Below, piece after piece: positions 1-64,000 of a DNA stretch of 64,000 nucleotides. The stretch is from Burkholderiales bacterium (lineage in GTDB: Bacteria > Pseudomonadota > Gammaproteobacteria > Burkholderiales > Ga0077523), in NCBI GenBank assembly GCA_019745565.1, contig JAIESW010000003.1, positions 1 through 64,000 on the forward strand. The letters are read 5' to 3'. The position numbers and the translations under genes were made by a program. A model generated the notes under the pieces. It did not search any database and was not told where the DNA came from. It was given only the letters and a program-made list of their open reading frames with translations. Position 1 is the stretch's first letter. The number at the start of each line of letters is the position of its first letter.

Positions 1-896
1 TTGCGCCACTGTGCAACACCGACCGCGATCAGTGCGAGCAGGACCGCTCCCTTCTCCACCAGATGCAGGGCCCACTCAGTCTGCACGGGAATGTCGGGGT
101 CGATGTTCAGCACCAGCCCCAACAACGGATGCGTGATCAGGTACCACTGGCCATCGATCTGCGAGAGCAGGTTGTCGCCGAGCGAGCGGGTCTCGAGGCT
201 GGCCCCGAGCAGACGCCAATAGGAAGGGATCAGCAACACTGCCACCGCCAACCCCGCCAGCACCAGCAGATGCGGTGCCACCCGGCGCAGCGCCTGCGAC
301 CATCGGAACTCCGGCCGCAGCCCCTCGATCAGCAGCAACGCCGCCGGCAACGTCCAGGCGTTCTCCTTGCAGAGGAGCGCTGCGACCAGCAGCACGGCGG
401 ACCACCTCCGGTGTGACTGCAGGTAGGCGAGGATGGCCAGGAGATAGAACGAAGCCATCAGGGCGCCCGACCGGCCGGAGATATAGGTGACTGTCTCCGT
501 CTGCGCCGGATGCAGTGCGAACACGACCGCGATCCAGAACGCCAGGCTGCCGACTGCCGCGGCTCGCACGTCCATCAACGGCAACAGACGCCGCATCAGC
601 ACGTAGACGAGGAACGCGTTCGCCGCGTGCACGGCAATGTTCACGAGGTGAAAGCCCACGGGGTCGGGCCAGATCACCCAGTTGGCGACGTATGTCGCCT
701 TGAGCAGGGCACGGATGCCCGGCATGGTCTCCCACCACGCCGCAAAGGAATGCACGGCCGGGTTGTGGACGATCACATTCCAGTCGTCGAACTGGAAGGT
801 ACCGCCGAGACCGTTCGCGTACGCGGCGATCGTGACCAGCACGATCAGCGCGACACGGACGCGCTCAGCGTGATGCGGCAGCGTATTCGAAGGCAT
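1..896 (-). CDS. Polytopic GT-C-like (TMTC/PMT type) membrane glycosyltransferase, C-terminus cut by the window edge
   Basis: About 298 codons are present and the frame runs off the left edge. After a hydrophobic segment (residues 16-33) comes an acidic loop, FDDWN (36-40) followed by NPAVH (45-49). This matches the first-loop signature of TMTC-type and related GT-C glycosyltransferases, which use polyprenyl-linked sugars outside the inner membrane. Several further hydrophobic helices follow, along with a TETVTYISGRSG-like segment. TPR repeats usual in the C-terminal half of such proteins would lie outside the window, so their presence is unknown. The chosen ATG overlaps the 3' end of the carboxypeptidase gene by 32 nt, suggesting translational coupling. 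The family assignment rests on the acidic loop and topology only. Confidence 0.6.
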   Translation of the reverse strand, partial: MPSNTLPHHAERVRVALIVLVTIAAYANGLGGTFQFDDWNVIVHNPAVHSFAAWWETMPGIRALLKATYVANWVIWPDPVGFHLVNIAVHAANAFLVYVLMRRLLPLMDVRAAAVGSLAFWIAVVFALHPAQTETVTYISGRSGALMASFYLLAILAYLQSHRRWSAVLLVAALLCKENAWTLPAALLLIEGLRPEFRWSQALRRVAPHLLVLAGLAVAVLLIPSYWRLLGASLETRSLGDNLLSQIDGQWYLITHPLLGLVLNIDPDIPVQTEWALHLVEKGAVLLALIAVGVAQWR

Positions 897-1707
897 GATT
901 CAGCATCGCGTGCGCGTCCCACCAGCGGTCGCGACCGCCCAGCATCACCAGGAGCACGCGTACGCCGTTGCGCTCCGCCTGCGCGATGACGCACTTGCCG
1001 GCCTTGGCGGTGAAACCGGATTTGACGCCCACGGCGCCGTCGTAGCGGCCGATGAGCGCGTTGCGGTTGGTCAGCTTGTAACTGCGCGTGCCGTCGGCAG
1101 TCGCGACGGTCATCTCGATCTGCCGCGCTAACTCGGCGATCGACGGCCGCGCCATGGCCGCATCGGACAACTTCGCCAGATCCCGGGCCGTCGAATAGTG
1201 GCCAGCCGCATCATGACCGCAGGCGTTCACGAAACGGGTGTCCTTCAACCCCAGTGCGACCGCCTTGCGGTTCATGCGCTGGACGAATGCCGCCTCCGAC
1301 CCGTCGCGCCACTCCGCGAGCGCTCGACAAGCGTCGTTGGCCGAGGCGATCATCGCAGCAGCCAGCAGGTCCTTCACCCGCAGGCGTTCGCCACCCTTCA
1401 GTCCCATGCGCGAGCCGGTCTCGGTGCCGGCCTTGGCGCTGACCGCGACCACCTCGTCGAGCTTCGCCGTCTCGTCCACCAGCAATGCGGTCATCAGCTT
1501 CGTGAGGCTGGCGGGAGCCACTTTGTCGGAGGCGGCATGTTCCCAGATGTCGGTTCCGTCCACGATCACGAGATACGCGCGGGCGACTTGGGGAAAGGGG
1601 TCCGCAGGGGAGGCAGCCAACGCGACCGACACGGGTAAAAGGGTTACCGCCGCAAGCAACCAGCTTTTCCACCGGGTGAGCGTGTTTGGCTCCAGCAGCT
1701 CCTCCCG
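865..1707 (-). CDS. D-alanyl-D-alanine carboxypeptidase (low-molecular-weight PBP, S11 family)
   Basis: This is a penicillin-binding-type serine DD-peptidase that trims peptidoglycan stem peptides in the periplasm. All three active-site motifs are present (numbering from the GTG at 1707): SLTK at 67-70, SAN at 122-124 and KSG at 229-231. A signal peptide is visible around residues 13-33 (WKSWLLAAVTLLP...). There is no obvious C-terminal PBP5-like domain or membrane anchor, so it resembles the short PBP7/DacC-like forms. The frame opens further upstream (GTG at 1752, inside the toxin gene). I prefer GTG 1707 because GAGG lies 6-7 nt before it and the signal peptide then follows directly. The exact start is uncertain. 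Confidence 0.88.
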   Translation of the reverse strand, partial: REELLEPNTLTRWKSWLLAAVTLLPVSVALAASPADPFPQVARAYLVIVDGTDIWEHAASDKVAPASLTKLMTALLVDETAKLDEVVAVSAKAGTETGSRMGLKGGERLRVKDLLAAAMIASANDACRALAEWRDGSEAAFVQRMNRKAVALGLKDTRFVNACGHDAAGHYSTARDLAKLSDAAMARPSIAELARQIEMTVATADGTRSYKLTNRNALIGRYDGAVGVKSGFTAKAGKCVIAQAERNGVRVLLVMLGGRDRWWDAHAMLNHAFEYAAASR

Positions 1708-1735
1708 CACGAGTGTCCTCGAGCTCAGTCGCCCC

Positions 1736-2029
1736 CTACGAACGCTGCTCACCGTGCGCAGGGTCTCGATGCTGGTGACGCACTACAAGAATTCGAATCC
1801 CGGCATTCGCGTGTTTGTAGATCACCGAATACGGAAACCCTGTGAACGGGTATGAGCGTCGGTCCTCTCCAGTGGGTTTCCCGATGTCCGGAAATTCTTC
1901 AAGCAGCCTGATGACACGTTCGAACTCATCCAGGAAGCGACGAGCGAGGCCGTTACCGGCCTCGCGCCTATAGAAGCGAAAGGCTTCCGTGAGATCTTGT
2001 TCTGCGCCCCTGTGCAGGGAACATGTCAC
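1736..2029 (-). CDS. RelE/ParE-superfamily toxin
   Basis: A 97-residue basic protein with the RelE/ParE pattern: an N-terminal helix-forming stretch AEQDLTEAFRFY, a FLDEFERVIRLLEEFP helix and a C-terminal beta segment ending IRILVVRHQHRDP. ParE-type members poison gyrase and RelE-type members cleave ribosomal mRNA. The sequence does not decide between them, although the FPDIGKP...YPFTGFPYSVIYK arrangement is closer to the ParE side. Its ATG overlaps the stop of the antitoxin gene by 4 nt, the usual antitoxin-first order. The pair is probably autoregulated by the antitoxin or complex, but no operator was identified. Confidence 0.85.
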   Translation of the reverse strand: MTCSLHRGAEQDLTEAFRFYRREAGNGLARRFLDEFERVIRLLEEFPDIGKPTGEDRRSYPFTGFPYSVIYKHANAGIRILVVRHQHRDPAHGEQRS

Positions 2030-2250
2030 TTCAACTCGGCTCTCAGACGCGCCAAGACCTCAGGGCCTGAGATTGCCTTGCTCTGCCCGGACTCGATCTC
2101 CGCATCGCGGTGGGCAGCGAGCGCGTCCCACGCCTCATCGCGCTTGCGGTCGGCGTCGAGGCTGGCAACGACTCGATCAAGCAACTTCGACCGATCTTCA
2201 GTGGGCAACTGCAGCACTTCTTCTGCCAATGCATCGAGTGGACGCGACAT
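2026..2250 (-). CDS. Antitoxin of the addiction-module component family (PF09720-like)
   Basis: A 74-residue acidic protein with the pattern LAEEVLQLPTEDRSKLLDRVVASLD, typical of the small antitoxins that precede ParE/RelE toxins (Unstab_antitox, 'addiction module component'). It is expected to wrap around and neutralise the toxin encoded immediately downstream, with which it shares a 4-nt ATGA overlap. The C-terminal part (EIESGQSKAISGPEVLARL) is the usual toxin-binding tail. Confidence in the pairing is high because of the overlap; the cellular target is not inferable. Confidence 0.85.
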   Translation of the reverse strand: MSRPLDALAEEVLQLPTEDRSKLLDRVVASLDADRKRDEAWDALAAHRDAEIESGQSKAISGPEVLARLRAELK

Positions 2251-2327
2251 TGCTAGCTCCAGGAACTACAAAACTGGTAATAGCTTGCCACAACACCGCG
2301 CAGCCGGCCGAAAGACGACCTCAAGGG

Positions 2328-2549
2328 TCATCTCTCCAAGCGGGTTGCAATCGATGCCTTCACGGTTTCCCAGGGCACGACGTCATCGGGGTTGGACTCG
2401 TGATCCTCCAACCGCCGATCCAACTCGAGACGCCGCGCCTCCGTCAGGGGCGTAGCCTCAGCGAGGCTGTCCCATATCTCTTCCGCGAGCGAGATTCGCT
2501 CCTCGACGGTGAGGCGCTCGATTCCTAAGGTCTTCAGGGATGAACTCAT
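2328..2549 (-). CDS. Orphan antitoxin of the same addiction-module family
   Basis: A 73-residue protein containing IERLTVEERISLAEEIWDSL, the hallmark N-terminal half of the PF09720/TIGR02574 antitoxin family, followed by LDRRLEDHESNPDDVVPWE. The ATG at 2549 is used; an in-frame ATG at 2558 is equally possible. The protein is paralogous in type to the antitoxin at 2026-2250, but no toxin gene follows: only 77 bp separate the two antitoxin genes, with no RelE/ParE frame. It is either a leftover whose toxin was lost or an extra antitoxin that could cross-neutralise. A longer upstream extension of this frame overlaps hflX and is not credible. Confidence 0.75.
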   Translation of the reverse strand: MSSSLKTLGIERLTVEERISLAEEIWDSLAEATPLTEARRLELDRRLEDHESNPDDVVPWETVKASIATRLER

Positions 2550-2700
2550 TGGTTTCATCCTATCAAGATACGGGCGTGGCAGACACGACGCGCAAGACGA
2601 CCAGTACTGGCGCCCGAGCATGATGTTACATAGGTCACAGAGTCGAGAGTCGGCTGCACCCAACGAACAGCACACCCCGGCCCTGGAGTCCTCACCATTC

Positions 2701-4143
2701 CTACGACCCCTCCCGCTCCTGCGTGCTGGCAATACGCTCGCGCAGCCCCTCGATATCGCTGCGCTCGCCGCGCACACGGAACAATGCCCCCTCCCCGTCG
2801 GCGCTCTCCTCCAACACCTCGCAAGTCGCAAAGATCTCCCCGCGCAGCTGTTGCGCCGACCAGGGCACGAACAACTCGGCCTTGACCAACTTCTTCGCGA
2901 AGAACGCACGGATCGCCTTGCGCAGCTTCGCCACGTCGTCCTCGTCGACCGCACTCATCACGATGCATTTCGGGTACTGGGCCCGCAACGCCTTCGCCCG
3001 TTCTGTCTGGGCCTTCTTGTCGCCGACCTGATCGATCTTGTTGAACACGCGCAGGCGCGGCACCTTGTCCGCGTCGATCTCGGCCAGCACCTGGTCGGTC
3101 ACCTCGATGTGGCGTTCGAACCCGGGATCGCTCGCGTCGACCACGTGGACCAGCAGCGATGCCTCGGCGGCTTCCTCCAGCGTGGACTTGAACGACGCGA
3201 CGAGATCGTGCGGCAGGTTCTTGATGAAGCCCACCGTGTCGGTAACCAGCACGCGCGGCACACCCTCCGGCACCAGGGTACGCACGGTGGTGTCGAGGGT
3301 CGCGAACAGCTTGTTGGCGACCAGCACCCCGCTCCCCGTCAGCGCGCGCATCAGAGTGGATTTGCCCGCGTTGGTGTAGCCCACGAGCGCCACGCGCGCC
3401 AGACCCTGATTCGCATGGCGCCGCGCGCGCTGCGTCCGTCGCTCCGCATCCAGGGCGATGATCTCCTGCTTGAGCTCGGCGATGCGATCGCGAATCTTCG
3501 CGCGGTCCGCTTCGCCGGCCGCCTCCCCCGCACCCCGGCCACCGACACCGCTGCGCTGCCGCCCCTGCGGCCCGGCCAGCTTGGCCGCCTCGCGCAGGCG
3601 CGGTGCCAAGTACCGGAGGCGCGCGATCTCGACCTGCGCGCGTGCCGCGTTGGAGCGGGCGTGGCGGTGAAAGATCTCCAGAATCACCATCGTCCGGTCC
3701 AGCACGTCGCAACCGACCTCGTTCTCGAGGTTGCGGGCCTGTGAGGGTGAGATCTCGTGATCCACGAGGACGAAGGCCGCCTGGCGGGTATCGGCACCGG
3801 TCTGGGCCTTGGCGGCTTCCCGGGCGGCGACGAGGCCGTGGTGAGCGATACGCGGCTCGTCGCTCTTTCCCGAGTGCTTGCCGTCCGAGGAGCCATCGTC
3901 CGGCTCTTCCGCTTCACCCTGCACGAATCGACGGATCTCTTCCCGCTTGCCGACGCCGAGATAGGCCGTTGAATCGAAGCTGGTCCGCTTCTGCGTGAAG
4001 GTGGCCACTACTTCGAAGCCCAGCGTCCTGGCCAGCTCACGCAATTCGCTCAGCGACGACTCGAACTCCGAATCGCTGACTTCAGGAAGTTGTACGGCGG
4101 CGACGACGGCTCGTTGCGGGGTGGTGCGGAGGGCTTCGGACAT
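2701..4143 (-). CDS. hflX: GTPase HflX with an unusual N-domain insertion
   Basis: HflX is a ribosome-associated GTPase that splits and rescues stalled 70S ribosomes. The G-domain motifs are complete: G1 GYTNAGKS (255-262), LDTT (about 283-286), G3 DTVG (302-305) and G4 NKID (368-371). The N-terminal domain contains the nucleotide-binding-like YLGVGK and the conserved GCDVLDRT/ILEIFHRHA segment, then a coiled linker (about 215-245). At 480 aa it is longer than the usual 370-430. The extra length is mainly a hydrophilic insert at about residues 76-120, where ordinary HflX proteins go almost directly from the GK-REEI helix to the LVDHEISPSQ strand. There is no hfq neighbour here. The gene borders the accessory islet. 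Confidence 0.93.
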   Translation of the reverse strand: MSEALRTTPQRAVVAAVQLPEVSDSEFESSLSELRELARTLGFEVVATFTQKRTSFDSTAYLGVGKREEIRRFVQGEAEEPDDGSSDGKHSGKSDEPRIAHHGLVAAREAAKAQTGADTRQAAFVLVDHEISPSQARNLENEVGCDVLDRTMVILEIFHRHARSNAARAQVEIARLRYLAPRLREAAKLAGPQGRQRSGVGGRGAGEAAGEADRAKIRDRIAELKQEIIALDAERRTQRARRHANQGLARVALVGYTNAGKSTLMRALTGSGVLVANKLFATLDTTVRTLVPEGVPRVLVTDTVGFIKNLPHDLVASFKSTLEEAAEASLLVHVVDASDPGFERHIEVTDQVLAEIDADKVPRLRVFNKIDQVGDKKAQTERAKALRAQYPKCIVMSAVDEDDVAKLRKAIRAFFAKKLVKAELFVPWSAQQLRGEIFATCEVLEESADGEGALFRVRGERSDIEGLRERIASTQEREGS

Positions 4144-4409
4144 TCTCTGGCGCTAGGGGTGAGGAGGCGCGCATCGCCAGTGTACCTTGCTGTTGCCCTC
4201 GCCTCGACAGGCAGTTGGGGGTCGGTGCTGGCGTGCCGCCGACACGCAAGCGTAAGAGTGGGTTACGTCAGCGTCGGGGCTTGCGGCAATACACTCTTCG
4301 ACTCCGCGAGGCAGCGACGGGAAGTCAGATGCCGCTTAGCGGCCCTATCGCTGACTTCCTAGCTGATACGCGCAGATACGCGATGCGTGACTGCAAGACC
4401 TGCCCCGTG

Positions 4410-4780
4410 GTGCCCACTTGTCGGAGGTGCGCGCTGCTCCGCGCCGATGCCCGGAACTCCATGGTTACTGCCTGCTCCTCGTCAAGCTCGATGCGGCTTT
4501 CCATCCCGGGGGAGGCGACGCAGTCTTGCCCTTCGCGTCTGCGCCGCTGTTGCCTGCCAGCGTCTTGAAACTATCGGCCTTCCCCAATGCGGTCATTTCG
4601 GGACTTTCCACCTTCACGGCCGGCTTCACCCGCTGCCATTGCTCCTCGCTTGCCTTCGTACCTACGCATCAAGCGCGCTGTCACCAACACGCCTGCAAGG
4701 CTCGATACCAGACCCGTGGCTAGCGGTTATCTGGGCGGGACTTCCACCCGCTGGATCACGCAGCATTGCCATGCCGCAAC
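4410..4780 (-). mobile_element. Group II intron, 5' (domain I) fragment, truncated
   Basis: Read on the minus strand from about 4780, the sequence has features I recognise from the 5' domain I of bacterial group II introns. These include GCGGGTGGAAGTCCCGCC (4734-4751), CGCTAGCCACGGGTCTGG, GAAGGTGGAAAGTCCCG and GGGGAAGGCCGATAG, with a probable 5' end near GTTGCGGCATGGCAATGC. No reverse transcriptase/maturase and no domain V/VI hairpin follow, so the element is a dead fragment. CAAGACTTGACCCCGTG (4781-4797) lies just outside the 5' end. A near copy, CAAGACCTGCCCCGTG (4394-4409), lies at the other side, so the fragment is bracketed by imperfect direct repeats. Frames crossing it on the plus strand are not genes. 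I see no feature in 4144-4393. Confidence 0.72.
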
Positions 4781-4824
4781 CAAGACTTGACCCCGTGCTT
4801 GTGCTTGATCCCGATCCGTCACGC

Positions 4825-5490
4825 TCACGCCCCCTCACGATGCGAGCGAAAGATGGAGTCCGCCAGCCTTGTTGAAGCCCCCATCAACTTCGCCAGAACT
4901 CTCAGTTGTTCTCTGCAAGTGCCGATCTCCGTCGGTACTGGATAGTTAATCTGGTGCTCGATCTCCCCCCAAGCCTCCTCAAAGAGTGTCCGTACCTGCA
5001 CCTCGCAGGAAAGGTTCGAGTCGGCCCGCGGCTTCAAGACATAGTGAATGCTTGTGTAATGACTGTCTTTAACTTGCGTCTCGAGACCCAAATCCCCAAA
5101 AAACTTAGTGCACTCGGGATCCCACGTGTACGCGACGGGGGGTTCGTGAAGAGCCCAGTCGCCCCTTTTGATCTGCTCATTTATTACAGTGTGAATTTCC
5201 GTGAACTGAGCCTGATACAAGTGGAGGAGCCTAACTCCAGCAAGATCGGTAATGCGCAATAGAAGCTCTGGTGGTTCAACGATCTCCCCGTTGTCAGCCT
5301 TGCGCTTCAGCTTATCCCGCAAGTGTTCTTCGTCCTTCATCCTCGAACGTATTGAGTGAACAACAGCATTCTGACCATGTGACATATGCGGATGCTGCAC
5401 AAAGAACTGCCTAACGCTTTCGCACCAAGCGATCAAGTGGTGCTTGTTTCGTGTGTATTCGTCAATGCATGCTTGGAATGGCAGAGTCAT
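4825..5490 (-). CDS. RelA/SpoT-fold nucleotide pyrophosphokinase domain protein (small alarmone synthetase or toxSAS-like)
   Basis: A single-domain protein (221 aa) with a complete RelA/SpoT synthetase signature and no HD hydrolase, TGS or ACT domain. Numbering from the GTG at 5499: SIRSRMKDEEHL...KLKRK (49-67, pyrophosphate-donor site), ITDLAGVRLL (83-92, metal-binding Asp85), HYTSIHYV (147-154) and the second acidic motif EVQVRT (166-171), then WGEIEH (177-182). It should transfer pyrophosphate from ATP either to GDP/GTP (alarmone) or, in toxSAS relatives, to other acceptors such as tRNA. I prefer ATG 5490 because AAAGGTG lies just before it; the GTG at 5499 overlaps the ParA stop by 4 nt. 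Either way it is translationally coupled to the ParA gene. GC is near 47-50%, unlike its flanks. Confidence 0.82.
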   Translation of the reverse strand: MTLPFQACIDEYTRNKHHLIAWCESVRQFFVQHPHMSHGQNAVVHSIRSRMKDEEHLRDKLKRKADNGEIVEPPELLLRITDLAGVRLLHLYQAQFTEIHTVINEQIKRGDWALHEPPVAYTWDPECTKFFGDLGLETQVKDSHYTSIHYVLKPRADSNLSCEVQVRTLFEEAWGEIEHQINYPVPTEIGTCREQLRVLAKLMGASTRLADSIFRSHREGA

Positions 5491-5495
5491 AGGAA

Positions 5496-6503
5496 TCACC
5501 TTTGACTAGTCGCCTTCTCTATTCTGGAATTTACCTCCTTACCTATGTCGATGAATAGCGCCTTGGCCGCTGATATCTCAGGGTTGTAACCACTGTTGAC
5601 GTGACCTGATAGCCAGCCAAAAGGTAAACCCTTGTCTTGCGCCGCAGCTGAAAGGCTTTGGTAATGCTTAACATCCGCAATCTTGTACGGGGGCTGCAGA
5701 ACCAACTCCGATTCAATGCCCCGTAACACGTCAATCACTCGGCTCTTGACGCGTGGGGCGATCTTTGATTCCCAGTACTCGTGAGGTTTGGATTTTGAAC
5801 CACCATATGCCTTGAACGCCGACACTATGTAGCCCAAGTAGGTCGGCGACGCCCTTATCAATTCTGTTCTCTTGTCTTCGGGCGCCAGCATTTGAACCGT
5901 GCGCCAGTCCTTAATCCACCTCCCGATTGCAGCGCCCACGCTCGTAAGTGCACGGAGCGAGAACAGATCTGGTGCCACCGGCGTTATGAAGCCGTCGCAA
6001 CTAAGTAGCACCGTTCGATTCAGTGGACCAACATTCGGACCTACATCGTAGATCACCACATCTGCACCATGCTTCTCTGCTAGACGGGTGACTGCTCTGT
6101 GCAACGCCCCCATCACAGAATAGCCTCGCGGCTTCCGCGCAAATGAGTCTGTCCATGCCGCTGGGAGTTCTTCTTCGTACGTAGACAACAGTACGTCTCC
6201 AACGACAAGCATTAGGCCTGCTGTTGCGACCGGATACACCGGAATATCCCCCACATCCCCGGTCCCAAGCACCACAGGCCTGACTGCGGACCAGATTGTC
6301 TTCCCGCTCTCTTCCTCTCCGGACTCACCAAGTATGTCGTCAAGTTTGGTCTCTGGGAGGAAGAATGACGAAATATTGCACTGCGGATCTGCATCGACAA
6401 GAAGTACCCTCTTGCCAAGGTCAACAAGACCCGCAGCGATATTGATAGCAAGTGTGGTCTTTCCTACCCCACCCTTGTGGTTGAACAATGCAATTGAATA
6501 CAT
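5496..6503 (-). CDS. ParA/Soj-family ATPase, first gene of the pair with the RelA/SpoT-fold protein
   Basis: A 335-residue deviant-Walker ATPase. KGGVGKTT lies at 10-17, DADPQCN begins near 38 and a Walker-B-like DVGPN lies in the middle. The signature lysine and fold are those of ParA/MinD proteins, which dimerise on ATP and bind DNA or membranes. There is no ParB partner and no parS-like repeat. Instead the stop codon overlaps the start region of the RelA/SpoT-fold gene. The C-terminal half (about 210-335) is longer than minimal ParA and is rich in Lys and aromatic residues. A good RBS (GAGGAG) precedes the ATG. ParA-like ATPases without ParB are known in defence and conjugative islets; the role here is inference. 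Confidence 0.85.
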   Translation of the reverse strand: MYSIALFNHKGGVGKTTLAINIAAGLVDLGKRVLLVDADPQCNISSFFLPETKLDDILGESGEEESGKTIWSAVRPVVLGTGDVGDIPVYPVATAGLMLVVGDVLLSTYEEELPAAWTDSFARKPRGYSVMGALHRAVTRLAEKHGADVVIYDVGPNVGPLNRTVLLSCDGFITPVAPDLFSLRALTSVGAAIGRWIKDWRTVQMLAPEDKRTELIRASPTYLGYIVSAFKAYGGSKSKPHEYWESKIAPRVKSRVIDVLRGIESELVLQPPYKIADVKHYQSLSAAAQDKGLPFGWLSGHVNSGYNPEISAAKALFIDIGKEVNSRIEKATSQR

Positions 6504-6667
6504 TTCGCTCCTCTTTGCTATCCGGGGCCTGAAGATACTAAAGCTTTGAGCCGATGAACTGTCGCGGTATGTACGCTCGCTGGCGCGCCTGCTTCGCTGC
6601 TTACATCGCTGCCATACTCGGGTGCGCCTTCGGTGCTGCGGGCTATAGAACGCTCACTGAGGGATTG

Positions 6668-7591
6668 TTACTTTAGGCCGTAGTACTTTAGGACCGCTTC
6701 TTTGATTACGTCTGTGGCGACCGATACACCTATCTTCCACGTCCCATTGGCGGCCTTCTTGAGATTCTTCAGTAGCCAGGCCTTGGCGTTTGCTCCGAAT
6801 GGCTCCTCTTTGCTCTCCGGTTTTTCAGTCGAAACTATCTTCGCAAGCTCTTTCGCGTCGAATTCGGAGATTCCCGCTCGAGCAAGATTCTCGACGAGCG
6901 CTTGCGTGTCTCCTTGGACAACCCCAACATTGATCTGTGCGCCTTCTCCCGCAGCAGAGATAGTCGTCAAATTCCCATAAATAATCTGTTGAGAGATCTG
7001 AGTCGCGACCGCGGAATGCTCGTCCGTTCCGGTGTTCGTCTTGCCAATCCCGATCGTAGCGGCCTCTGGGACCGATTCCTCTAAAGCAATCGTCAGTTCG
7101 AGGACCCGACTGCGAACAGCGTGCCTGATCTCTGCTAGCGCCGCCCGCGCCACGATTCCTGTGACAGAATTGCATGCGTAACCGTCGTACACTTTGCCTT
7201 GAAGCAAGAGTATGAGATTGGCGGCATTGATACTCAAAGAGCCACCATCGTTTGCCGAGGCGAGGAGATCGTCGACTGCGGCAATGCTTTGTCGCATTTC
7301 ATGACGAGCCCACTTCTCACCAGCGTATTTCTCAATCAGGAATGGTGGAATAGGGGCGTTTCTGATGGCTGAGCCAAACGGTCCGGAGAATGTCCCGGTA
7401 TAGCTAACAGGGATGATTCGGTACTCTGGCAACAGCGATTCAGGCGGATAGCCCTCGGATTCGTGCTTGACCCAATCGGCGAGAGGCTGGCTTCTCAATC
7501 GCGCGGCTAACAATCGAACTTTTAAGAGAATGGGCCCAAGTTCTGTTCCTTCTTTAAGTACCGCCGCCTGGATGTCGTCGAGAAGCGCCAT
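6668..7591 (-). CDS. AbiTii-domain abortive-infection-like protein
   Basis: A 307-residue protein whose N-terminal ~110 residues match the AbiTii pattern as I know it: a leading helix, then LRSQPLADWVKHESEGYPPESLLPEYR and a small beta stretch with FGSAIRNAPIPP. A DDLLASANDGGSL helix and an alanine-rich region follow. After a variable linker comes QIIYGNLTTISAAGEGAQINVGVVQGD and a C-terminal helical part (AKAWLLKNLKKAANGTWKIGVSVATDVI), an arrangement I recall from AbiTii-containing proteins. AbiTii was named from a plasmid abortive-infection system; its biochemical activity is not established. RBS AGGAGAGG precedes the ATG. It is separated from the ParA gene by 164 bp and shares the islet's low GC. 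Confidence 0.7.
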   Translation of the reverse strand: MALLDDIQAAVLKEGTELGPILLKVRLLAARLRSQPLADWVKHESEGYPPESLLPEYRIIPVSYTGTFSGPFGSAIRNAPIPPFLIEKYAGEKWARHEMRQSIAAVDDLLASANDGGSLSINAANLILLLQGKVYDGYACNSVTGIVARAALAEIRHAVRSRVLELTIALEESVPEAATIGIGKTNTGTDEHSAVATQISQQIIYGNLTTISAAGEGAQINVGVVQGDTQALVENLARAGISEFDAKELAKIVSTEKPESKEEPFGANAKAWLLKNLKKAANGTWKIGVSVATDVIKEAVLKYYGLK

Positions 7592-7654
7592 CTAGTCCTC
7601 TCCTAAACGATGATGGTAGCCAACTCCCTTAGATACCGGAAACGAACCAGCCGG

Positions 7655-7678
7655 GCGCCGCGCACCCTTGCGCGGCGC
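7655..7678. terminator. Perfect 10-bp hairpin downstream of the DUF3617 gene
   Basis: GCGCCGCGCA and TGCGCGGCGC pair perfectly around a CCCT loop. The hairpin lies after the stop of the minus-strand DUF3617 gene and upstream of the AbiTii gene, so it may end the chromosomal transcript before the islet. There is no T-tract on either strand, so intrinsic termination is not certain. The rest of 7592-7889 shows no gene or other structure that I can support. Confidence 0.4.
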
Positions 7679-7889
7679 GTTACTGGAAGCGACTAGTTGA
7701 GCACTATCAGCCCGCCGAGGATGCAAGTAACCACATTGTCGACATCGCCAGTTCATGCAGCAAGCATAGGCGACGTGTCCCGGTTCGCCGTGCCGGCCAC
7801 ACCAAAGTTGGCTCTTCTACGTCGGACGGGTCCGGGACCGCTTATTCCTAGATTGGCTGGCAGATGTTCGACCAGCCTCTAGCAGGCTC

Positions 7890-8906
7890 TCAGAACTTGA
7901 GAAACTTCTTCAGCTTCTCCGCGCCTTCCTTGACCTTGTCCGTGGTGCTCGGCTTCTTTGCCGGATCAGCGGGCTTGGCTTCCGCGGCGGTCGCTCCGGT
8001 GCTCGTCTTCGCGGGGTCGGCTTTCGTGGTGGCGGTATAGGACAGCCCACCGAGCTGACTGCACATATCGGCATACTGTTTCTCGACCGTGCTGTAGGTC
8101 CGCCCGGCGCAATTCGCCTTGCGCAGCGCCCCGGCCTCCACCGGGCAATAGCGGTTCAGCCACTGCCAGTCCTTCGAATCGACGGCGCTCTTGCAAACGG
8201 GGCCACGGATGGTGGCGAGGTCCACGTTGCACGCCTTGGTAGCCCGCTCGAGCTTGTCCCCATACTTGCTCATGGCCGCCTCATAACCAGCCTTGTCACG
8301 CATGGTCTGGCTCACCTTGGTCACGTTCGCGCAGAAGTCCGCCTTGCGGTCCTTGCAGAACATCATCTCCGGGGGCAGACCTTCGGTCGGGAAGAACGCG
8401 GCCGGTTCCATCTCGGCGATCTGCTTGTCGCACTCCTTCGCCATCATCGCGTTCGTCTGGGCCTGCATCGCCTCGACCTTCTTGGCCGGGTCTTCCCAGG
8501 TGCAGTTGCCGATACGCTTGCCGGCAAATTCCATCTTCATGGTGAAGGCCTTGCCTTCGCGGGTGCCGGCGGCGTTCATCTTGCCGCGATAGGCGTCCTT
8601 GCCCAGGTCTTCCATCTCGCCGGTGCCGGTGTACGAATCCTTGCCGTCCTGGCAGGCGAACTTGAAGGTGCGCTTGTTGCCGCTGGTGCTCGAGTCGAGC
8701 ATCTTGCAGTTCTTGTCCATCGGCATGCGCTCTTCGCGCGCGCCCTTCTTGGTGCAGACCTTCTGGTTCATCCCGGGCATCTTCATGCCCTCGGTCTCCA
8801 TGGACATGGTGACGTCCCATTGTTCGTCCTGCCCCTGCTGGGCGAAAACTGCCGGGGCGGCGAGGGCCAGTACGGCGGCGAGGAGGGCTGAGCGGATCGG
8901 GCGCAT
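7890..8906 (-). CDS. DUF3617-family exported protein
   Basis: A 338-residue protein with a clear signal peptide (RSALLAAVLALAAPAVFAQQ) and the DUF3617 pattern. That pattern is an early WDVTMSMETEGMKMPGMNQKVC, then KNCKML and TFKFACQDGKDSYTGTGEMEDLG, with paired cysteines that probably form disulfides in the periplasm. The second half has further CxC-type positions and ends in a low-complexity Ala/Lys/Pro tail with KVKEGAEKLKKFLKF, an amphipathic helix. The family has no known function. The start at 8906 is chosen because an AGAGAG Shine-Dalgarno lies 5 nt upstream and the signal peptide starts there; the open frame extends further back without support. Confidence 0.8.
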   Translation of the reverse strand: MRPIRSALLAAVLALAAPAVFAQQGQDEQWDVTMSMETEGMKMPGMNQKVCTKKGAREERMPMDKNCKMLDSSTSGNKRTFKFACQDGKDSYTGTGEMEDLGKDAYRGKMNAAGTREGKAFTMKMEFAGKRIGNCTWEDPAKKVEAMQAQTNAMMAKECDKQIAEMEPAAFFPTEGLPPEMMFCKDRKADFCANVTKVSQTMRDKAGYEAAMSKYGDKLERATKACNVDLATIRGPVCKSAVDSKDWQWLNRYCPVEAGALRKANCAGRTYSTVEKQYADMCSQLGGLSYTATTKADPAKTSTGATAAEAKPADPAKKPSTTDKVKEGAEKLKKFLKF

Positions 8907-9039
8907 GGTTTCTCTCTGGAGCTGGGGGAGGAAAACGGCGGGCAAGATGCCACGGGGCTGAATCCCAAGCAACCTTTGCGCCGTTCCCCAAGGGCGGCGG
9001 ATTCGTGGACAATGGCCGCCTTTTCCCTGCGGCAGTGCC

Positions 9040-10233
9040 ATGGTCATCCAGTCCCTCCTCGATACCGACCTCTACAAGTTCTCGATGATGCAAGTGGTCC
9101 TGCACCACTTTCCGGGGGCCACGGTCGAGTACCGGTTCAAGTGCCGCAGCCGGTGGGCCGACCTTGCGCCCTACCTGGACGAGATCCGGGCCGAGGTGCG
9201 CCACCTGTGCAGCCTGCGCTTCCGGCGCGATGAGCTGGAATACCTGCGCGGCCTGCGCTTTCTCAAGAGCGACTACGTCGACCTGCTGCGCCTGTTCCAG
9301 CTGGACGAAGGCTTCATCGACATCCAACGCGCGCCCGAGGCACAGGGCGGCGTCGACATCACCATCCGCGGGCCGTGGCTGCACACCATCTTCTTCGAGG
9401 TGCCGGTGCTCGCGATCGTGAGCGAGGTGTATTTCCGCAACACGGTGAAGAAGCCCGACGAGGCCGAAGGCCTGCGTCGGCTCGAGGAGAAGATCGCACG
9501 GGTGCGCGAGTACCCCGAACCCGAGTTCCGCATCTCCGACTTCGGCACGCGCCGCCGCTTCTCCTTCGACTGGCAGGCGCGCGTGGTCGAGATCCTGAAG
9601 CGCGACCTGGGCCCCAAGATCACCGGCACCAGCAACGTTTTCCTGGCGCGCAAGCTCGGCATGATTCCGCTGGGCACCATGGCGCACGAGTACCTGCAGG
9701 CCTGCCAAGCCGTCGGTCCGCGCCTGCGCGATTCGCAGCGCTTCGCGTTCGACAAGTGGGCGGAGGAATACCGCGGCGACCTCGGCATCGCGTTGACCGA
9801 CGTGTGCGGCATGGACGCCTTCCTGCGCGACTTCGATCTCTTCTTCTGCAAGCTGTTCGACGGCGTGCGCCACGATTCCGGCGACCCGTTCGAGTGGGGC
9901 GAGAAGATGATCGCCCACTACGAGAAGATGCGGGTCGATCCGCGCACCAAGACCTTCGTGTTCAGCGACAGCCTGAACGTGCCGCTGAGCATCCAGCTCT
10001 ACGAGCGCTTCAAGGGCCGCTGCCGGCCGGCCTTCGGTCTGGGCACCAACCTCACCAACGACCTTGGCTACGACCCGCTGCAGGTGGTGATCAAGATGAC
10101 GCGCTGCAACGGGCAGCCCGTGGCCAAGATCAGCGACACCCCCGAGAAGACCATGGACTTCGACCCCTCCTACCTCGCCTACCTGCGCGAGGTCTTCAAC
10201 GTGCCGGAGCTGGTGCCGGAATCGGCGGAGTGA
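9040..10233 (+). CDS. pncB: Nicotinate phosphoribosyltransferase
   Basis: Salvages nicotinate to nicotinate mononucleotide with PRPP and ATP, in the Preiss-Handler route to NAD. The protein is 397 aa, close to the 400 aa of enterobacterial PncB. It starts with [14 protein letters not shown], the conserved N-terminus. [10 protein letters not shown] (211-220) contains the histidine that is autophosphorylated in this family. [13 protein letters not shown] and FSDSLNV are the conserved PRPP/nicotinate-site segments, and GLGTNLTND follows. The stop codon overlaps the GTG start of the thermonuclease gene by 4 nt. Confidence 0.96.
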
Positions 10234-11147
10234 TCGGGGGGCTGCGGCTCGCGATCGTCTTACTCGCGGCCTTGGCGAGCGCCAGCCAGGCAGCGACCCT
10301 CACGGCGCGTGTCACCGACATCCACGACGGCGACACCATCAGCATTCGCGTCCGCACGAAGACGGTGACGGTGCGATTGATCTACATCGATGCCCCCGAA
10401 AGCGCCCAACCCTGGGGCCGCCAGGCCCGGCGCAGCCTGCAGGAGCTGGTGCGACTCGAGGAAGTGCGGGTGCGTACCCGTGGCAAGGACAAATACTCGC
10501 GAACGCTGGGCGAGGTGGTGCGCGTGCGCGACGGCCTCGACGTCAATCTGGAACAGGTGCGGCGCGGCATGGCGTGGTCTTACACCCGCGGGGCGGCACG
10601 CGCCGCGTACGATGCGGCGGAACTCGAAGCCCGTCAGGCGCGCGTCGGGCTGTGGCAGGACGACGCCCCTGAACGACCTTCGAACTTCCGCAAGAAGCAG
10701 CGCGAGCGCGCCGGTCGTTCAGAGAGACTCGGCGCAGGCCTTGCCCATCCACTCGGCTTCGCGGCTGCCGGCGGCCGGTGCGGCGAAGTCCCAGCCGCCG
10801 GGCGCAATCCCGTAGAGCTTGGTGGTTTCGCCGCCAACCCCGAAGGTGGCGACCGATGCGAGCGCGATCTCCTTCACGGCGCACTTGACCAGGTAGCGCA
10901 CGGTCTTGCGCGGCGGCGCGCCTTCGGGCCGGATGAAACCGTCGCGCCACGCCACGGTCACGTCGAAGCGTCGCATGTCGCCTTGCTGCTTGATGGAGTC
11001 GCGCTCGTACCGGGTGACGTTGTCGTCGGTGATGGCGGCGGCCTCTTCGATGGTGGCGTACTGGGCCGAGGCGGCGGTTGCGAGCGATACCAACAGGCAG
11101 GCTGCAGCAACAGGGACGATGGGCTTCATGGGTGCTCTCCGGGCTGA
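10230..11147 (+). CDS. Thermonuclease-family (SNase-like) exported nuclease; frame lacks a stop at the domain end
   Basis: The GTG start shares 4 nt with the pncB stop. A signal peptide ([18 protein letters not shown]) precedes a micrococcal-nuclease fold: [22 protein letters not shown] and KYSRTLGEV contain the calcium-binding Asp and the catalytic Arg/Glu/Arg set. The domain ends at about residue 160 (position 10,710), with the usual [19 protein letters not shown]...FRKKQR tail. The reading frame then has no stop for another ~145 codons and runs antisense through the whole opposite-strand gene to 11147. The real product may end earlier through a sequence error or frameshift near 10,710, or may carry a non-homologous tail. 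Domain call is strong; the 3' end is doubtful. Confidence 0.8.
10719..11129 (-). CDS. Exported protein resembling surface-adhesin protein E
   Basis: A 136-residue protein with a signal peptide ([17 protein letters not shown]). One domain follows with [43 protein letters not shown] and a C-terminal [13 protein letters not shown]. Two cysteines, one mid-domain and one near the end, probably form a disulfide. The pattern (a reported quantity, then a tracking of required 'KCA...KEIAL') is the one annotated as surface-adhesin E or CNP1-like in betaproteobacteria; function is unproven. ATG 11129 is chosen because GGAGAG lies 5 nt upstream. The gene is convergent with, and fully overlapped by, the open thermonuclease frame. 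Confidence 0.7.
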   Translation of the reverse strand: MKPIVPVAAACLLVSLATAASAQYATIEEAAAITDDNVTRYERDSIKQQGDMRRFDVTVAWRDGFIRPEGAPPRKTVRYLVKCAVKEIALASVATFGVGGETTKLYGIAPGGWDFAAPAAGSREAEWMGKACAESL

Positions 11148-11183
11148 TCGGTTGGACGACGCCATGGTATCGCCGTTCGGCCG

Positions 11184-12287
11184 TCAGTCGAACATCACTA
11201 CCGTCCGAATACCTTCACCGCGCCGCATCGCAGCGAAACCGTCGTTGATCTCGTCCAGACGGATGCGCCGCGTGATCAGTTCGTCCAGCTTGAGTTGGCC
11301 GTCGAGATAGAGCTGCGCCAGCCATGGGAAATCCCGCGCCGGCCGCGCCCCGCCGTAGCTCGATCGCACGATACGCTTTTCGCCCATCAGGCTGCCCCAG
11401 CGAAACTGCACTTCGCGGTTGACGTTGACCTTGCCGAGGAAGACCACCTCGCCACCGGGCCGCACCGCCTCGAGCGCGAGGCGGAACGCCTTCTCGTGGC
11501 CTGCGGCTTCGAACACGTAGTCCGGCCCGCGACCGCCGGTCAGCGAACGCAGTGTCTCGATCGCTCCCGGGTCAGCACCGTCCAGCGTGTGCGTTGCACC
11601 GAACGATCGGCCGGTCTCGCGCTTCGCAGCATCAAGGTCGGCAGCCACGATGATCTCCGCGCCGGCGATCCGGGCACCCTGGATCACGTTCAGCCCGACG
11701 GCACCACAGCCGATCACCAGCACCGACGAGCCGCGCTCCACCGGCGTCTTCCGCGTGGCTGCACCCACTCCGGTCATTACACCGCAGCCGATGAGGCACG
11801 CGCGGTCGAACGGAATCTCGCGCGGCACGGGGATCGCCCCGGATTGCGGGACGACGCAATACTCCGCGTGCGACGACACGACCGAGAAGTGATGCACGGT
11901 GTTGCCGTCGAGAGCCAGCCGCGACCGCCCGTCGAACAGTACGCCGCGCGGTTCGTGGCGCTTGAACGGTTCGCACAGGATCGGCAGGTCGCGGCGGCAG
12001 TAGAAGCATTCACCGCAGTGTGGATTCCAGGAGCACACGACGTGGTCTCCCGGCTTCACCTTCGTCACCGTACTGCCCACCGCTTCGACCACGCCGGCGC
12101 CTTCGTGGCCCAGCACGATCGGCAGCGGATATGCGAGCGAGCCGTCGATCACTTCGAGATCGGTGTGGCACAGGCCGCTGGCGCCGAGGCGGACCAGGAC
12201 GTCGTCGGGACCCAGTGAACCCACGTCGAGCCGCTCGACGGCAAGAGGTCCGCCAATGGCATGCAGTACGGCCGCCTGGAACTTCAT
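11184..12287 (-). CDS. Zinc-dependent alcohol dehydrogenase (class III-like MDR)
   Basis: A 367-residue medium-chain dehydrogenase. The catalytic zinc ligands lie in GLCHTDLEV (Cys39, His40) and GHEGAG. The structural-zinc cysteines are clustered in HCGECFYCRRDLPILC. The NAD(P) Rossmann motif is VIGCGAVGLNVIQGA. It should oxidise a primary or secondary alcohol, or possibly a thiol adduct, with NAD+. The closest familiar group is the Zn-ADH class including formaldehyde/S-hydroxymethylglutathione and aryl-alcohol dehydrogenases. It is the last gene of the minus-strand cluster, overlapping the upstream HExxH gene by 4 nt (ATGA), so it is co-translated with it. Substrate unknown. Confidence 0.9.
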   Translation of the reverse strand: MKFQAAVLHAIGGPLAVERLDVGSLGPDDVLVRLGASGLCHTDLEVIDGSLAYPLPIVLGHEGAGVVEAVGSTVTKVKPGDHVVCSWNPHCGECFYCRRDLPILCEPFKRHEPRGVLFDGRSRLALDGNTVHHFSVVSSHAEYCVVPQSGAIPVPREIPFDRACLIGCGVMTGVGAATRKTPVERGSSVLVIGCGAVGLNVIQGARIAGAEIIVAADLDAAKRETGRSFGATHTLDGADPGAIETLRSLTGGRGPDYVFEAAGHEKAFRLALEAVRPGGEVVFLGKVNVNREVQFRWGSLMGEKRIVRSSYGGARPARDFPWLAQLYLDGQLKLDELITRRIRLDEINDGFAAMRRGEGIRTVVMFD

Positions 12288-12871
12288 GACGTCGTCGCGA
12301 CCGCCTCGGTCGGCGTCGACATCAGCAGGTCCAGATGCTTCGGATGCACGGGGAGCCGCAGCAGCGTCTGCGCGAAAGCACCCGCGGCGATCTCAGCGAG
12401 GCTGGCAATGCCGGACGTCCAGCGCCAACGTCCGAGCGTGAGCAGCGTGACCCGGTGGCGCCGCGCGATCGGCGGCTGTGCTCCGGTGCAGTCGAAGTGG
12501 TGATAGAGCTCGTGTGCCAGCAGTACCGATCGCGCCGGACAGGGCAACGACAGCCTCGCGTCACGATCGACCGCGGTCTGCAGGCCGGCGATCGCTCCGC
12601 GGTAGAGGACGATGCGCGTTTGTCGAGCCTGGTACTCCGCGAACACGACCGTGCTGCCGAAGCCGGCGTCGTCGTCGCTGTCGACCACGGGAATACCCAA
12701 CTGCGCGGCGATGACGTCGGGGGCGTCGCCCCAGCGCAACCGCACCGTGTCTGCGAGATCGGCGCCATCGCGCAAGGCTGCCGCCACCAGACCTTCCCGA
12801 TCGCCGACCGCGATCCGCTCGTACACCGGATCGCTTTCCAGCATCAGCAGTCCGAGCGCCAGCGGGGTCAT
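12284..12871 (-). CDS. HExxH putative zinc protein of unknown function
   Basis: I do not recognise the family of this 195-residue protein. It contains LLAHELYHHFD (118-127), an HExxH zincin motif, and SLAEIAAGAFAQTLL (158-171), where Glu160 could be the third zinc ligand, as in gluzincin and ImmA-like folds. It has no signal peptide, so it is likely cytoplasmic. The ATG at 12871 follows the hydantoinase stop by 11 nt. The stop overlaps the ADH start, so the gene is embedded in the catabolic operon. It could be a small metallo-hydrolase acting on a pathway intermediate or a protein maturation factor. The residues can be seen; the role is open. Confidence 0.7.
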   Translation of the reverse strand: MTPLALGLLMLESDPVYERIAVGDREGLVAAALRDGADLADTVRLRWGDAPDVIAAQLGIPVVDSDDDAGFGSTVVFAEYQARQTRIVLYRGAIAGLQTAVDRDARLSLPCPARSVLLAHELYHHFDCTGAQPPIARRHRVTLLTLGRWRWTSGIASLAEIAAGAFAQTLLRLPVHPKHLDLLMSTPTEAVATTS

Positions 12872-12882
12872 TGCGTTTCGAT

Positions 12883-15042
12883 TCACAGCCCGCGCGATCC
12901 CTGAACCGTGATGATGGCGATAGGCGCATCGGCCGCCAGTCCGTCGAGTTCGCTGCGGCCGATGGCGAGCGCCTGATCGAGTGCCGTTACGCCGGAGAGG
13001 TCCACCACGCGCCGCCCCACGATGAGGAAGACGTCGGGCGTGATCACGCTGTCGCCGTTGTAGATGGTCGCGTCTTCCCACAACCGTTTGAGTTCACCCA
13101 GTCCGGCGTTCGCCGTGGCGCTCGCCACCGCACCGTCGCTGCGCTGCACGCGGATGACGCCTTCACGATCCACCGCACGCACCGGCGCCCGACGCTTGGT
13201 GAAGAAGCGCCACTTCTTCTCTTCCACGGTGCCGAGGAACACCCGCATTTCCCCTGTGGCCGCAGCCAGGCGCACGACTTCGGGTGCCACGCCCATGGAA
13301 GTCGCGGCGATGGCGAGCGCCTCGGTCTCGCTCACCTCGGCCCGCATGTCCTGGGAGCGCATCTCGGAAGCGCCGATGGCCGTCGCCCGCACGCGCTGCG
13401 TCTGCGCATCCACTTCGAGCGTGACTTCCACGTTCTCCGGCGCGGCGCCCAGCTTCACCGCCGCCTCGAAGGCCTCGCGCTTCACACGCTGCAGGTCCTC
13501 CGGCGTTGGGTTGGGCACGACACGTTCGACCGTCTCGCGCACCAGCGCCAGCGCCACGCCGATGGAGGAGATCACCTCGGCGTCCTGCGAGATCTGGAAC
13601 GCGAGCTTCATGCGCTCGGAGACGTAGGGAATCAGCGCGGCGGCGCCACCGCCCTCGCCCACCAGCTGCGCCTGATCGCGATCGAGCTTGTATTCGGCGA
13701 TGAGGCTTTCGACCACGGGCATCACCTTGCTCGCGGCCTGTTCGAGCACGCGACGGGCGGCTTCCTCCACGCTCACGCCGAGGCGCTGCGCGAGCGGCTC
13801 GAACCCCCGTCGTGCCGATTCCGGATTGGCGTAGGCATGCATGCCGGGCTTCGCGTAGCCGAGCACGTTCGCCGCGCAGGTGTTCGTCAACGCATAGCGG
13901 TTGCCGCTCGCCGTCCGGATGGCGATGTAGTCGTCCGGATCGCCGTCCTTGGGACGGAAGAACTCCAGTTGCGGTTCGACGATGTCCGCCGGATCGGCGA
14001 ATGCCGCATAGGCGAGACCGGCGATGTGCGCGCTGCGCGGCCCCACGTCGGCCACCTGGTTGCCGCGCACGCGCACCATGCTGCCGCCCGCGATGCCGAT
14101 CACGCGCACGTCGAGCGAGTTGACGTACGTATCGTGACCTCCCACACGCGCGTGCTTGACGGTGGGGCGTCCGGTCCGGATCACACCGATGTTGGTGCTG
14201 GTGCCGCCCACCTCGAAATAGATGCCGTCGGACACGCGCAGGTACATGAGCGCGCCCGCCACGCTCGCCGCCGGTCCCGAGAGCATGGTGACCGCAGGGC
14301 GCCGCCGCATCTCCTCCACGTCCATCACGCCGCCGTCGCCGCGCATGATCATCAGCGGTGCGGCGATGCCGGCTTCGCGCACGGCGCCCTCGGTCATGTC
14401 GGCCGTGCCGATCATCTTGGGCAGGATGCTCGCGTTGATGACCGCGGTGCGGGTGCGCGTGGTGAGGCCGTAGAGCTTCGTGATCTCGTGGCCGCCGGTG
14501 GCCGCCATGCCCAGTTCGCCGGCCACGCGCATCACCAACTCCTCTCCGCTCTGGTCGTCGACGCCGAACGCGCTGCTGGCCACCACGACCTGCGCCCCTT
14601 CCTGCCGCAGTTCTTCCAGCACGCGGCGCACGGCGGCCTCGTCGAACTCATCGTGCGTGAGGAAACGATGACCGGGCCGCAGATGCCGGCCAGGGGCTAG
14701 TTCGATCTCCTTGACGTTGCTCTGCCCGCGCGCGAGCAGGGCCTCCACGCGGCTCGCCATGCCCAGCACCCCGACGGCGGCGACGTCGCCCTCGAGGAGA
14801 GCATTGGTCGCCTGCGTCGTGCTGTGCGCGAGGAACACCACGTCCTTCGGATCGACGCCGGAGCGCTCGAGCACGTTGCGGAACACTTCGATCACGCCGC
14901 GCGCGACTCCGCGTGCGTCGTCGTGGGTGGTCTTGACCGAGTAGCGTCCGACGACGTCGAAGCTGCCGTTCTCGATCAGGACCGCCTTGGTGAACGTGCC
15001 GCCGACGTCGATGCCGATGCGGTAGGTACGACGCGCGTCCAC
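12883..15042 (-). CDS. Hydantoinase/oxoprolinase-family ATPase-like protein (HyuA-like)
   Basis: A 719-residue member of the hydantoinase A/5-oxoprolinase superfamily, whose members use ATP to open cyclic amides or lactams or carboxylate ketones. It begins with the actin/ASKHA nucleotide-binding motif IGIDVGGTFTKAVL. It continues with STTQATNALLEGDVAAVGVLG, MRGDGGVMDVEEM, LSGPAASVAGA and YFEVGGTSTNIGVI, all family hallmarks. A usual partner HyuB subunit is absent nearby; instead a permease gene ends one base before its GTG start. The C-terminal ~200 residues (from about 520) form a region less familiar to me. Substrate is unknown, probably a cyclic or amide metabolite imported by the adjacent permease. 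Confidence 0.87.
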   Translation of the reverse strand: MDARRTYRIGIDVGGTFTKAVLIENGSFDVVGRYSVKTTHDDARGVARGVIEVFRNVLERSGVDPKDVVFLAHSTTQATNALLEGDVAAVGVLGMASRVEALLARGQSNVKEIELAPGRHLRPGHRFLTHDEFDEAAVRRVLEELRQEGAQVVVASSAFGVDDQSGEELVMRVAGELGMAATGGHEITKLYGLTTRTRTAVINASILPKMIGTADMTEGAVREAGIAAPLMIMRGDGGVMDVEEMRRRPAVTMLSGPAASVAGALMYLRVSDGIYFEVGGTSTNIGVIRTGRPTVKHARVGGHDTYVNSLDVRVIGIAGGSMVRVRGNQVADVGPRSAHIAGLAYAAFADPADIVEPQLEFFRPKDGDPDDYIAIRTASGNRYALTNTCAANVLGYAKPGMHAYANPESARRGFEPLAQRLGVSVEEAARRVLEQAASKVMPVVESLIAEYKLDRDQAQLVGEGGGAAALIPYVSERMKLAFQISQDAEVISSIGVALALVRETVERVVPNPTPEDLQRVKREAFEAAVKLGAAPENVEVTLEVDAQTQRVRATAIGASEMRSQDMRAEVSETEALAIAATSMGVAPEVVRLAAATGEMRVFLGTVEEKKWRFFTKRRAPVRAVDREGVIRVQRSDGAVASATANAGLGELKRLWEDATIYNGDSVITPDVFLIVGRRVVDLSGVTALDQALAIGRSELDGLAADAPIAIITVQGSRGL

Positions 15043-16326
15043 CTAGCGGCCCAGCATGAAGTAGCCGATGGCCGAAACGATGGCCACCATCAGGCAGCCG
15101 AACGGCATCGCGGTCTTGAGAAACTGGCCGTGCGACACCTTGGTGTAGCCGATGGTCCAGAGCGTCCAGGAATTGGTCGGGTCGACGCTGCCCTGCATGA
15201 CCGTGGGCGCGAGCCACAGCGCGTACAGGTACGGCACCGGGATCTCGCCGTTGGAAAGCAGGATCGACAGCAGCGCGGCGCCGGTCCCGATCACGACCAG
15301 CGGGCCGCGATAGATGCTGCCGATGCCACCCGCGATGGCGAAGAAGATCGCGGTCTGCAGCATGTTGTGCGGCAGGATCGGATCGAACACGGGCTTCAGG
15401 GCCGCCGCGATCTCCGGCGTTTGTCCTGCCGCGATGATCATGCCGCAGATGATCCACAGCGCCGCGATGGTCGCGATGTCGGGGAACGCGTCGTAGAACG
15501 TCTTGTTGAACAGGTTGAGCCGGCTCTGGAACGTGTTGCCCTTCGCGGTGAGCGCGAGCGCCAGGATGATGCTCAGCAGGAAGGTGGGGATGATCGCCCA
15601 CTTGAACCCGATGATCATGATCACCGGCACGACGGGAATCAGGTACGTGTAGTACGGTGTGCGTTTGCGTTGCACCGGCGCTGCCGTATCCACCGACGCG
15701 GCGTGTCGCACGCCCATCCGCCGCAGGTTGAGCCAGATCATCGCCCACGCGCACAGCACGTAGACCGCGAGCCCGATCGCCCAGAAGTTGAGCCACGGCG
15801 CTTCGTACGCGATGCCCGGGAAGAGCGGCTTGAAGGTGCCGAACAGCGCCGGGTTCACGAACATGCCGGCACCCACGCCCATGCTGAAGGCGGGCGCCGC
15901 CACCCGCGCGGGAATGCCCTGGCTCAGCATGATGGGGAGCGCGACCACACCGATGGCGATCGCGGCACCGACGCCGTACATGCCGACGAACAGCAGCGCG
16001 GTCACCAGATTGATGACCATCGCCGTGACGATCGGCCGGTCGCCTGCCAGTTCGGCTGCGGATCGGATCACGCTCTCCGCGATGCCGGTCTGGATCAGCA
16101 CCTGCGCGAACCATGCGCCGAACACGATGATGATGACCGAGCTCGCGTACTGCACCCCGCCGCCCTGCAGGATCTTCGCCTGGATGTCGTTCACCCCGAT
16201 GCCGGCGATCAATGCCCACACGACGGCGAGCACGAGCAACATGATGATCGGGCCCTGGCCGCGGACGATCATGATCACGACCACGAGGAACGCGATCAGC
16301 AGCGCTGCGCCCTTCACGAATTCCAT
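15043..16326 (-). CDS. Ion-transporter-superfamily permease (organic-acid/gluconate type)
   Basis: A 427-residue membrane protein with about 11-12 hydrophobic helices. Its long transmembrane pairs, GIGVNDIQAKILQGGGVQYASSVI and a C-terminal GSVDPTNSWTLWTIGY loop, are like DcuC/GntP/CitMHS-type secondary transporters. It probably imports an organic anion with protons or sodium. The gene sits directly upstream of, and with zero spacing to, the hydantoinase gene, and downstream of the ABM and PhyH genes, so it is likely the uptake component of this pathway. No closer family can be named from sequence alone. Confidence 0.75.
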   Translation of the reverse strand: MEFVKGAALLIAFLVVVIMIVRGQGPIIMLLVLAVVWALIAGIGVNDIQAKILQGGGVQYASSVIIIVFGAWFAQVLIQTGIAESVIRSAAELAGDRPIVTAMVINLVTALLFVGMYGVGAAIAIGVVALPIMLSQGIPARVAAPAFSMGVGAGMFVNPALFGTFKPLFPGIAYEAPWLNFWAIGLAVYVLCAWAMIWLNLRRMGVRHAASVDTAAPVQRKRTPYYTYLIPVVPVIMIIGFKWAIIPTFLLSIILALALTAKGNTFQSRLNLFNKTFYDAFPDIATIAALWIICGMIIAAGQTPEIAAALKPVFDPILPHNMLQTAIFFAIAGGIGSIYRGPLVVIGTGAALLSILLSNGEIPVPYLYALWLAPTVMQGSVDPTNSWTLWTIGYTKVSHGQFLKTAMPFGCLMVAIVSAIGYFMLGR

Positions 16327-16396
16327 GCCTTCCTCCCCTCGTCACGCGGCTTTTGTTGCCGCCTCGTTCACGGGCCCCGTCGCGGGGGCCTCGCCG

Positions 16397-16714
16397 TCAG
16401 TTCGATCCGTCCATCGCCGGCACGCCGGCCACCGCCACGAAATGCTCCACCGTCGGAAACGGATCGTAGAAATGATGCAGCAACCGCTTCCATTCCTGGT
16501 AGCCCGCGGAACCGCGAAAGCCCACGGTATGCGCTTCCAGCGTATCCCAGCGGACCAGCAGGAGATACCGGCTCCCGTGCTCGAGGCAGCGCTGCAGTTC
16601 GTGCGAACGGTAACCGGGCATCGACGCGATGATCCGCTGCGCCTGCCGGAACGCCGCCTCGAACTCGGCTTGCCTGCCGGCGATCACGTCGAGCATCGCG
16701 ACCTCGAGGACCAC
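16397..16714 (-). CDS. Antibiotic biosynthesis monooxygenase (ABM) domain protein
   Basis: A 105-residue single ferredoxin-like ABM domain: VLEVAMLDVIAGRQAEFEAAF is the first beta-alpha unit, SMPGYRSHELQRCLEH the middle strand and YLLLVRWDTLEAHT the third. ABM proteins act as cofactor-free quinone-forming monooxygenases or as small accessory oxygenases or heme-degrading enzymes. The C-terminal HHFYDPFPTVEHF resembles members near catabolic genes. The start is not strongly marked by an RBS. It lies 35 nt after the PhyH stop, in the same minus-strand run. Confidence 0.82.
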   Translation of the reverse strand: MVLEVAMLDVIAGRQAEFEAAFRQAQRIIASMPGYRSHELQRCLEHGSRYLLLVRWDTLEAHTVGFRGSAGYQEWKRLLHHFYDPFPTVEHFVAVAGVPAMDGSN

Positions 16715-16749
16715 GGCGCTGGAGACCGGAGAACGCAGTCGGCCCGGGC

Positions 16750-17622
16750 CTACTGCGCCTTGGCCGTGCCGCGATAAAGGATCCGCACCGCCTCTTCGGT
16801 GATGTGCTTGTGCGCCGCCTGCTCCTCGGGCCCGAAGTCCACCTTCGGCCGCGGTTCCGGCTCGAAGTGGTGATAACGGTCGGTGCCGCGCACCAGCGTC
16901 GCCGAGTCGCGCGGGCCGGCCGTCTGCCGCACGTACGTGGGCACGTAGCGGACGGCGAAGCCGATGCGGCGGCGGTTGGACGGATTGGGTTCCGACCCAT
17001 GTACGAGCCGGACGTGGTGCAGCGAGAACTCACCCGGCTGCAGTTCGATGTTCACGGCCTTGGCCGGATCCACGTCCACCTGCACCTCCTGACCACGCGT
17101 GAGCATGTTGTTGTCGGCGAAGGTGTCCTTGTGGGGCAACTGATCCATCAGATGGGTGCCGGGCATGACCTTCATGCAACCGTTCTCGACCACGCTGTCG
17201 GAGAAGGCGACCCAAGCCGTCACGATGTCCGGTTCGGACAGACCCCAGTAGGTGGAGTCCTGGTGCCAGGACACGTAGCCGGGGTCACGCGCATCCTTGG
17301 TGAAGAAGCTCGAGCTCCAACAGAGCAGATCGGGACCGAGCACGTCCTCGACCGCGTCGAGAATGGCGGGGTGCCGCACGATCTCGTCGGCCCAGGTGAA
17401 GAGCAGATGCGGCTTGTTGCGCAGCTGGCCGCTCAGCGTACCGCCGTTCGCCTGCTCGAACTTCTCGAGCTTGTCGCGATAGACCGCGATCTCCGCCGCG
17501 GAGAATGCCCGCAGCGGGAAGTGATAGCCGAGCCGGTCGAAGGCCTCGACCTGATCGGCGTTCAAGACATGGTGGGATCGGGCGTTGCGTGCGTGCCACG
17601 CGGCGGTTGCTGCCTGAGTCAT
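16750..17622 (-). CDS. Phytanoyl-CoA dioxygenase family (Fe(II)/2-oxoglutarate) oxygenase 1
   Basis: A 290-residue non-heme iron hydroxylase. The 2-His-1-Asp facial triad is visible: H120-Q-D122 in SWHQDSTYW and H208 in VHGSEPN, with an arginine for 2-oxoglutarate nearby (SNRRRIGFAVRY). It should hydroxylate an aliphatic or small substrate using O2 and 2-oxoglutarate; only a few family members act on phytanoyl-CoA. An AGGAG ribosome-binding site lies before ATG 17622. It follows the SMP-30-like gene and precedes the ABM gene, and may perform the first oxidation step of the cluster. Confidence 0.88.
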   Translation of the reverse strand: MTQAATAAWHARNARSHHVLNADQVEAFDRLGYHFPLRAFSAAEIAVYRDKLEKFEQANGGTLSGQLRNKPHLLFTWADEIVRHPAILDAVEDVLGPDLLCWSSSFFTKDARDPGYVSWHQDSTYWGLSEPDIVTAWVAFSDSVVENGCMKVMPGTHLMDQLPHKDTFADNNMLTRGQEVQVDVDPAKAVNIELQPGEFSLHHVRLVHGSEPNPSNRRRIGFAVRYVPTYVRQTAGPRDSATLVRGTDRYHHFEPEPRPKVDFGPEEQAAHKHITEEAVRILYRGTAKAQ

Positions 17623-17695
17623 GTTGCTCCTCGTTTCGACTTCGCACCCGAACCGTAGCGGGCGCGCACCTCTTCGGCGCGCGCCCCATGCCGCT

Positions 17696-18772
17696 TCAGG
17701 GCAGCTGATAACCCTTCTTGCCTACCTTGATACGATACAGGCTCTTGCCGGACGTGACGTACAGGGTGTTTGCGAGATCGCCGCGACCGAAGGCCACGTT
17801 GGTCGGCAGCTCCTTGCCCGTGGGAATGAAACCGAGTTCCTTGCCGTCGGGCGAATACACGGCGATACCGGCGCGGTGCTCGCAACGCTCCGCGACCCAC
17901 AGGTTGCCCTCTGCATCGGCCACCAGCCCGTCGGGCCCGGTGCAGGCCGGCGTGCGGTCCTTCGAGTAGTCCTTGAAGACGCGCCGGTTCGACAGGCTGC
18001 CGTCCGCCGCGAGATCCCACACCTGCAGCAGGTGCGCGCCGGGCAGCGAGGCTTCGCCCTTCTTCATGTTCTCGAAGGCCAGAGCGCCGTTGTCGTTGCT
18101 GACGATGTACACGTTCTTCTGGTCGGGCGAGACCAGGATGCCGTTGCACTTGCCGCAATCCATCGCGACGCGCGCGACGGTGCCATCCGGATCGACGCGG
18201 TAGGCGGCGAAACCGTCGGCCATCACCGGCTCGTGACCGAGGTAGCGCGGATCGGTGAAGAAGATGCGGCCCTTCTCGTCGATGCTGATGTCGTTCAACG
18301 CGTTGAACGGCTTGCCCTCGTAGCCGCCGGCCAGGATCAGGCTGCGGCCGGTCTTCATGTCGATCTTCGCGAGCATGCGCAGGCCGTAGTCGGCGCCCAT
18401 CGCGACGACCAGGTTGCCTTCACGGTCGAACTTGAGGCCGTTCGACATGCCGCTCGGGCTGCGGAAGATGGTGGCCTGTTTGGTCTTGGGATCGACCTTC
18501 CAGATGTGGCCGCCCATGGAATGCTTGCCGCTCGGATCCTTGCAGAATTTGGTGAACGTGATGTCGCTGAAGTACACCATGTTGTCCGGGCCGACCGTCG
18601 GCCCTTCGGCGAAGCAGTCGCCGTCGAACAGCTTCTCGAGCTTGGCACCGGCAGGAATGACGGACGGATCGCCGCTGGGTGCGGGCAGTTCGTCGGCGTA
18701 TGCGGAAGCGCTCGCCGCGAGGGCGAAACCGGTGACGGCGACGGTGCGCCGGAATGCGTGCGACCACTTCAT
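17696..18772 (-). CDS. Exported SMP-30/gluconolactonase-like beta-propeller
   Basis: A 358-residue protein with a signal peptide (FRRTVAVTGFALAASASAYAD). Its six-bladed propeller pattern includes DCFAEGPTVGPDNMVYFSD (metal-binding Glu of the EGP motif), NGLKFDREGNLVV, NDISIDEKGRIFFTDPRYLG and NGILVSPDQKNVYIVSN. SMP-30/LRE proteins are calcium- or zinc-dependent lactonases. This one would act in the periplasm, opening a lactone before or during uptake. ATG 18772 is preceded by AGGAGGAG. The gene is the first of the minus-strand cluster, divergent from the IclR gene. Confidence 0.88.
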   Translation of the reverse strand: MKWSHAFRRTVAVTGFALAASASAYADELPAPSGDPSVIPAGAKLEKLFDGDCFAEGPTVGPDNMVYFSDITFTKFCKDPSGKHSMGGHIWKVDPKTKQATIFRSPSGMSNGLKFDREGNLVVAMGADYGLRMLAKIDMKTGRSLILAGGYEGKPFNALNDISIDEKGRIFFTDPRYLGHEPVMADGFAAYRVDPDGTVARVAMDCGKCNGILVSPDQKNVYIVSNDNGALAFENMKKGEASLPGAHLLQVWDLAADGSLSNRRVFKDYSKDRTPACTGPDGLVADAEGNLWVAERCEHRAGIAVYSPDGKELGFIPTGKELPTNVAFGRGDLANTLYVTSGKSLYRIKVGKKGYQLP

Positions 18773-18939
18773 GAGAGTCTCCTCCTCAGAAGACGGGCTG
18801 GCCCCGCCGGTTATCGTGTCTTGAAAAGATCGGGCGCCGGGCCGGTACCGGCGCGGCGCCACGGAAGACGCGTGCTCCTTGCCGGCCGGGCCCGGGATGC
18901 CCGCGGGCAGCTCGAGTCGGACGGAAACGGATCAAGACC

Positions 18940-18951
18940 ACAACTTGTTGT
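18940..18951. promoter_or_regulatory. Second inverted repeat in the lactonase/IclR intergenic region
   Basis: ACAAC and GTTGT form 5-bp arms around TT. The repeat lies 17 bp from the better palindrome at 18968-18982, in the AT-rich divergent promoter. It may be a second regulator contact or part of a promoter; evidence is only symmetry. Confidence 0.35.
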
Positions 18952-18967
18952 AACCGCTTTTTATTAA

Positions 18968-18982
18968 TGAAATACCATTTCA
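18968..18982. promoter_or_regulatory. Probable IclR operator, TGAAAT-ACC-ATTTCA
   Basis: A perfect 6+6 bp inverted repeat with a 3-bp spacer in the only AT-rich stretch between the SMP-30-like gene (minus) and the IclR gene (plus). Known IclR/KdgR-type operators have similar TGAAA...TTTCA symmetry. The repeat lies 23 bp before the ATG at 19006, which supports that start over the longer one at 18967 that would put the operator inside the coding region. Confidence 0.6.
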
Positions 18983-19005
18983 AATATAAAAACACGGACG
19001 GAACC

Positions 19006-19788
19006 ATGTCAACGCCAAATGCGAAGAAAAAAGACGATGGACGCTACAGCGCCCCCGCGCTGGAGAAGGGGCTCGACATCATCGAACTGCTTGCCGCAGA
19101 GCAACATGGACTCACGCTGCAGGAGATCGCACGCCACCTGGAGCGCACGGCCACGGAGCTCTTCCGCATGCTCGACGTGCTGGTACGGCGCGGCTATCTC
19201 GCCCGGCGCAGCGACGGCGCGTACCTGCTGACGCTGCGCCTGTTCGAACTGGCCCATCGGCACCCTCCGGTGGATCGCCTGCTGGGTGTGGCGATGCCGC
19301 ATCTCGAGGCGCTGGCGCGCGCCGTGCGACAGTCCAACCATCTGAGCGTGCACCACGACGACCGGCTCGTGGTGCTCGCACGTGTCGAGTCACCCGATCC
19401 GATCAGCTACTCGGTCCGGCCGGGCTCCCACTTTCCCTTCCACGACGATCGCGTGTCGGCCCGGGTGATCTCGGCGTTTCAGCCCGCCGACCGCCTGCCG
19501 CAGGTCCTGGCCCAGCTGCTCGGCACGGAGACCCCCTCGAAGGCGCGCCTGCGCACCCTGGAACAGCGGCTCGACGAGATCCGCGTGCGCGGCTACGAGG
19601 AAGGTCCGAGCGACACCGTGCCCGGCGTGACCGACATCTGTTTTCCGCTGTTCGACCACTTCGGCGTGGTCGCTGCAGTGAACGTGGTGCACGTGCGGCA
19701 GCGGCACACGCGCATCACGGTGGCGGAGACGCGCGCCGCGTTGCGCGAAGCGGCGGCGGAAATCTCGCGGGAGCTCGGACGCGTATAG
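19006..19788 (+). CDS. IclR-family transcriptional regulator
   Basis: A 260-residue protein with an N-terminal winged HTH (about 15-75: APALEKGLDIIELLAAEQHGLTLQEIARHL, then RTATELFRMLDVLVRRGYLAR). A C-terminal effector domain follows (GVAMPHLEALARAVRQSNHLSV...). These are one-component sensors of aromatic or organic acids. It is divergent from the catabolic operon starting with the SMP-30-like gene and convergent with the second PhyH gene, so it is the likely regulator of both. ATG 19006 (MSTPNAKKK) is preferred over the ATG at 18967 because a palindromic operator would otherwise be coding. Confidence 0.9.
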   Translation: MSTPNAKKKDDGRYSAPALEKGLDIIELLAAEQHGLTLQEIARHLERTATELFRMLDVLVRRGYLARRSDGAYLLTLRLFELAHRHPPVDRLLGVAMPHLEALARAVRQSNHLSVHHDDRLVVLARVESPDPISYSVRPGSHFPFHDDRVSARVISAFQPADRLPQVLAQLLGTETPSKARLRTLEQRLDEIRVRGYEEGPSDTVPGVTDICFPLFDHFGVVAAVNVVHVRQRHTRITVAETRAALREAAAEISRELGRV

Positions 19789-19839
19789 CGCCGCTCTCGG
19801 TCGACCGGGGCGCGAGGGCGGGTGGCCCTCGGCCGCGGT

Positions 19840-20715
19840 TCAGGTCGCGGCCGCTTTCACCTCGAAGTACCGCGAGCGGATCGCGGTCTGGTTCTCGTAG
19901 ATCGACCCCTGGTTGAGGGCCGGGGGCAACGGCATGCGGACCGGCACGTCGACCATGCGCGGCTGGATCGTCGGCGCGCCGAACATCATGCGGCTGTCGA
20001 ACTCCTCCAGCGTGGTGAAGTTCACGAGCGGCCACGCGTCGGCCGCCGCGCATTCGTAGAGCAGCAGCTGGCGCGGGCGATCGGAAGTGTTCTGGGCCGA
20101 ACCATGCACCAGGCGGACGTGATGGAACGACGCCGATCCGGCGCGGCCGGTGCAAGACACCGCCTTGGAAAAATCGAGATTGCACGCGGTCGGATCCATC
20201 GCGCCGCAGAAACGGCCCTCGGCGTGATGATCGTAGGTCGGCCCCTTGTGCGTGCCGGGCAGCACCAGCATCGGGCCGTTCTCGTCGGCGACGTCGTCGA
20301 GCATCACGCCGATGGCGAGGATGTCGTCGTTGGTGTGCGGATAAAAGGCCCAGTCCTGGTGCCATTCCACCGGCGAACCGTATCGGGGCGCCTTCACGTT
20401 GAGCTTGGAGCCGTGCAGCCGCACGTCGGGGCCGATCAGCTTCCTCAGCACGTCCACCATGACCGGGCTCTTCAGCGCTTCCTGGAACACCGGATGCACA
20501 AGGTGCGGCTTCTTGATGCGCCGCACGCGCGGATTCGACGGCGTGTGCGTCGGCTCGAGGTCGTAGACGTCGGTGTGGGTGGTGACGCCGCGCGCCTTGT
20601 CGGTGAGCTCGTCGATGACGCGCTGCATGCGGGCACGCAGTTCCGGCCCGATGACGTCTTCCACCACGACGTACCCCTGGTCGCGGTAGAACGCGACCTG
20701 CTCTGCGGAAATCAT
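19840..20715 (-). CDS. Phytanoyl-CoA dioxygenase family oxygenase 2
   Basis: A 291-residue Fe(II)/2-oxoglutarate oxygenase. The triad is H119-Q-D121 (VEWHQDWAFYPHTND) and H204 (VHGSAQN), with an arginine after it (SDRPRQLL). VADENGPMLVLPGTHKGP is the usual conserved beta segment. The sequence differs strongly from the dioxygenase at 16750, so they are not recent duplicates. ATG 20715 has GAGGAGAAC upstream. It converges on the IclR gene and is divergent from the cyclase gene, so it may share their control. Confidence 0.88.
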   Translation of the reverse strand: MISAEQVAFYRDQGYVVVEDVIGPELRARMQRVIDELTDKARGVTTHTDVYDLEPTHTPSNPRVRRIKKPHLVHPVFQEALKSPVMVDVLRKLIGPDVRLHGSKLNVKAPRYGSPVEWHQDWAFYPHTNDDILAIGVMLDDVADENGPMLVLPGTHKGPTYDHHAEGRFCGAMDPTACNLDFSKAVSCTGRAGSASFHHVRLVHGSAQNTSDRPRQLLLYECAAADAWPLVNFTTLEEFDSRMMFGAPTIQPRMVDVPVRMPLPPALNQGSIYENQTAIRSRYFEVKAAAT

Positions 20716-20967
20716 GCTGCTGTTCTCCTCTTGCGCCGCAACAAAATCGCGGCCGAACGGCCGTGTCACAGGATCCATCGGGCGCACGCGCTCCGTTTCC
20801 TGCCGCGAAGCGGCGGCTACTGTGCGCCGCACGCACGAACACTGTCAACGACCGAGGTGATCTGCTTGCAAGGTGTGACCTTCTATGTCAATGTTTTCGT
20901 CGGGGTTCACACGAGTAGCTCATTCATGTGATCCCGACCCACAAATAGATAACCGAGGAGAGAGAGC

Positions 20968-22059
20968 ATGAAAAGGTTGACCCTTGCGGCAGCCGTAGGC
21001 AGTGCTTTGCTGATGATGGGGACGAGCGCTATGGCGCAGGTCGTGCCGGGTCCGCAGGAGAACAGCGACTGGCCCGCCAACCAGTGGGGTCCGGATGACA
21101 AGGCCGGTTCGGCGAACCACACCAAGAATTCGGCGAACATCAAGAAGGCCCTGTCACTCGTCAAGCAGTACAAGTCGCTCACGATCGGCAAGTACTATCA
21201 CCGTGAAGCCCCGGCCTTCGGTCCGCGCGGCTGGCAGATGAGCATTCCCGGCACGCCCACCGGCGGCCCGTTCGGCAAGAACGCGCTGGTCTACCACGAT
21301 GAGTTGGTGACCACCGAAATCGGCCAGATCCAGACCCAGTTCGACGGCCCCGGCCACATCGGCATCAACACCAGCAAGGGTCCGATGTTCTACAACAAGC
21401 GCATCTCGTGGGATTCGTACGAGCGTGGCGCGGGCGGCCGTGTCTTCGGCATGGGCCCCCTTGGCGTGGAACACGTCGGTGAACTCGGCTTCGTGTGCCG
21501 CCTCGTGGTGCTCGACGCCGTGGCCCTGCGCAAGTCCCAAGGCAAGATCTCGGCTTCCGAGGAAATGCTGCCAATTCCGAAGAAGGCTGGCGACCCCGGC
21601 ATCGTGACTGCCCAGGACATGAAGGACATGCTGAAGGCGCAAGGCCTCGCCGACATCGGCGCCGGCGACTGCGTCGCACTCCACACCGGTCAGGGCAACA
21701 CCTGGAGCAACGACCGCTACAAGAAGATGGACAGCGCCGCTCGCGCCGCCGCCCGTGCCAAGTTCGCCGAAGGCGAGCCGGGCTTCGGCATCAGCGCCTG
21801 CATGTACATGGCCGAGAAGAACATCGCCCTCACCATGGGCGACACTTCCGCGAACGACGCGCAGCCCGGCGGCGAGCAGGACGGCTATGCCGTGCCCTGC
21901 CACACCGAACTGCAGCCGAAGCGCGGCATCTGGAACCTGGAGAACGTCGACACCAAGTCGCTCGTCGATGCCAAGATCTACGAAGGTGCCTTCATCTGGG
22001 CGCCGCTCAAGATCATCGGCGCCACGGGTTCCCCGGGCAACCCGGTGGTGCTGTACTGA
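20968..22059 (+). CDS. Exported cyclase-family (kynurenine formamidase-like) hydrolase
   Basis: A 363-residue metal-dependent hydrolase of the cyclase family (PF04199-like), with a signal peptide (LTLAAAVGSALLMMGTSAMAQ). The metal site is recognisable in TQFDGPGHIG, with Asp and His in the usual HxxxDxxxH region; TQFDGxGH is the variant found in many bacterial homologues. LVVLDAVALRKSQG and GAGDCVALHTGQGN are further family segments. Members hydrolyse amides, lactones or formamides. The RBS GAGGAGAGAG is strong and a terminator follows. It probably works in the periplasm, like the SMP-30 lactonase of the neighbouring cluster. Confidence 0.85.
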   Translation: MKRLTLAAAVGSALLMMGTSAMAQVVPGPQENSDWPANQWGPDDKAGSANHTKNSANIKKALSLVKQYKSLTIGKYYHREAPAFGPRGWQMSIPGTPTGGPFGKNALVYHDELVTTEIGQIQTQFDGPGHIGINTSKGPMFYNKRISWDSYERGAGGRVFGMGPLGVEHVGELGFVCRLVVLDAVALRKSQGKISASEEMLPIPKKAGDPGIVTAQDMKDMLKAQGLADIGAGDCVALHTGQGNTWSNDRYKKMDSAARAAARAKFAEGEPGFGISACMYMAEKNIALTMGDTSANDAQPGGEQDGYAVPCHTELQPKRGIWNLENVDTKSLVDAKIYEGAFIWAPLKIIGATGSPGNPVVLY

Positions 22060-22078
22060 TCGCAAGCTTCAAGCGATG

Positions 22079-22109
22079 AAAAGAGCGGCCTTCGGGCCGC
22101 TCTTTTTTT
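22079..22109 (+). terminator. Intrinsic terminator after the cyclase gene
   Basis: AAGAGCGGCC and GGCCGCTCTT form a perfect 10-bp stem with a TTCG tetraloop, followed by a T-run. This is a textbook rho-independent terminator 20 bp after the cyclase stop. The A-tract before the stem makes it potentially bidirectional. Confidence 0.9.
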
Positions 22110-22132
22110 GCCTGCCGTTTGGGCACTCGCGA

Positions 22133-22270
22133 CTACTTCTTCTTGTTGCGATTTGCCCCAGCAGTGCCCGCACCGGCCGTCGCGGCGAATGGCGATACCG
22201 CCCCTGCCGGTGCCTTGGCCTTCTTCGGTTTCTTCGGTTCCTTGTTGCTGCGTAGCTGACCCTTGGCCAT
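22133..22270 (-). CDS. Conserved small basic protein (MAKGQ type)
   Basis: A 45-residue Lys/Ala/Pro-rich protein starting MAKGQLRSNKEPKKPKK and ending ANRNKKK. It has an AGGAGAT Shine-Dalgarno 6 nt before ATG 22270. The opening MAKGQ-RSNKE-KKPK is a pattern I associate with a widespread, uncharacterised betaproteobacterial small protein. It has no transmembrane segment or cysteine. High charge suggests nucleic-acid or ribosome contact, but this is inference only. An upstream extension of the frame (to 22336) has no RBS and is not used. Confidence 0.75.
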   Translation of the reverse strand: MAKGQLRSNKEPKKPKKAKAPAGAVSPFAATAGAGTAGANRNKKK

Positions 22271-22435
22271 GGTTTGATCTCCTGCGTTGAGAAGTTCGGG
22301 CGGCGTGACGCCGTCCGATCGCGTGATGCTCGGCATGCGACGGGGGAAGTGTAGCGAACCGCTGGGCCATCCCGCCGCCGAAGTTGTTGCGCCTAGTGGC
22401 GAACGAAGCAGACCCGTCGCCGGGCGGGTACCGCG

Positions 22436-23866
22436 CTAACCCACCCGAGGTAACGACAGCACCGCCACGGCACCGCCTTCCGGATGATTCTCGATCCGTA
22501 CCAAACCGCGGTGCAGAGCCGCGATCTCGTCGACGAAGCTCAAGCCCAGGCCAGTGCTTTTCTTGCCCGTGTCAGGCCGCGGCAGGGAATAGAAGCGCTC
22601 GAACAGCCGGTCTTGCGCGAACTCGGGGATACCGGGTCCGCGGTCGCGGACGGCGATCGCGACCCGGCGACCGTCGGTCGTCACACGAAGGGTTACGACC
22701 GAACCCGGCGGCGCGAAATCGATGGCGTTTTGCACGAGGTTCATCAGCGCCCGATGCAACAGGAACGCATCACCAGCCACGCGCGCACCGTGATCGGCTT
22801 CCAGCTCGAGACGCACGGAGCGACGATCCGCCAGGGGTTGGGCGGCACTCGCCACCCCCTCGATCAGGTCGTCGACGCTCACCGCACCGACCGTCTCGAG
22901 GCGGCGTTGCTTCTCCAGACCGGAGAGCTCGAGCAACCGGTCAACCACTTCCTGGATGCGCTGCGTCTGCTCGCGGATGTTGGCAGTGAAGCGTGCTCGC
23001 TCCGCTTCCGGCATAGGTTCCTGAAGCAGCTCCGCGGCTCCGCGGATCGCGGACAACGGGCTCTTGATCTCGTGCGTGAGTGACTGGACGTACTGCTCGG
23101 TGTAGGTCCGTCCCGCCAAGGCGTCGCGCATCTCCTCGAACGCAGTCCCGATTACGCTGCGCACCCGGCGGCCCAAGCGCGGCAAGCCCGCGCTGCCGTG
23201 CGTGCGCAGCAACCGCACCGAATCCTGGATCAGTACGAACGGACGCATCAGCCAGATCGACACGATCACCGCGAACAGCAGCACCGCGACACCGGCAGTG
23301 AGTCCGACGGCGACCACCTTGCTGCGCGCGTTGGCGAGAAAAGGCTCGAAATCCTTCGTGGGCTTGCCCACGCTGACGACGCCCACGATGCGATCCTTCC
23401 ATAGCACCGGAGCCGCCACGTACATCACTTCGGATCGGCGATCGGCCGGGTCCTCGACGCTCGTGCGCGCACCGTACTTGCCGGCGAGCGTGAGGTTCAC
23501 GTCGCGCCAAGTCGAGTAGTCGGCACCTTCGTCGCGGTCGAACGAATCGTAGATGACGGTACCGACGCGGTTCGCGATGATGATCCGCAGATCGACGTGC
23601 GTCTTGCGCACGCCGAAGATCTCGGCGTCGAAGCGCCTCGTGTACAGGCCGCGCAGACCGAGCCGCAGGCGATCGGGGTGGATCACCCCGTCCTCCACCT
23701 CGAGCGCGACGATCGACGCGATCGCATGCGCGGTGTCGATCATGGATTCCTCGGCCGACTCGCGATAGCGCGGATCGAGGTCGGCGATGATCCGCAACAG
23801 CACGAACGCCACGCCGATCGCGAAGACCACCACCACGCCGGCGAAGATGCGGTTGCGGCGGCTCAC
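22436..23866 (-). CDS. creC: Sensor histidine kinase CreC
   Basis: A 476-residue membrane sensor kinase, close to E. coli CreC (474). TM1 is at 7-27. A periplasmic sensor follows with FDRDEGADYSTWRDVNLTLAGKYGARTS, a CreC hallmark. TM2 is at about 184-205 and is followed by HAMP-like and DHp regions, with the phospho-acceptor His265 in SLTHEIKSPLSAIRG. The ATPase domain has NLVQNAIDFAPPG (N-box), RDRGPGIP and GLGLSFV. The start is GTG 23866, overlapping the creB stop by 4 nt. It is expected to phosphorylate CreB in response to carbon-state or cell-wall stress. No CreD follows here. Confidence 0.88.
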   Translation of the reverse strand: MSRRNRIFAGVVVVFAIGVAFVLLRIIADLDPRYRESAEESMIDTAHAIASIVALEVEDGVIHPDRLRLGLRGLYTRRFDAEIFGVRKTHVDLRIIIANRVGTVIYDSFDRDEGADYSTWRDVNLTLAGKYGARTSVEDPADRRSEVMYVAAPVLWKDRIVGVVSVGKPTKDFEPFLANARSKVVAVGLTAGVAVLLFAVIVSIWLMRPFVLIQDSVRLLRTHGSAGLPRLGRRVRSVIGTAFEEMRDALAGRTYTEQYVQSLTHEIKSPLSAIRGAAELLQEPMPEAERARFTANIREQTQRIQEVVDRLLELSGLEKQRRLETVGAVSVDDLIEGVASAAQPLADRRSVRLELEADHGARVAGDAFLLHRALMNLVQNAIDFAPPGSVVTLRVTTDGRRVAIAVRDRGPGIPEFAQDRLFERFYSLPRPDTGKKSTGLGLSFVDEIAALHRGLVRIENHPEGGAVAVLSLPRVG

Positions 23867-24552
23867 CAGTCCTCGCGCAGCGAATAGCCGTCGCCGCGAT
23901 GGGTACGGATCGCCTCGACGTCGGGTTTTACCGCCTTCAGCTTGGCGCGGATCAGCTTGATGTGGGCGTCGACGGTGCGGTCGAAGCTCGAATCCGGATC
24001 GTCCCACGCCTGCTGCAGGATCTCGTCGCGCGAGTAGACGCGGCCGGGCCGCGAGGCGAGCAACTTCAACACACGGTACTCGTAGCGCGACAAGTCGAGC
24101 GCGGTGCCGAAGTAGCGTACCGACTTGCGCTCGTCGTCCACCACCAGCGGCCCGCTCGGCTCGGCAGCGGCCGCCGTCGCGGCCCCGCGCGCGGCGCGGC
24201 GCAGGATCGTCCGCACCCGCGCGGTCAGCTCACGCGGACTGAACGGCTTCGAAACATAGTCGTCGGCACCGAGTTCGAGCCCGACGATGCGGTCCACTTC
24301 AGCGGTGCGCGCGGTGAGGAAGATCACCGGCGCCGCCGTGATCGGCGCCAATCGCTTGAAGAGATCGAACCCGTTGATATCCGGGAGTCCGACGTCGAGG
24401 ATGACCAGAGCAATGCCGTCGTCCCTGGCCGCGTCCAGCGCCGCCTGGCCGGTGGCACACCAGACCGGGTCGTAGCCTTCGGTCGACAATGCGTAGCGGA
24501 TGGTGTCGGCGATGGCCGGTTCGTCTTCGACGACGAGGATGCGGGGACGCAC
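23863..24552 (-). CDS. creB: Response regulator CreB (OmpR/PhoB type)
   Basis: A 229-residue regulator, the same length as E. coli CreB. The receiver domain has acidic residues ED (9-10), the phospho-acceptor Asp53 in VILDVGLPD and KPF near 104. The C-terminal winged helix carries ALDLSRYEYRVLKLLASRPGRVYSRDEILQQAW and FDRTVDAHIKLIRAKL, closely CreB-like. It overlaps creC by 4 nt (GTGA). CreB regulons typically include carbon metabolism and peptidoglycan genes; no Cre box was found in this window. Confidence 0.9.
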   Translation of the reverse strand: MRPRILVVEDEPAIADTIRYALSTEGYDPVWCATGQAALDAARDDGIALVILDVGLPDINGFDLFKRLAPITAAPVIFLTARTAEVDRIVGLELGADDYVSKPFSPRELTARVRTILRRAARGAATAAAAEPSGPLVVDDERKSVRYFGTALDLSRYEYRVLKLLASRPGRVYSRDEILQQAWDDPDSSFDRTVDAHIKLIRAKLKAVKPDVEAIRTHRGDGYSLREDW

Positions 24553-24636
24553 GGAACCTCACGGGCAATGAAGCGCTCTGCGAACGATAGCATCCGGCAC
24601 TGCCGGCATCGCGACCCTCGCGACGCCGGGCGACGG

Positions 24637-25089
24637 TTACCAGCCGGATGCCTTCAGCATCTCCTGCAGACCGCCCTGGTCGTAGCCGTCCATGCGCTGC
24701 GTCCCCACGAAGATCACCGGCACGCCGTTGCCGCCCATCTCCCGGTATTCGCGCCGCCCGCGATCGGTGGTTTCGACGTCGACATCGTCGAACGGGATGT
24801 TGCGGGCGTTGAGGTAGGCCCGCGCCTTCTTGCAGTAGCCGCACCACGTGGTGGTGTAGAGCGTCACCTTCTCGCCCGTCGCAGCCGCCGGCTTCGCCTT
24901 CGGCACCGGCGTGACCGGAGCGACGGTGTTGGACGGCAACTTGACCGACTTGGCCTTGCTCTGCGGCGGCGGACTGTCGGTGTAGAAGATGCGCCCGTCG
25001 GCATCCACCCATCGGTAGACCGCGGCACCGGCGCCGGACGCGCCGAGCACCACGACGAGAAGCAGGAGACGGGACAAGGTGCTGGACAT
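24637..25089 (-). CDS. Exported DUF4124-glutaredoxin fusion
   Basis: A 150-residue protein. A signal peptide (SRLLLLVVVLGASGAGA) is followed by a DUF4124 segment (YRWVDADGRIFYTDSPPP, 25-42), a Pro/Lys linker, then a glutaredoxin domain with the active-site C83-G-Y-C86, GVPVIFVG (cis-Pro loop) and DGYDQGGLQEM. The combination places a glutaredoxin-like redox site outside the cytoplasm. Periplasmic glutaredoxins are unusual because no glutathione-reductase system is known there. The start could also be the ATG nine codons upstream (25116). Reverse direction relative to the hydratase is absent: both read on the minus strand. Confidence 0.82.
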   Translation of the reverse strand: MSSTLSRLLLLVVVLGASGAGAAVYRWVDADGRIFYTDSPPPQSKAKSVKLPSNTVAPVTPVPKAKPAAATGEKVTLYTTTWCGYCKKARAYLNARNIPFDDVDVETTDRGRREYREMGGNGVPVIFVGTQRMDGYDQGGLQEMLKASGW

Positions 25090-25154
25090 GGCTGGACTTT
25101 CGTAACTTCTCCGCATCGAGACAAGCACGTAGCAGGCCGGACGGGGCGCCGGCG

Positions 25155-25946
25155 CTAATCGGGAAAAGTCGCCTCCACCCGCCCGAGGCGTTCGACGTCC
25201 ATGACCACGTGGTCGCCCGGCTCCAGCCACTTGGTGGCCACCACGCTGCCGGTAAACACGAACTCGCCGGCGCGCAGCCCGTGGCCCCGCTGCGACTGCT
25301 GCGTCGCGAGCCAGGCGAGCGCCTCGAACGGGTGCCCCATCACATCCGAACCGCGGCCGCGCCCCACTTCGACGCCGTTGATGGTGGTCACCCCCGCGAG
25401 ATCGCTCAGATCGAACTCGCGCCACGCGGTCACTTCCGGGCCCAGCACGCAGCCGGCGTCGAAGAAGTCGTCCGCGATCAGCGTCGGGGTATCCAGTTTC
25501 GAATAATCGACGTAGCGGGCATCGACCAGTTCCATGCCTGCCATGCACGCGGCGACGGCATCGGCCACCTCGTCACGCGAATAGGGATTCGCGCGCGGCG
25601 GCAGATCCTTGCCGAGGCGAACCACGATCTCGCACTCCACGCCGACCCGCACGAAATCGTCGTGCGGCACGGTGGCCGGACTCCGATGCACGGTGCGCTC
25701 GAACACGCCGCCGGCACAAGGATGCTCGATCTTGAGATAGGCCTGCATCACCGGTGTCGTGCAGCCGATCTTGTGGCCCACCACCTCGCCGAGGCCACGG
25801 GCGGTCAGTTGGCGGTGCAGTTCGTCCTGGATGGCGTAGGCCTCGGCCACGTCCGCCGGGCGCAATTGCGGCGGCAATTCCCCCAGGGGATCGAGTTCGA
25901 GGCGGTGCTCGGCGAGCACGAGCGCCGCATAGGCGATGTCGGACAT
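25155..25946 (-). CDS. 2-keto-4-pentenoate hydratase/fumarylacetoacetase-family protein
   Basis: A 263-residue enzyme of the MhpD/XylJ-type hydratase branch. Family segments: YAIQDELHRQLTARG and VVGHKIGCTT, then VGVECEIVVRLGKDLPPR (metal-binding Glu residues), AACMAGMELVDARYVD and FVFTGSVV. It hydrates 2-oxopent-4-enoate-type acids in aromatic meta-cleavage, or decarboxylates 4-oxalocrotonate. No meta-cleavage operon is adjacent. It is divergent from the sugar ABC operon (258 bp away). ATG 25946 is used; an in-frame upstream extension has no RBS. Confidence 0.83.
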   Translation of the reverse strand: MSDIAYAALVLAEHRLELDPLGELPPQLRPADVAEAYAIQDELHRQLTARGLGEVVGHKIGCTTPVMQAYLKIEHPCAGGVFERTVHRSPATVPHDDFVRVGVECEIVVRLGKDLPPRANPYSRDEVADAVAACMAGMELVDARYVDYSKLDTPTLIADDFFDAGCVLGPEVTAWREFDLSDLAGVTTINGVEVGRGRGSDVMGHPFEALAWLATQQSQRGHGLRAGEFVFTGSVVATKWLEPGDHVVMDVERLGRVEATFPD

Positions 25947-26204
25947 GGTTAAAGCATAGCTGCTTTTGGCGCGGGGCAGGCCGGCCGGAACGCAGCGCAG
26001 CAAGGGATGGCCGGCAGCGGCTGAGACGAGACGGGCGTCTCACGTGCAGGAGCGGCGGTTCTCCATTGCGCACCGCATCATGAAGATGCTCCCGCACCAC
26101 CTTGCCTGCGGCATAGCCGTTCCACATAATCCTCCGGCCGCGAGGCGCGAGTGCGGAAGACGCACCGCCATCCAGAACTAGAAACACTGAGGAGGAGCCT
26201 TCCC

Positions 26205-27659
26205 ATGAAACAAGCGCAATTCGGTTTGCGCGCGGTCGCGGCATTGTTCGCCGTCGCCACGCTCGCCTGGTCCACGGGCGCAGCGGCGCAGAGTGCAGCC
26301 CAACGCGCGGTCGATGCGGCGAAGCCGCTGTGCGCCGGCGGCAAGACCATCACCATCGTGTGGGAGGCGGGCCTGCAGTCGCTCGACCCGCTCAACTTCT
26401 CCGGGCCGAAGTGGGAACAGCTCACGGGCTGCAAGGTGAAGGTGGTGGAAGCTCCCGTCTCGGAGATGTTCACCAAGATCATGCAGGAGTTCCGCGCCGG
26501 CACCGGTGCGTACGACGCCCTCAACGTGATCCCGGCCTGGATGCCCGACCTCGCGCAGGCCGGCGCCCTCGAAGTGCTCGACCCTTACGTCGAGAAGTAC
26601 GGCTACGCGAAGGAACTCCAGACGATCGCGGCGACCTACCGCGACAACCAGATGAAGGTCAACGGGAAGATCTACGGCTTCCCCGACGACGGCGACGTGT
26701 TCATCTTCTACTACCGCAAGGACCTCTTCGCCCGCGACGACCTCAAGAAGGCCTTCAAGGCGAAGCACGGCTACGATCTGGCGCCGCCCAAGACCTGGAA
26801 GCAGTTCGATGACATCGGCTCGTTCTTCACCGAGGCGCTCAAGTCGGAAGGCATCTACGGCGCCTCGATGTTCCGCGAGTCGGGTTATGGCAACTTCATG
26901 TTCCAGGAGCGCTTCCGCAACGAGGGCGGCAAGTTCTTCGACGCCAACATGAAGGCCACCATCAACAGCCCGGCGGGCGTGAAGGTACTGACCGAGTGGC
27001 GCAACGAGAACCGCTTCATGCCGCCCGGCGTCGAGAAGTTCGGCTTCGTCGAGAACCTCGCCGTGTTCCTCGAGGGCAAGAGCGCGATGACGATCTCGTG
27101 GCCGCCCTATGGCCGCTTCGCCGCGGGCTACCTGTCGGAAGAGAAGGCGCTCTCCTGGGTGCCGAAGTCCAAGATCGCGGGCAAGGTCGGCTACACGCTG
27201 CCTCCCGGCGGACATCCGGAACTGGCGGCGGGCTTCGCCCTGTCGGTCGCGGCCGGCAGCAAGCAGAAGGAAGCGGCGTATCTGTTCATCCAGTGGCTGA
27301 ACAGCGAAGACACTTCCAACCAGCGCGTGCAACTGCCCTACGCGCTGCGCGACCCGTTCCGCGACTCACACTTCACCAACCCCGGGTATCTCAAGCTCTG
27401 GCCCGATGCCAAGGACTACCTGGCCGCACTGCAGGCCGCATCGAAGACCGGCCTGCTCGACCTGTCGCTCATCCAGACCGACAAGTACGAGGAAGCGCTG
27501 CGTCAGGGCATCAGCCGCCTGTGGGCCGGCGAGGATCCGAAGAAGATCCTGGACGACATCGCCAAGCAGTGGGATGAGGTCACCGCCAAGGTCGGCGTCG
27601 AGAAGCAGAAGGCGGTGTACTCCGCCTGGGCCGCCAAGTCGGGGGCCTATCCGAAGTAA
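26205..27659 (+). CDS. ABC sugar transporter substrate-binding protein
   Basis: A 484-residue family-1 solute-binding protein. A signal peptide (LRAVAALFAVATLAWSTGAAAQ) precedes a mature part with ITIVWEAGLQSLDPLNFSGPKWEQLTGCKV, VNGKIYGFPDDGDVFIFYYRKDLF and TWKQFDDIGSFFTEALK. This is the sugar/polyol (MalE/UgpB-like) class, somewhat longer than usual. Acidic and aromatic residues of the ligand cleft are plausible, but the sugar cannot be read. The RBS GAGGAGG precedes the ATG at 26205. It is the first gene of the transporter operon; a stable hairpin separates it from the permease gene. Confidence 0.9.
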   Translation: MKQAQFGLRAVAALFAVATLAWSTGAAAQSAAQRAVDAAKPLCAGGKTITIVWEAGLQSLDPLNFSGPKWEQLTGCKVKVVEAPVSEMFTKIMQEFRAGTGAYDALNVIPAWMPDLAQAGALEVLDPYVEKYGYAKELQTIAATYRDNQMKVNGKIYGFPDDGDVFIFYYRKDLFARDDLKKAFKAKHGYDLAPPKTWKQFDDIGSFFTEALKSEGIYGASMFRESGYGNFMFQERFRNEGGKFFDANMKATINSPAGVKVLTEWRNENRFMPPGVEKFGFVENLAVFLEGKSAMTISWPPYGRFAAGYLSEEKALSWVPKSKIAGKVGYTLPPGGHPELAAGFALSVAAGSKQKEAAYLFIQWLNSEDTSNQRVQLPYALRDPFRDSHFTNPGYLKLWPDAKDYLAALQAASKTGLLDLSLIQTDKYEEALRQGISRLWAGEDPKKILDDIAKQWDEVTAKVGVEKQKAVYSAWAAKSGAYPK

Positions 27660-27702
27660 CCGGTCGCCCGCGCTCCGCTGAAGAGCGCGGCTCCGCAATG
27701 CG

Positions 27703-27732
27703 AGAGGCGGGCTCGATGCCCGCCTCTTGTTT
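27703..27732 (+). terminator. Intra-operon hairpin/attenuator between binding-protein and permease genes
   Basis: GAGGCGGGC and GCCCGCCTC form a perfect 9-bp stem around TCGAT, followed by TTGTTT. A second short stem (CGCGCTC/GAGCGCG) lies just before. This structure 45-75 nt after the SBP stop fits a partial terminator or 3'-end stabiliser, which would raise SBP mRNA over permease mRNA. The in-frame ATGs at 27698 and 27716 lie inside or against the hairpin and are poor starts for the permease. Confidence 0.55.
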
Positions 27733-27763
27733 CCAACCACGAGAACAAACGCACCGCACTTCC

Positions 27764-28654
27764 TTGGCTGCCATCCGCACCAAAGCCGCCACCCGGGATC
27801 GCCGCTTCAAGTACGTCCTGGTGGCACCGTCCATCTTCGTGCTGCTCCTGATCGGCATCTTTCCGCTGATCTATCTCATCGTGGTGAGCTTCCAGAACAT
27901 CACGATGACGGACATGGATACGTCGTTCCAGGGCCTGCTCAACTACCGGCAGATGGTGAACGACACGCGGATGTGGCAGGCACTGCTGCACACCGTGATC
28001 TTCACCGCCATCGCCCTGCCCATCGAACTGGTGCTGGGCCTCGCGATGGCGCAACTCTTCATCGACCGCATTCCCGGCCGGCAGGTGTTCGTCGCCCTGC
28101 TGGTGCTGCCCGTGGTGATCTCGCCCATTGTGGCGGGTGCCACCTGGTCGCTCATGTTCGACAACCGCTTCGGCCCCATCAACCAGATCATCGGCTGGCT
28201 GATCGGCGGCGAGGCGACCATCCTGTGGACCATCAATCCGAACCTGGTCTACCCGGCGATCCTGGTGGCCGAGGTCTGGCAGTGGACGCCATTCATGTTC
28301 CTGCTGCTGCTCGCCGCGCTGTCGGCCGTGGACAAGTCGCAGCTCGAAGCCGCCTCCATCGACGGCGCCGGCTGGTGGCGCACGTTCTTCCGCATCGTGC
28401 TGCCCGCCATCTGGCCGGTGATGGCCATCGCCATCCTGATCCGCGGCCTGGATCTGTTCCGCCTGTTCGACATCGTGTGGGCGTTGACCCGCGGCGGGCC
28501 TGGCACCATGACCGAGACCATCTCGATCTTCGCTTACGTCAAAGGGTTCCAGCAGTTCGACACCAGCTTCACCGCCGCGGTGGCGCTGATGATCATCGTG
28601 CTGCTGTCGATCGTGGTGATGGCCGCGCTGAAGCGGGTCGAACTGGCGCGCTAG
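27764..28654 (+). CDS. ABC sugar transporter permease 1 (MalF/UgpA type)
   Basis: A protein of about 296 residues with six hydrophobic helices, beginning YVLVAPSIFVLLLIGIFPLIYL. It carries the EAA loop EAASIDGAGWWRTFFRIVLPAI that contacts the ATPase. The start is uncertain: the frame contains ATGs at 27698 and 27716, but these sit within a stable hairpin, so I place the start at TTG 27764 (LAAIRTKAATRDRRFKYV), where a basic, N-in pre-TM region begins. The stop is 3 nt before the second permease start, consistent with co-translation. Confidence 0.85.
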   Translation: MAAIRTKAATRDRRFKYVLVAPSIFVLLLIGIFPLIYLIVVSFQNITMTDMDTSFQGLLNYRQMVNDTRMWQALLHTVIFTAIALPIELVLGLAMAQLFIDRIPGRQVFVALLVLPVVISPIVAGATWSLMFDNRFGPINQIIGWLIGGEATILWTINPNLVYPAILVAEVWQWTPFMFLLLLAALSAVDKSQLEAASIDGAGWWRTFFRIVLPAIWPVMAIAILIRGLDLFRLFDIVWALTRGGPGTMTETISIFAYVKGFQQFDTSFTAAVALMIIVLLSIVVMAALKRVELAR

Positions 28655-28657
28655 ACC

Positions 28658-29488
28658 ATGAACCTGCGCCAACGCCGCCGCCTCAAGCTGATCCTGCGCC
28701 TCGCCGCGGCGATCGCCATCACGGCCTTCTTCCTGTTCCCGATCTACTGGCTGTTCATGATCTCCTTCAAGACGCCGGAGGAGATCTTCGCGTTCCCGCC
28801 CAAGTGGTGGCCGGGGCAGATCCAGTTCGACAACTACGAGGTGCTGTTCAAGGACGGCGACGCCAAGACCGTCGGCAACAGCCTGGTGGTGGCCAGCGTG
28901 AGCACGGTGCTCGCGATGTTCCTGGGCACGCTGTGCGCCTACAGCCTCGCGCGCTTCCGCACCGGCGGCGAGAACCTCGCCAACTGGATCATCTCGCAGC
29001 GCATGGTGCCGCCCATCGCCGTCGTGTTTCCGATCTTCCTCCTGTATGTGTGGCTGAAACTGGTCGACACGTACGTCGGCCTGATCCTGCTCTACACCGC
29101 ATTCAATCTGCCCTACGTCATCTGGATGATGCGCGGCTACATCAACGACATCCCGAAGGCTTTGGAAGAGTCTGCGCTGGTGGACGGCTGCACGCGCTGG
29201 CAGGTGCTGTGGAAGGTGGTTTTCCCCATGTGTCGCGCAGGCTTGTTCGCCACCGCCATCTTCACCTTCGTGTTCGCGTGGAACGACTTCATCTTCGCGC
29301 TGGTGCTGACCCGCACCGAGGTTTCCACCTACACGGTGCAGGTCACCCACTACTTCGGCGGGCAGTCGAATTTCTGGGCGAAGATCTCGGCGATGTCGGT
29401 GCTTGGGACGCTGCCCATCTTCATCGTCGTCGGCTTCATGCAAAGGTATCTGGTGCGCGGCATTTCGCTGGGTGCAGTGAAGGGATGA
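28658..29488 (+). CDS. ABC sugar transporter permease 2 (MalG/UgpE type)
   Basis: A 276-residue inner-membrane permease. A short basic N-terminus precedes TM1 (LAAAIAITAFFLFPIYWLFMISFKTPEEIF). The EAA loop is EESALVDGCTRWQVLWKVVFPMCRAG. It pairs with permease 1 to form the channel of the importer. Spacing to both neighbouring genes is 3 nt. A GlcNAc/sugar-type family (CUT1) is indicated by overall form, not by any ligand residue. Confidence 0.92.
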   Translation: MNLRQRRRLKLILRLAAAIAITAFFLFPIYWLFMISFKTPEEIFAFPPKWWPGQIQFDNYEVLFKDGDAKTVGNSLVVASVSTVLAMFLGTLCAYSLARFRTGGENLANWIISQRMVPPIAVVFPIFLLYVWLKLVDTYVGLILLYTAFNLPYVIWMMRGYINDIPKALEESALVDGCTRWQVLWKVVFPMCRAGLFATAIFTFVFAWNDFIFALVLTRTEVSTYTVQVTHYFGGQSNFWAKISAMSVLGTLPIFIVVGFMQRYLVRGISLGAVKG

Positions 29489-29491
29489 ACC

Positions 29492-30595
29492 ATGGCTGAT
29501 CTCAGGATCACTGCGTTGAACAAGTACTATGGCCAGGTCCATGCCGTAAAAGGCGTGGACCTCGAGATTCCAGCCGGTGAATTCACCGTCCTGGTCGGCC
29601 AATCCGGTTGCGGCAAGAGCACTCTGCTCAGGACCATCGCCGGTCTGGAGGATGCCGATTCCGGCACCATCGAGATCGGCGGCCAGAACGTCACGGACGA
29701 TCCGCCGCGCGATCGCGACATCGCGATGGTGTTCCAGAACTACGCGCTCTACCCCTACATGAGCGTGTACGACAACATCGCGTTCGGCCTGCGCGCCCGC
29801 AAGACGCCGGCGGGCGAGATCGACGGCAAGGTGCAACGCGCGGCGCAGATGCTCGCCATCGATCATCTGCTGCAGCGCTATCCGCGCCAGCTGTCGGGCG
29901 GGCAGTTGCAGCGGGTGGCCATCGGTCGCGCCATCGTGCGCAACGCGCGGCTCTATCTCTTCGACGAGCCGCTGTCGAACCTGGATGCGCAGCTGCGCGA
30001 CGAGATGCGCAGCGAGATCAAGCGGCTGCACCAGGAACTGGGCAAGACCATGATCTACGTCACCCACGACCAGATCGAGGCCATGACCATGGCCGATCGC
30101 ATCGTGCTGCTGCGCGACGGGAAGATCGAGCAGCAGGGCTCGCCGCTCGATCTGTATGAACGTCCGGCCACGAAGTACGTCGCGGGATTCCTGGGCTCAC
30201 CCTCGATGAACTTCGTCGATGCCGAGATCGCTTCGGTGGCGGGACGCCTCGCGGTCCGTGTCGGTGACAGCGCCGTGCTGCCCTTGCCGCAGTCACGCAA
30301 CGACCGGCTCGCCCCCTACACCGGCAAACGCATCGTCCTGGGGCTGCGGCCCGAGCACATCAGTCGGGCGCGCGAGGGCGATGCCCGCGAAGGCCTCGCA
30401 CGCTGCGGCGCCGTGATCGACCTCGTGCAGCCGACCGGGGCACGCACCTACGCCACGTTCAAGCTGGGCGGCGTCGAAGCCGTGGCCGAACTGCAGGCCC
30501 ATGAGGCTTCGCAACCGGGCCAGGCCATCGAACTCGCCATCGACATGAACCGGGCCGTGATCATCGAGCCCGACACCGAGAAAGTCGTCTCCTGA
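29492..30595 (+). CDS. ABC sugar transporter ATPase (MalK/UgpC type)
   Basis: A 367-residue ATPase of CUT1 importers. Walker A GQSGCGKST lies at 36-44, the signature LSGGQ at 134-138 and Walker B YLFDEP at 155-160, with the switch His in YVTHDQIEAMT. A C-terminal TOBE/OB regulatory region begins near 235 (GLRPEHISRA). It powers the importer encoded just upstream; only 3 nt separate it from the permease-2 stop. The protein is slightly longer than the MalK core but has no extra domain. Confidence 0.94.
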   Translation: MADLRITALNKYYGQVHAVKGVDLEIPAGEFTVLVGQSGCGKSTLLRTIAGLEDADSGTIEIGGQNVTDDPPRDRDIAMVFQNYALYPYMSVYDNIAFGLRARKTPAGEIDGKVQRAAQMLAIDHLLQRYPRQLSGGQLQRVAIGRAIVRNARLYLFDEPLSNLDAQLRDEMRSEIKRLHQELGKTMIYVTHDQIEAMTMADRIVLLRDGKIEQQGSPLDLYERPATKYVAGFLGSPSMNFVDAEIASVAGRLAVRVGDSAVLPLPQSRNDRLAPYTGKRIVLGLRPEHISRAREGDAREGLARCGAVIDLVQPTGARTYATFKLGGVEAVAELQAHEASQPGQAIELAIDMNRAVIIEPDTEKVVS

Positions 30596-30605
30596 GGATT
30601 CCGTC

Positions 30606-32576
30606 ATGAAGACCGTTCCCGCTTCCCGTGCGATCAAGCTCTGCGGTACCGAACAGCCCGACGTCCCGGGCCGCATCCTTACTGCCGGCCCGCTCACCGT
30701 CGAGCTCGAGAACGGCGCACTGCGGTACCTGAAGGTGAACGGTGTCGAAGCGGTGCGCGCGCTGGCCTTCCTGGTGCGCGACGAGAACTGGGGCACCTAC
30801 ATCCCGAAGATCACGGACCTGAGGGTCGATCAGCGCGCCGACGGGTTCTCGGTCTCCTATCACGCGGTCTGCGCTCGCGAAGCCATGGAGATCGCGTTCG
30901 ACATCACCATCGAGGGTCATTCCGACGGTAGTCTGGACTTCGAAGGCACGGCGGTGCCGAAGACCGACTTCCGCACCGCGCGCACCGGCTTCGTGGTGCT
31001 GCACCCGCTGAAGGGCGTGGTCGGCAACAAGGTCGAAGTGGAGCACGTCGACGGCAAGGTGGAGAAATCGATCTTCCCGAAGCAGGTGAATCCGATCCAG
31101 CCGTTCCTGCACATCCGCTCGCTGACGCACGAGGTGCTGCCGGGCGTGAAAGCGACGGTCCGGATGGAAGGCGACACCTGGGAGATGGAAGACCATCGCA
31201 ACTGGACCGACGCCTCGTTCAAGACCTACGTGCGGCCGCTCGCCCTGCCGTGGCCCTACACGCTGAAGGCCGGCGAGCCGGTCAAGCAGTCGATCCGCTT
31301 CTCGCTGTCGGGCAATGTCCCGAAGGCCGCCAGGTCCGGGGCCGGCCGCGGCATCGAGATCAAGCTGGGCAGCGCGACGCGCGACGTCATGCCGCCCGTC
31401 GGCCTGGGTGTGCCTGCCGAGGAGATCGGTCACGCGGCCGCGCGCCTGGGGCTCGTCAAGGGCATCGCGCCGAAGGTGCTGAACTGCCACTACGATCCGC
31501 GTGCGAAGCATGGTGCGAAGGAACTCTACGGCTATCGCCTGCTGTCCGATGAGACCGGTGCGGAATGTGTGCTCGAGATCGTCGTGGAAAGCGTCGATCG
31601 CTACGCCGAGGAGCTTGCCGGCGTCGCGAAGCTGGTGAAGGAATCGGGCCTCAAGCTCGCCGCCATCGCGGTCTGCCCCGTGGGCGACTTGAAGTCGGTG
31701 CTGCCGGGCGGCCCGCGCCCGCCGGCGCCGCCGCTGGACAAGCTCTATGCGGCAGCACGCAAGGCGTTCCCCGGTGTGAAGCTGGGCGGCGGCATGTTCT
31801 CGTTCTTCACCGAATTGAACCGCAAGCGGCCGCCGGCGGAGCTGCTCGACTTCGTCACCAATACCACCTGCCCCATCGTGCACGCGGCCGACGATCGTTC
31901 CGTCATGGAAACGCACGAAGCGTTGCCCTGGCAAATGGAAACGGCGCGCTCCTACATCGGCAAGACCGCGCATCGCGTGGGCCCCAGTGCCATCGGCTGC
32001 CGTGACAACCCGCACGGCGCCACCTTCACACCGAACCCGAAGAACGAGCGCATCTGCCTGGTGAAGATGGACCCGCGCCAGCGCGGCCTGTTCGGCGCCG
32101 CATGGACGCTCGCCTACATCGCGACGCTGGCACGCGCAGGCGCCGCCGCCGTCACGGTCGGCGCGCCTACCGGCCCGCTCGGCGTCATCTACCGGAAGAC
32201 CGACTACGCGCAACCGCACTTCGATGACATCGGAAGCTCGGCCGTCTATCCGGCCTATCACGTGGTGAGCGGTCTGGCCCGCGCCAGCGGCTCCAAGCTG
32301 GTGAGCGCGACGTCGTCCGACGCCGCCAAGGTGGAGTGCCTCGCCGTGCGCGGCAAGGGCGGCACCATCCTGTGGCTCGCCAATCGCACCGCCGACTCGC
32401 AGTCAGTGAAGCTGTCGGGCGCTGCCGGCACCACGTTCGCCGCGGTGCTGGATGAAGACAGCTTCGCCGTCGCCACCACGGACCCCGCGAAGTTCCAGCG
32501 CTCGTGGAAGGCCGTGGGCGCAGCGGGGCTGAAGCTCGGAGCCTACGCGGTGGCGGTCGTCTCGATCAACGACTGA
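30606..32576 (+). CDS. D-apionate-lactonase-like protein (ApnL family candidate) closing the sugar ABC operon
   Basis: A 656-residue cytoplasmic protein with no signal peptide. Its opening (KLCGTEQPDVPG...GPLTVELENGALRYLKVNGVEAVRALAFLVRDENWGTY) and middle (TGFVVLHPLKGVVGN, VEVEHVDG, MEDHRNWTDASFKTYVRPLALPWPYTL) match what I recall of the D-apionate/apionolactone lactonase group. That group has a beta-rich N-terminal part and a TIM-barrel-like centre. A C-terminal part with GGTILWLANRTADSQSV follows. The RBS is CTGAGGATTCC. Co-transcription with the CUT1 transporter suggests the imported sugar or its lactone is the substrate. The usual apiose dehydrogenase and later Apn/Oia genes are absent, so the assignment is tentative. 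Confidence 0.5.
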   Translation: MKTVPASRAIKLCGTEQPDVPGRILTAGPLTVELENGALRYLKVNGVEAVRALAFLVRDENWGTYIPKITDLRVDQRADGFSVSYHAVCAREAMEIAFDITIEGHSDGSLDFEGTAVPKTDFRTARTGFVVLHPLKGVVGNKVEVEHVDGKVEKSIFPKQVNPIQPFLHIRSLTHEVLPGVKATVRMEGDTWEMEDHRNWTDASFKTYVRPLALPWPYTLKAGEPVKQSIRFSLSGNVPKAARSGAGRGIEIKLGSATRDVMPPVGLGVPAEEIGHAAARLGLVKGIAPKVLNCHYDPRAKHGAKELYGYRLLSDETGAECVLEIVVESVDRYAEELAGVAKLVKESGLKLAAIAVCPVGDLKSVLPGGPRPPAPPLDKLYAAARKAFPGVKLGGGMFSFFTELNRKRPPAELLDFVTNTTCPIVHAADDRSVMETHEALPWQMETARSYIGKTAHRVGPSAIGCRDNPHGATFTPNPKNERICLVKMDPRQRGLFGAAWTLAYIATLARAGAAAVTVGAPTGPLGVIYRKTDYAQPHFDDIGSSAVYPAYHVVSGLARASGSKLVSATSSDAAKVECLAVRGKGGTILWLANRTADSQSVKLSGAAGTTFAAVLDEDSFAVATTDPAKFQRSWKAVGAAGLKLGAYAVAVVSIND

Positions 32577-32599
32577 TCCTGCGAGGTTAGGAAGGCGGG

Positions 32600-32735
32600 C
32601 CCCCATCCCAGCCTTCCCCCACCGCAGGCGGGGGAAGGAGTGCATCTGGGTCGATTCAGCGGAGATTTCTGCACTCGCGAGGAAACCGGCCAATGCACTC
32701 CCCCGCCGAAGGCGAGGGAAGGTTGGGATGAGGGC
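32600..32735. repeat. BIME-like double-hairpin repeat, copy a
   Basis: A long C-rich arm (CCCCATCCCAGCC) is followed by one palindrome (CTTCCCCCACCGC-AGGCGGGGGAAGG), a variable stretch and a second hairpin (CTCCCCCGCCGAAGGCGAGGG). It closes with GGTTGGGATGAGGG, the inverse of the left arm. It lies between the converging ApnL-like and infA genes. This is one of six related copies in the window. Confidence 0.85.
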
Positions 32736-32815
32736 CAAGCACTACCTCAGTCCCTTCGCCATCCCCCGAAATCGCTCCGCCCGACAACTGATCGCCGGAC
32801 GGGCCCTGCCAGCCG

Positions 32816-33088
32816 CTATCGCGGCCGGTACGCCGGCCGTCGCGGTGCCGTCGAGGGCGCCGCGCGTTCGTCCTTGTGGCGAAAGCTGATGCGGCCCTTC
32901 GTCAGGTCATAGGGGGACATCTCGAGCGTGACCCGATCGCCGGCGAGAATGCGGATACGGTGCTTGCGCATCTTGCCGGATGCGTAAGCGGTGATCGCGA
33001 TGCCGTTGTCCAGCGTCACGCGGAAGATGGTGTTCGGCAGCACTTCGTTCACCACGCCTTCGAGTTCGACGACTTCTTCTTTCGCCAT
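32816..33088 (-). CDS. infA: Translation initiation factor IF-1 with C-terminal extension
   Basis: The first 72 residues are a complete IF-1 ([28 protein letters not shown]..., [35 protein letters not shown]), the A-site-blocking OB-fold initiation factor. It continues for 18 residues ([18 protein letters not shown]), a basic, proline-rich tail that typical 72-aa IF-1 lacks. This suggests a second, extended infA such as some betaproteobacteria carry. Its location next to a cold-shock gene, away from ribosomal-protein operons, supports a paralogue role. Confidence 0.92.
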
Positions 33089-33205
33089 TATGGGTACCGG
33101 GGATGTCTGCGCGCGCGGCCACGCCGGGCGAACGCAATGACTACTAGCCGGGCGGCTCGAGGCGGCCCGGCAGCAAACGGCTGGGAAGGCCGCGTCGAGT
33201 AGCGG

Positions 33206-33412
33206 TCAGAGCGCCTTCAGGTTGACTGCCGCGACACGGCCGTCGCGGCCGGGTTCGGTTTCGAACGAGATCGCCTGATTCTCGGCGAGCGTAGTCATAC
33301 CTGCGCGTTCGACCGCCGAGATGTGGACGAACACGTCCTTCGACCCGTCCTGCGGTGCGATGAAGCCGAAACCCTTGCTGGAATTGAAGAACTTCACGGT
33401 GCCAGAAATCAT
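33206..33412 (-). CDS. Cold-shock-domain protein (CspA family)
   Basis: A 68-residue single [22 protein letters not shown] contains RNP1 (KGFGFI) and VFVHIS contains RNP2, the nucleic-acid-binding aromatic patches. It acts as an RNA chaperone or anti-terminator. The ATG at 33412 lies after a leader region with no gene. The region from 33413 to about 33649 upstream (minus) holds nothing else that I can identify and could be the structured 5' leader common to csp genes. It is 117 bp upstream of the infA start. Confidence 0.9.
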
Positions 33413-33649
33413 GGTTACCCCCGTTGATGCATGGCCGCATGCGGATTCGCAGGCGGCATCAAATGACGCATTCGGGAGAGACTTCGCGCATCCAGGACGG
33501 ACGCGAACGACCGAGGAGAGGATTGGCGGACTTCCGACGACGCATATCCGACTCCGGTAGTTTGGACCATACTGGGGCGCTTGGCAAATGGCTGTCCAGG
33601 CACGGACGCATCCGGCTCTCGCGACGGCCCGCTTGCGGGCAAGAGCTGG

Positions 33650-33771
33650 CCCCCATCCCCACCTGCCCCCACTGACGTGGGGGCAGGGGTGTAAAGCGTA
33701 TTCCCCGCGGCACAGCCGGGAGGGGACGTACCCCCTCCCCCAGCTTCGCTGGGGGAGGGTCAGGGTGGGGG
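33650..33771. repeat. BIME-like double-hairpin repeat, copy b
   Basis: The copy opens CCCCCATCCCC and has CTGCCCCCACTGACGTGGGGGCAGG as the first hairpin. A middle segment contains a further CCGGGAGGGGACG. The second hairpin is CTCCCCCAGC/GCTGGGGGAG, closing GGTCAGGGTGGGGGC. It sits between the TauD-type gene and the csp leader. Confidence 0.85.
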
Positions 33772-33795
33772 CACCGGCCGACGGCAATCCTCTGA

Positions 33796-34662
33796 TCACA
33801 TCGCCGGCCGCTGCGCCTCCTTCGTCGTCACCCGCCACAGGGTCCGCGCGAACTTCGGATCGGTCAGCGTCGCTGAGTGCAGCACCGAAGCGTTGTCCCA
33901 CGCCACCACGTCGCCGACGCCGTAACTTACCCGATACTGGTACTTCGGCTGCGTCGAGTGGTCGGCCAGTTCGCGCAGCAACGCGAGGCCCTCGTCGTCG
34001 GACATGCCTTCGATGGCGAACGACGTGCCCGAAACGGCGTAGAGCGCCTTGCGGCCGGTGTAGGGATGGCGCCGCACGAGGGGGTGACGGATCACCGAGA
34101 TGCTTCGCTTCTGCTTCTGGTCTTCGGTGAGCGGGAACGCGATGGTGCGGGATTCCGGATCGAGATCGTCGCGATTGCCATAGAGGTTCAGCGTCACGAG
34201 CCCTTCGAGCCGCTGCTTCATCTTTTCCGGCAGATCGGCATAGGCCTGCTCCTGGTCGGCAAAGAGCGTGTCGCCTCCCACCTCGGGCACCTGGATCGAG
34301 TAGAGCACTGTCGCTCGCGCCGGCACGTCGAGGTAGGAGTAGTCGCTGTGCCAGTAGGTCCCGCCGTCGGCCAGTCCAATCGGTTTGCCGTTCTTCTTCA
34401 CGTTGGAGAGGATCAGGATGTCCGAGTGGGTCGGGTGATGGAACTGGTCCAGCACGTGCGGCTCCGGCCGGCCGAAGCGACCGGCGAAGTCGATGAAGCG
34501 CTCCGCCTCCAGCGACGGCGACTGCCCTCGCAGCACGATCACGTGATGGCGGTGCAGCGCTTCGCGGATCGCTCCGAAGGTCTCCGCGCTGAGTGGACCC
34601 GACAGGTCCACGCCCGAAACTTCAGCGCCCATGCAGGCGCCCGACGGTTGCACGCTGATCAT
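33796..34662 (-). CDS. TauD/TfdA-family Fe(II)/2-oxoglutarate dioxygenase
   Basis: A 288-residue alpha-ketoglutarate-dependent dioxygenase. The triad is H105-S-D107 in YWHSDYSY, with a distal His in [12 protein letters not shown] and the 2-OG-binding Arg in TLWRVT. The N-terminal part ([37 protein letters not shown]) is the classic TauD/TfdA opening. Substrate range in the family spans taurine, 2,4-D and other small acids and ethers. It follows DctM by 16 nt and is likely translated with the TRAP transporter, so it may act on the imported acid. Confidence 0.9.
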
Positions 34663-34678
34663 CGGACAACCTCCTCTC

Positions 34679-35983
34679 TCACTTCACGAACGTCGGCATC
34701 AGCCACCGCGGCAGGGCCAGGATGGCTTGGGGAAACAGGATCACGAAGCACAATACACCCAGCATCGGCACCAGGAAGATCGCCACGTCCCTCAGCGTCT
34801 CGCGGATGGTCACCTTGCCGATGGCGCAGGCGATCATCAGGCACAGGCCGTACGGCGGCGTCACGAGTCCGAAGGCGATGGAGATCACGCCGATGATGGC
34901 GAAGTGGATCGGATGCAGGCCGACGCTGGCGGCCAGCGGGGCCAGGATGGTGCCGAGGATGATGATCGCCGGAATGGCATCGATGAAGCAGCCGATGACG
35001 AGGAACGCTCCGGCCACGATGAACCCGACACTGGTCGGTCCGCCGCCCCAGCCGGACACCCAGTCGACGAAGACCTGCGGGATGCGGAAATAGGCGAGCA
35101 GCCAGCCGAAAGCCGATGCGGTGCCGATGCAGAACAGCGAGATCGCCGCGAAGCGTGCCGATTCGTACAGCACCTTGGGAATGCCGCGCAGAGGCACGGT
35201 CCGGTAGATCACGGCGCCCAGTACCAACGCATAGAGCACCGCGACCACGCTCGCCTCGGTCGGCGTGAAGAAGCCGCCCACGATACCGCCCACGATGATG
35301 GCGGGGGTCGCCAGCGCCAGCAGCGACTGCAGGAATGCCTTGCCGACTTCGCCCAGCGTCGCTCGCGGATAGATCGGGTAGTTCCTGAGCTTGGCGTAGA
35401 TCACGACGATGACCATCAGCGAGAGCCCGATCAAGATGCCGGGCAGGACACCGGCGAGGAACAACCCGCCGATGGACACCGAGATGACGCCGCCCCACAC
35501 GACCATCAGGATGCTGGGCGGGATGATCACGCCCATCACCGAAGCGCAGGCCGTGAGAGCGGCCGTGAAGCGTGCATCGAAGCCCTGCTGTTTCATGGCC
35601 GGAATCAGCACGCCGCCCACACCGGCGGTCTCCGCGGTGCTGGAACCGGAGATGCCGGCGAACAGCATGCTGACCACCACGTTGACGTGACCGAGTCCGC
35701 CGGGCAGATGCCCCACGCAAGCGCGCGCGAGCTTGATGAGCCGATCGGTGATGCCGGCCGCGTTCATCAGGTTCGCCGCCAGCAGGAAGAACGGGATCGC
35801 GAGCAGCAGGAACGAGTTGTACGACTTCAGCATCTCGTTCAGCAGGAGAAACGGGGTCAGGCGCTCGTCGATGAAGAACACGGGAACGCAGGCCAGGCCC
35901 AGCGCGAATGCCACCGGCACGCGGAGCAGCAGCAGCGCGAAGAACGCCCCGAACAGCATGAGGGCAACCTGCGCGCTACTCAC
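34679..35983 (-). CDS. dctM: TRAP transporter large permease, DctM
   Basis: A 434-residue membrane protein with about 12 helices and the DctM pattern: an initial VALMLFGAFFALLLLRVPVAFALGLACVP, then GISGSSTAETAGVGGVLIPAM and SASVMGVIIPPSI-type signatures (here CASVMGVIIPPSILMVVWGG). The symporter takes a carboxylate delivered by DctP using the sodium or proton gradient. The GTG start overlaps the dctQ stop by 8 nt. Confidence 0.94.
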   Translation of the reverse strand: MSSAQVALMLFGAFFALLLLRVPVAFALGLACVPVFFIDERLTPFLLLNEMLKSYNSFLLLAIPFFLLAANLMNAAGITDRLIKLARACVGHLPGGLGHVNVVVSMLFAGISGSSTAETAGVGGVLIPAMKQQGFDARFTAALTACASVMGVIIPPSILMVVWGGVISVSIGGLFLAGVLPGILIGLSLMVIVVIYAKLRNYPIYPRATLGEVGKAFLQSLLALATPAIIVGGIVGGFFTPTEASVVAVLYALVLGAVIYRTVPLRGIPKVLYESARFAAISLFCIGTASAFGWLLAYFRIPQVFVDWVSGWGGGPTSVGFIVAGAFLVIGCFIDAIPAIIILGTILAPLAASVGLHPIHFAIIGVISIAFGLVTPPYGLCLMIACAIGKVTIRETLRDVAIFLVPMLGVLCFVILFPQAILALPRWLMPTFVK

Positions 35984-36464
35984 CGGAACGCCCTCGCCAG
36001 ATCCGCAGATCCTGGATGATCTTCTCTCCGAGGAAGAGCACGTACACCACGCCCGCCAACGGCCATGCGACGTGGATCGCCAGCATGTTGAGCCCGGACA
36101 GTTCGGATTCCTGCTCGAAGCCGAAGACCGCGAACTCGTAGCCGAACCACACGAACGTGAGCGCCACCAGCAACATCGCCCCGTGGCGGATCAGGCGTGC
36201 GAATGCGCGGCCGTGCGGTGTCTTCGGCGTGGGCAGCACCTCGAGGTCAAAGTGCGTGTCGTCCCGCACCGCGAGCATGGAGCCCAGCATGATGATCCAG
36301 ATGAAGCAGAACCGGGCCACCTCCTCGGTCCAGATGTAGCGCGGAATCACCGCGGTGAAGCGCGAGACGATCTGCAGCACCACCGGGACGATCAGGATCG
36401 CCATCAGGACGGTGAGGAGGAACTGGATGGCGCGGTAGAGCGCGGCGATGAGGGACGAGATCAT
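35976..36464 (-). CDS. dctQ: TRAP transporter small permease, DctQ
   Basis: A 162-residue protein with four hydrophobic helices (LLTVLMAILIVPVVLQIVSR, CFIWIIMLGSMLAVRDD, LLVALTFVWFGYEFAVFG, AWPLAGVVYVLFLG). The RDDTHFDLEV loop is typical of DctQ. It couples DctM to membrane function. ATG 36464 is chosen as the first with the family's N-terminus (MISSLIAALYRAIQ). A 175-bp gap with a repeat separates it from dctP, which is unusual for this operon. Confidence 0.92.
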   Translation of the reverse strand: MISSLIAALYRAIQFLLTVLMAILIVPVVLQIVSRFTAVIPRYIWTEEVARFCFIWIIMLGSMLAVRDDTHFDLEVLPTPKTPHGRAFARLIRHGAMLLVALTFVWFGYEFAVFGFEQESELSGLNMLAIHVAWPLAGVVYVLFLGEKIIQDLRIWRGRSGE

Positions 36465-36514
36465 GTCTGCGCCTCGGCGTCTCGGGGACTTTCCGCTATT
36501 GCGGCAAATCCCAG

Positions 36515-36634
36515 CCCCCACCCCAACCCTCCCCCGACGAAGTCGGGGGAGGGAGTGCCGTCAGTCGGCATTACGCGAGTTTTCGTCCCCTCCCCCGCGA
36601 GCGAACGCTCGTGGGGGAGGGTCCGGGTGGGGGC
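36515..36634. repeat. BIME-like double-hairpin repeat, copy c (inside the TRAP operon)
   Basis: The copy runs CCCCCACCCCAACCCTCCCCCGA, then TCGGGGGAGGG, a 30-nt loop region, the second hairpin CCCTCCCCCGCGAG...CTCGTGGGGGAGGG and GGGTGGGGGC. It lies between dctP and dctQ, on the same transcript. It may stabilise or terminate the dctP part of the mRNA in the way REP elements do for malE-malF. Confidence 0.85.
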
Positions 36635-36638
36635 CGGA

Positions 36639-37631
36639 CTACTTGACCCCATTGATGCCCGCCAGGACCGCCTCCGCCCCCACCTCCTTCGCGTAGGCCT
36701 GCTTGATGGGTTCGGCGAGCTTCATCAACTGGTCGCGATCGGCGAAGACGTAGGTCTTGAGCTTCCCTTCCTTCTCGAGGCGTTGCAGCCGCTGTTGATC
36801 CTCGCTCGACTCGAGTTGCCGTCCGTAGGCACCGGCCTCCCGTCCCGCCTTCACGATCGCTTCCTGCAGGTCCTTCGGCAACCGCCGGAAGGTCTTGCCC
36901 GAGAAGCACACCGGCCGCACGGTGATCGCATGCCGGGTGAGCGAGATGTGCGGGCCGACCTCGTAGAACTTCATCTGCTCGAGACCGGCGGCCTCGTTCT
37001 CGGCCGCCTGGATCACCCCGGTCTGGATTGCGTTGTAGATCTCGGTATAGGCGATCACCGTGGGGGCCGTCGTGATCGCCTGGAACATGCGGGTCTGGAC
37101 CGGCGCTCCCATGACACGGATCGCGAGGCCCTTCAGTTCCTGCATGTTGCGCACCGGCTTGTTCACGATCAGGTTGCGCACGCCGCCGCCGGCATAGCCG
37201 AGGATCATCACGTCGGCCTTCTTCGCCACCTCGTCGGCGATCGGCTTCAGGGCGTCGGCGTCGAGCACCTTGCGCCAGTGATCCACGTCGCGGAACAGGA
37301 AGGGCATGTCCATGAGCGGCGCCGCCTTCGCGAACGTGGACATATGCGAGGGCGACACCACGGCGTAGTCCACCGAGATGCCCTGGTTCAGGTAGGCGAA
37401 GTAATCCTTCTCAGTGCCGAGCTCGCTGTTGCGGTGAAGCACGAAGTTGATCGGCTTCCCGTAGTACTTCTTCGTGAGCTCCTCGAACTTGAGCAGCGTC
37501 CGGTTGAACGCATGCTCGTCGGCGAACTGCACCGCCCCGTGCAGCGTGATGGGTTGCTGCGCGCCCGCCGTTCCCGACAGGGCCGCGGCAAGCACTGCGA
37601 CGACGACACCGAATCCGCTTCGCGTACCCAT
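36639..37631 (-). CDS. dctP: TRAP transporter substrate-binding protein, DctP
   Basis: A 330-residue periplasmic protein with a signal peptide (SGFGVVVAVLAAALSGTAGAQ). DctP features follow: HNRTLLKFEELTKKYYGK-type first helix, VDYAVVSPSHMSTFAKAAPLMDMPFLF and GLAIRVMGAPVQ (the carboxylate-binding Arg in the R-V-M-G-P strand). It delivers a carboxylate to DctQM. Ligand not readable. It is transcribed ahead of dctQM with a repeat element between them. Confidence 0.92.
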   Translation of the reverse strand: MGTRSGFGVVVAVLAAALSGTAGAQQPITLHGAVQFADEHAFNRTLLKFEELTKKYYGKPINFVLHRNSELGTEKDYFAYLNQGISVDYAVVSPSHMSTFAKAAPLMDMPFLFRDVDHWRKVLDADALKPIADEVAKKADVMILGYAGGGVRNLIVNKPVRNMQELKGLAIRVMGAPVQTRMFQAITTAPTVIAYTEIYNAIQTGVIQAAENEAAGLEQMKFYEVGPHISLTRHAITVRPVCFSGKTFRRLPKDLQEAIVKAGREAGAYGRQLESSEDQQRLQRLEKEGKLKTYVFADRDQLMKLAEPIKQAYAKEVGAEAVLAGINGVK

Positions 37632-37654
37632 GAGCGTCCTCCTCGAGTGGAGCG

Positions 37655-38041
37655 CTACTTCTTCACGGCTTCCTTCGCCTTGTCGGCCGCGGCGCCCACC
37701 GCTTCCTTGGTCGCATCGGCCGCCTTGTTGGTCGCCGCCTTCGTCGCATCGGCCGCGTTGGAGACGGCTTCCTTGGTCGCGTCCTTGGTGGCTTCGACGG
37801 CGTTCCTGCCGGCTTCCTTCGCGCTGTCGACGGACTCCTTGGCTGCTTCCTTGGCGGCGGTGGCGGCTTCCTTCGCCGCGTCACCCGCTGCCGAAGCCGC
37901 GTCCTTGGCGGATTCGACGGCCTTGTTGGCGGATTCCTTGGCGGCATCCATCGCCTGACCGGACGGGGTCGATTCCTCCTTCTTGCCGCAGGCACCCAAC
38001 CCCATGGCGACCAGCGACAGCACTACGAACAGTTTGAACAT
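37655..38041 (-). CDS. Ala/Lys-repeat lipoprotein (LEA/apolipoprotein-like helix)
   Basis: A 128-residue protein with a type II signal peptide, lipobox LGAC-GKKEE, so lipid-anchored. The mature part is built of imperfect repeats in which A-A-K-E-A/T-A-K-D units recur, such as SAKDAASAAGDAAKEAATAAKEAAKE. An 11-residue amphipathic periodicity like LEA-3 or apolipoprotein helices is likely, without aromatic residues or cysteines beyond the lipobox. RBS GAGGAGGGTGAC precedes ATG 38041. It lies between the aldolase gene and dctP; role unknown. Low complexity makes homology calls unreliable. Confidence 0.75.
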   Translation of the reverse strand: MFKLFVVLSLVAMGLGACGKKEESTPSGQAMDAAKESANKAVESAKDAASAAGDAAKEAATAAKEAAKESVDSAKEAGRNAVEATKDATKEAVSNAADATKAATNKAADATKEAVGAAADKAKEAVKK

Positions 38042-38098
38042 GTCACCCTCCTCACGAACGTGCACTCCGAGTCCCGCGAGGGGACTCCTGTCGTGCGG

Positions 38099-38905
38099 TC
38101 AGCGCTTCTTCGCGCCACGCTTCGGCTTGGCGTCGTCCAGCGACTTCAAGGTACCGATGCTCTGCCGCAACGCGTTCTGCAGCAAGTGTCCATCCACCCC
38201 GGCGGCAAACAGACGGAAGCCACGGTCCCAGTACTCGCGGCTCCACTCGTCGGAACCGGTCATGCAGGCGAGCACCTTGTCGTGCTTCTTCGCCGCCGCG
38301 CACATCCGGTCGATGGCCTTGAGGTACTTGGCACTCTTGAACTGCGCCGGGACACCGAGGAAGTTGGTGAGATCGAAATGGCCGAGCCACAGGACGTCCA
38401 CACCCGGGACCGCCGCGATCTTGTCCACTTCGTCGATGCCCTCCTTGGTCTCGATCAGCGGCATGACGATGGTGCGCTCGTTGGCTATGCGCATCTTCTC
38501 GGTGATGTCGCCGCCCTCGTAGTCGTCGTGGGAGAAGCCGAACGCCGCACCGCGCCGGCCGTGCGGCGGGTAGCGCGTGCAGGAGACGATGAACTCCGCC
38601 TCTTCGGCGGAGCCGACCATCGGCACCATGATGCCCATGGCGCCGATGTCGAGCGCGCGGGCGATGAACTGGTACTGGGCCGAGGGCACACGCACCATCG
38701 GGACGAGGCCGATGCCGCGGCACGCGGCGATGAGCTGCTTCAGCGTCTCGTACTCCAGGCCGCTGTGTTCCATGTCGAACAACAGGAATTCGGCGCCGGC
38801 GGCCTTGCACATCTGCGGCAGGCCGGGAACGAAGAACTCGAAGGCCATGGTGCCGAAGACGCCTTCGCCTTTCTTCAGTTTCTGTTTGACTGGGTTGTCG
38901 CGCAT
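38099..38905 (-). CDS. HpcH/HpaI-family aldolase (2,4-dihydroxyhept-2-ene-1,7-dioate type)
   Basis: A 268-residue class II pyruvate aldolase. The metal site is seen in MPLIETKEGIDEVDKI (Glu) and VLWLGHFDLTNF (Asp), the family's paired ligands. The Arg of ALDIGAMGIMVPMV and the YPPHGRRGAAFGF stretch are also typical. It cleaves or forms 4-hydroxy-2-oxo acids to give pyruvate and an aldehyde. ATG 38905 with AGGAGAAAG upstream is preferred over 38923. It probably performs a late carbon-carbon cleavage for the acid imported by DctPQM. Confidence 0.9.
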   Translation of the reverse strand: MRDNPVKQKLKKGEGVFGTMAFEFFVPGLPQMCKAAGAEFLLFDMEHSGLEYETLKQLIAACRGIGLVPMVRVPSAQYQFIARALDIGAMGIMVPMVGSAEEAEFIVSCTRYPPHGRRGAAFGFSHDDYEGGDITEKMRIANERTIVMPLIETKEGIDEVDKIAAVPGVDVLWLGHFDLTNFLGVPAQFKSAKYLKAIDRMCAAAKKHDKVLACMTGSDEWSREYWDRGFRLFAAGVDGHLLQNALRQSIGTLKSLDDAKPKRGAKKR

Positions 38906-38933
38906 TGCTTTCTCCTGTTGCACTCATCACTTG

Positions 38934-39021
38934 CCCCCACCCTAGCCCTCCCCCGGCAAAGCCGGGGGAGGGGACGTACGCTCCTTCCCCCACCGCAGGT
39001 GGGGGAAGGTTGGGATGGGGG
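38934..39021. repeat. BIME-like double-hairpin repeat, copy d
   Basis: A compact copy: CCCCCACCCTAGCCC, then a CCCCCGGC-AAA-GCCGGGGG hairpin, a short spacer, a CCTTCCCCCACC/GGTGGGGGAAGG hairpin, then TTGGGATGGGGGC. It lies between the methyltransferase and the aldolase, both minus strand. Confidence 0.85.
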
Positions 39022-39038
39022 CACGCACTGTCTCCAGG

Positions 39039-39791
39039 CTACACCGCTTTCCGCGCAATGCACGACAACCACGCCTGCCCGAACATCGCCTGCGGATCCT
39101 CCTGCCAGCGCCGGAAGGTCGCACCGTGCTGCGGCATTCCGTCGCGCTCCAGCTGCCATGCCATCAGGTTGCCGATGGCCGACAGCGGCGAATAGTTCTC
39201 GTAGCGCGCAGCCAGCTTCGCGTGCGTGAAACCCGCTTCCGTCAGCACCTGCGCGAGCTTGCGCCCGGTGCGCGTGTCGCCGCCGTTGCGATTCTGCTGA
39301 TCCTCGTAGGCGGCGATCGCTGCCTTCAGGTCGGGCGTTTCCGGCGCCACCACGAAACCGCCCCAGTCCGGCGTGCACACACCGATCGCGCCGCCGGGCT
39401 TCAGCACCCGCAGGCATTCGCGAGCGGCACGCACCTTGTCGGCGAGATGCTCGAACAACGCGTGCGAGAAGATGACGTCGAAGCTCGCGTCCGCGAACGG
39501 CAACTCGTACACGCTCGCCTGACGGAACTCGACGTTCTTGAGCCCCAGCGCATTCGCTCTTTCCGTCGCGAGCTCGATCTGCGAACCATCCATGTCGATC
39601 CCGACCACGGACCCTGGCGCGATCCGCGCCGCGATACCCTGCGTGATGCCGCCGGGGCCGCAACCGCAATCCAGCACCCGCAGGCCCGGCAGCAGATGCG
39701 CTTCGAAGAACGCCCCATGACTCGCCAGCGTGCGGCGATCCAGGAAGGCCATCGCCTCCCGCGCATAGCCCAACGTGTAGCGCTCGCCCAT
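39039..39791 (-). CDS. Class I SAM-dependent methyltransferase
   Basis: A 250-residue methyltransferase. The SAM-binding motif I is RVLDCGCGPGGITQG, and VVGIDMDGSQIELA is motif II. The acidic FDVIFSHALFEHL is motif III-like and CLRVLKPGGAIGVCTPDWGGF follows. It is related to UbiE/ubiquinone-type and small-molecule methylases. ATG 39791 is 2 nt from the stop of the upstream hydroxyacid-dehydrogenase gene, so it is in the operon. Substrate unknown; its placement in a catabolic run is unexpected. Confidence 0.85.
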   Translation of the reverse strand: MGERYTLGYAREAMAFLDRRTLASHGAFFEAHLLPGLRVLDCGCGPGGITQGIAARIAPGSVVGIDMDGSQIELATERANALGLKNVEFRQASVYELPFADASFDVIFSHALFEHLADKVRAARECLRVLKPGGAIGVCTPDWGGFVVAPETPDLKAAIAAYEDQQNRNGGDTRTGRKLAQVLTEAGFTHAKLAARYENYSPLSAIGNLMAWQLERDGMPQHGATFRRWQEDPQAMFGQAWLSCIARKAV

Positions 39792-39793
39792 GA

Positions 39794-40810
39794 TCACGCG
39801 TGAAAGTAGGGCACTTTGCCCAGCACCTGCTGGTTCACCACATTCTTGGGGACGCGTCCGTGCGCCAGCTCCCTGCATGCGTGGAACACGCTCGCCGCGA
39901 TGGTGTTGATGCACTCGTCGGTGAGTCCGATGTGATGCGGGGTGACGACGATGTTGTCGAGCTTCAGCAGCGGATTGTCCACCGGCGTCGGCTCCACCTC
40001 GAACACGTCGATGCCGGCACCGGCGATGCGGCGGCTCGCCAGCGCTTCATACAGCGCCTTCTCGTCCACGATGGGGCCGCGCGCGGTGTTGATGAAGAAC
40101 GCGGTCGGCTTCATCAGGGCGAACTGCTTCGCACCCACCAGCTTGCGCGTCTCGGCGGTCAGCGGGCAGTTGACCGCGATGAAGTCCGCTTCGCGGAACA
40201 GCGTGTCCATGTCGACCAGCGTGACGCCCAGCGGCCGCACCGATTCCTGGGTGATGTACGGGTCGCAGGCGATGTGCTTCATGCCGAAGGGCGCGGCCAG
40301 CCGGAACACTTCCGCGCCGATGTTGCCGACACCGATGGAACCCAGCACGCGCCCCGAGAGACCGGTGCCGAAGTGATTGAGCCGTTCGTGCCATCGACCT
40401 TCGCGGGTCAGACGGTCCTTGATCATCACGCGTTGCGCCAGCATCAGCACATAGGTGATGACCGATGTGGCGATCGGTCGACGAACGCCGTCGGGTGCGA
40501 TGCAGAGCAGCACGCCGTTGTCGGTGCAGGCCGGCACGTCGACCGTGTCGTACCCGACACCGAAGCGGGAGACCAGCTTGAGGCGCCGGTCGGGGCCCGA
40601 AAGGGTCTGGCGCGTGACCTTGCCCAGCATCACGGCCATCGCGTCGTAACGTGCGGCGGAGGCCGCCGAGATCTCCGGCTCGCTCTGCGCCACGAACTCC
40701 CACTCGATCCGCGGATCGTCGAGAACCTTCAACGCCGATTCGTCAAAGATCGGCTTGCCGTCGGCCTTCAGATTGTCGCGCGTGATGCCGACGCGGAATT
40801 TCTCTGCCAT
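39794..40810 (-). CDS. D-2-hydroxyacid dehydrogenase (phosphoglycerate-dehydrogenase fold)
   Basis: A 338-residue NAD-dependent dehydrogenase. The cofactor motif is GSIGVGNIGAEVFRLAAPFG. Catalytic residues are visible: Arg in NTARGPIVDEKAL, Glu in DVFEVEPTP and His in VTPHHIGL. It interconverts a 2-hydroxy acid and 2-oxo acid such as glycerate, lactate or phosphoglycerate. It shares the minus-strand run with an HpcH aldolase whose product would be an oxo acid. A weak RBS lies before the ATG at 40810. Confidence 0.9.
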   Translation of the reverse strand: MAEKFRVGITRDNLKADGKPIFDESALKVLDDPRIEWEFVAQSEPEISAASAARYDAMAVMLGKVTRQTLSGPDRRLKLVSRFGVGYDTVDVPACTDNGVLLCIAPDGVRRPIATSVITYVLMLAQRVMIKDRLTREGRWHERLNHFGTGLSGRVLGSIGVGNIGAEVFRLAAPFGMKHIACDPYITQESVRPLGVTLVDMDTLFREADFIAVNCPLTAETRKLVGAKQFALMKPTAFFINTARGPIVDEKALYEALASRRIAGAGIDVFEVEPTPVDNPLLKLDNIVVTPHHIGLTDECINTIAASVFHACRELAHGRVPKNVVNQQVLGKVPYFHA

Positions 40811-40874
40811 GCGCTGCTCCTCCTCCTTGTTCCCGGGGCCGCAGGTCCATCGCCCGCGTGCTCCCGGTCCTGCT

Positions 40875-41630
40875 CTACATGGATGCCGTGAACGCTCCGT
40901 CGACGGTGAGGATGTGGCCGTTCACGTACGACGCCTCGTCCGAAGCGAGGAAGACGCACGGCGGACCGATCTCGTCCACCCGCCCCCACCGGCCCGCCGG
41001 GGTGCGCTTGCACACCCAGTCGTTGAACTCCTTGTTCTCGATCAGCGCGGTGTTCATCTCGGTGGCGAAGTAGCCCGGCGCGATCGAGTTGACCGTGATG
41101 TTGTGCGGCGCCAGTTCCACCGCGAGTTCCCGGGTGAACGCGTGCACCGCCCCCTTGGACGCGATGTAGGCCGAGATGGTGGGTCGCGCCGTGAAGGCGC
41201 TGACCGACCCGGTCATGATGATGCGGCCGCGCTTGGCCGGAATCATGATGCGTGCGCATTCGCGCGCCAGCACCCAGACCGCCGTCAGGTTGGTGTCCAC
41301 CACGCGGCGGAAGTCGGCGATCTCGAACTCGGTGATGGGCTTGCGATGCTGGATGCCCGCGTTCAGCACGGCTATGTCGAGGCGGCCGTGACGCTTCGCG
41401 ATGCCGGCCACGGCCGCGGCAGCCGCCGCCTCGTCGCTCACGTCGAACGCGGCCACGTCGCCCTTCAGGCCCGCGGTCTTCAATTCGCCGACCCTGCCGT
41501 CGAGCGCCGCCTGGTCGCGAGCATTCAACACCACCGTCGCCCCGGCGCGAGCCAGCGCCTGCGCCATGCCCCAGCCCAGCCCGCGCGATGCGCCGGTGAC
41601 CAGGGCTACCTTGCCTGTGAGATCGAACAT
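40875..41630 (-). CDS. Short-chain dehydrogenase/reductase 1 (gluconate-5-dehydrogenase-like)
   Basis: A 251-residue classical SDR. TGASRGLGWGMAQ is the cofactor motif. NAGIQHR and the S-Y-K set (GSVSAFTARPTISAYIASKGAV) are intact. VEFSEPVARFRTPAGRWG-like C-terminal segments, here KRTPAGRWGRVDEIG, resemble gluconate/idonate 5-dehydrogenase types. It is 13 nt from the next SDR start. Confidence 0.9.
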   Translation of the reverse strand: MFDLTGKVALVTGASRGLGWGMAQALARAGATVVLNARDQAALDGRVGELKTAGLKGDVAAFDVSDEAAAAAAVAGIAKRHGRLDIAVLNAGIQHRKPITEFEIADFRRVVDTNLTAVWVLARECARIMIPAKRGRIIMTGSVSAFTARPTISAYIASKGAVHAFTRELAVELAPHNITVNSIAPGYFATEMNTALIENKEFNDWVCKRTPAGRWGRVDEIGPPCVFLASDEASYVNGHILTVDGAFTASM

Positions 41631-41643
41631 GGTGGTTGTTCCC

Positions 41644-42408
41644 TCAGGGCATGTACTGCCCGCCGTTCACTTCGAGGATCTGCCCGGTGACGTAGCCGCT
41701 CATCTGGTTGGAAGCGAGGAACAGGAACGCGCCGGCGCACTCGTCGGCGGTGCCGATGCGGTTCATCGGGATCGTGGCCTTGAAGCCTTCGAGCATCTGC
41801 GGGCTCGAATAGCGCTCGTGGAACGGCGTGTAGATCACGCCCGGGGCCACCGCGTTGACTCGGATGTTGTCCTTCACGAGTTCCTTCGCGAGGCCGCGCG
41901 TCATCGTGCTGACGAAGCCCTTGGAGCCCGCGTACAGCACGGCTCCCGGTCCGCCGCCGTGGCGCGCCGCGACCGAGGTCACGTTGATGATGTTGCCGCC
42001 GCCGGTCTTGCGCATGTGCGCAACGGCACCGGCGATGCACATCAGGGCGGAGCGCACGTTGAGAGCGAGCACCTGGTCGAACAGCTCGTCGGTGAGGTCA
42101 CCCACCGGAACGCGCTGCACCAGGCCGCCCGCGTTGTTGACCAGCACGTCGATGCGGCCGAACGCTTCGACGGTGCGATCGACGATCGCCCTGCACGTGG
42201 CGCTCGAACTCACGTCGCCCTGGATGGTGACGGCCTTGCCGCCACCCTTCTGGATCTCGGCGGCCACCTTTTCCGCTTCGGCCTTGCTCGAGTTGTAGTG
42301 CACCGCCACATGCGCGCCGTGGCGACCGAACTCGATGGCGGCAGCGGCGCCGATACCGGTGCTGGCACCGGTCACCAGGACGGCCTTGCCCTTCAGATCG
42401 TCGATCAT
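41644..42408 (-). CDS. Short-chain dehydrogenase/reductase 2
   Basis: A 254-residue SDR. TGASTGIGAAAAIEFG is the cofactor motif, VLVNNAGG follows, and the active-site Tyr-Lys is in GAVLYAGSKGF. FLASNQMSGYVTGQILEVNGGQY is the usual C-terminus. NAD(P)-dependent oxidoreductase of a secondary alcohol; substrate unknown. Part of the minus-strand run between the quinone oxidoreductase and SDR 1. Confidence 0.9.
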   Translation of the reverse strand: MIDDLKGKAVLVTGASTGIGAAAAIEFGRHGAHVAVHYNSSKAEAEKVAAEIQKGGGKAVTIQGDVSSSATCRAIVDRTVEAFGRIDVLVNNAGGLVQRVPVGDLTDELFDQVLALNVRSALMCIAGAVAHMRKTGGGNIINVTSVAARHGGGPGAVLYAGSKGFVSTMTRGLAKELVKDNIRVNAVAPGVIYTPFHERYSSPQMLEGFKATIPMNRIGTADECAGAFLFLASNQMSGYVTGQILEVNGGQYMP

Positions 42409-42477
42409 CTCCCCTCCCCGTTCTTGTTGTTGCGCGGGCCGATCTTGTCGCCGGCCCGCGTTCCTGCGCGACGGATG

Positions 42478-43449
42478 CTACGGAATCAGCACCGTGGACC
42501 CCGTCGTCTTGCGGCCTTCCAGATCGATGTGCGCCTGCTTCGCATCCTTGAGCGCGAACTTCTGGTTGATCCCGATCTTGACCTTGCCCGACTTCACCAC
42601 ATCGAACAGTTCCTTCGCGCCGGCGACCAGATCCTCGCGCCGTGCCGTGTAGGTCATCAGCGTCGGGCGCGTCACGTAGAAGGACCCCTTCGCCAGCACG
42701 TTGAGATCGACGCCGGTGACCGGCCCCGAGCCGTTGCCGAAAACCACCAGGAAGCCGCGCGGCTGCAGGCAGTCGAGCGAACCCGCGAAGGTGTCCTTGC
42801 CGACGGAGTCGAATACCACGGGCAGCTTCGCGCCGCCGGTGATCTCCTTCACACGCTCGGCGAAGTTCTCGCGCGTATAGACGATGGTGTGGTCGTAGCC
42901 GTGCGCCTTGGCGAGCTTCGCCTTCTCGTCCGAGCCGACGGTGCCGATGGTGGTGACGCCGAGCGCCTTCAGCCACTGGCCCGCGATCAGGCCGACGCCG
43001 CCGGCGGCGGCATGGAACAGCACGGTCTGGCCTTTCTGTACCGGATAAGTGCTGCGGATGAGGTACTGCGCGGTCAGGCCCTTCAGCATCATGGCAGCGG
43101 CCTGCTCGTCGGTGATACCGGCGGGAATCTTGACCAGCTTCTCCGCGGGCATCACGCGCACTTCGGAATAGCTCCCGGGCGGTCCGCCGGCGTAGGCGAC
43201 CCGATCACCGACTTTGAGAAAGTCCACGCCGGGCCCCAGTGCCTCGACCACACCGGCCCCTTCGAGGCCGATCCCGCTCGGCAGCGGCAACGGATACAGA
43301 CCCGAGCGGTGATAGGTATCGATGAAGTTGATGCCGATCGCGTTGTGCTTGACGCGGGCCTGGCCCGGGCCGGGTGCGCCCACTTCGACGTCCTCGTAGA
43401 CCAGCACCTCCGGTCCGCCGGTCTTGTGGAATCGGATTGCTTTTGTCAT
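42478..43449 (-). CDS. Quinone oxidoreductase-like MDR enzyme
   Basis: A 323-residue zinc-free medium-chain reductase (QOR/crotonase-reductase type). The N-terminal part (AIRFHKTGGPEVLVYEDVEVGAPGPGQ) and the cofactor motif HAAAGGVGLIAGQWLKALG are hallmark. The zinc ligands found in ADHs are absent. It reduces quinones or activated double bonds with NADPH. Adjacent cupin and SDR genes suggest a role with aromatic or ketonic intermediates. Confidence 0.92.
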   Translation of the reverse strand: MTKAIRFHKTGGPEVLVYEDVEVGAPGPGQARVKHNAIGINFIDTYHRSGLYPLPLPSGIGLEGAGVVEALGPGVDFLKVGDRVAYAGGPPGSYSEVRVMPAEKLVKIPAGITDEQAAAMMLKGLTAQYLIRSTYPVQKGQTVLFHAAAGGVGLIAGQWLKALGVTTIGTVGSDEKAKLAKAHGYDHTIVYTRENFAERVKEITGGAKLPVVFDSVGKDTFAGSLDCLQPRGFLVVFGNGSGPVTGVDLNVLAKGSFYVTRPTLMTYTARREDLVAGAKELFDVVKSGKVKIGINQKFALKDAKQAHIDLEGRKTTGSTVLIP

Positions 43450-43471
43450 TGCTGTCTCCTCGAAGCCTGTT

Positions 43472-43975
43472 CTAACGGATGAACCGGTTCACGTAGTCCG
43501 CGCCCAGTCCCACTTTTTCGTAGTGCTCGCGACACATGTCGATCTTGGTGTGTACGTCCTCGTAGCCGACGGTCTTGCCTTCCTCGTCGACGTACACCAT
43601 GGCGCCGTTCACGTTGAAGAACGTGATCATCTCCTTCGTGGGCGGATCCACGACGAGCGTGTGGACTTCGCCCGGCGGTTCGTAGACGAACCCGCCTTCC
43701 TCGGCGATCCAGTCGTGTTCGAGGTAGCGCCAACGGCCCTTGAGCACCAGGCCGGTGACCAGGGACGGATGGCGGTGGCGGCTCAGCACGCCGGTCTTGG
43801 TCACGCGCAGCAGGTTCCACCACTGGCCCGTGACGGTGTTCAGCATCAGCGGGCGGAACCACACGTCCGGCGCCTGCGGCACCCACACGCGGTCGTCGGT
43901 GGGGATCGCCATCTCGACGATCTCGGGCAGCATGCCCTTCGCGGAAAGATGGCTGACGCTGGCTGGGGCATTCAT
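43472..43975 (-). CDS. 2,4'-dihydroxyacetophenone-dioxygenase-like cupin
   Basis: A 167-residue cupin. The metal site is suggested by LSRHRHPSLVTGLVLKGRWRYLEHDW (His cluster) and by FVYEPPGEVHTLVV, as in the DAD/acetylacetone-dioxygenase group that cleaves a C-C bond with Fe(II) and O2. The N-terminal VWVPQAPDVWFRPLMLN is also characteristic. It is 22 nt upstream of the quinone oxidoreductase and 22 nt downstream of SDR 3. It would be the ring- or chain-cleaving step if the cluster degrades an aryl ketone; the substrate is not proven. Confidence 0.75.
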   Translation of the reverse strand: MNAPASVSHLSAKGMLPEIVEMAIPTDDRVWVPQAPDVWFRPLMLNTVTGQWWNLLRVTKTGVLSRHRHPSLVTGLVLKGRWRYLEHDWIAEEGGFVYEPPGEVHTLVVDPPTKEMITFFNVNGAMVYVDEEGKTVGYEDVHTKIDMCREHYEKVGLGADYVNRFIR

Positions 43976-43997
43976 GGTACTGGTCCTCGGGGGAGCT

Positions 43998-44729
43998 TCA
44001 GGAAATCAGGTAACCGCCGTCCACCGGCACGATCACGCCGGTCATGAAGGCGGCGGCGGGCGAGCAGAGAAACACCACCGCGCCCGCCACGTCTTCCGGT
44101 TCGCCCCATCGGCCCATGGGCGTGCGCTCCAGGATCGACCGGTTGCGGGCCTCGTCGGCCCGGAGCGTCGTGGTCAGCGGTGTGGCGATCCACCCGGGCG
44201 CCACGGCATTCACGCGGATTCTATCAGCCGCATACGCGATGGCGAGGGACTTCGTGAGCTGCGCGATGCCGCCCTTCGAAGCGCTGTAGCCCGGCACCAG
44301 ACCGCCGCCGAAGAACGACAGCATGGAGGCGATGTTCACGATGCTGCCACCCGAGACGCTGAGCTGGGGCCGGGCCGCGGCGCAACAGCGCATGGTGCCG
44401 GTCAGGTTCACGTCGAGCACCTGCTCGAACACGGCGACATCGTGCTCGGCCCCGCGGCGGATGATGCCCGCACAGTTGACGAGGACATCGATGCGATCGA
44501 GGGCACCGATCGTGGCGGTGACGGCCTCGCCGTCGGCCACGTCGAGCTGGACTGCCTCGAGGCCGACCGCCTTGCCGGCTTCGACTTCCGGCTGAGTGAC
44601 CCCGGTGACGACCACCCGGGCGCCGATTTCGGCAAGCCCCTTGGCGATGCCCAGACCGATGCCGCTGGTACCGCCGGTGACGAGGGCCACCTTGCCCTCG
44701 AGAAAGCGCGAAAACGTTCGTTGCGTCAT
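43998..44729 (-). CDS. Short-chain dehydrogenase/reductase 3
   Basis: A 243-residue SDR. The cofactor motif is TGGTSGIGLGIAKGLA, the Asn motif is VNCAGI and the catalytic Tyr-Lys lies in GYSASKGGI. It is the first gene of the run read toward lower coordinates from the LysR gene, with the DAD-like cupin next. The 336-bp gap to the LysR gene contains a repeat (copy e) and no other gene. Confidence 0.9.
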   Translation of the reverse strand: MTQRTFSRFLEGKVALVTGGTSGIGLGIAKGLAEIGARVVVTGVTQPEVEAGKAVGLEAVQLDVADGEAVTATIGALDRIDVLVNCAGIIRRGAEHDVAVFEQVLDVNLTGTMRCCAAARPQLSVSGGSIVNIASMLSFFGGGLVPGYSASKGGIAQLTKSLAIAYAADRIRVNAVAPGWIATPLTTTLRADEARNRSILERTPMGRWGEPEDVAGAVVFLCSPAAAFMTGVIVPVDGGYLIS

Positions 44730-44854
44730 GCGAGCAGCTTCTTGTTGTAGGTTGGAGCGGAAAACAAAAGCGTTCAGCGCGAATGGTACCGTCAGCCTCG
44801 CATCGCCCTGTCACCCTGTTTCATCGAAGGCAGGGGCGGGTGTCGATCGGATGG

Positions 44855-44942
44855 CCCCCATCCCAACCTTCCCCCAGCAAAGCTGGGGGAAGGGGTGTAA
44901 GGCTCCTTCCCCCGCGTCGCGGGGGAAGGTTGGGATGGGGGC
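44855..44942. repeat. BIME-like double-hairpin repeat, copy e (most symmetrical)
   Basis: CCCCCATCCCAACC and GGTTGGGATGGGGG are exact reverse complements flanking two hairpins: CTTCCCCCAGC-AAA-GCTGGGGGAAG and CTTCCCCCGCG-T-CGCGGGGGAAG. It occupies part of the 44730-45065 gap between the SDR 3 gene and the LysR gene. The rest of that gap shows nothing identifiable. Confidence 0.9.
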
Positions 44943-45065
44943 AGCGATCGATCTCACCGCGACAAACCATCGCCCCTGGCTCGATCTCGAAGCCAACATC
45001 TTCTCCAACGCGATGCATCGGAGAAGCAGCAAGCCATCGCGGCTGCAACGAAACGATCGCCGGCG

Positions 45066-46010
45066 TCAGGCCGGCTGGACCTGCCGCGTGCGCTGCTTCG
45101 CCCGTTTGCGCTCCACCTGCACCGCCCAGACTTCGCGAACGATGTCGCCGAGGGCAGCGACGGTCGGTTCGGATCCGCGCGCGCGCAGATGGATGAACTG
45201 CAGCGTCGTGGTGAGCCTGACGTCGCGCCAGAGGCAGACGCCGCCCCGGGCCGCGCTTTCCTGCGCCAGATCTTCGCGCATCAGCCCCAGACCCAATCCC
45301 GATTCCACCAGGGAACTCACGACGAACTCATCGTCCGCCTCGACCACCTTGGTGGGCGTGATGCCGTGTTGCCGGAACAGTCCGCTCGCGATCTGGTGGT
45401 GGGTGCTGATCGGCGGGGTCATGACCCACGGTTCACCCGCGATTTCCGTCCATGAAGCCTGCGCGATGCGATCCCGCCAGGCCGAGGGCGCGACGATGCG
45501 ATAGGTGATCTCGCGCAGCGGCATGGCGGCGACGTTCGGATGCTCCAGGTCGCCGTAGTAGAAACTCGCGTCGAGTTCGCCGTCCCGCACCTTCTCGAAG
45601 GCAGCCCCGGACACCTCGTGGTGGAAGCGGATCTCCAGACGCGGATAGCGTTCGATCGCGGCGCTCATGAGCCGGGCCACCCGGATGAACTCCGGATCCG
45701 ACACGGTACCGACCGTCACCACGCCCGCCACGTCGCCCTTGATGGACCGGGCCTCGTTGCGCAGGCCCTGCACCGCAGCGAGGACCTTCTGCGCCTCGGC
45801 GAGCAGACGTTCGCCCGCGGGCGTCAGGACCATGCCGTTCGGCCGGCGCTCGAACAGTTCGAGGTCCAGCAAGCCCTCGAGTGTCTTGATCTGGGCGCTC
45901 AGGGCCGGCTGGCTGATGTGCAGGCGTGCGGCTGCCCGGGTCATGTGACCCGCCTCGGCCACCGCCACAAAGCTCCGGATCAGGGTCAGTTCCACAGTGA
46001 ATCGGTCCAT
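45066..46010 (-). CDS. LysR-family transcriptional regulator
   Basis: A 314-residue LTTR: MDRFTVELTLIRSFVAVAEAGHMTRAAARLHISQPALSAQIKTLE is the HTH, followed by a co-inducer-binding domain (DPEFIRVARLMSAAIERYPRLEI...). It is the best candidate regulator of the SDR-cupin-QOR run downstream on the same strand, although LTTRs are usually divergent. The divergent gene here is the DUF3563 gene. ATG 46010 gives the correct LysR N-terminus; longer open frame upstream is not supported. A T-N11-A box was not confidently located. Confidence 0.9.
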   Translation of the reverse strand: MDRFTVELTLIRSFVAVAEAGHMTRAAARLHISQPALSAQIKTLEGLLDLELFERRPNGMVLTPAGERLLAEAQKVLAAVQGLRNEARSIKGDVAGVVTVGTVSDPEFIRVARLMSAAIERYPRLEIRFHHEVSGAAFEKVRDGELDASFYYGDLEHPNVAAMPLREITYRIVAPSAWRDRIAQASWTEIAGEPWVMTPPISTHHQIASGLFRQHGITPTKVVEADDEFVVSSLVESGLGLGLMREDLAQESAARGGVCLWRDVRLTTTLQFIHLRARGSEPTVAALGDIVREVWAVQVERKRAKQRTRQVQPA

Positions 46011-46189
46011 TGCACCCACGGCCGATACTAGCACAGAACTGCTGCGATGCAGCATGCGTCCTGGCATGCCATAACCGGCGTCGATGACGGTCATCCGAAC
46101 ATACGATTGGCGACCGGTCCACAGGCTCCGATAGAGTCCCGACATGGGTTCAAACCCATTTCTCTTCATGTAATTGGAGGACATCACCT

Positions 46190-46540
46190 ATGTCCGAATC
46201 CTGGACGAGATCGGAGCGGCTGGCCTTGCTGCTGGCCTGCGGAAGCCCGGGCAGCGCAGCGGCATATCATGGTTTGGCGCCCCGGTTCGAGGTTGATTTG
46301 ATGCAACGCAACGGACGGGAGACCCGGGTTTCGCAGCGGGTCTCCGACCACAGGCAGGCATTGCCGGCGCTGCGGAACTGGCTCGCCCGGCTGTCGCGAC
46401 CGTTCCGCGAATCGATCTGGCAGCGCGAGCTCCGCGACCGTGAGGCTTATCTCGCCGGCGCACAGAACCTTGCCGACGTTGAAACCCGCATGCGGGCGCT
46501 TGAGCGCGCCGCTTTTTCCCATCAGGGCGTGTTCGGTTGA
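46190..46540 (+). CDS. DUF3563-family protein
   Basis: A 116-residue protein. Its C-terminal ~45 residues (RPFRESIWQRELRDREAYLAGAQNLADVETRMRAL) match the DUF3563 pattern common in Burkholderiales, where it is usually a ~50-residue protein. Here it carries an additional ~65-residue N-terminal segment (SESWTRSERLALLLACGSPGSAAAYHGL) that I cannot assign. GGAGGACATCACCT precedes the ATG. It is divergent from the LysR gene and probably co-oriented with the DJ-1-like gene. No function is known. Confidence 0.75.
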   Translation: MSESWTRSERLALLLACGSPGSAAAYHGLAPRFEVDLMQRNGRETRVSQRVSDHRQALPALRNWLARLSRPFRESIWQRELRDREAYLAGAQNLADVETRMRALERAAFSHQGVFG

Positions 46541-46581
46541 ACCGATCGACCGGCCGCCCCGAATCTCCAGGAGTCATGCCC

Positions 46582-47340
46582 ATGAAACTGCTCATCCGAA
46601 CGATGATCGCGACGCTCGGCGTCGTGGCACTGCAACTGATGTCCGGCACAGCCAGTTCCCGCGCAGCGGTGGACGACGAGTTGCCGCCCCACGCACGCCT
46701 CATGCAGTTCCTGCTGCAGGAGGTCGAGGATCCGCAGGCACTCGCCGGCTATCGTGTCGCGATCCTCGCAACCGACGGTGCGGATGGATTCGACCTCGAT
46801 GTGCCCAGGCGCTTCCTGACGGAACGCGGCGCCACCGTGGACGTGGTCGTGCCGCGACCGGCGGCGCTCGTGCGCGCGACGGGCTCGGGGGCCGTCATCC
46901 AACAGCGAACCCACGTGGGTCTGATCAATCCCACGGGTGAGGCCGACGAAGCGACCATCGATCGCTTCGTCGACCAGGCCACCCCGGAGAGCTACGACGC
47001 CGTCTACGTGCCCGGTCATCGGCGATCGGTCGACAGCCTCGCCTCCGAGGAGAGCATCGCCTTCCTGCAGGCCGCAGTCCGCTCCGGCAAACCGGTCTTC
47101 GCGGCGGACCGGGCGGTCACGGTGATCGTCCGGGCCGGTCTGTTCGACGGTCTGCTGCAGACGCGAGGCTTCGCGGGTGCCGAGGGCACGCTGCGCGGTG
47201 CGGCCTACCATCCCGCGGCGGATCGCGACCGCGGCACCCTCGCCGGCATCTACATGAGCCGCAGCGCGTTTGAGATGCCGCAGATGATGGAGCACCTCGC
47301 GGCAGCGCTGGTCGCCAAACCGGCGCGGGTCGAACGCTAG
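46582..47340 (+). CDS. Exported DJ-1/PfpI-like protein lacking the catalytic cysteine
   Basis: A 252-residue protein. A signal peptide (IATLGVVALQLMSGTASSRAA) is followed by a DJ-1/PfpI fold: VAILATDGADGFDLDVPRRFLTERGATVDVVVP and YDAVYVPGHRRSVDSLASEESIAFLQAAVRSGKPVFAADRAV. In this superfamily the nucleophile elbow is usually A-x-C-H-G and a Glu sits near the first strand (GVEE). Here the elbow reads AADRAV and the Glu position is Ala/Asp. There is no cysteine in the whole protein. It is likely a non-enzymatic binding protein. ATG 46582 has AGGAG at good spacing. Confidence 0.72.
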   Translation: MKLLIRTMIATLGVVALQLMSGTASSRAAVDDELPPHARLMQFLLQEVEDPQALAGYRVAILATDGADGFDLDVPRRFLTERGATVDVVVPRPAALVRATGSGAVIQQRTHVGLINPTGEADEATIDRFVDQATPESYDAVYVPGHRRSVDSLASEESIAFLQAAVRSGKPVFAADRAVTVIVRAGLFDGLLQTRGFAGAEGTLRGAAYHPAADRDRGTLAGIYMSRSAFEMPQMMEHLAAALVAKPARVER

Positions 47341-47461
47341 CCCGTCAGCCCCGGGGATCGAGGTTGCGCCGCAAGGGCAGCCTCGACTCAGCAAGGCGGC
47401 CGCCGGGAATCACTGCGGGTCGGCAGCGCCGGAGAGCCGGGTCACCCGCCGCCCGCTTCGG

Positions 47462-48676
47462 TCAGTGCCGGCGGATGAAGTCGCGGATGCGGGGGTAGAC
47501 CCGCTCGCGGTAGCGGCGCCCGCTGAAGATGCCGTAGTGGCCGACACCGTCCACGAGAAAGTGATCGCGGCGGGACTTCGGGATGTTCGTGCAGAGCGTG
47601 TGCGCCGCTTCGGTCTGACCGACGCCCGAGATGTCGTCCAGCTCGCCTTCGATGGTGAACAGCGCCGTCTTCGTGATGGCGGAAGGATCGACGCGCTGAC
47701 CGCGCACGTCCCACGTGCCGTTGGCGAGCGCGTGTTCCTTGAAGGCCACGCGCAGCGTTTCGAGGTAGTACTCGGCCGGCATGTCGAGCACCGCGTTGTA
47801 TTCGTCGTAGAAGCGGCGATGGGCTTCGGCACTTTCGCCGTCGCCGGTCACGAGATGATTGAAGAATTCCCGATGCGCTTCCACGTGACGATGCGCGTTC
47901 ATCGCGATGAAGCTCGCGTGCTGCAGGAAACCGGGATACACGCGGCGGCCCATACCGGGATACTTCGCGGGCACGCGCTGGATGACACGGCTCTCGAACC
48001 ACGACAGCGGACGCCCGGTGGCGAAGTTGTTCACTTCCGTCGGGCTCTTCCTCGTGTCGATGGGGCCACCCATCATGGTCATGGTGCGCGGTGCGATCTT
48101 GTCGCCGTTGGCCGCCATGAGCGCAACGGCGGCGAGCACCGGCACGGTGGGCTGGCATACCGAGACCAGATGGACGTCGGGGCCGAGGAAGCGGATGAAC
48201 TCCTGCACGTACTCGACGTAGTCGTCGAGGTGGAAGTGGCCCTCGTGCACCGGGACCATGCGCGCGTCGATCCAGTCGGTGATGTAGACCTCGTGCTCCG
48301 GCAGCATGGTGCGCACCGTGTCGCGCAGCAGCGTCGAATGGTGTCCCGAGAGCGGTGCGACCACGAGCACTATCGGATCGTTGCGTTCGGTCTCACGCTT
48401 GAAATGCAGCAGATGACAGAACGGCTTGATCACCGCCTTCTCGATCTTCACCGGCACGGTCTTGCCGCCGATGACAGTCGAATCGATGCCCCACTGCGGT
48501 TTCTCGTAGCGGCGGACCAGCCGCATGAGCAACTCGTTCGCCGCGGCCATGCCCCGGGCGATGGGCGTATAGCTCCATGGACTCTGGGGGTGCGTGAACA
48601 GCGTATGGGTCGCAGCCGCAGCCGTCGCAAACGGGGCCAGCAGGGCGTGCTGAAGCTCGTGCATTGTGTACAACAT
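47462..48676 (-). CDS. phaZ: Intracellular polyhydroxyalkanoate depolymerase
   Basis: A 404-residue alpha/beta hydrolase of the PhaZ family. The lipase-box-like nucleophile elbow is VSVCQPTVP, with Cys in place of Ser as in Ralstonia-type PhaZ1. MHELQHALLAPFATAAAATHTLFTHPQSPWSYTPIARGMAA is the characteristic N-terminus. It hydrolyses stored poly(3-hydroxybutyrate) to mobilise carbon. GGAGGT lies 8 nt before ATG 48676, which is chosen over ATG 48700. No phaC or phasin gene is adjacent. Confidence 0.9.
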   Translation of the reverse strand: MLYTMHELQHALLAPFATAAAATHTLFTHPQSPWSYTPIARGMAAANELLMRLVRRYEKPQWGIDSTVIGGKTVPVKIEKAVIKPFCHLLHFKRETERNDPIVLVVAPLSGHHSTLLRDTVRTMLPEHEVYITDWIDARMVPVHEGHFHLDDYVEYVQEFIRFLGPDVHLVSVCQPTVPVLAAVALMAANGDKIAPRTMTMMGGPIDTRKSPTEVNNFATGRPLSWFESRVIQRVPAKYPGMGRRVYPGFLQHASFIAMNAHRHVEAHREFFNHLVTGDGESAEAHRRFYDEYNAVLDMPAEYYLETLRVAFKEHALANGTWDVRGQRVDPSAITKTALFTIEGELDDISGVGQTEAAHTLCTNIPKSRRDHFLVDGVGHYGIFSGRRYRERVYPRIRDFIRRH

Positions 48677-48957
48677 GTTTCCGTGACCTCCGTGCAGCAC
48701 CGCCCGAACCTCCCGCTAAGCGGCGCAACCTATTGTTATGCAACAGCTTCTAGGCTCGATCGCGCTTCGACTCTAGCGACCGCACCCGGATGCGTCAAGC
48801 TGCTGCAACACGGCATCGGGTCCATGCTGCAGTGCATCCACATGTTCAGTAACGGCCGCGCAGGCCTTGGCTTCACTCCGTTTTGCTCATCGCGGCCGGT
48901 TTTCGCGGGGGGTCGTGCTAGATTCCGCCCCTGCCCGGAACCCCTCGGAGTCGTTCG

Positions 48958-49992
48958 ATGATTCGCCTGTTTCTCATCATGGTCTTTGCCATGACCGCCT
49001 GCATCGCCACGCCGACACTCGCGGCCGACTGCCGTACCGACATCAAGGTCCACGAAGCGATGATCCCGTCCGACACCGGCGGCATCGATCTCTACGTGCG
49101 CAACAAGCGTTGGGGATGCACCCTTTCCGGCGGATCCGAGCGCGTGCTGCTGTACGTCCATGGCGCGACCTATCCGTCGGAGACGGCGTTCGACCTGACG
49201 CTCGACGGGCAATCGTGGATGGACTATCTCGCCGCGCACGGGTGGGACGTGTGGCTCGTGGATCTGCGCGGCTACGGCCGCAGTACACGCCCGCCGGAGA
49301 TGGAACAGCCCGCCGCCGACAACCCGCCCATCGTCACCACCGATGTGGCGATCCGCGACGTGGGCAGCGCGGTCGAACACGTGCGCAGGGTCACCGGCGT
49401 CGACAAGGTCACCCTGCTCGGCTGGTCCTGGGGCACGACCATCATGGGCGGCTACGCAGCCACCCATCCCGACAAGGTGGACCGGCTGGTGCTCTATGCA
49501 CCGGTGTGGCTGCGCACCACCCCGTCGCAGCTCGCCGGCAGCGGCCCGTTACCTGCCTATCGCACCGTCACGAAGGATGCCGCCAAACAGCGCTGGCTGA
49601 ACGGCGTGCCCGACGACAAGAAGGGCGATCTCATTCCGGCGGGCTGGTTCGAAGCCTGGGCCGACGCCACTTGGGCCACCGACCCCAAGTCCGCAGCCTC
49701 CGGACAGTTGCGCGCGCCCAACGGCGTGATCAAGGACCTCCGCGAGTACTGGCTCGCCGACAAGCCCTACTACGACGCCGCGAAGATCCAGGCCCCGACG
49801 CTGCTCGTGGTCGCCGAATGGGACCAGGACACGCCGCCGTACATGGCCCAGACGCTGTTCGGCAAACTCTCCTCGGCACCCCGGAAGCGCCTGGTCCTGA
49901 TCGGCGAGGGCACCCATACCGTCATCATGGAGCGCAACCGCCTGCAGCTCTTCCGCGAGGTGCAGCTGTTCCTCGACGAAGCGGCCCCCTGA
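48958..49992 (+). CDS. Exported alpha/beta hydrolase
   Basis: A 344-residue secreted hydrolase with a signal peptide (LFLIMVFAMTACIATPTLAAD). The nucleophile elbow is GWSWGT (Ser157), the acid is Asp289 or Asp291 (AEWDQDTP), and the His is H320 (GEGTHTV). The fold's LYVHGATYPSETAF loop and DLRGYGRSTRP are visible. Substrate unknown. It is divergent from phaZ and convergent with a small conserved gene. Confidence 0.85.
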   Translation: MIRLFLIMVFAMTACIATPTLAADCRTDIKVHEAMIPSDTGGIDLYVRNKRWGCTLSGGSERVLLYVHGATYPSETAFDLTLDGQSWMDYLAAHGWDVWLVDLRGYGRSTRPPEMEQPAADNPPIVTTDVAIRDVGSAVEHVRRVTGVDKVTLLGWSWGTTIMGGYAATHPDKVDRLVLYAPVWLRTTPSQLAGSGPLPAYRTVTKDAAKQRWLNGVPDDKKGDLIPAGWFEAWADATWATDPKSAASGQLRAPNGVIKDLREYWLADKPYYDAAKIQAPTLLVVAEWDQDTPPYMAQTLFGKLSSAPRKRLVLIGEGTHTVIMERNRLQLFREVQLFLDEAAP

Positions 49993-50016
49993 CTGCCGCG
50001 ACCGCGGGGGTCCGTC

Positions 50017-50298
50017 CTAGCGCGGGACGTACCGGCGCGCCGCGTTCGGATGATGCTCGATGAAGTGGCGCAGGCAGCAGCGCAGCAGAGCCGCCCGCCG
50101 ATAGTCGTGCATGCGGTGGGCGCGTTCGATGTCGTCGCGGATCATCGCGCTCACCCGGCACTGGCCGTCGGCGGTCAGCATCAGATAGCTGCCCAGTTCC
50201 GCCGCGGCCATCTCGGGAATGTGTTCATGCTCGGCGATGGCGAGCACTTCCTCCTCGGTCAGTTCCGACAGCGCGATGCAATCCTCCAGCGTCAGCAT
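50017..50298 (-). CDS. Conserved small hypothetical protein
   Basis: A 93-residue protein starting MLTLEDCIALSELTEEEVLAIAEHEHIPEMAAAELGSYL. This opening is a pattern I associate with an uncharacterised conserved betaproteobacterial family. The C-terminal half has two more Cys (LLRCCLRHFIEHHP) and several His. GGGAGG lies before ATG 50298. It is too short for a recognised domain; possible metal binding is inference from its Cys/His content. Confidence 0.72.
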   Translation of the reverse strand: MLTLEDCIALSELTEEEVLAIAEHEHIPEMAAAELGSYLMLTADGQCRVSAMIRDDIERAHRMHDYRRAALLRCCLRHFIEHHPNAARRYVPR

Positions 50299-50373
50299 GG
50301 CGTCCTCCCTTCTGCCGCTTCGAGGGTTGCATCTCACTCCCGGGCGCGGCGCCGCGCCTTGATCCAGGACAAA

Positions 50374-51459
50374 TCAGTGCCGCAGCAGGTTGAACGGACC
50401 CGGCTGGACCAGCGGCTCGGCCGCCTTCACTTCGGCATGAACCGTCACCGATTGCACGCGGCAGTCGCGCAGCAGTTCGCGAACGGCAAGTTCCACCCGC
50501 CCCACGTCGTCCGCGGCCGTCAGCGGCCACGCGTGGGCATGGCGCAGCATCGGATCGAGCGGTGAGAGCAGATCCACGCGGATCGTTCCGTCGTCGCGCG
50601 CGGAAACGTCCGCCACCGGGTCGCCGGTCTCCGACCGGATGCGCCGGATCGCGCCGGTCGCGAAGAGATTGAACGCCAGCTCCGCCCGCGCGAAGCGACC
50701 GTCTTCCAGCGCAGCGAACCACGGTCGGGGCGCACGCGGCAGCGGCAGCAGGCTCAAGCCTTCCTCGCCGAGCTGACGCGCCAGCTGCTGCGACAGCGGC
50801 ATGCCCCAGCGCCCCACCTGGCTCGAGCGCTCCAGGAACCCCGGCAGATCCGCCGGCGTGACCGAGGCACCGGCGAGGAACCGTAGGTGCACCTGTTCGT
50901 CGGCCTTGGCGATGTCGATCCCTGCGGGCTCGATGAGCGAATCGGGACCGCCCGTGCCGAGTCCACGCACGACATCGAACAGGCGTCGCGGCGACACCAC
51001 GGCCGCCGCCTCGAAGGTTCCCAGCGCGTTGCTCAAACCGAAATTCTCCACCGCCCCCAGCGCGCCCGCTTCCTTGAGCAAAGCCGTGATGGGCGCCACG
51101 TCCGGCACGATCCCGGCGATGCGGGCCGGAGCCTTGCCGCCCACCACGAACAGGATCGGCAGCAGGAACACCCGCGCCAGCAGCGCGACGTCCTCATCGT
51201 CTCCCGCGCCGTTGATGGCCATGTCAACGGCTTCCGCAATCGCTGCTGCAGCAGGACCCGATGCCTCGTCGAGTGCCGCGAGCACCGCAGCCTCGTCGCC
51301 CCGTTGCAGCAGCTTGCGCACTGCGCCGGCGAGGCGGCTCACGAACAGGGCCTCGCTGCCGGAGCCCACGGACTGCACGGCCGCGGCCACGGCAGCCGAA
51401 AGCGGATGATCGGCTCGCAGGGCGCGCCGGGGACGGGGATCGGGGAGGCTGGTCTTCAT
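50374..51459 (-). CDS. Hypothetical protein, 361 aa
   Basis: I do not recognise this family. The protein is Ala/Leu-rich and mostly helical (AAVLAALDEASGPAAAAIAEAVDMAI, LLARVFLLPILFVVGG), with no signal peptide in the chosen start and no Cys/His cluster except a C-terminal CRVQSVTVHAE. The middle may contain short membrane-associated helices. The start at 51459 (MKTSLPDPRPR) is chosen because the longer frame (51525) overlaps the porin gene. Codon usage matches neighbours, so it is likely a real gene rather than a shadow. Confidence 0.65.
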   Translation of the reverse strand: MKTSLPDPRPRRALRADHPLSAAVAAAVQSVGSGSEALFVSRLAGAVRKLLQRGDEAAVLAALDEASGPAAAAIAEAVDMAINGAGDDEDVALLARVFLLPILFVVGGKAPARIAGIVPDVAPITALLKEAGALGAVENFGLSNALGTFEAAAVVSPRRLFDVVRGLGTGGPDSLIEPAGIDIAKADEQVHLRFLAGASVTPADLPGFLERSSQVGRWGMPLSQQLARQLGEEGLSLLPLPRAPRPWFAALEDGRFARAELAFNLFATGAIRRIRSETGDPVADVSARDDGTIRVDLLSPLDPMLRHAHAWPLTAADDVGRVELAVRELLRDCRVQSVTVHAEVKAAEPLVQPGPFNLLRH

Positions 51460-51503
51460 CGAAGCTGCAGGGTTGAACGAAGCGGGATTATCCCGTGGGT
51501 CGG

Positions 51504-52940
51504 TCAGAACCGGTATGCCCACCACGAGGTGAAGTACGTCACGTTCTCGCCGGGCGGCGTCTCGCGCAGGAACGGGCCGGCGCGGAAGTACGACAGCGTC
51601 GTGAGCACCGTGACGTGACGCGTGGGCGTCCAGGTGAAGGTCAGCGTCGGCTGCGTGCCGACCAGACGCGCATCGCTGGACCCCGGCTGCCGCAGGATGT
51701 CGCCGGCGATGTTGTAGATGCCGTCGGTGAGCGACTGGCGCCAGAACACGCTGGTGCCCGCGGTGAGCTGCAGCTCGGGTGTGAGCCGCAACGTCACCGA
51801 GGGCGCGATGCTGATGCTGTTCGACGGACCGATCTGTCCGGACAATCCCGAATAGGCGGTGGCGGCGAACAGCGGGCTGAAGGTCCCGAGCTTGCCGTCG
51901 CCGAGCTTGCGGTCACCGCTGCCGATGGAGAAACGCACGCCCAGGCGCGGCTGGTACTGCGCCTCGCGGAAGTTCCAGCCATTGTCCGTGTTCACGTACC
52001 AGGCGCGGATATCGTCCGCTCCGTGGCTGCCGGTCTGCGCGCCCAACTCGAGGTTGTAGTCCCAGTGCTCGTCGCGGCCCCACCAGCGCGTGCCGGTCGT
52101 GTAGCGCTGCTCGGGTCCGACGCCGTCGGCATAGGCGGTGTTCTCGCGCGTGCGCCGGCTCGCGTACACAACGGCGTTGCCTGCCGGCAGCAGTGCGTGA
52201 TTGCGCGCCAGGAAGAAGCCCGACAGCGTCCCGGCGGGCGTGGAGCGGTCGTCGAACGCGCCCGGAAGCGTGGGCACCACGCGGGTCGCCATGGCGTGGA
52301 AGCGCCAGTCGCGCCATTCGCCCAGGGCGCGCACGCCGTCGAAGCTCAGACGGTCGTTCAGCCCGTCGCGCGCCGACGTGAACTGCGCGGAGCCCAGCTC
52401 CACTTCCTGCCGGCCGAGCCGGAGCGTGATGCGGCTGTCTTCGCTCCGGAGCGTGCCCTCGGCGAAGAGTTGGTTCACGTCGGCGCGGTTCTCGTCGGTC
52501 GGCCTCGGCCCGCCGTTGCGGCCGTTCACCAGCGACGACTCGAGCTGCCCGAAGAAGCGGACGTTGCGCGTCATCCACAGCTCGCCGTGCGCGAGGTAGC
52601 GCTGCAGCAGGTAGCCGTTGTCGTCCGGCACGCCGCTGCCGAAGCCGGGGTTGTCGAAGCGCTCGTAGCGGATGCGCGCATCGCCGCCGAACGAGAGGCT
52701 GCGGCCCTCTGCGAGCGGGATGTACTTCGCGCGATCCCAGTGGTCGACCGCGCAGCGCGCATCGGCGAGATAGCGCCAGTCCTCTTCGTAGCGCAGGTTC
52801 GAGTAGGCCGGCCGGTCGGGGCAATCGGTGCCGAGCGCGAACGCACCGTCGGGCGCCCAGCTCAAGAGCAGCAGCGCCAGGCTGCGGCCGAGGGCACCGG
52901 AGCGGGTCGAACCGGCGCGCGATTCCAGGCGATGCGTCAT
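51504..52940 (-). CDS. Alginate-export-family outer-membrane porin
   Basis: A 478-residue outer-membrane beta-barrel of the alginate_exp group. A signal peptide (LGRSLALLLLSWAPDGAFA) precedes many amphipathic strands (YIPLAEGRSLSFGGDARIRYERF, WRFHAMATRVVP). It ends VTYFTSWWAYRF, with a terminal Phe as required for outer-membrane insertion. Such proteins form anion-selective pores for sugars or polyuronates; alginate itself is not implied. The start at 52940 follows a longer unsupported frame. Confidence 0.85.
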   Translation of the reverse strand: MTHRLESRAGSTRSGALGRSLALLLLSWAPDGAFALGTDCPDRPAYSNLRYEEDWRYLADARCAVDHWDRAKYIPLAEGRSLSFGGDARIRYERFDNPGFGSGVPDDNGYLLQRYLAHGELWMTRNVRFFGQLESSLVNGRNGGPRPTDENRADVNQLFAEGTLRSEDSRITLRLGRQEVELGSAQFTSARDGLNDRLSFDGVRALGEWRDWRFHAMATRVVPTLPGAFDDRSTPAGTLSGFFLARNHALLPAGNAVVYASRRTRENTAYADGVGPEQRYTTGTRWWGRDEHWDYNLELGAQTGSHGADDIRAWYVNTDNGWNFREAQYQPRLGVRFSIGSGDRKLGDGKLGTFSPLFAATAYSGLSGQIGPSNSISIAPSVTLRLTPELQLTAGTSVFWRQSLTDGIYNIAGDILRQPGSSDARLVGTQPTLTFTWTPTRHVTVLTTLSYFRAGPFLRETPPGENVTYFTSWWAYRF

Positions 52941-53040
52941 GGGCGCGCATCTTCGCACGACCCACGCGATGCAAGCGGTGCTTGACGTGCAGCGCCGCGA
53001 AGTTCGACACTCGGTACCGAGACACCGCCCGGAATCTGCA

Positions 53041-54336
53041 ATGCGCCTCACGCTCGCTGCCGTTCTCGCCGTCGCCACGCTCCCTGCCGCCGCGCAGTCC
53101 CTGCAGTCCCGTCTCGACAGCCTCGCCGACACCCTCGAACCCAAGGTGATCGAATGGCGGCGCGACATCCATAGCAATCCCGAACTCGGCAACCGCGAGA
53201 CGCGCACCGCCGCCCTGGTCGCCGAACACCTGAAGGCCCTCGGCTACGATGTGCGCACGGGTGTCGCTGTCACCGGCGTGGTGGGCGTCCTGCGCGGCGG
53301 GAAACCCGGACCGGTCGTCGCGCTGCGCGCCGACATGGACGCACTGCCGGTCACGGAAGAGGTGGACCTGCCATTCGCCTCGAAGGTGCGTACCACCTAC
53401 GGGGGCAAGGAGACCGGCGTCATGCACGCCTGCGGGCACGACACGCACGTCGCGATGCTGATGGGCGCGGCCGAGGCACTCGCCGCCGTGCGCGACCAGT
53501 TGCCCGGCACGGTGAAGGTTATCTTCCAGCCGGCCGAGGAAGGACCGCCGCCCGGCGAGAAGGGCGGCGCTGCGCTGATGCTGGAGGAAGGCGTGTTCCA
53601 GGATCCGAAGCCGGAGGCCATCTTCGGCCTGCACATCGGCTCCATGATCCACGTCGGCCAGATCGGTTACCGCTCCGGTCCGGCCATGGCTGCCGCCGAC
53701 GTGCTGCGCATCACCGTGAAGGGCCGCCAGACCCATGGCGCGTCGCCCTGGAACGGAGTCGATCCCATCGTCGTGGCATCGCAGATCGTGCTGGGCCTGC
53801 AGACCATCGTGAGCCGGCAGGTCAACATCTCCAGGGAACCGGCGGTCGTGACCATCGGCGGCATCGACGGCGGCATCCGCTTCAACATCATTCCCGACAA
53901 GGTCACGATGGTCGGCACCATCCGCACCTTCGATGAAGCGCTGCGCGACGACATCCACCACCGCATCAAGCTGACTGCCGAGAGCATCGCGGCGGCTTCG
54001 GGAGCCACGGCCGAAGTCGTGATCGACAAGCCGTACGCAGTGACGATCAACGATCCCGCGCTCACCGAGCGCATGCTGCCGACGTTGAAGCGCGTGGCCG
54101 GCGACTCGAACGTGGTGCTGCGCGACCGCGTGATGGGGGCGGAGGACTTCTCGTTCTTCGCGCAGCAGGTGCCGGGGCTGTTCGTGTTCCTCGGCGGTAC
54201 ACCAGTGGGGCAGGAGATCGACAAAACGCCCTCGAACCATTCGCCGAAGTTCTCGATCGACGAATCGGCGCTCAAGCTGGGCGTGCGTGCGCTGCTGAAC
54301 CTCACTGTCGACTACATGGCAAGCGAAAGCAGATAG
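53041..54336 (+). CDS. Exported M20-family amidohydrolase (aminoacylase/hippurate-hydrolase type)
   Basis: A 431-residue metallo-amidase with a signal peptide (LTLAAVLAVATLPAAAQS). Zinc ligands are visible: His in MHACGHDTH, Glu in QPAEEGPPP and the later His. GRQTHGASPWNGVDP is the dimerisation-domain motif. It removes acyl groups from N-acyl amino acids or similar. The divergent porin starts 100 bp away on the opposite strand, so they may share a promoter region. Confidence 0.9.
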   Translation: MRLTLAAVLAVATLPAAAQSLQSRLDSLADTLEPKVIEWRRDIHSNPELGNRETRTAALVAEHLKALGYDVRTGVAVTGVVGVLRGGKPGPVVALRADMDALPVTEEVDLPFASKVRTTYGGKETGVMHACGHDTHVAMLMGAAEALAAVRDQLPGTVKVIFQPAEEGPPPGEKGGAALMLEEGVFQDPKPEAIFGLHIGSMIHVGQIGYRSGPAMAAADVLRITVKGRQTHGASPWNGVDPIVVASQIVLGLQTIVSRQVNISREPAVVTIGGIDGGIRFNIIPDKVTMVGTIRTFDEALRDDIHHRIKLTAESIAAASGATAEVVIDKPYAVTINDPALTERMLPTLKRVAGDSNVVLRDRVMGAEDFSFFAQQVPGLFVFLGGTPVGQEIDKTPSNHSPKFSIDESALKLGVRALLNLTVDYMASESR

Positions 54337-54341
54337 CGCCA

Positions 54342-54680
54342 ATGTTCCGCAGCGGACCGAACATCGCGATGAAGGTGCCGCGCGAGCGCCTGCAGGAGGC
54401 ACTCGGCTACTGCAACCGGTCGCTCGGACTCGAACGCATCGAGTCGCTCGCACCGGCGATCGTCTTCGCTCTGGGCGAAAACCGGATCTGGATCGACGCG
54501 GCCGAGAAGCTGACCGAGGTGGAGGTCTGGCTCGAGTTCCAGACCGACAGTTCGGCAACCGCTACGACGCTGCTGGGCCGCACCGACGTCGTGCTGCGTG
54601 AATCGATCGAGCCGCTGCCACGCGGATTCCAGGGCCTGTGGATCAAGACCCGCCCGGACTTCCTGGGTCTCACCGTCTGA
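54342..54680 (+). CDS. Small VOC-fold-like hypothetical protein
   Basis: A 112-residue protein. SGPNIAMKVPRERLQEALGYCNRSLGLERIE is a beta-alpha-beta unit resembling VOC (glyoxalase/bleomycin-resistance) proteins, but only one module is present and clear metal ligands are not seen. It starts 5 nt after the amidohydrolase stop. Function unknown. Confidence 0.5.
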   Translation: MFRSGPNIAMKVPRERLQEALGYCNRSLGLERIESLAPAIVFALGENRIWIDAAEKLTEVEVWLEFQTDSSATATTLLGRTDVVLRESIEPLPRGFQGLWIKTRPDFLGLTV

Positions 54681-54708
54681 CGACGGCCGCCCGAGGGCGG
54701 CGCACCGC

Positions 54709-55302
54709 GTGAACTTCCTCGCGCACCTCTATCTCTCCCCGCCGTCGCCCGACGCGCTGGTGGGAAGTCTGCTCGGCGATTTCGTGAAAGGTCCGGTGGA
54801 ACGCGCCGGCTACAACGAAGAGATCACCGAGGCCATCCGTCTGCATCGCGCAATCGACACGTTCACCGATGCGCACCCCGTGTTCGCAGCGAGCAAGGCG
54901 CGCGTGAGTCCGGTGCGTCGCCGCTATGCGGGCATCCTGATCGACCTCTTCTACGACCATTTCCTGGCGCGCCACTGGCGCGACTACCACGACGATGCGC
55001 TCGAGGACTTCGCGACCGGCATCTACGGCGTGCTGCTCGACCGCACCGCCGGCCTGCCCGAGCCGGCCGGCCGCATGGTGACGTTCATGGCGCGGCAGAA
55101 CTGGCTCGTGTCCTATCGTGACGTGGACGAGATCGGCGCCGCACTCGAGCGCATGGGCCGGCGGCTGACGCGCGGCAATGCGCTGCTGGGATCGGCCGAG
55201 GAACTGGAGGCGGACTACTCGGGATTCGAGGGGGACTTCCGCGCCTTCATGCCGGAGGTGACTGCGTTCGCCCTTTCGAGGCGCAGTCCGCCGGGGTCAT
55301 AA
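54709..55302 (+). CDS. acpH: Acyl-carrier-protein phosphodiesterase
   Basis: A 197-residue HD-like hydrolase that removes 4'-phosphopantetheine from holo-ACP. MNFLAHLYLS is the family's N-terminus, AIRLHRAIDTFTDAHPVF the metal-site helix and IDLFYDHFLARHW the second His-rich helix. The GTG at 54709 is used because it gives the correct N-terminus (VNFLAHLY). The ACP is not in this window. Confidence 0.92.
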   Translation: MNFLAHLYLSPPSPDALVGSLLGDFVKGPVERAGYNEEITEAIRLHRAIDTFTDAHPVFAASKARVSPVRRRYAGILIDLFYDHFLARHWRDYHDDALEDFATGIYGVLLDRTAGLPEPAGRMVTFMARQNWLVSYRDVDEIGAALERMGRRLTRGNALLGSAEELEADYSGFEGDFRAFMPEVTAFALSRRSPPGS

Positions 55303-55336
55303 TTCCCGGTTCCTGATCTCCGATCCCCGATTTCCG

Positions 55337-56035
55337 ATGCGCAAGCACATCCTGGCCATGGGGGGCGCCTTCCTGGCGGACCCCGACGGCAATCTCCTGC
55401 TCGAACGCTATTTCAAGGAGCTCACCGACAAGGACTCGCCGAAGATCCTGTTCGTGCCCACGGCGAGCGGCGACAACGAGCCCTACACCCTGCGCTTCTT
55501 CCAGGCCTACACGCGCCTCGGCTGCCAGCCGCAGGTGCTGCCGTTCTTCAAGCGCACCCCGCGCAACCTCGACGAGTTCGTGCTCCAGCACGACGCGATC
55601 GCGGTGGGCGGCGGCAACACGCGCACCATGTTCGCGGTGTGGCGCGACTGGGGGCTCGACACGGTTCTCAAGACGGCGTACGCCCACGGCATCGTGCTCG
55701 GCGGATCGAGCGCAGGTTCCATCTGCTGGTTCGAGGACGGCGTGACCGATTCCATCGCCGGCCCGCTGACGCGCCTGCCCTGCCTCGGTTTCGTGAAGGG
55801 CAGCAACTGCCCGCACTACGACAGCGAAAAGGAACGGCGGCCGACTTACCAGGCGATGGTGCGCGCGGGCGCGATCAAGGACGGGTATGCCGCCGACGAC
55901 GGCGTTGGATTGCACTTCATCGACGGCGAGTTCATTCAGGCCGTGGCGTCCAAGCCCCGTGCGATGGCATGGCAGGTAAGCAAGACCGGTGACGGTATTC
56001 TCGAGGAACCGATCGAGCCGACGCGGTTGGGATAG
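55337..56035 (+). CDS. Peptidase E (S51 dipeptidase)
   Basis: A 232-residue S51 serine peptidase. The nucleophile elbow is GSSAGS (Ser125 in GGSSAGSICW). GGNTRTMF and CPHYDSEKERRPTY are other family segments, with a His that may complete the triad. Members hydrolyse Asp-X dipeptides or related substrates. It follows acpH by 34 nt. A BIME-like repeat lies downstream. Confidence 0.9.
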   Translation: MRKHILAMGGAFLADPDGNLLLERYFKELTDKDSPKILFVPTASGDNEPYTLRFFQAYTRLGCQPQVLPFFKRTPRNLDEFVLQHDAIAVGGGNTRTMFAVWRDWGLDTVLKTAYAHGIVLGGSSAGSICWFEDGVTDSIAGPLTRLPCLGFVKGSNCPHYDSEKERRPTYQAMVRAGAIKDGYAADDGVGLHFIDGEFIQAVASKPRAMAWQVSKTGDGILEEPIEPTRLG

Positions 56036-56076
56036 GTCGCGGCAGAAGCGGTCGGCTTCCGATTGCAGCGGTTCTG

Positions 56077-56168
56077 CCCCCATCCCAACCTTCCCCCACC
56101 GAAGGTGGGGGAAGGGGTCGAAAGCTCCCTCCCCCACGCGTCGCGTGTGGGAGGGCTGGGGTGGGGGC
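56077..56168. repeat. BIME-like double-hairpin repeat, copy f
   Basis: CCCCCATCCCAACC opens it. The hairpins are CTTCCCCCACC-GAA-GGTGGGGGAAG and CTCCCCCACGCG-T-CGCGTGTGGGAG, and it closes GGCTGGGGTGGGGGCC. It lies between the convergent peptidase E and SAM-hydrolase genes. Confidence 0.85.
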
Positions 56169-56262
56169 CGGCGGCGGCGTTGTAGCTGTCCGCGCGGCGA
56201 GTGTATGCAAACGCCATGACACATTCGCGTGCGATGCTGCGCGACCCGACCGAGCACGCCGC

Positions 56263-57000
56263 TCAGGGAGCGCCGACCCACTCCACGGCCTGCCCGACCC
56301 TGAGGCCCAGCATCTTGGCCGCACTGGTGCCAGGCATCGCGATCTCCACCAGGCCGATGCTGTTGACGTACCAGAAGCCCTGCCCCGTCGGCGCTTCGTG
56401 GAACACGCGTGCATGCGCGAGCTCCATGCGGCGGATGCGCAGGCGACGCTCGGTGCTCAGACCTTCTCCGCGCAGTCCGGTGAACGCGTTGCCGTAGTGA
56501 TCGATGTAGACGATCTGCGCCAGATCGTCGCTCGGCAGTAACACCTCGGGTGCGGCGATCTGCTTCACGTTCTCGTTGGGAAACTCGCCGGTGGCCACTG
56601 CGGCGGCAACGGGAGCGAAGACATCGCGACCATGGAACGACACCGCGGCCTCGGACGACCACGACGTGATGCGCCAGGCACCCTTCACCGTGCCGCGCCC
56701 CCACAACACCGACAGCAATCCGTTGTCGGGCCCGACATACGACCGGCCGTCCACGCGGACGACGATGCCGTTGCGATCGGTACCCACGCCCGGATCGACG
56801 ATCGCGAGGAACACGTGCCCTCGCGGTACCTGCTTCGCGAGCGCCGCCAGCAGGTGCGCAGAGCACTGCACGTTGTAGCAGGGCGCTTCGTTCAACAGGT
56901 GGATCACCCGCACGCCCGGCGCGTAGCGATCCAGCACCGACTCCACCTGGCCGACATAGAGATCGGCCGCCCCGAAGTCCGTGAACAGCATCAGTGCCAT
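56263..57000 (-). CDS. SAM hydroxide adenosyltransferase family protein (DUF62)
   Basis: A 245-residue protein of the SAM-chlorinase/fluorinase family's hydrolytic branch, which converts SAM to adenosine and methionine. FTDFGAADLYVGQVESVL, HVFLAIVDPGVGTDRN and YVGPDNGLLSVL are the family motifs, and a C-terminal beta part contains LMGLRVGQAVEW-like ends. No halogenase context is seen. ATG 57000 has no strong RBS. A dioxygenase gene lies upstream on the same strand. Confidence 0.9.
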   Translation of the reverse strand: MALMLFTDFGAADLYVGQVESVLDRYAPGVRVIHLLNEAPCYNVQCSAHLLAALAKQVPRGHVFLAIVDPGVGTDRNGIVVRVDGRSYVGPDNGLLSVLWGRGTVKGAWRITSWSSEAAVSFHGRDVFAPVAAAVATGEFPNENVKQIAAPEVLLPSDDLAQIVYIDHYGNAFTGLRGEGLSTERRLRIRRMELAHARVFHEAPTGQGFWYVNSIGLVEIAMPGTSAAKMLGLRVGQAVEWVGAP

Positions 57001-57016
57001 GGGTCAAACGCTCCCG

Positions 57017-57859
57017 CTACAGGTCGTCGGAATGCCTGGGAATGAGACCGAAATCCGCACCGTGACCCGTGACGAAATCGTTGCCCGCGCGATCGACGCC
57101 GCGTACCAGCCAGATCGGGCGGCGGCTCAGGCTGAAGGAGACGCCGGCCTGGGTCTGGCTGTCCGGAACGCTCCGATCGTACCTGGAAGTCGCCGGCATG
57201 TAGCGGACGACGAAGCCGGCCCGGCGGCGCTCGGAGCGGTTGGCCGCCGACCCATGGATCAGGAACACGTCGTGGAGCGACATCTGCCCCGCCATGAGAA
57301 CGTCATCGCGCGCCGTGCGGATGTCGTAGGCCTGGCTGTCGATCTCCAGGCCGAGCACGCGATCCGGACGCGCCGCGTCGTGATGCTCGTAGAGGCTGCC
57401 GGCCGCGTGCGACCCCGGGATGAACCGCATGCAACCGTTCTCCGGCGTGGCATCGTCCAGGGCGATCCAGACCGAGCACGTGGCCAGCGGGCGAATCGGC
57501 CAGTACTCGCCGTCCTGGTGCCACGGCACCTCGCGCCCCTTGAGCGCCGGCTTGCAGAAAACCTGGCTCCCCCAGAGGATGATGTCGGGGCCGATCGCCT
57601 GCTCCACCAGATCGAGGATGAACGGTTGGGTCGCGTACTCGAACCACGCCGCCGCTTCCGACGCCGGATGCCGTGCGCCGTTCGCGATGTGCGGGCAGAT
57701 CAGGCTCTCGGGAGCGATGTCGGCGCTGTTCGCGAGCAGCCGCTCGAGCGACGCTCGCATCCGATCGAGCAACGCTCCCGGCAACGGAACCGGGGCGACG
57801 ATCAGACCGTCGGTGCGATACGCGTCGAGATCGATGCGCGGCGCGGCCGTGTTGCCCAC
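57017..57859 (-). CDS. Phytanoyl-CoA dioxygenase family oxygenase 3
   Basis: A 280-residue Fe(II)/2-OG oxygenase with triad H114-Q-D116 (VPWHQDGEYW) and H202 (LIHGSAANRS), followed by an Arg in the SERRRAGFVVRY strand. FIPGSHAAGSLYEHH is also typical. It is the third PhyH member in the window and unlike the other two in detail. The start is not marked by an ATG; GTG 57859, nine nt after the upstream stop, is my choice. The frame opens further upstream but overlaps the lipoprotein gene. Confidence 0.82.
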   Translation of the reverse strand: MGNTAAPRIDLDAYRTDGLIVAPVPLPGALLDRMRASLERLLANSADIAPESLICPHIANGARHPASEAAAWFEYATQPFILDLVEQAIGPDIILWGSQVFCKPALKGREVPWHQDGEYWPIRPLATCSVWIALDDATPENGCMRFIPGSHAAGSLYEHHDAARPDRVLGLEIDSQAYDIRTARDDVLMAGQMSLHDVFLIHGSAANRSERRRAGFVVRYMPATSRYDRSVPDSQTQAGVSFSLSRRPIWLVRGVDRAGNDFVTGHGADFGLIPRHSDDL

Positions 57860-57867
57860 GGCAGCGG

Positions 57868-58470
57868 CTAGAGGAGCTTGTCCTTCGACAGGGCGGTGAT
57901 GACCACCTTCGCGAAGTCCTTGGTGGAAGCGGCGATGTCGCTCGGGGCGAAGGTCTCCGTGGTGGCGGCCCAGACCAGCTTCTCGCTGGAGGCCCGGAAC
58001 AGGTTGACCTCGGCGATCACGATCTCCGACTCCACCATCATCGGCGGGTCGTAGTAGCCGGCCCACGCGCGCGGGTAGTAGCCGTACATGTTCATGCCGA
58101 CGTACGCGGGCGGCGGCGCTCCGGGAACGTAGTCGAGCTTCCGCTCCCGTTTCACCAGACGCGTCACGAGCACGCCGTCGGCGCCGGTCTTGCCGACCAG
58201 CACCTTCAGGCGTTCGGCGCCTTCGGGACCCAGGTCGGGCTCGGATTCGTAGCTCAGTATGGCTTCGATGCCCTTCGCCTTGAGCTCGGCCGCGAAAGTG
58301 TCTTCGAACGTACGGCGCACGTCGGCGCGTTTGGTCACGCCGACCACCAGCACCTTGCGCAACGCAGGGCCGGTGTCTTCAGCAGCCTTCCAGGAGTTCT
58401 TGATCGTGGTCTGCGCGCACGCGGCCACCAGCACGGCAACAAGAAGAGACGGCAGGCGAAACGAACTCAC
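57868..58470 (-). CDS. Lipoprotein resembling DUF4136
   Basis: A 200-residue protein with a type II signal peptide and lipobox VAAC-AQ. The mature part has RKVLVVGVTKRADVRRTFEDTFAAELKAKG and VESEIVIAEVNLFRASSEKLVWAATTETF, a beta/alpha pattern seen in DUF4136 lipoproteins. Tyr/Gly/Pro-rich YVGMNMYGYYPRAWAGYYDPP lies in the middle. Outer-membrane lipoprotein of unknown function. It is upstream of the PhyH 3 gene by 8 nt. Confidence 0.72.
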   Translation of the reverse strand: MSSFRLPSLLVAVLVAACAQTTIKNSWKAAEDTGPALRKVLVVGVTKRADVRRTFEDTFAAELKAKGIEAILSYESEPDLGPEGAERLKVLVGKTGADGVLVTRLVKRERKLDYVPGAPPPAYVGMNMYGYYPRAWAGYYDPPMMVESEIVIAEVNLFRASSEKLVWAATTETFAPSDIAASTKDFAKVVITALSKDKLL

Positions 58471-58614
58471 GGTGAACGCTCCTCAAGCGGTTGGCCAATG
58501 GATCTTAACAGCACGGGCAGAGCCACCGTCGAGATCGTGACGTCCGACCAATCGACCGGCACCGTGCCGCGATCATGAGATGCGACGCGCCGCGGTGCCC
58601 GGGTGAAACACGGA

Positions 58615-59238
58615 TCAGCGGCCCTGCTTGCGAGTTTTCGGCCGCCGCCCCCCCCGTCCACCCGGTGCGGCCGCTTTCAGCAGTTCCTCGGCGGCCCACC
58701 GCGCATCGCGGGCCCGCCGCGGCCCGTCCTGCAAGCTTGCGATCGCGGCACCGTCGAACAACACCAGGAGCGCGGTCGCCACCTGCTGGACATTAACGGC
58801 GCCGGCGGCCTCGACCCATTCGACGAAGCGCGCCAGCATCCATTCGCGCTGCCCGGCCGCCAGGATACGCGCCGGATGCCCGGCATCCGTGATCTCGCCC
58901 ACCATCCGCTGCAGCGGGCAGCCCATGAACTCGGGTGATTCCGCCCACGCCACGATCCAGTCGAAGATGCGCGTTGCGCGCTCCTGCGGCGGGATCGGCG
59001 CGACGAACGCCTCGATGCGCCAGCGAGCCTCCGCGATGCGACGCTCGGTGTAAGCCGCCACCAGATCGTCCTTGCACCCGAAATGGGAGTAGAGCGAGGC
59101 CTTGGCCGCTTCTGCCTCGGCCAACACCCGGTCGATGCCGACGGCGCGGGTGCCCTCGGCATAGAAGAGGCGGTCCGCCGCCTCGAGCAGCCGGTCGCGC
59201 ACCGCAACCGAGCCTGGATTCTTAGCCACCCTAGCCAT
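58615..59238 (-). CDS. TetR-family repressor
   Basis: A 207-residue TetR regulator. The N-terminal HTH is RDRLLEAADRLFYAEGTRAVGIDRVLAEAEAAKASLYSHFGCKDDLVAAY. The C-terminal ligand domain includes CPLQRMVGEITDAGHPA. ATG 59238 (MARVAKNPG) is chosen; four codons upstream is an alternative. It is divergent from an SDR gene, with two perfect palindromes between them, so it most likely represses the SDR and itself. Ligand unknown. Confidence 0.92.
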   Translation of the reverse strand: MARVAKNPGSVAVRDRLLEAADRLFYAEGTRAVGIDRVLAEAEAAKASLYSHFGCKDDLVAAYTERRIAEARWRIEAFVAPIPPQERATRIFDWIVAWAESPEFMGCPLQRMVGEITDAGHPARILAAGQREWMLARFVEWVEAAGAVNVQQVATALLVLFDGAAIASLQDGPRRARDARWAAEELLKAAAPGGRGGRRPKTRKQGR

Positions 59239-59249
59239 GGTTGACAGCA

Positions 59250-59265
59250 TAGACAGAACTGTCTA
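59250..59265. promoter_or_regulatory. TetR operator 1: TAGACAG-AA-CTGTCTA
   Basis: A perfect 7+7 bp palindrome. It overlaps a plus-strand -35-like TTGACA (59241-59246), with a weak -10 TACCGT 17 bp on, so binding should block SDR transcription. Its centre is about 31 bp from operator 2. Confidence 0.85.
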
Positions 59266-59281
59266 CCGTCGCAACGGAGAT

Positions 59282-59295
59282 AGACAGATCTGTCT
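59282..59295. promoter_or_regulatory. TetR operator 2: AGACAGATCTGTCT
   Basis: A perfect 14-bp palindrome with the same core as operator 1. On the minus strand it adjoins a TTGACA hexamer (59295-59300), a candidate -35 for the tetR promoter. The ~3-turn spacing from operator 1 allows two dimers on one DNA face. Confidence 0.85.
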
Positions 59296-59326
59296 GTCAA
59301 TCCACCCCCTACGAGGAGATGTGATC

Positions 59327-60085
59327 ATGGCTTATTCAATCGCAGGAAAGACCGCGCTCGTGACCGGTGCCAACCGCGGCATCGGCGAAGCGATCGTCGA
59401 CGCGCTGGTCGCCGCCGGCGCAAAGAAGGTTTACGCGGCCGCTCGCAACCTCGCGGATCTCGCCCCCCTGCTCACTCGGCATGGAAGCCGAGTGAGTGCG
59501 TTGCAGCTCGATGTGACCGACGCCTCGCAGATCGCCGCGGCAGTGGCGGCGGCGCCCGATGTGCAACTGCTCGTGAACAATGCCGGTGTCGCAGCCATGA
59601 TGGGCGGCCCGTTCACCGATCCGCAGTGGCTCGCCGCCGGACGCAAGGAGATGGACGTCAACTACTTTGGTACGTTCGCCGTCTCGCAGGCGTTTGCGCC
59701 GGTGCTCGGGCGCACCGGCGGCGGGGCCATCGTCAACATCGCGTCGGTCGCGTCGCTCACCAACTTCCCCATGCTGCTCGCGTACAGCGCCTCCAAGGCG
59801 GCAACCCACTCCCTCACCCAGGCAAGCCGCATGCTGCTCGCTGCCCAGGGCACCCAGGTGTACGGGGTCTACCCGGGTCCGATCGACACACGCATGGCGG
59901 AGGAGATCGAGATGCCCAAGACCTCGCCGGCCGACTGCGCCCGGGCGATCATCGCCGGCATTCAGGGGGACACGGAAGACATCTTCCCTGACGCGATGAG
60001 TCAGGGTATGGGCACGGCTTACTTGGCCGGCCCCAAAGGCCTGGAAAAGCAGATCGCCGGCATGGTCGCATCCGCACCTGCCTGA
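59327..60085 (+). CDS. Short-chain dehydrogenase/reductase 4
   Basis: A 252-residue SDR. TGANRGIGEAIV is the cofactor motif, LLVNNAGVA follows and the catalytic Tyr-Lys lies in LLAYSASKAAT. RBS GAGGAG precedes ATG 59327. It is controlled by the divergent TetR. The KPTSPADCARAIIAGIQ-type C-terminus, here PKTSPADCARAI, is that of a common short-chain reductase subgroup. It may detoxify an aldehyde or ketone that is also the TetR ligand. Confidence 0.92.
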   Translation: MAYSIAGKTALVTGANRGIGEAIVDALVAAGAKKVYAAARNLADLAPLLTRHGSRVSALQLDVTDASQIAAAVAAAPDVQLLVNNAGVAAMMGGPFTDPQWLAAGRKEMDVNYFGTFAVSQAFAPVLGRTGGGAIVNIASVASLTNFPMLLAYSASKAATHSLTQASRMLLAAQGTQVYGVYPGPIDTRMAEEIEMPKTSPADCARAIIAGIQGDTEDIFPDAMSQGMGTAYLAGPKGLEKQIAGMVASAPA

Positions 60086-60146
60086 GGGTTCTTCCGCCGG
60101 AGCCCGGCGGCGGCGGTTCCGCAGGCGCGGGACCGTCGGCCCTCGG

Positions 60147-60428
60147 TCATCGTTGCGGGCGCGTGAGCAGGTAGACCAACGGACCGAACGAGCCCAACGC
60201 CAGCGTGGCAAGGAACCACGGCCAGACATTGCGACCGCTCGCCTTGGCGTCGTGCCACATCCACACCATGACCAGGACCAGGGCGATCGTCAGGTCCGTG
60301 AGGACTTGCGCGCCTCCCCAGGTCTGGAAGTGCAGCGCGAAGATGCCGAAGTATCCGTGGTGGACCAGTGCGACGGCGGTCAGGGCCCCGAACAGGACGA
60401 GGGTGACGATCAGCAGGCTTCGTTGCAT
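60147..60428 (-). CDS. DUF2834-family small membrane protein
   Basis: A 93-residue protein with three hydrophobic helices (SLLIVTLVLFGALTAVALV, LTDLTIALVLVMVWMWHDAKASG, WFLATLALGSFGPLVYLLTRP). The pattern HGYFGIFALHFQTWGGAQV with HDAKASGRN matches DUF2834. No function is known. It is divergent from the XRE regulator with a perfect palindrome between them, so it is the probable target. ATG 60428 has GGGAG upstream. Confidence 0.78.
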   Translation of the reverse strand: MQRSLLIVTLVLFGALTAVALVHHGYFGIFALHFQTWGGAQVLTDLTIALVLVMVWMWHDAKASGRNVWPWFLATLALGSFGPLVYLLTRPQR

Positions 60429-60484
60429 GGGTGGGTCTCCCGGTAAGCGGTAGCGGGAGTCTGCGTCACGCTGGTCGCAGATAC

Positions 60485-60503
60485 CATTACCTCCGAGGTA
60501 ATG
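60485..60503. promoter_or_regulatory. XRE/MmyB operator: CATTACCTC-C-GAGGTAATG
   Basis: A perfect 9+9 bp palindrome with one central base, between the DUF2834 gene and the XRE regulator gene, 34 bp before the regulator start. ATTACCTC...GAGGTAAT is the kind of long symmetrical site expected for an HTH_3 dimer. It likely controls both genes. Confidence 0.85.
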
Positions 60504-60537
60504 AGAAGCTGCGAGTGGCACGACTAACATCCCGAGC

Positions 60538-61362
60538 ATGACCAGCCATTCCTTCGGAGAACACCTGCGCTCGTGGCGCCGCCGGCGGCACCTCAGCCAG
60601 CAGGCCCTCGCCGATCGGGCCGAACTGTCGACGCGGCATCTCAGCTTTCTGGAAAACGGCCGGTCAGCGCCCAGCCGGGAGATGGTGCTGCGTCTGGCTG
60701 AACGCCTGGACGTGCCGTTGCGCCAGCGCAATCCGATACTGGAGAGCGCGGGTTACGCACCCCTGTACCACGGCAGGTCGCTCGACGCCCCGGAGATGTC
60801 GGCGGTGCGGCGCGCGTTGGACATCGTGCTCGACGGCCACATGCCCAACCCGTGCCTGGCGTTCGATCGCTGCTATGACGTGGTGGCGACCAACCCGGCG
60901 GTAAGCCTCTTGTTGTCCGGCGTCGACGCGGCGCTGCTGGTGCCGCCCGTCAACGTCGTCCGTCTCAGCCTCCATCCCGGCGGGCTGGCCCGGCACGTCG
61001 TCAACTTCACGCAATGGCGCAAGCACATCATCGATCGGCTGGAACGCCAGCTCGAGCAGACCGGCGACGCGCACGTGCGGCGACTGATGGAAGAAGTTCG
61101 CACCTACCCTCGACCTGCGCTCGAACACCGGCATGCCGAGCACGAGCATCCCGGGGTCTTCCTGCCGCTGCAGTTGCGGACCACGTCGGGCGTCCTGAGC
61201 TTCCTCAATACCGTCACCGTATTCGGGACACCGCACGACGTGACCCTGCAGGAGTTGGCCATCGAATCGTTTTTTCCGGCCGACGATTTCACGGCGGAAG
61301 AGCTGGTTCGATTGTCCAGCCGCGCCGAGCGGCTCGCCCCGTCATCCGGCGCTTCGGGTTGA
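60538..61362 (+). CDS. XRE-family regulator with MmyB-like ligand domain
   Basis: A 274-residue protein. The N-terminal HTH (FGEHLRSWRRRRHLSQQALADRAELSTRHLSFLENGRS, about 5-42) is followed by a PAS-like MmyB domain (NPCLAFDRCYDVVATNPAVSLLLSGVD; LRTTSGVLSFLNTVTVFGTPHDVTLQELAIESFFPADD). This architecture is common in actinobacteria and proteobacteria next to SDR or oxidoreductase genes. Here the neighbour is a DUF2834 membrane protein. Ligand unknown. Confidence 0.9.
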   Translation: MTSHSFGEHLRSWRRRRHLSQQALADRAELSTRHLSFLENGRSAPSREMVLRLAERLDVPLRQRNPILESAGYAPLYHGRSLDAPEMSAVRRALDIVLDGHMPNPCLAFDRCYDVVATNPAVSLLLSGVDAALLVPPVNVVRLSLHPGGLARHVVNFTQWRKHIIDRLERQLEQTGDAHVRRLMEEVRTYPRPALEHRHAEHEHPGVFLPLQLRTTSGVLSFLNTVTVFGTPHDVTLQELAIESFFPADDFTAEELVRLSSRAERLAPSSGASG

Positions 61363-61381
61363 GCAACAAGGGCGGAGGGAT

Positions 61382-61409
61382 GCGCCGTGCATGGGAGCGT
61401 GCACGGCGC
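61382..61409. terminator. Perfect 10-bp hairpin between the XRE gene and the first microprotein frame
   Basis: GCGCCGTGCA and TGCACGGCGC pair around TGGGAGCG. There is no T-run on either strand, so a rho-independent role is not certain. Position, after the regulator stop (plus) and after the microprotein stop (minus), suits a bidirectional end. Confidence 0.5.
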
Positions 61410-61423
61410 CGAAAACTCGACGA

Positions 61424-61537
61424 TCAGTACCTCAGGCTCGCCCTGTGGTGATGCCGATGGTCATGACGGGAATGGTCCGGACCCGGACCCGAAAAGACGG
61501 CCACGATGGCCGTGAACAGCAAAAGCAGGAAACGCAT
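61424..61537 (-). CDS. His-rich exported microprotein (37 aa), candidate
   Basis: A short reading frame on the minus strand: hydrophobic start MRFLLLLFTAIVAVFSG, then PGPDHSRHDHRHHHRASLRY. GAGGTG lies 6-7 nt before the ATG, giving a plausible start. The segment after the hydrophobic part has seven His in about 10 residues, so it could bind Ni, Zn or Cu if exported. It is too short for homology calls. The 61363-61887 gap otherwise holds only this frame, a second one (61673-61786) and a hairpin. Confidence 0.5.
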   Translation of the reverse strand: MRFLLLLFTAIVAVFSGPGPDHSRHDHRHHHRASLRY

Positions 61538-61672
61538 GGCGACACCTCATCGATCGATGACTCGTGCTGGGCGCACCGATGACGAACGCATGCGCGAACG
61601 CGTGCGGACCGCGGGATCAGTGCGAAGCGGGATGCGCCGCTGACGGCGCAACAGCCGAAAGGTGTCGCGAAC

Positions 61673-61786
61673 CTAACGCTCGGGCTCGGCGGCGAAAGCG
61701 TGGTCGCTGGAGAACGACAGCAGCAGGACGAACCGGACGGTTCTTCGGTAGGCGGGAATGGCGGGGAGGATGCGGATCGGGTTCAT
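61673..61786 (-). CDS. Second 37-aa exported-like microprotein, candidate
   Basis: Minus-strand frame beginning MNPIRILPAIPAYRRTVRFVLLLSFSSDHAFAAEPER. The basic start, hydrophobic core and A-F-A-A end resemble a signal peptide with almost nothing left behind it. An AGG lies 9 nt before the ATG, only a weak RBS. It could be a small secreted peptide, the remnant of a lost gene, or chance. Low confidence. Confidence 0.3.
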   Translation of the reverse strand: MNPIRILPAIPAYRRTVRFVLLLSFSSDHAFAAEPER

Positions 61787-61887
61787 GATGTCTGGGCCTC
61801 GTGAGCTTACTCATCCGCCATTAAGTCTACGCCCGCCCCACGTCTCGTGGCAAACCGGCACCACGCTGCTGCCGCGGGACGCAGCGG

Positions 61888-63486
61888 CTACAAGGCCGGT
61901 TTCGTGGGCGGCTGCGCTGGCGCTTCGTACCACCGATCCTCGGGGACGACCTTGGGCTGCGCCGGGTCTTCCAGATAGTGCGGCGACATGATCTGGACGC
62001 CGTGCTCGTTGAACACGTCCTGGATGTTCGAGTACAACGCACTCATGGCTTCGGCGCGCATGCGGGGTGCCTCCGACCCGGCGATCACCACCAGAACGTA
62101 CTCGACGTAGAAATCGGAGAGCCCGGTCTGGATCACGTACGGAGCAGGCTCCGTCAGGACACCGACGGTGCGCCCGGCCGCCGCCAGCAGCATCGCGTGC
62201 ACCTGCCGCCACGGCGTGTCGTAGCCGATGGTGACCTTCGCGTGCAGCGTGAAGCCCTGGCTCCCCGCGGCACGGGAGAAATTGCGCGACACGTTGCTCA
62301 GCACGTACGCATTCGGCAGCACCACTTCCTCGGACAGGCCGGTGCGCACGCGCGTCGCGAACAACGTCAGTTCGGCGACGGTGCCTTCGGCGTCCCCGAT
62401 CTTCACGAACTCGCCGACGCGGAACGCACGGGAGTACATCAGGATCAGGCCGCTTGCCGCCTGCGCGACGATGCTCGAAGCGCCGATGGAGATCATCAGG
62501 CCCACCAGTACCGAAAGCCCTTTGAACGCATCGGTGTTCGCGCCCGGCAGATACGGATAGGCCATCGCCAGCGCGAACAGCCAGAGCACCACGTTGACGA
62601 TCCGCCGCGTCGGACGGGCAAGCTCCGCATCGAGCCAGCCGACACGGATCTCGCCCGCCTCGACGCGATCGAAGAACACGCGCACCAGCCGGATGATCGC
62701 GCGCGTGATGACCACGATGACGACCACGGTGAAGAGGCCCGGGAGGGCGGCAACGATAGACAGGCCCAGGTGCGTGAAGAACTCGAGCAGGCGCCCCTCA
62801 AGCTGCTCGCCCCAGGGCCGCGTGAAGGGGAAGCGTTCCAGCACGAACGTGAGCCAGCCGTAGGTGGCGACCAATCCCACGATCCAGCCGACGATGGTCA
62901 CGGTCCGCCGCACGATCGCGCCGAAATGCAGCGACTGCACGGCCACCACGCCACCGACTTTCAGGTGCTCCACGCGTTCCTGCACCGCGGCGGAGACGCG
63001 GCGGCCGAGCCAGCGGTTGGTACGGTGGATGAGGCGCAGGATCGCGAGCCAGATCAGCGTGCCGAGCGCTGTCCATCCGGCCGCGCGCAGCCACAGGCCA
63101 GCGCCATGCGCTTCGCGCGCCGCGGCGATCGCTTCGCTCAGCCGATCGCGCGCCGCCGTCGCGGCCATCTCCAGGGTCTCGTCGCCGAGCGTGTCGAGAT
63201 CGGCCGGCTGCACGGCGAAGACGGTGCGCCCATCCACCTCGACCAGCATGCCTTCGGCGTGGGGTTTCAGCGTGACTTCGCCCGCCCCGCCGCGATCGAG
63301 CGCGTCCTCGATGCGCCGGCGCGCCGCCGCGACGCGCTCGGCCGGTGCGTAGCTCAGCAACGGCGCCCGCAGCGTGATCACGTCGCGGTTGTAGATCGAA
63401 AGCGTGGCGGGCTCGTTGGCCGCCGCGCCCGCCGTCGCGGCCCACGATGTCAGGAACAACCCGACGCAGGCCGCGACGATGCGCAT
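61888..63486 (-). CDS. MscS-family mechanosensitive channel with exported N-terminal domain
   Basis: A 532-residue protein. A signal peptide ([22 protein letters not shown]) is followed by a periplasmic region of about 110 residues (RIEDALDRGGAGEVTLKPHAEG) and then about five TM segments. The MscS core is seen in FKGLSVLVGLMISIGASSIVAQAASGLILMYSRAFRVGEFVKIGDAEGTVAEL, the pore-lining TM3 with Gly/Ala pattern, then RTGLSEEVVLPNAYVLSNVSRN. The protein opens on osmotic downshock to release solutes. Its ATG shares one base with the queF stop (TGATG), so it is coupled to queF. Confidence 0.9.
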   Translation of the reverse strand: MRIVAACVGLFLTSWAATAGAAANEPATLSIYNRDVITLRAPLLSYAPAERVAAARRRIEDALDRGGAGEVTLKPHAEGMLVEVDGRTVFAVQPADLDTLGDETLEMAATAARDRLSEAIAAAREAHGAGLWLRAAGWTALGTLIWLAILRLIHRTNRWLGRRVSAAVQERVEHLKVGGVVAVQSLHFGAIVRRTVTIVGWIVGLVATYGWLTFVLERFPFTRPWGEQLEGRLLEFFTHLGLSIVAALPGLFTVVVIVVITRAIIRLVRVFFDRVEAGEIRVGWLDAELARPTRRIVNVVLWLFALAMAYPYLPGANTDAFKGLSVLVGLMISIGASSIVAQAASGLILMYSRAFRVGEFVKIGDAEGTVAELTLFATRVRTGLSEEVVLPNAYVLSNVSRNFSRAAGSQGFTLHAKVTIGYDTPWRQVHAMLLAAAGRTVGVLTEPAPYVIQTGLSDFYVEYVLVVIAGSEAPRMRAEAMSALYSNIQDVFNEHGVQIMSPHYLEDPAQPKVVPEDRWYEAPAQPPTKPAL

Positions 63487-63950
63487 CAGCCGCGCCCCCG
63501 GTACGGTGGCACACCGGGATCGGGAATCCACACGCCGGCGGGCGGCTTGCCGGTCTGCCAGAACACGTCGATCGGCATGCCACCGCGCGGATACCAGTAG
63601 CCGCCGATGCGCAACCAGCGCGGCGCCAGCAGCTTCACCAGGCGGCCGGCGATCGTCAGCGTGCAGTCCTCGTGGAATGCACCGTGATTGCGGAACGAGC
63701 CCAGGTAGAGCTTGAGCGACTTGCTTTCCACCAGCCAGCGGCCGGGGATGTAGTCGATGACGAGATGCGCGAAATCGGGCTGCCCGGTGATCGGGCACAA
63801 CGATGTGAACTCCGGCACCGTGAAGCGTGCCACGTAGCGCTTGTCCGGATGCGGGTTGGGCACACGCTCCAGTTCCGCGTGATCCGGCGAGGCCGGCAGG
63901 GGCGTGGGCGCACCCAGCTGCTTGAGCCGGGGTTTGCGGGTCGACGGCAT
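63486..63950 (-). CDS. queF: NADPH-dependent 7-cyano-7-deazaguanine reductase (QueF type I)
   Basis: A 154-residue single-domain QueF that reduces preQ0 to preQ1 in queuosine-tRNA synthesis. The catalytic Cys52 is in [12 protein letters not shown] with Asp59. ESKSLKLYL (75-83) is the nicotinamide/substrate motif, and His93/Glu94 lie in NHGAFHED. The type I length (about 150) is as expected. It overlaps the MscS start by one base; no other queuosine gene is in view. Confidence 0.95.
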
Positions 63951-64000
63951 CGCGCGTCCTCTCGGAATTCCGATTTTCGCTATTGTGCCTCGGCGGCGCG

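What the first reader, a model, noticed from the sequence alone, without database searches (positions are those of the whole stretch)
4825..7591. RelA/SpoT synthetase + ParB-less ParA ATPase + AbiTii protein form a low-GC islet: candidate new defence system
Seen: a complete RelA/SpoT synthetase domain with no hydrolase or regulatory domain is coupled by a 4-nt overlap region to a ParA-family ATPase. An AbiTii-type protein follows on the same strand and in the same low-GC block. Flanks are high-GC housekeeping genes. Known: alarmone-synthetase toxins (toxSAS, CapRel) and AbiTii proteins are linked to phage abortive infection; ParA-like ATPases without ParB recur in mobile islets. Inference: ParA senses or localises to phage DNA or replication and the synthetase acts as effector. 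The AbiTii protein may be a separate module or third component. I know no described system with exactly this pair.
Basis: partly seen in the sequence, partly recalled or inferred. Interest (0 to 1): 0.85.

Follow-up and report, generated by a model that had tools for sequence, protein, structure and literature searches.

The report
ParA–alarmone synthetase two-gene module
A ParA-type ATPase gene and an alarmone-synthetase gene sit side by side here and in scattered bacteria, archaea and prophages, and together they likely form a shutdown module in which the ATPase is predicted to hold the enzyme in check until a phage attacks.

Summary
On the minus strand lie AbiTii (7591-6668), a ParA-type ATPase (6503-5496) and a small alarmone synthetase (SAS; 5499/5490-4825), in the lowest-GC stretch of the window. 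The ParA-SAS pair is not a local oddity: of 80 public genome loci holding this SAS subfamily, 77 have the ParA directly upstream, in bacteria and archaea; two of the three misses are cut by contig ends. AbiTii is in 0 of 80, so it is a separate neighbour, and it lies upstream in transcription order.

The ParA belongs to a distinct family whose members are coupled to SAS, a SIR2-type enzyme, a HEPN RNase-type protein, a Schlafen-AlbA_2 protein or an unknown cyclase-like protein, largely clade by clade; half of the viral members sampled stand alone. In P2-family prophages, ParA-SAS and ParA-SIR2 occupy the old/tin defence hotspot. A ParA-HEPN dyad was predicted as toxin-antitoxin in 2013; ten paper searches gave no description of the SAS form.

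Best reading: a two-gene toxin-antitoxin/abortive-infection module, with ParA as nucleotide switch and SAS as growth-stopping effector. Toxicity, phage protection, trigger and product are untested.

The parts
4825..5499 (-). Small alarmone synthetase (SAS, RelA_SpoT domain), 224 aa from GTG 5499 or 221 aa from ATG 5490; predicted effector
   Evidence: Pfam RelA_SpoT E 3.2e-15; R53, K55, K63, D85, R90, Y148, E166, Q168, R170 kept in 102-106 of 107 different proteins, window included, gaps counted as misses; AlphaFold model pLDDT 93, nearest PDB folds RelP/RelQ
5496..6503 (-). ParA-type ATPase, 335 aa, of a distinct family with exchangeable partners; predicted switch/antitoxin
   Evidence: AAA_31 E 4.2e-24; K10, K15, D37, D39, D153 invariant in 32 of 32 aligned members; model pLDDT 93; PDB 3pg5 matches the family profile over nearly its whole length, E 1.7e-79
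5491..5499 (-). Junction of the two genes: AAAGGTGA runs into the ParA stop and precedes ATG 5490; GTG 5499 overlaps the ParA stop by 4 nt
   Evidence: sequence; homologue starts in A1
6504..6667 (-). 164-nt spacer between AbiTii and ParA; no sigma-70-like site or terminator listed in it by a simple scan
6668..7591 (-). AbiTii-family protein, 307 aa: a neighbour, judged a separate module
   Evidence: Pfam AbiTii E 2.7e-40, PADLOC AbiTii E 7.9e-33; no homologue in 80 of 80 SAS loci, which reach up to 8 kb either side
1753..7889 (.). Variable segment between dac and DUF3617 that holds the ParE-type module, HflX, SAS, ParA and AbiTii
   Evidence: dac adjoins DUF3617 in six same-genus genomes, none of the window genes between them found; blastn flanks

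Best explanation
The ParA-type ATPase gene and the alarmone-synthetase gene form one conserved two-gene unit that is likely a toxin-antitoxin/abortive-infection module, in which ParA is predicted to act as the nucleotide-driven switch that restrains the synthetase and the synthetase would stop growth once released. Shown: the genes are adjacent, co-directional and coupled in 77 of 80 genome loci; active-site residues of the synthetase and nucleotide-site residues of the ParA are conserved; SIR2-, HEPN- and cyclase-like-linked relatives of this ParA each form one clade, Schlafen-linked ones nearly so, SAS-linked ones two; homologous pairs sit in a prophage defence hotspot. Inferred: in the resting cell ParA, made first, binds the synthetase as an ATP-state dimer and keeps it off. 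Infection (possibly through host-nucleoid loss, phage DNA replication or a phage protein; trigger unknown) changes the nucleotide or DNA-bound state of ParA and frees or activates the synthetase. The synthetase then makes a growth-stopping product, (p)ppGpp or (p)ppApp, or pyrophosphorylates tRNA 3' ends, and the phage cannot complete its cycle. AbiTii is a separate neighbouring gene.
For: Pair conservation: 77 of 80 genome loci have ParA directly upstream; taking the in-frame start codon nearest the ParA stop, 75 of 77 gaps are -8 to +15 nt, the others 107 and 134. 21 of 23 viral loci have the pair; the other two are a contig edge (L086) and a divergent SAS (L104). In the protein-database searches, 14 of the 24 ParA proteins listed next after the window's own (P0124-P0147, 66-84% identity) have a longest contig of exactly the same length as that of a SAS hit. 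Specificity: three plasmid SAS outside the subfamily (31-37% identity) have no ParA of this family within 3 kb.
Effector-like partners: SIR2_2 E 6e-19 to 9e-28 (3 of 3), RiboL-PSP-HEPN E 2e-5 to 9e-13 (4 of 4, one below Pfam's cut-off); an R-x4-H motif in 12 of 12 HEPN-linked loci, 10 of them different. A recognised partner lies beside 34 of 35 and 14 of 16 ParA-seeded genome loci.
Co-inheritance: a ParA tree of 115 rows needs 10 partner changes against a shuffled mean of 68.4; an AU test rejects one clade for the SAS-linked ParAs, p 8e-80; the SAS tree groups the window's SAS with three linked to the other ParA lineage (support 95/88), so the two genes look re-paired.
Defence setting: E. coli pair in 7 of 5426 genomes, in the two read lying between replication protein and portal of a P2-family prophage, the old/tin hotspot (PMC9122126, passages); same placing in L018 (with identical-ParA copies L085, L087), L082, L088, L100, L101. 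E. coli ParA-SIR2 in 12 of 5426 genomes, same site in the one read. A same-genus relative has a family ParA with AlbA_2 between HmaA and HmaB.
Active sites.
Against: I found no toxicity, phage or biochemical data for any member. The nearest solved folds to the SAS are housekeeping RelP/RelQ, with CapRel lower (TMq about 0.6 against 0.5), so a mild stress-signalling role is possible. PADLOC hits among 150 near neighbours were scattered and not visibly richer than in 80 distal ones, so defence-island enrichment is not shown. 40 of 80 viral ParA-seeded loci have no recognised partner and 2 are cut, so this ParA family can stand alone, at least in phages; in the Bacillota sample 3 of 6 loci have none either. 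In ParA-seeded genome loci SAS is a rare partner (1 of 35, 1 of 16). The Schlafen partner lies upstream, not downstream. One genome SAS (L068) has no ParA.
Confidence: 0.6

Rival explanations
1. ParA is the infection sensor and activator rather than an antitoxin: SAS is inactive alone and is switched on by ATP-bound or DNA-bound ParA, as in two-protein sensor-effector immune systems.
For: Partners span unrelated chemistries (SIR2, HEPN, SAS, cyclase-like) yet partner type follows ParA clade closely, as expected for a sensor module with swappable effectors; hotspot siting.
Against: Solitary ParAs in viral contigs (40 of 80) fit a decoy/antitoxin at least as well; the sister ParA-HEPN dyad was postulated to be toxin plus antitoxin (PMC3710099). 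Nothing here separates the two.
Confidence: 0.22
2. A stress-response or persistence regulator unrelated to phage: ParA couples nucleotide or DNA state to alarmone level, and the unit spreads because mobile elements carry it.
For: Fold nearest to RelP/RelQ; several neighbours of the pair are metabolic genes.
Against: Patchy distribution (28 of 398, 16 of 321 and 6 of 348 genomes carry any family ParA, the window's own or the centre genome counted), prophage defence-hotspot siting and toxin-type sister partners.
Confidence: 0.12
3. A plasmid- or prophage-partition (ParABS-like) remnant with a passenger synthetase.
For: ParA fold and PHROG 164 'ParA-like partition protein'; about a fourth of P2-like phages are said to carry 'a putative plasmid partitioning system' at the hotspot (PMC9122126), whose identity I did not check.
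Against: Where a partner was recognised it is one of five types that are not ParB (ParB was not searched for in every locus); the family profile separates members from another, shorter ParA in the one genome compared (E 3e-115 against 1e-23); 6 of 72,556 plasmid records match the SAS, 1 over at least 80% of it, and none matches the window ParA at E<=1e-40.
Confidence: 0.04
4. SAS, ParA and AbiTii form a three-gene system.
For: Same strand, same low-GC block, 164-nt gap.
Against: No AbiTii homologue in 80 of 80 SAS loci.
Confidence: 0.02

Closest known systems
ParA/Soj-like ATPase + HEPN (MAE_18760) dyad, predicted toxin-antitoxin (PMC3710099; passages read)
   Same: Two-gene unit of a Soj/ParA-type ATPase and a toxin-type enzyme; my profile family contains ParA-HEPN pairs, including an unannotated HEPN-type gene beside the ParA of phage Pf1
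   Different: Effector here is an alarmone synthetase; the passages read describe only the HEPN form; my HEPN partners match Pfam RiboL-PSP-HEPN, and identity with MAE_18760 was not tested
toxSAS toxin-antitoxin modules (FaRel2, FaRel and others; PMC11782079, start of abstract seen in the listing)
   Same: Stand-alone SAS with intact synthetase motifs next to a partner gene
   Different: Partner is a ParA-type ATPase; nearest folds are RelP/RelQ; toxicity untested
CapRel (fused SAS-antitoxin phage sensor; PMC9712102 seen in listings only; PMC11578894 two passages; design recalled)
   Same: SAS catalytic fold (TMq about 0.5); phage-defence setting
   Different: No fused antitoxin/sensor domain: 224 aa, single Pfam domain
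old/tin and other systems of the P2 prophage hotspot (PMC9122126, passages)
   Same: E. coli and other homologues sit at that locus
   Different: Different genes; I did not recognise a prophage around the window copy in the part that I read (first 14 kb); not among the systems named in the passages read, though 'a putative plasmid partitioning system' is mentioned and its identity was not checked
Hma (helicase-methylase-ATPase; expansion recalled) defence system, PADLOC
   Same: A same-genus relative carries a family ParA with AlbA_2 between HmaA and HmaB
   Different: No helicase or methylase in the window islet

Membership tests
ParA-partner dyad family (ParA/Soj + toxin-type enzyme, as in PMC3710099) | Soj/ParA-type ATPase of this profile family | tested here: met
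   Profile A2 (which includes the window ParA), E 1.1e-126; tree placement
ParA-partner dyad family (ParA/Soj + toxin-type enzyme, as in PMC3710099) | Directly adjacent, co-directional toxin-type gene | tested here: met
   SAS directly downstream; that it is a toxin is inferred
ParA-partner dyad family (ParA/Soj + toxin-type enzyme, as in PMC3710099) | Partner is HEPN | tested here: not met
   Partner is RelA_SpoT; so it is a variant, not that dyad
toxSAS toxin-antitoxin | Synthetase-only RSH protein with intact active site | tested here: met
toxSAS toxin-antitoxin | Toxicity neutralised by the neighbouring gene | not testable with these tools
   Needs expression in cells
toxSAS toxin-antitoxin | Partner is one of the described antitoxin families (recalled, not looked up) | tested here: not met
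   Partner is a ParA-type ATPase
CapRel | SAS fused to an antitoxin/sensor domain | tested here: not met
   224 aa, one Pfam domain
ParABS partition | ParA with Walker A/A'/B | tested here: met
ParABS partition | Cognate ParB and centromere beside ParA | tested here: inconclusive
   No ParB among the ten ORFs scanned around it; SAS takes the place downstream of ParA in 77 of 80 loci; ParB and parS were not searched for across loci
AbiTii-containing three-gene system | AbiTii conserved with ParA-SAS | tested here: not met
   0 of 80 loci
Anti-phage defence system | Homologues in a known defence hotspot | tested here: met
   P2 old/tin site
Anti-phage defence system | Neighbourhood enriched in defence genes | tested here: inconclusive
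   Near and far neighbours look alike in PADLOC
Anti-phage defence system | Measured phage protection | not testable with these tools
   Needs plaque assays

The most novel reading that the evidence does not exclude
One ParA-type nucleotide switch has been wired again and again to different kill enzymes (alarmone synthetase, SIR2 NAD-consuming type, HEPN RNase, cyclase-like and Schlafen-type partners), making a whole undescribed class of ParA-gated prokaryotic immune systems; prophages that carry the ParA alone beside their repressor use it as a decoy antitoxin against these systems.
Probability: 0.3. Interest if true: 0.88.

Novelty: new variant of a known kind. Interest (0 to 1): 0.72.

Why it matters
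ParA proteins are known for moving DNA and cell machinery. A ParA family whose job is to gate growth-stopping enzymes would be a new use of that switch, would explain why ParA and RelA/SpoT genes keep appearing side by side under partition or hypothetical names, and would give a direct test of how an alarmone synthetase without a sensor domain is controlled during infection. The E. coli prophage copies (ParA-SAS and ParA-SIR2) make it testable in a laboratory strain.

Tried and rejected
AbiTii as third gene: rejected. ParABS partition: disfavoured. Defence-island enrichment by PADLOC: 248 near neighbours were drawn from 70 loci (Poribacteria capped at four loci), 232 passed a 900-aa size cut, and the first 150 in locus order were scanned, so 44 loci from L002 to L054 only; 80 of 83 distal ones served as comparison. 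Both sets gave scattered restriction-modification and other hits, the tool gives no per-protein total, and I claim no enrichment. PADLOC candidates PDC-S33 and PDC-M28B match only weakly (best 22 and 36 bits), so the pair is not one of those models. Natural ParA-SAS fusion: none seen; the 474-aa ORF of L068 is SAS joined to a different C-terminal region. Islet-end repeats: no flanking direct repeat found. Promoter and terminator scan: nothing above shuffles. NCBIfam: no model reaches its cut-off for any of the three proteins. One earlier functional screen paper (PMC9519451) holds none of the words ParA, RelA, SpoT, AAA_31 or CapRel.

Rows dropped or limits. The ParA tree used 115 of 144 rows left after removal of near-copies; SAS-linked rows were thinned from 59 to 30, 22 of them at random. 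Two long-branch rows (L204, L210) were dropped before the AU test, whose group was named after the tree was seen. The first partner count missed Schlafen genes where the ParA start was called too early; one search replaces it. One search's six loci include the centre genome, itself a profile member, so 2 of 5 are new; searches used a profile partly built loci. Searches kept the best 80 of 151 and 437 relatives. Several SAS-linked loci are the same viral contigs as.
Full report
WHAT IS THERE. The window carries on its minus strand, in transcription order, AbiTii (7591-6668), a ParA-type ATPase (6503-5496) and a small alarmone synthetase, SAS (5499-4825). Pfam confirms all three. The stretch 4825-7591 has GC 0.530, the lowest of 245 same-size windows in the 64 kb. 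The SAS start is either GTG 5499 (4-nt overlap with the ParA stop) or, more likely from the upstream AAAGGTGA and from homologue starts, ATG 5490.

THE SITE. The two nearest relatives share the flank up to DUF3617 (7890) and then diverge (G008, G009). In six same-genus genomes (G001-G005, G010) the dac gene lies next to DUF3617, and none of the window genes between them was found there. In G006, G008, G009 and G011 no dac was found in the stretch fetched, and G007 has no DUF3617 match. So 1753-7889, with the ParE-type module, an HflX, SAS, ParA and AbiTii, is a variable segment. Among 100 genomes searched, which include the own genome and 11 same-genus relatives, only the own genome holds a close copy of the ParA; the next best is 37% identical.

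THE PAIR IS CONSERVED. A profile of 38 SAS homologues found 151 relatives in a collection of 84,980 species genomes, by two short peptide patterns, and the best 80 were kept. Of these 80, 77 have the ParA directly upstream on the same strand. With the in-frame start codon nearest the ParA stop, gaps are -8 to +15 nt in 75 of 77, and 107 and 134 nt in the other two. The misses are L029 and L034 (contig starts; the L034 fragment reads like a ParA C-terminus) and L068, which has another neighbour. Record titles include Gammaproteobacteria, Betaproteobacteria, Bacteroides, Flavobacterium, Paenibacillus, Clostridium, Campylobacterales, Acidobacteriaceae, many Poribacteria and two archaea (Methanothrix and a Euryarchaeota record). 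Of 23 viral loci, 21 have the pair; L086 is a contig edge and L104 a divergent SAS. Three SAS outside the subfamily on plasmids have no ParA of this family within 3 kb. No AbiTii homologue occurs in the 80 loci.

THE PARA FAMILY HAS EXCHANGEABLE PARTNERS. Searching by ParA instead of SAS gave 35 loci from relatives and the phylum, and 34 have one of five partner types directly adjacent: 25 Schlafen-AlbA_2 (upstream), 4 HEPN, 3 SIR2, 1 SAS, 1 cyclase-like (downstream). In a class sample 14 of 16 do (8, 2, 2, 1, 1 in the same order). In a Bacillota sample 3 of 6 do, one of them the centre genome itself. In viral contigs 38 of 80 do (16 SAS, 11 SIR2, 5 cyclase-like, 4 HEPN, 2 Schlafen), 40 have none and 2 are cut. 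Pfam supports the SIR2_2 and RiboL-PSP-HEPN partners tested and SLFN_AlbA_2 with HATPase_c_4; the one cyclase-like protein scanned has no Pfam match, and that name is my reading of its motifs from memory. All 12 HEPN-linked loci (10 different) have R-x4-H, and all 16 SIR2 partners have a G-[AS]-G-[AV]-S motif. An unannotated HEPN-type gene follows the ParA of phage Pf1. On a tree of 115 ParAs the partner label changes 10 times against a shuffled mean of 68.4; SIR2, HEPN and cyclase-like each need one change, Schlafen two, SAS four and partnerless seven. The SAS-linked ParAs are not one clade (AU p 8e-80, group named after seeing the tree), and the SAS tree groups the window's SAS with three linked to the other ParA lineage (support 95/88, one on a long branch). 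The simplest reading is re-pairing of an effector with a second ParA lineage.

DEFENCE SETTING. A distant DNA search found the pair in 7 of 5426 complete E. coli genomes. In the two that I read, it lies between the replication protein/DinI-like genes and the portal gene of a P2-family prophage. That interval is the old/tin hotspot of anti-phage systems (PMC9122126, passages read). Pair between portal and gpA also holds in L018 (L085 and L087 carry the identical ParA), L082, L088, L100 and L101, and the pair adjoins the portal in L019 and L083; in L095 and L098, also P2-like, it lies farther off. ParA-SIR2 is in 12 of 5426 E. coli genomes, at the same site in the one read. In a same-genus relative a family ParA with AlbA_2 lies between HmaA and HmaB. 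Against this, PADLOC hits among near neighbours are scattered and not visibly richer than among far ones, and several neighbours are metabolic genes.

HOW IT LIKELY WORKS. Shown: SAS residues that correspond to the ATP- and acceptor-binding and catalytic positions of RSH synthetases (R53, K55, K63, D85, R90, Y148, E166, Q168, R170; roles recalled from the family) are kept in 102-106 of 107 different proteins. The ParA's signature lysine K10, Walker lysine K15, D39 and D153 are invariant in 32 aligned members (roles recalled). The SAS model is nearest RelP/RelQ, with CapRel further down. The ParA model is nearest 3pg5, an uncharacterised structure that the profile also matches over nearly its whole length. 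Inferred: ParA is the nucleotide switch, SAS the growth-stopping enzyme, infection the trigger. Whether ParA restrains or activates SAS is open; I favour restraint because a sister dyad was so postulated (PMC3710099) and because viral contigs often carry the ParA alone.

NOVELTY. Ten answered paper searches in an open-access library gave, in the titles and abstract starts listed and the passages opened, no description of ParA-SAS, ParA-SIR2 or a ParA-partner family. The 2020 PNAS paper that I recall as the toxSAS discovery was not held, and no preprints are held. The ParA/Soj-HEPN dyad is a 2013 prediction. I therefore call it a new variant of a known, so far predicted, kind.

Noticed in passing
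window 1736-2250 and 2328-2954: ParE-type toxin with an Unstab_antitox partner, and a second ORF with an Unstab_antitox domain beside it, in the same variable segment.
   Followed up: no
window 2701-4143: An HflX-type GTPase inside the variable segment; a second HflX-like gene (51% over residues 108-372) is elsewhere in the same genome (G000:C86). Its GC of 0.67 sets it apart from the low-GC islet.
   Followed up: partly
L211-L216, L269-L280, L185: Solitary ParAs of this family in viral contigs and a phage, several beside a repressor-like gene by my reading of the ORFs; L211-L216 are 51-56% identical to the window ParA, and those on the tree fall in its clade.
   Followed up: partly
L186 4513-5040 (phage Pf1 record AY324828.1): Unannotated 175-aa HEPN-type ORF overlapping the end of the ParA ORF by 8 nt, with RRNSIVH motif.
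   Followed up: yes
L177, L205, L226, L235, L241, L243, L282: A partner family without Pfam match (L177 scanned), with motifs resembling class III nucleotide cyclases (my reading from memory).
   Followed up: partly
L247 2078-2593 and L264 6023-6955: Two further downstream partners that share an RHFG-x2-DW motif; L247's matches nothing in PADLOC; possibly a sixth partner type.
   Followed up: no
HEPN- and cyclase-linked ParAs: Walker A reads KGGVSKT in 10 of 10 HEPN-linked and 7 of 7 cyclase-linked different ParAs, against KGGVGK[TS] in 96 of 102 SAS-linked (6 without a match) and 16 of 16 SIR2-linked ones; effect on ATP use unknown.
   Followed up: partly
PDB 3pg5 (Corynebacterium diphtheriae DIP2308): An uncharacterised structural-genomics entry matches the profile of this ParA family over nearly its whole length (E 1.7e-79; next best Soj 8e-28).
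   Followed up: no
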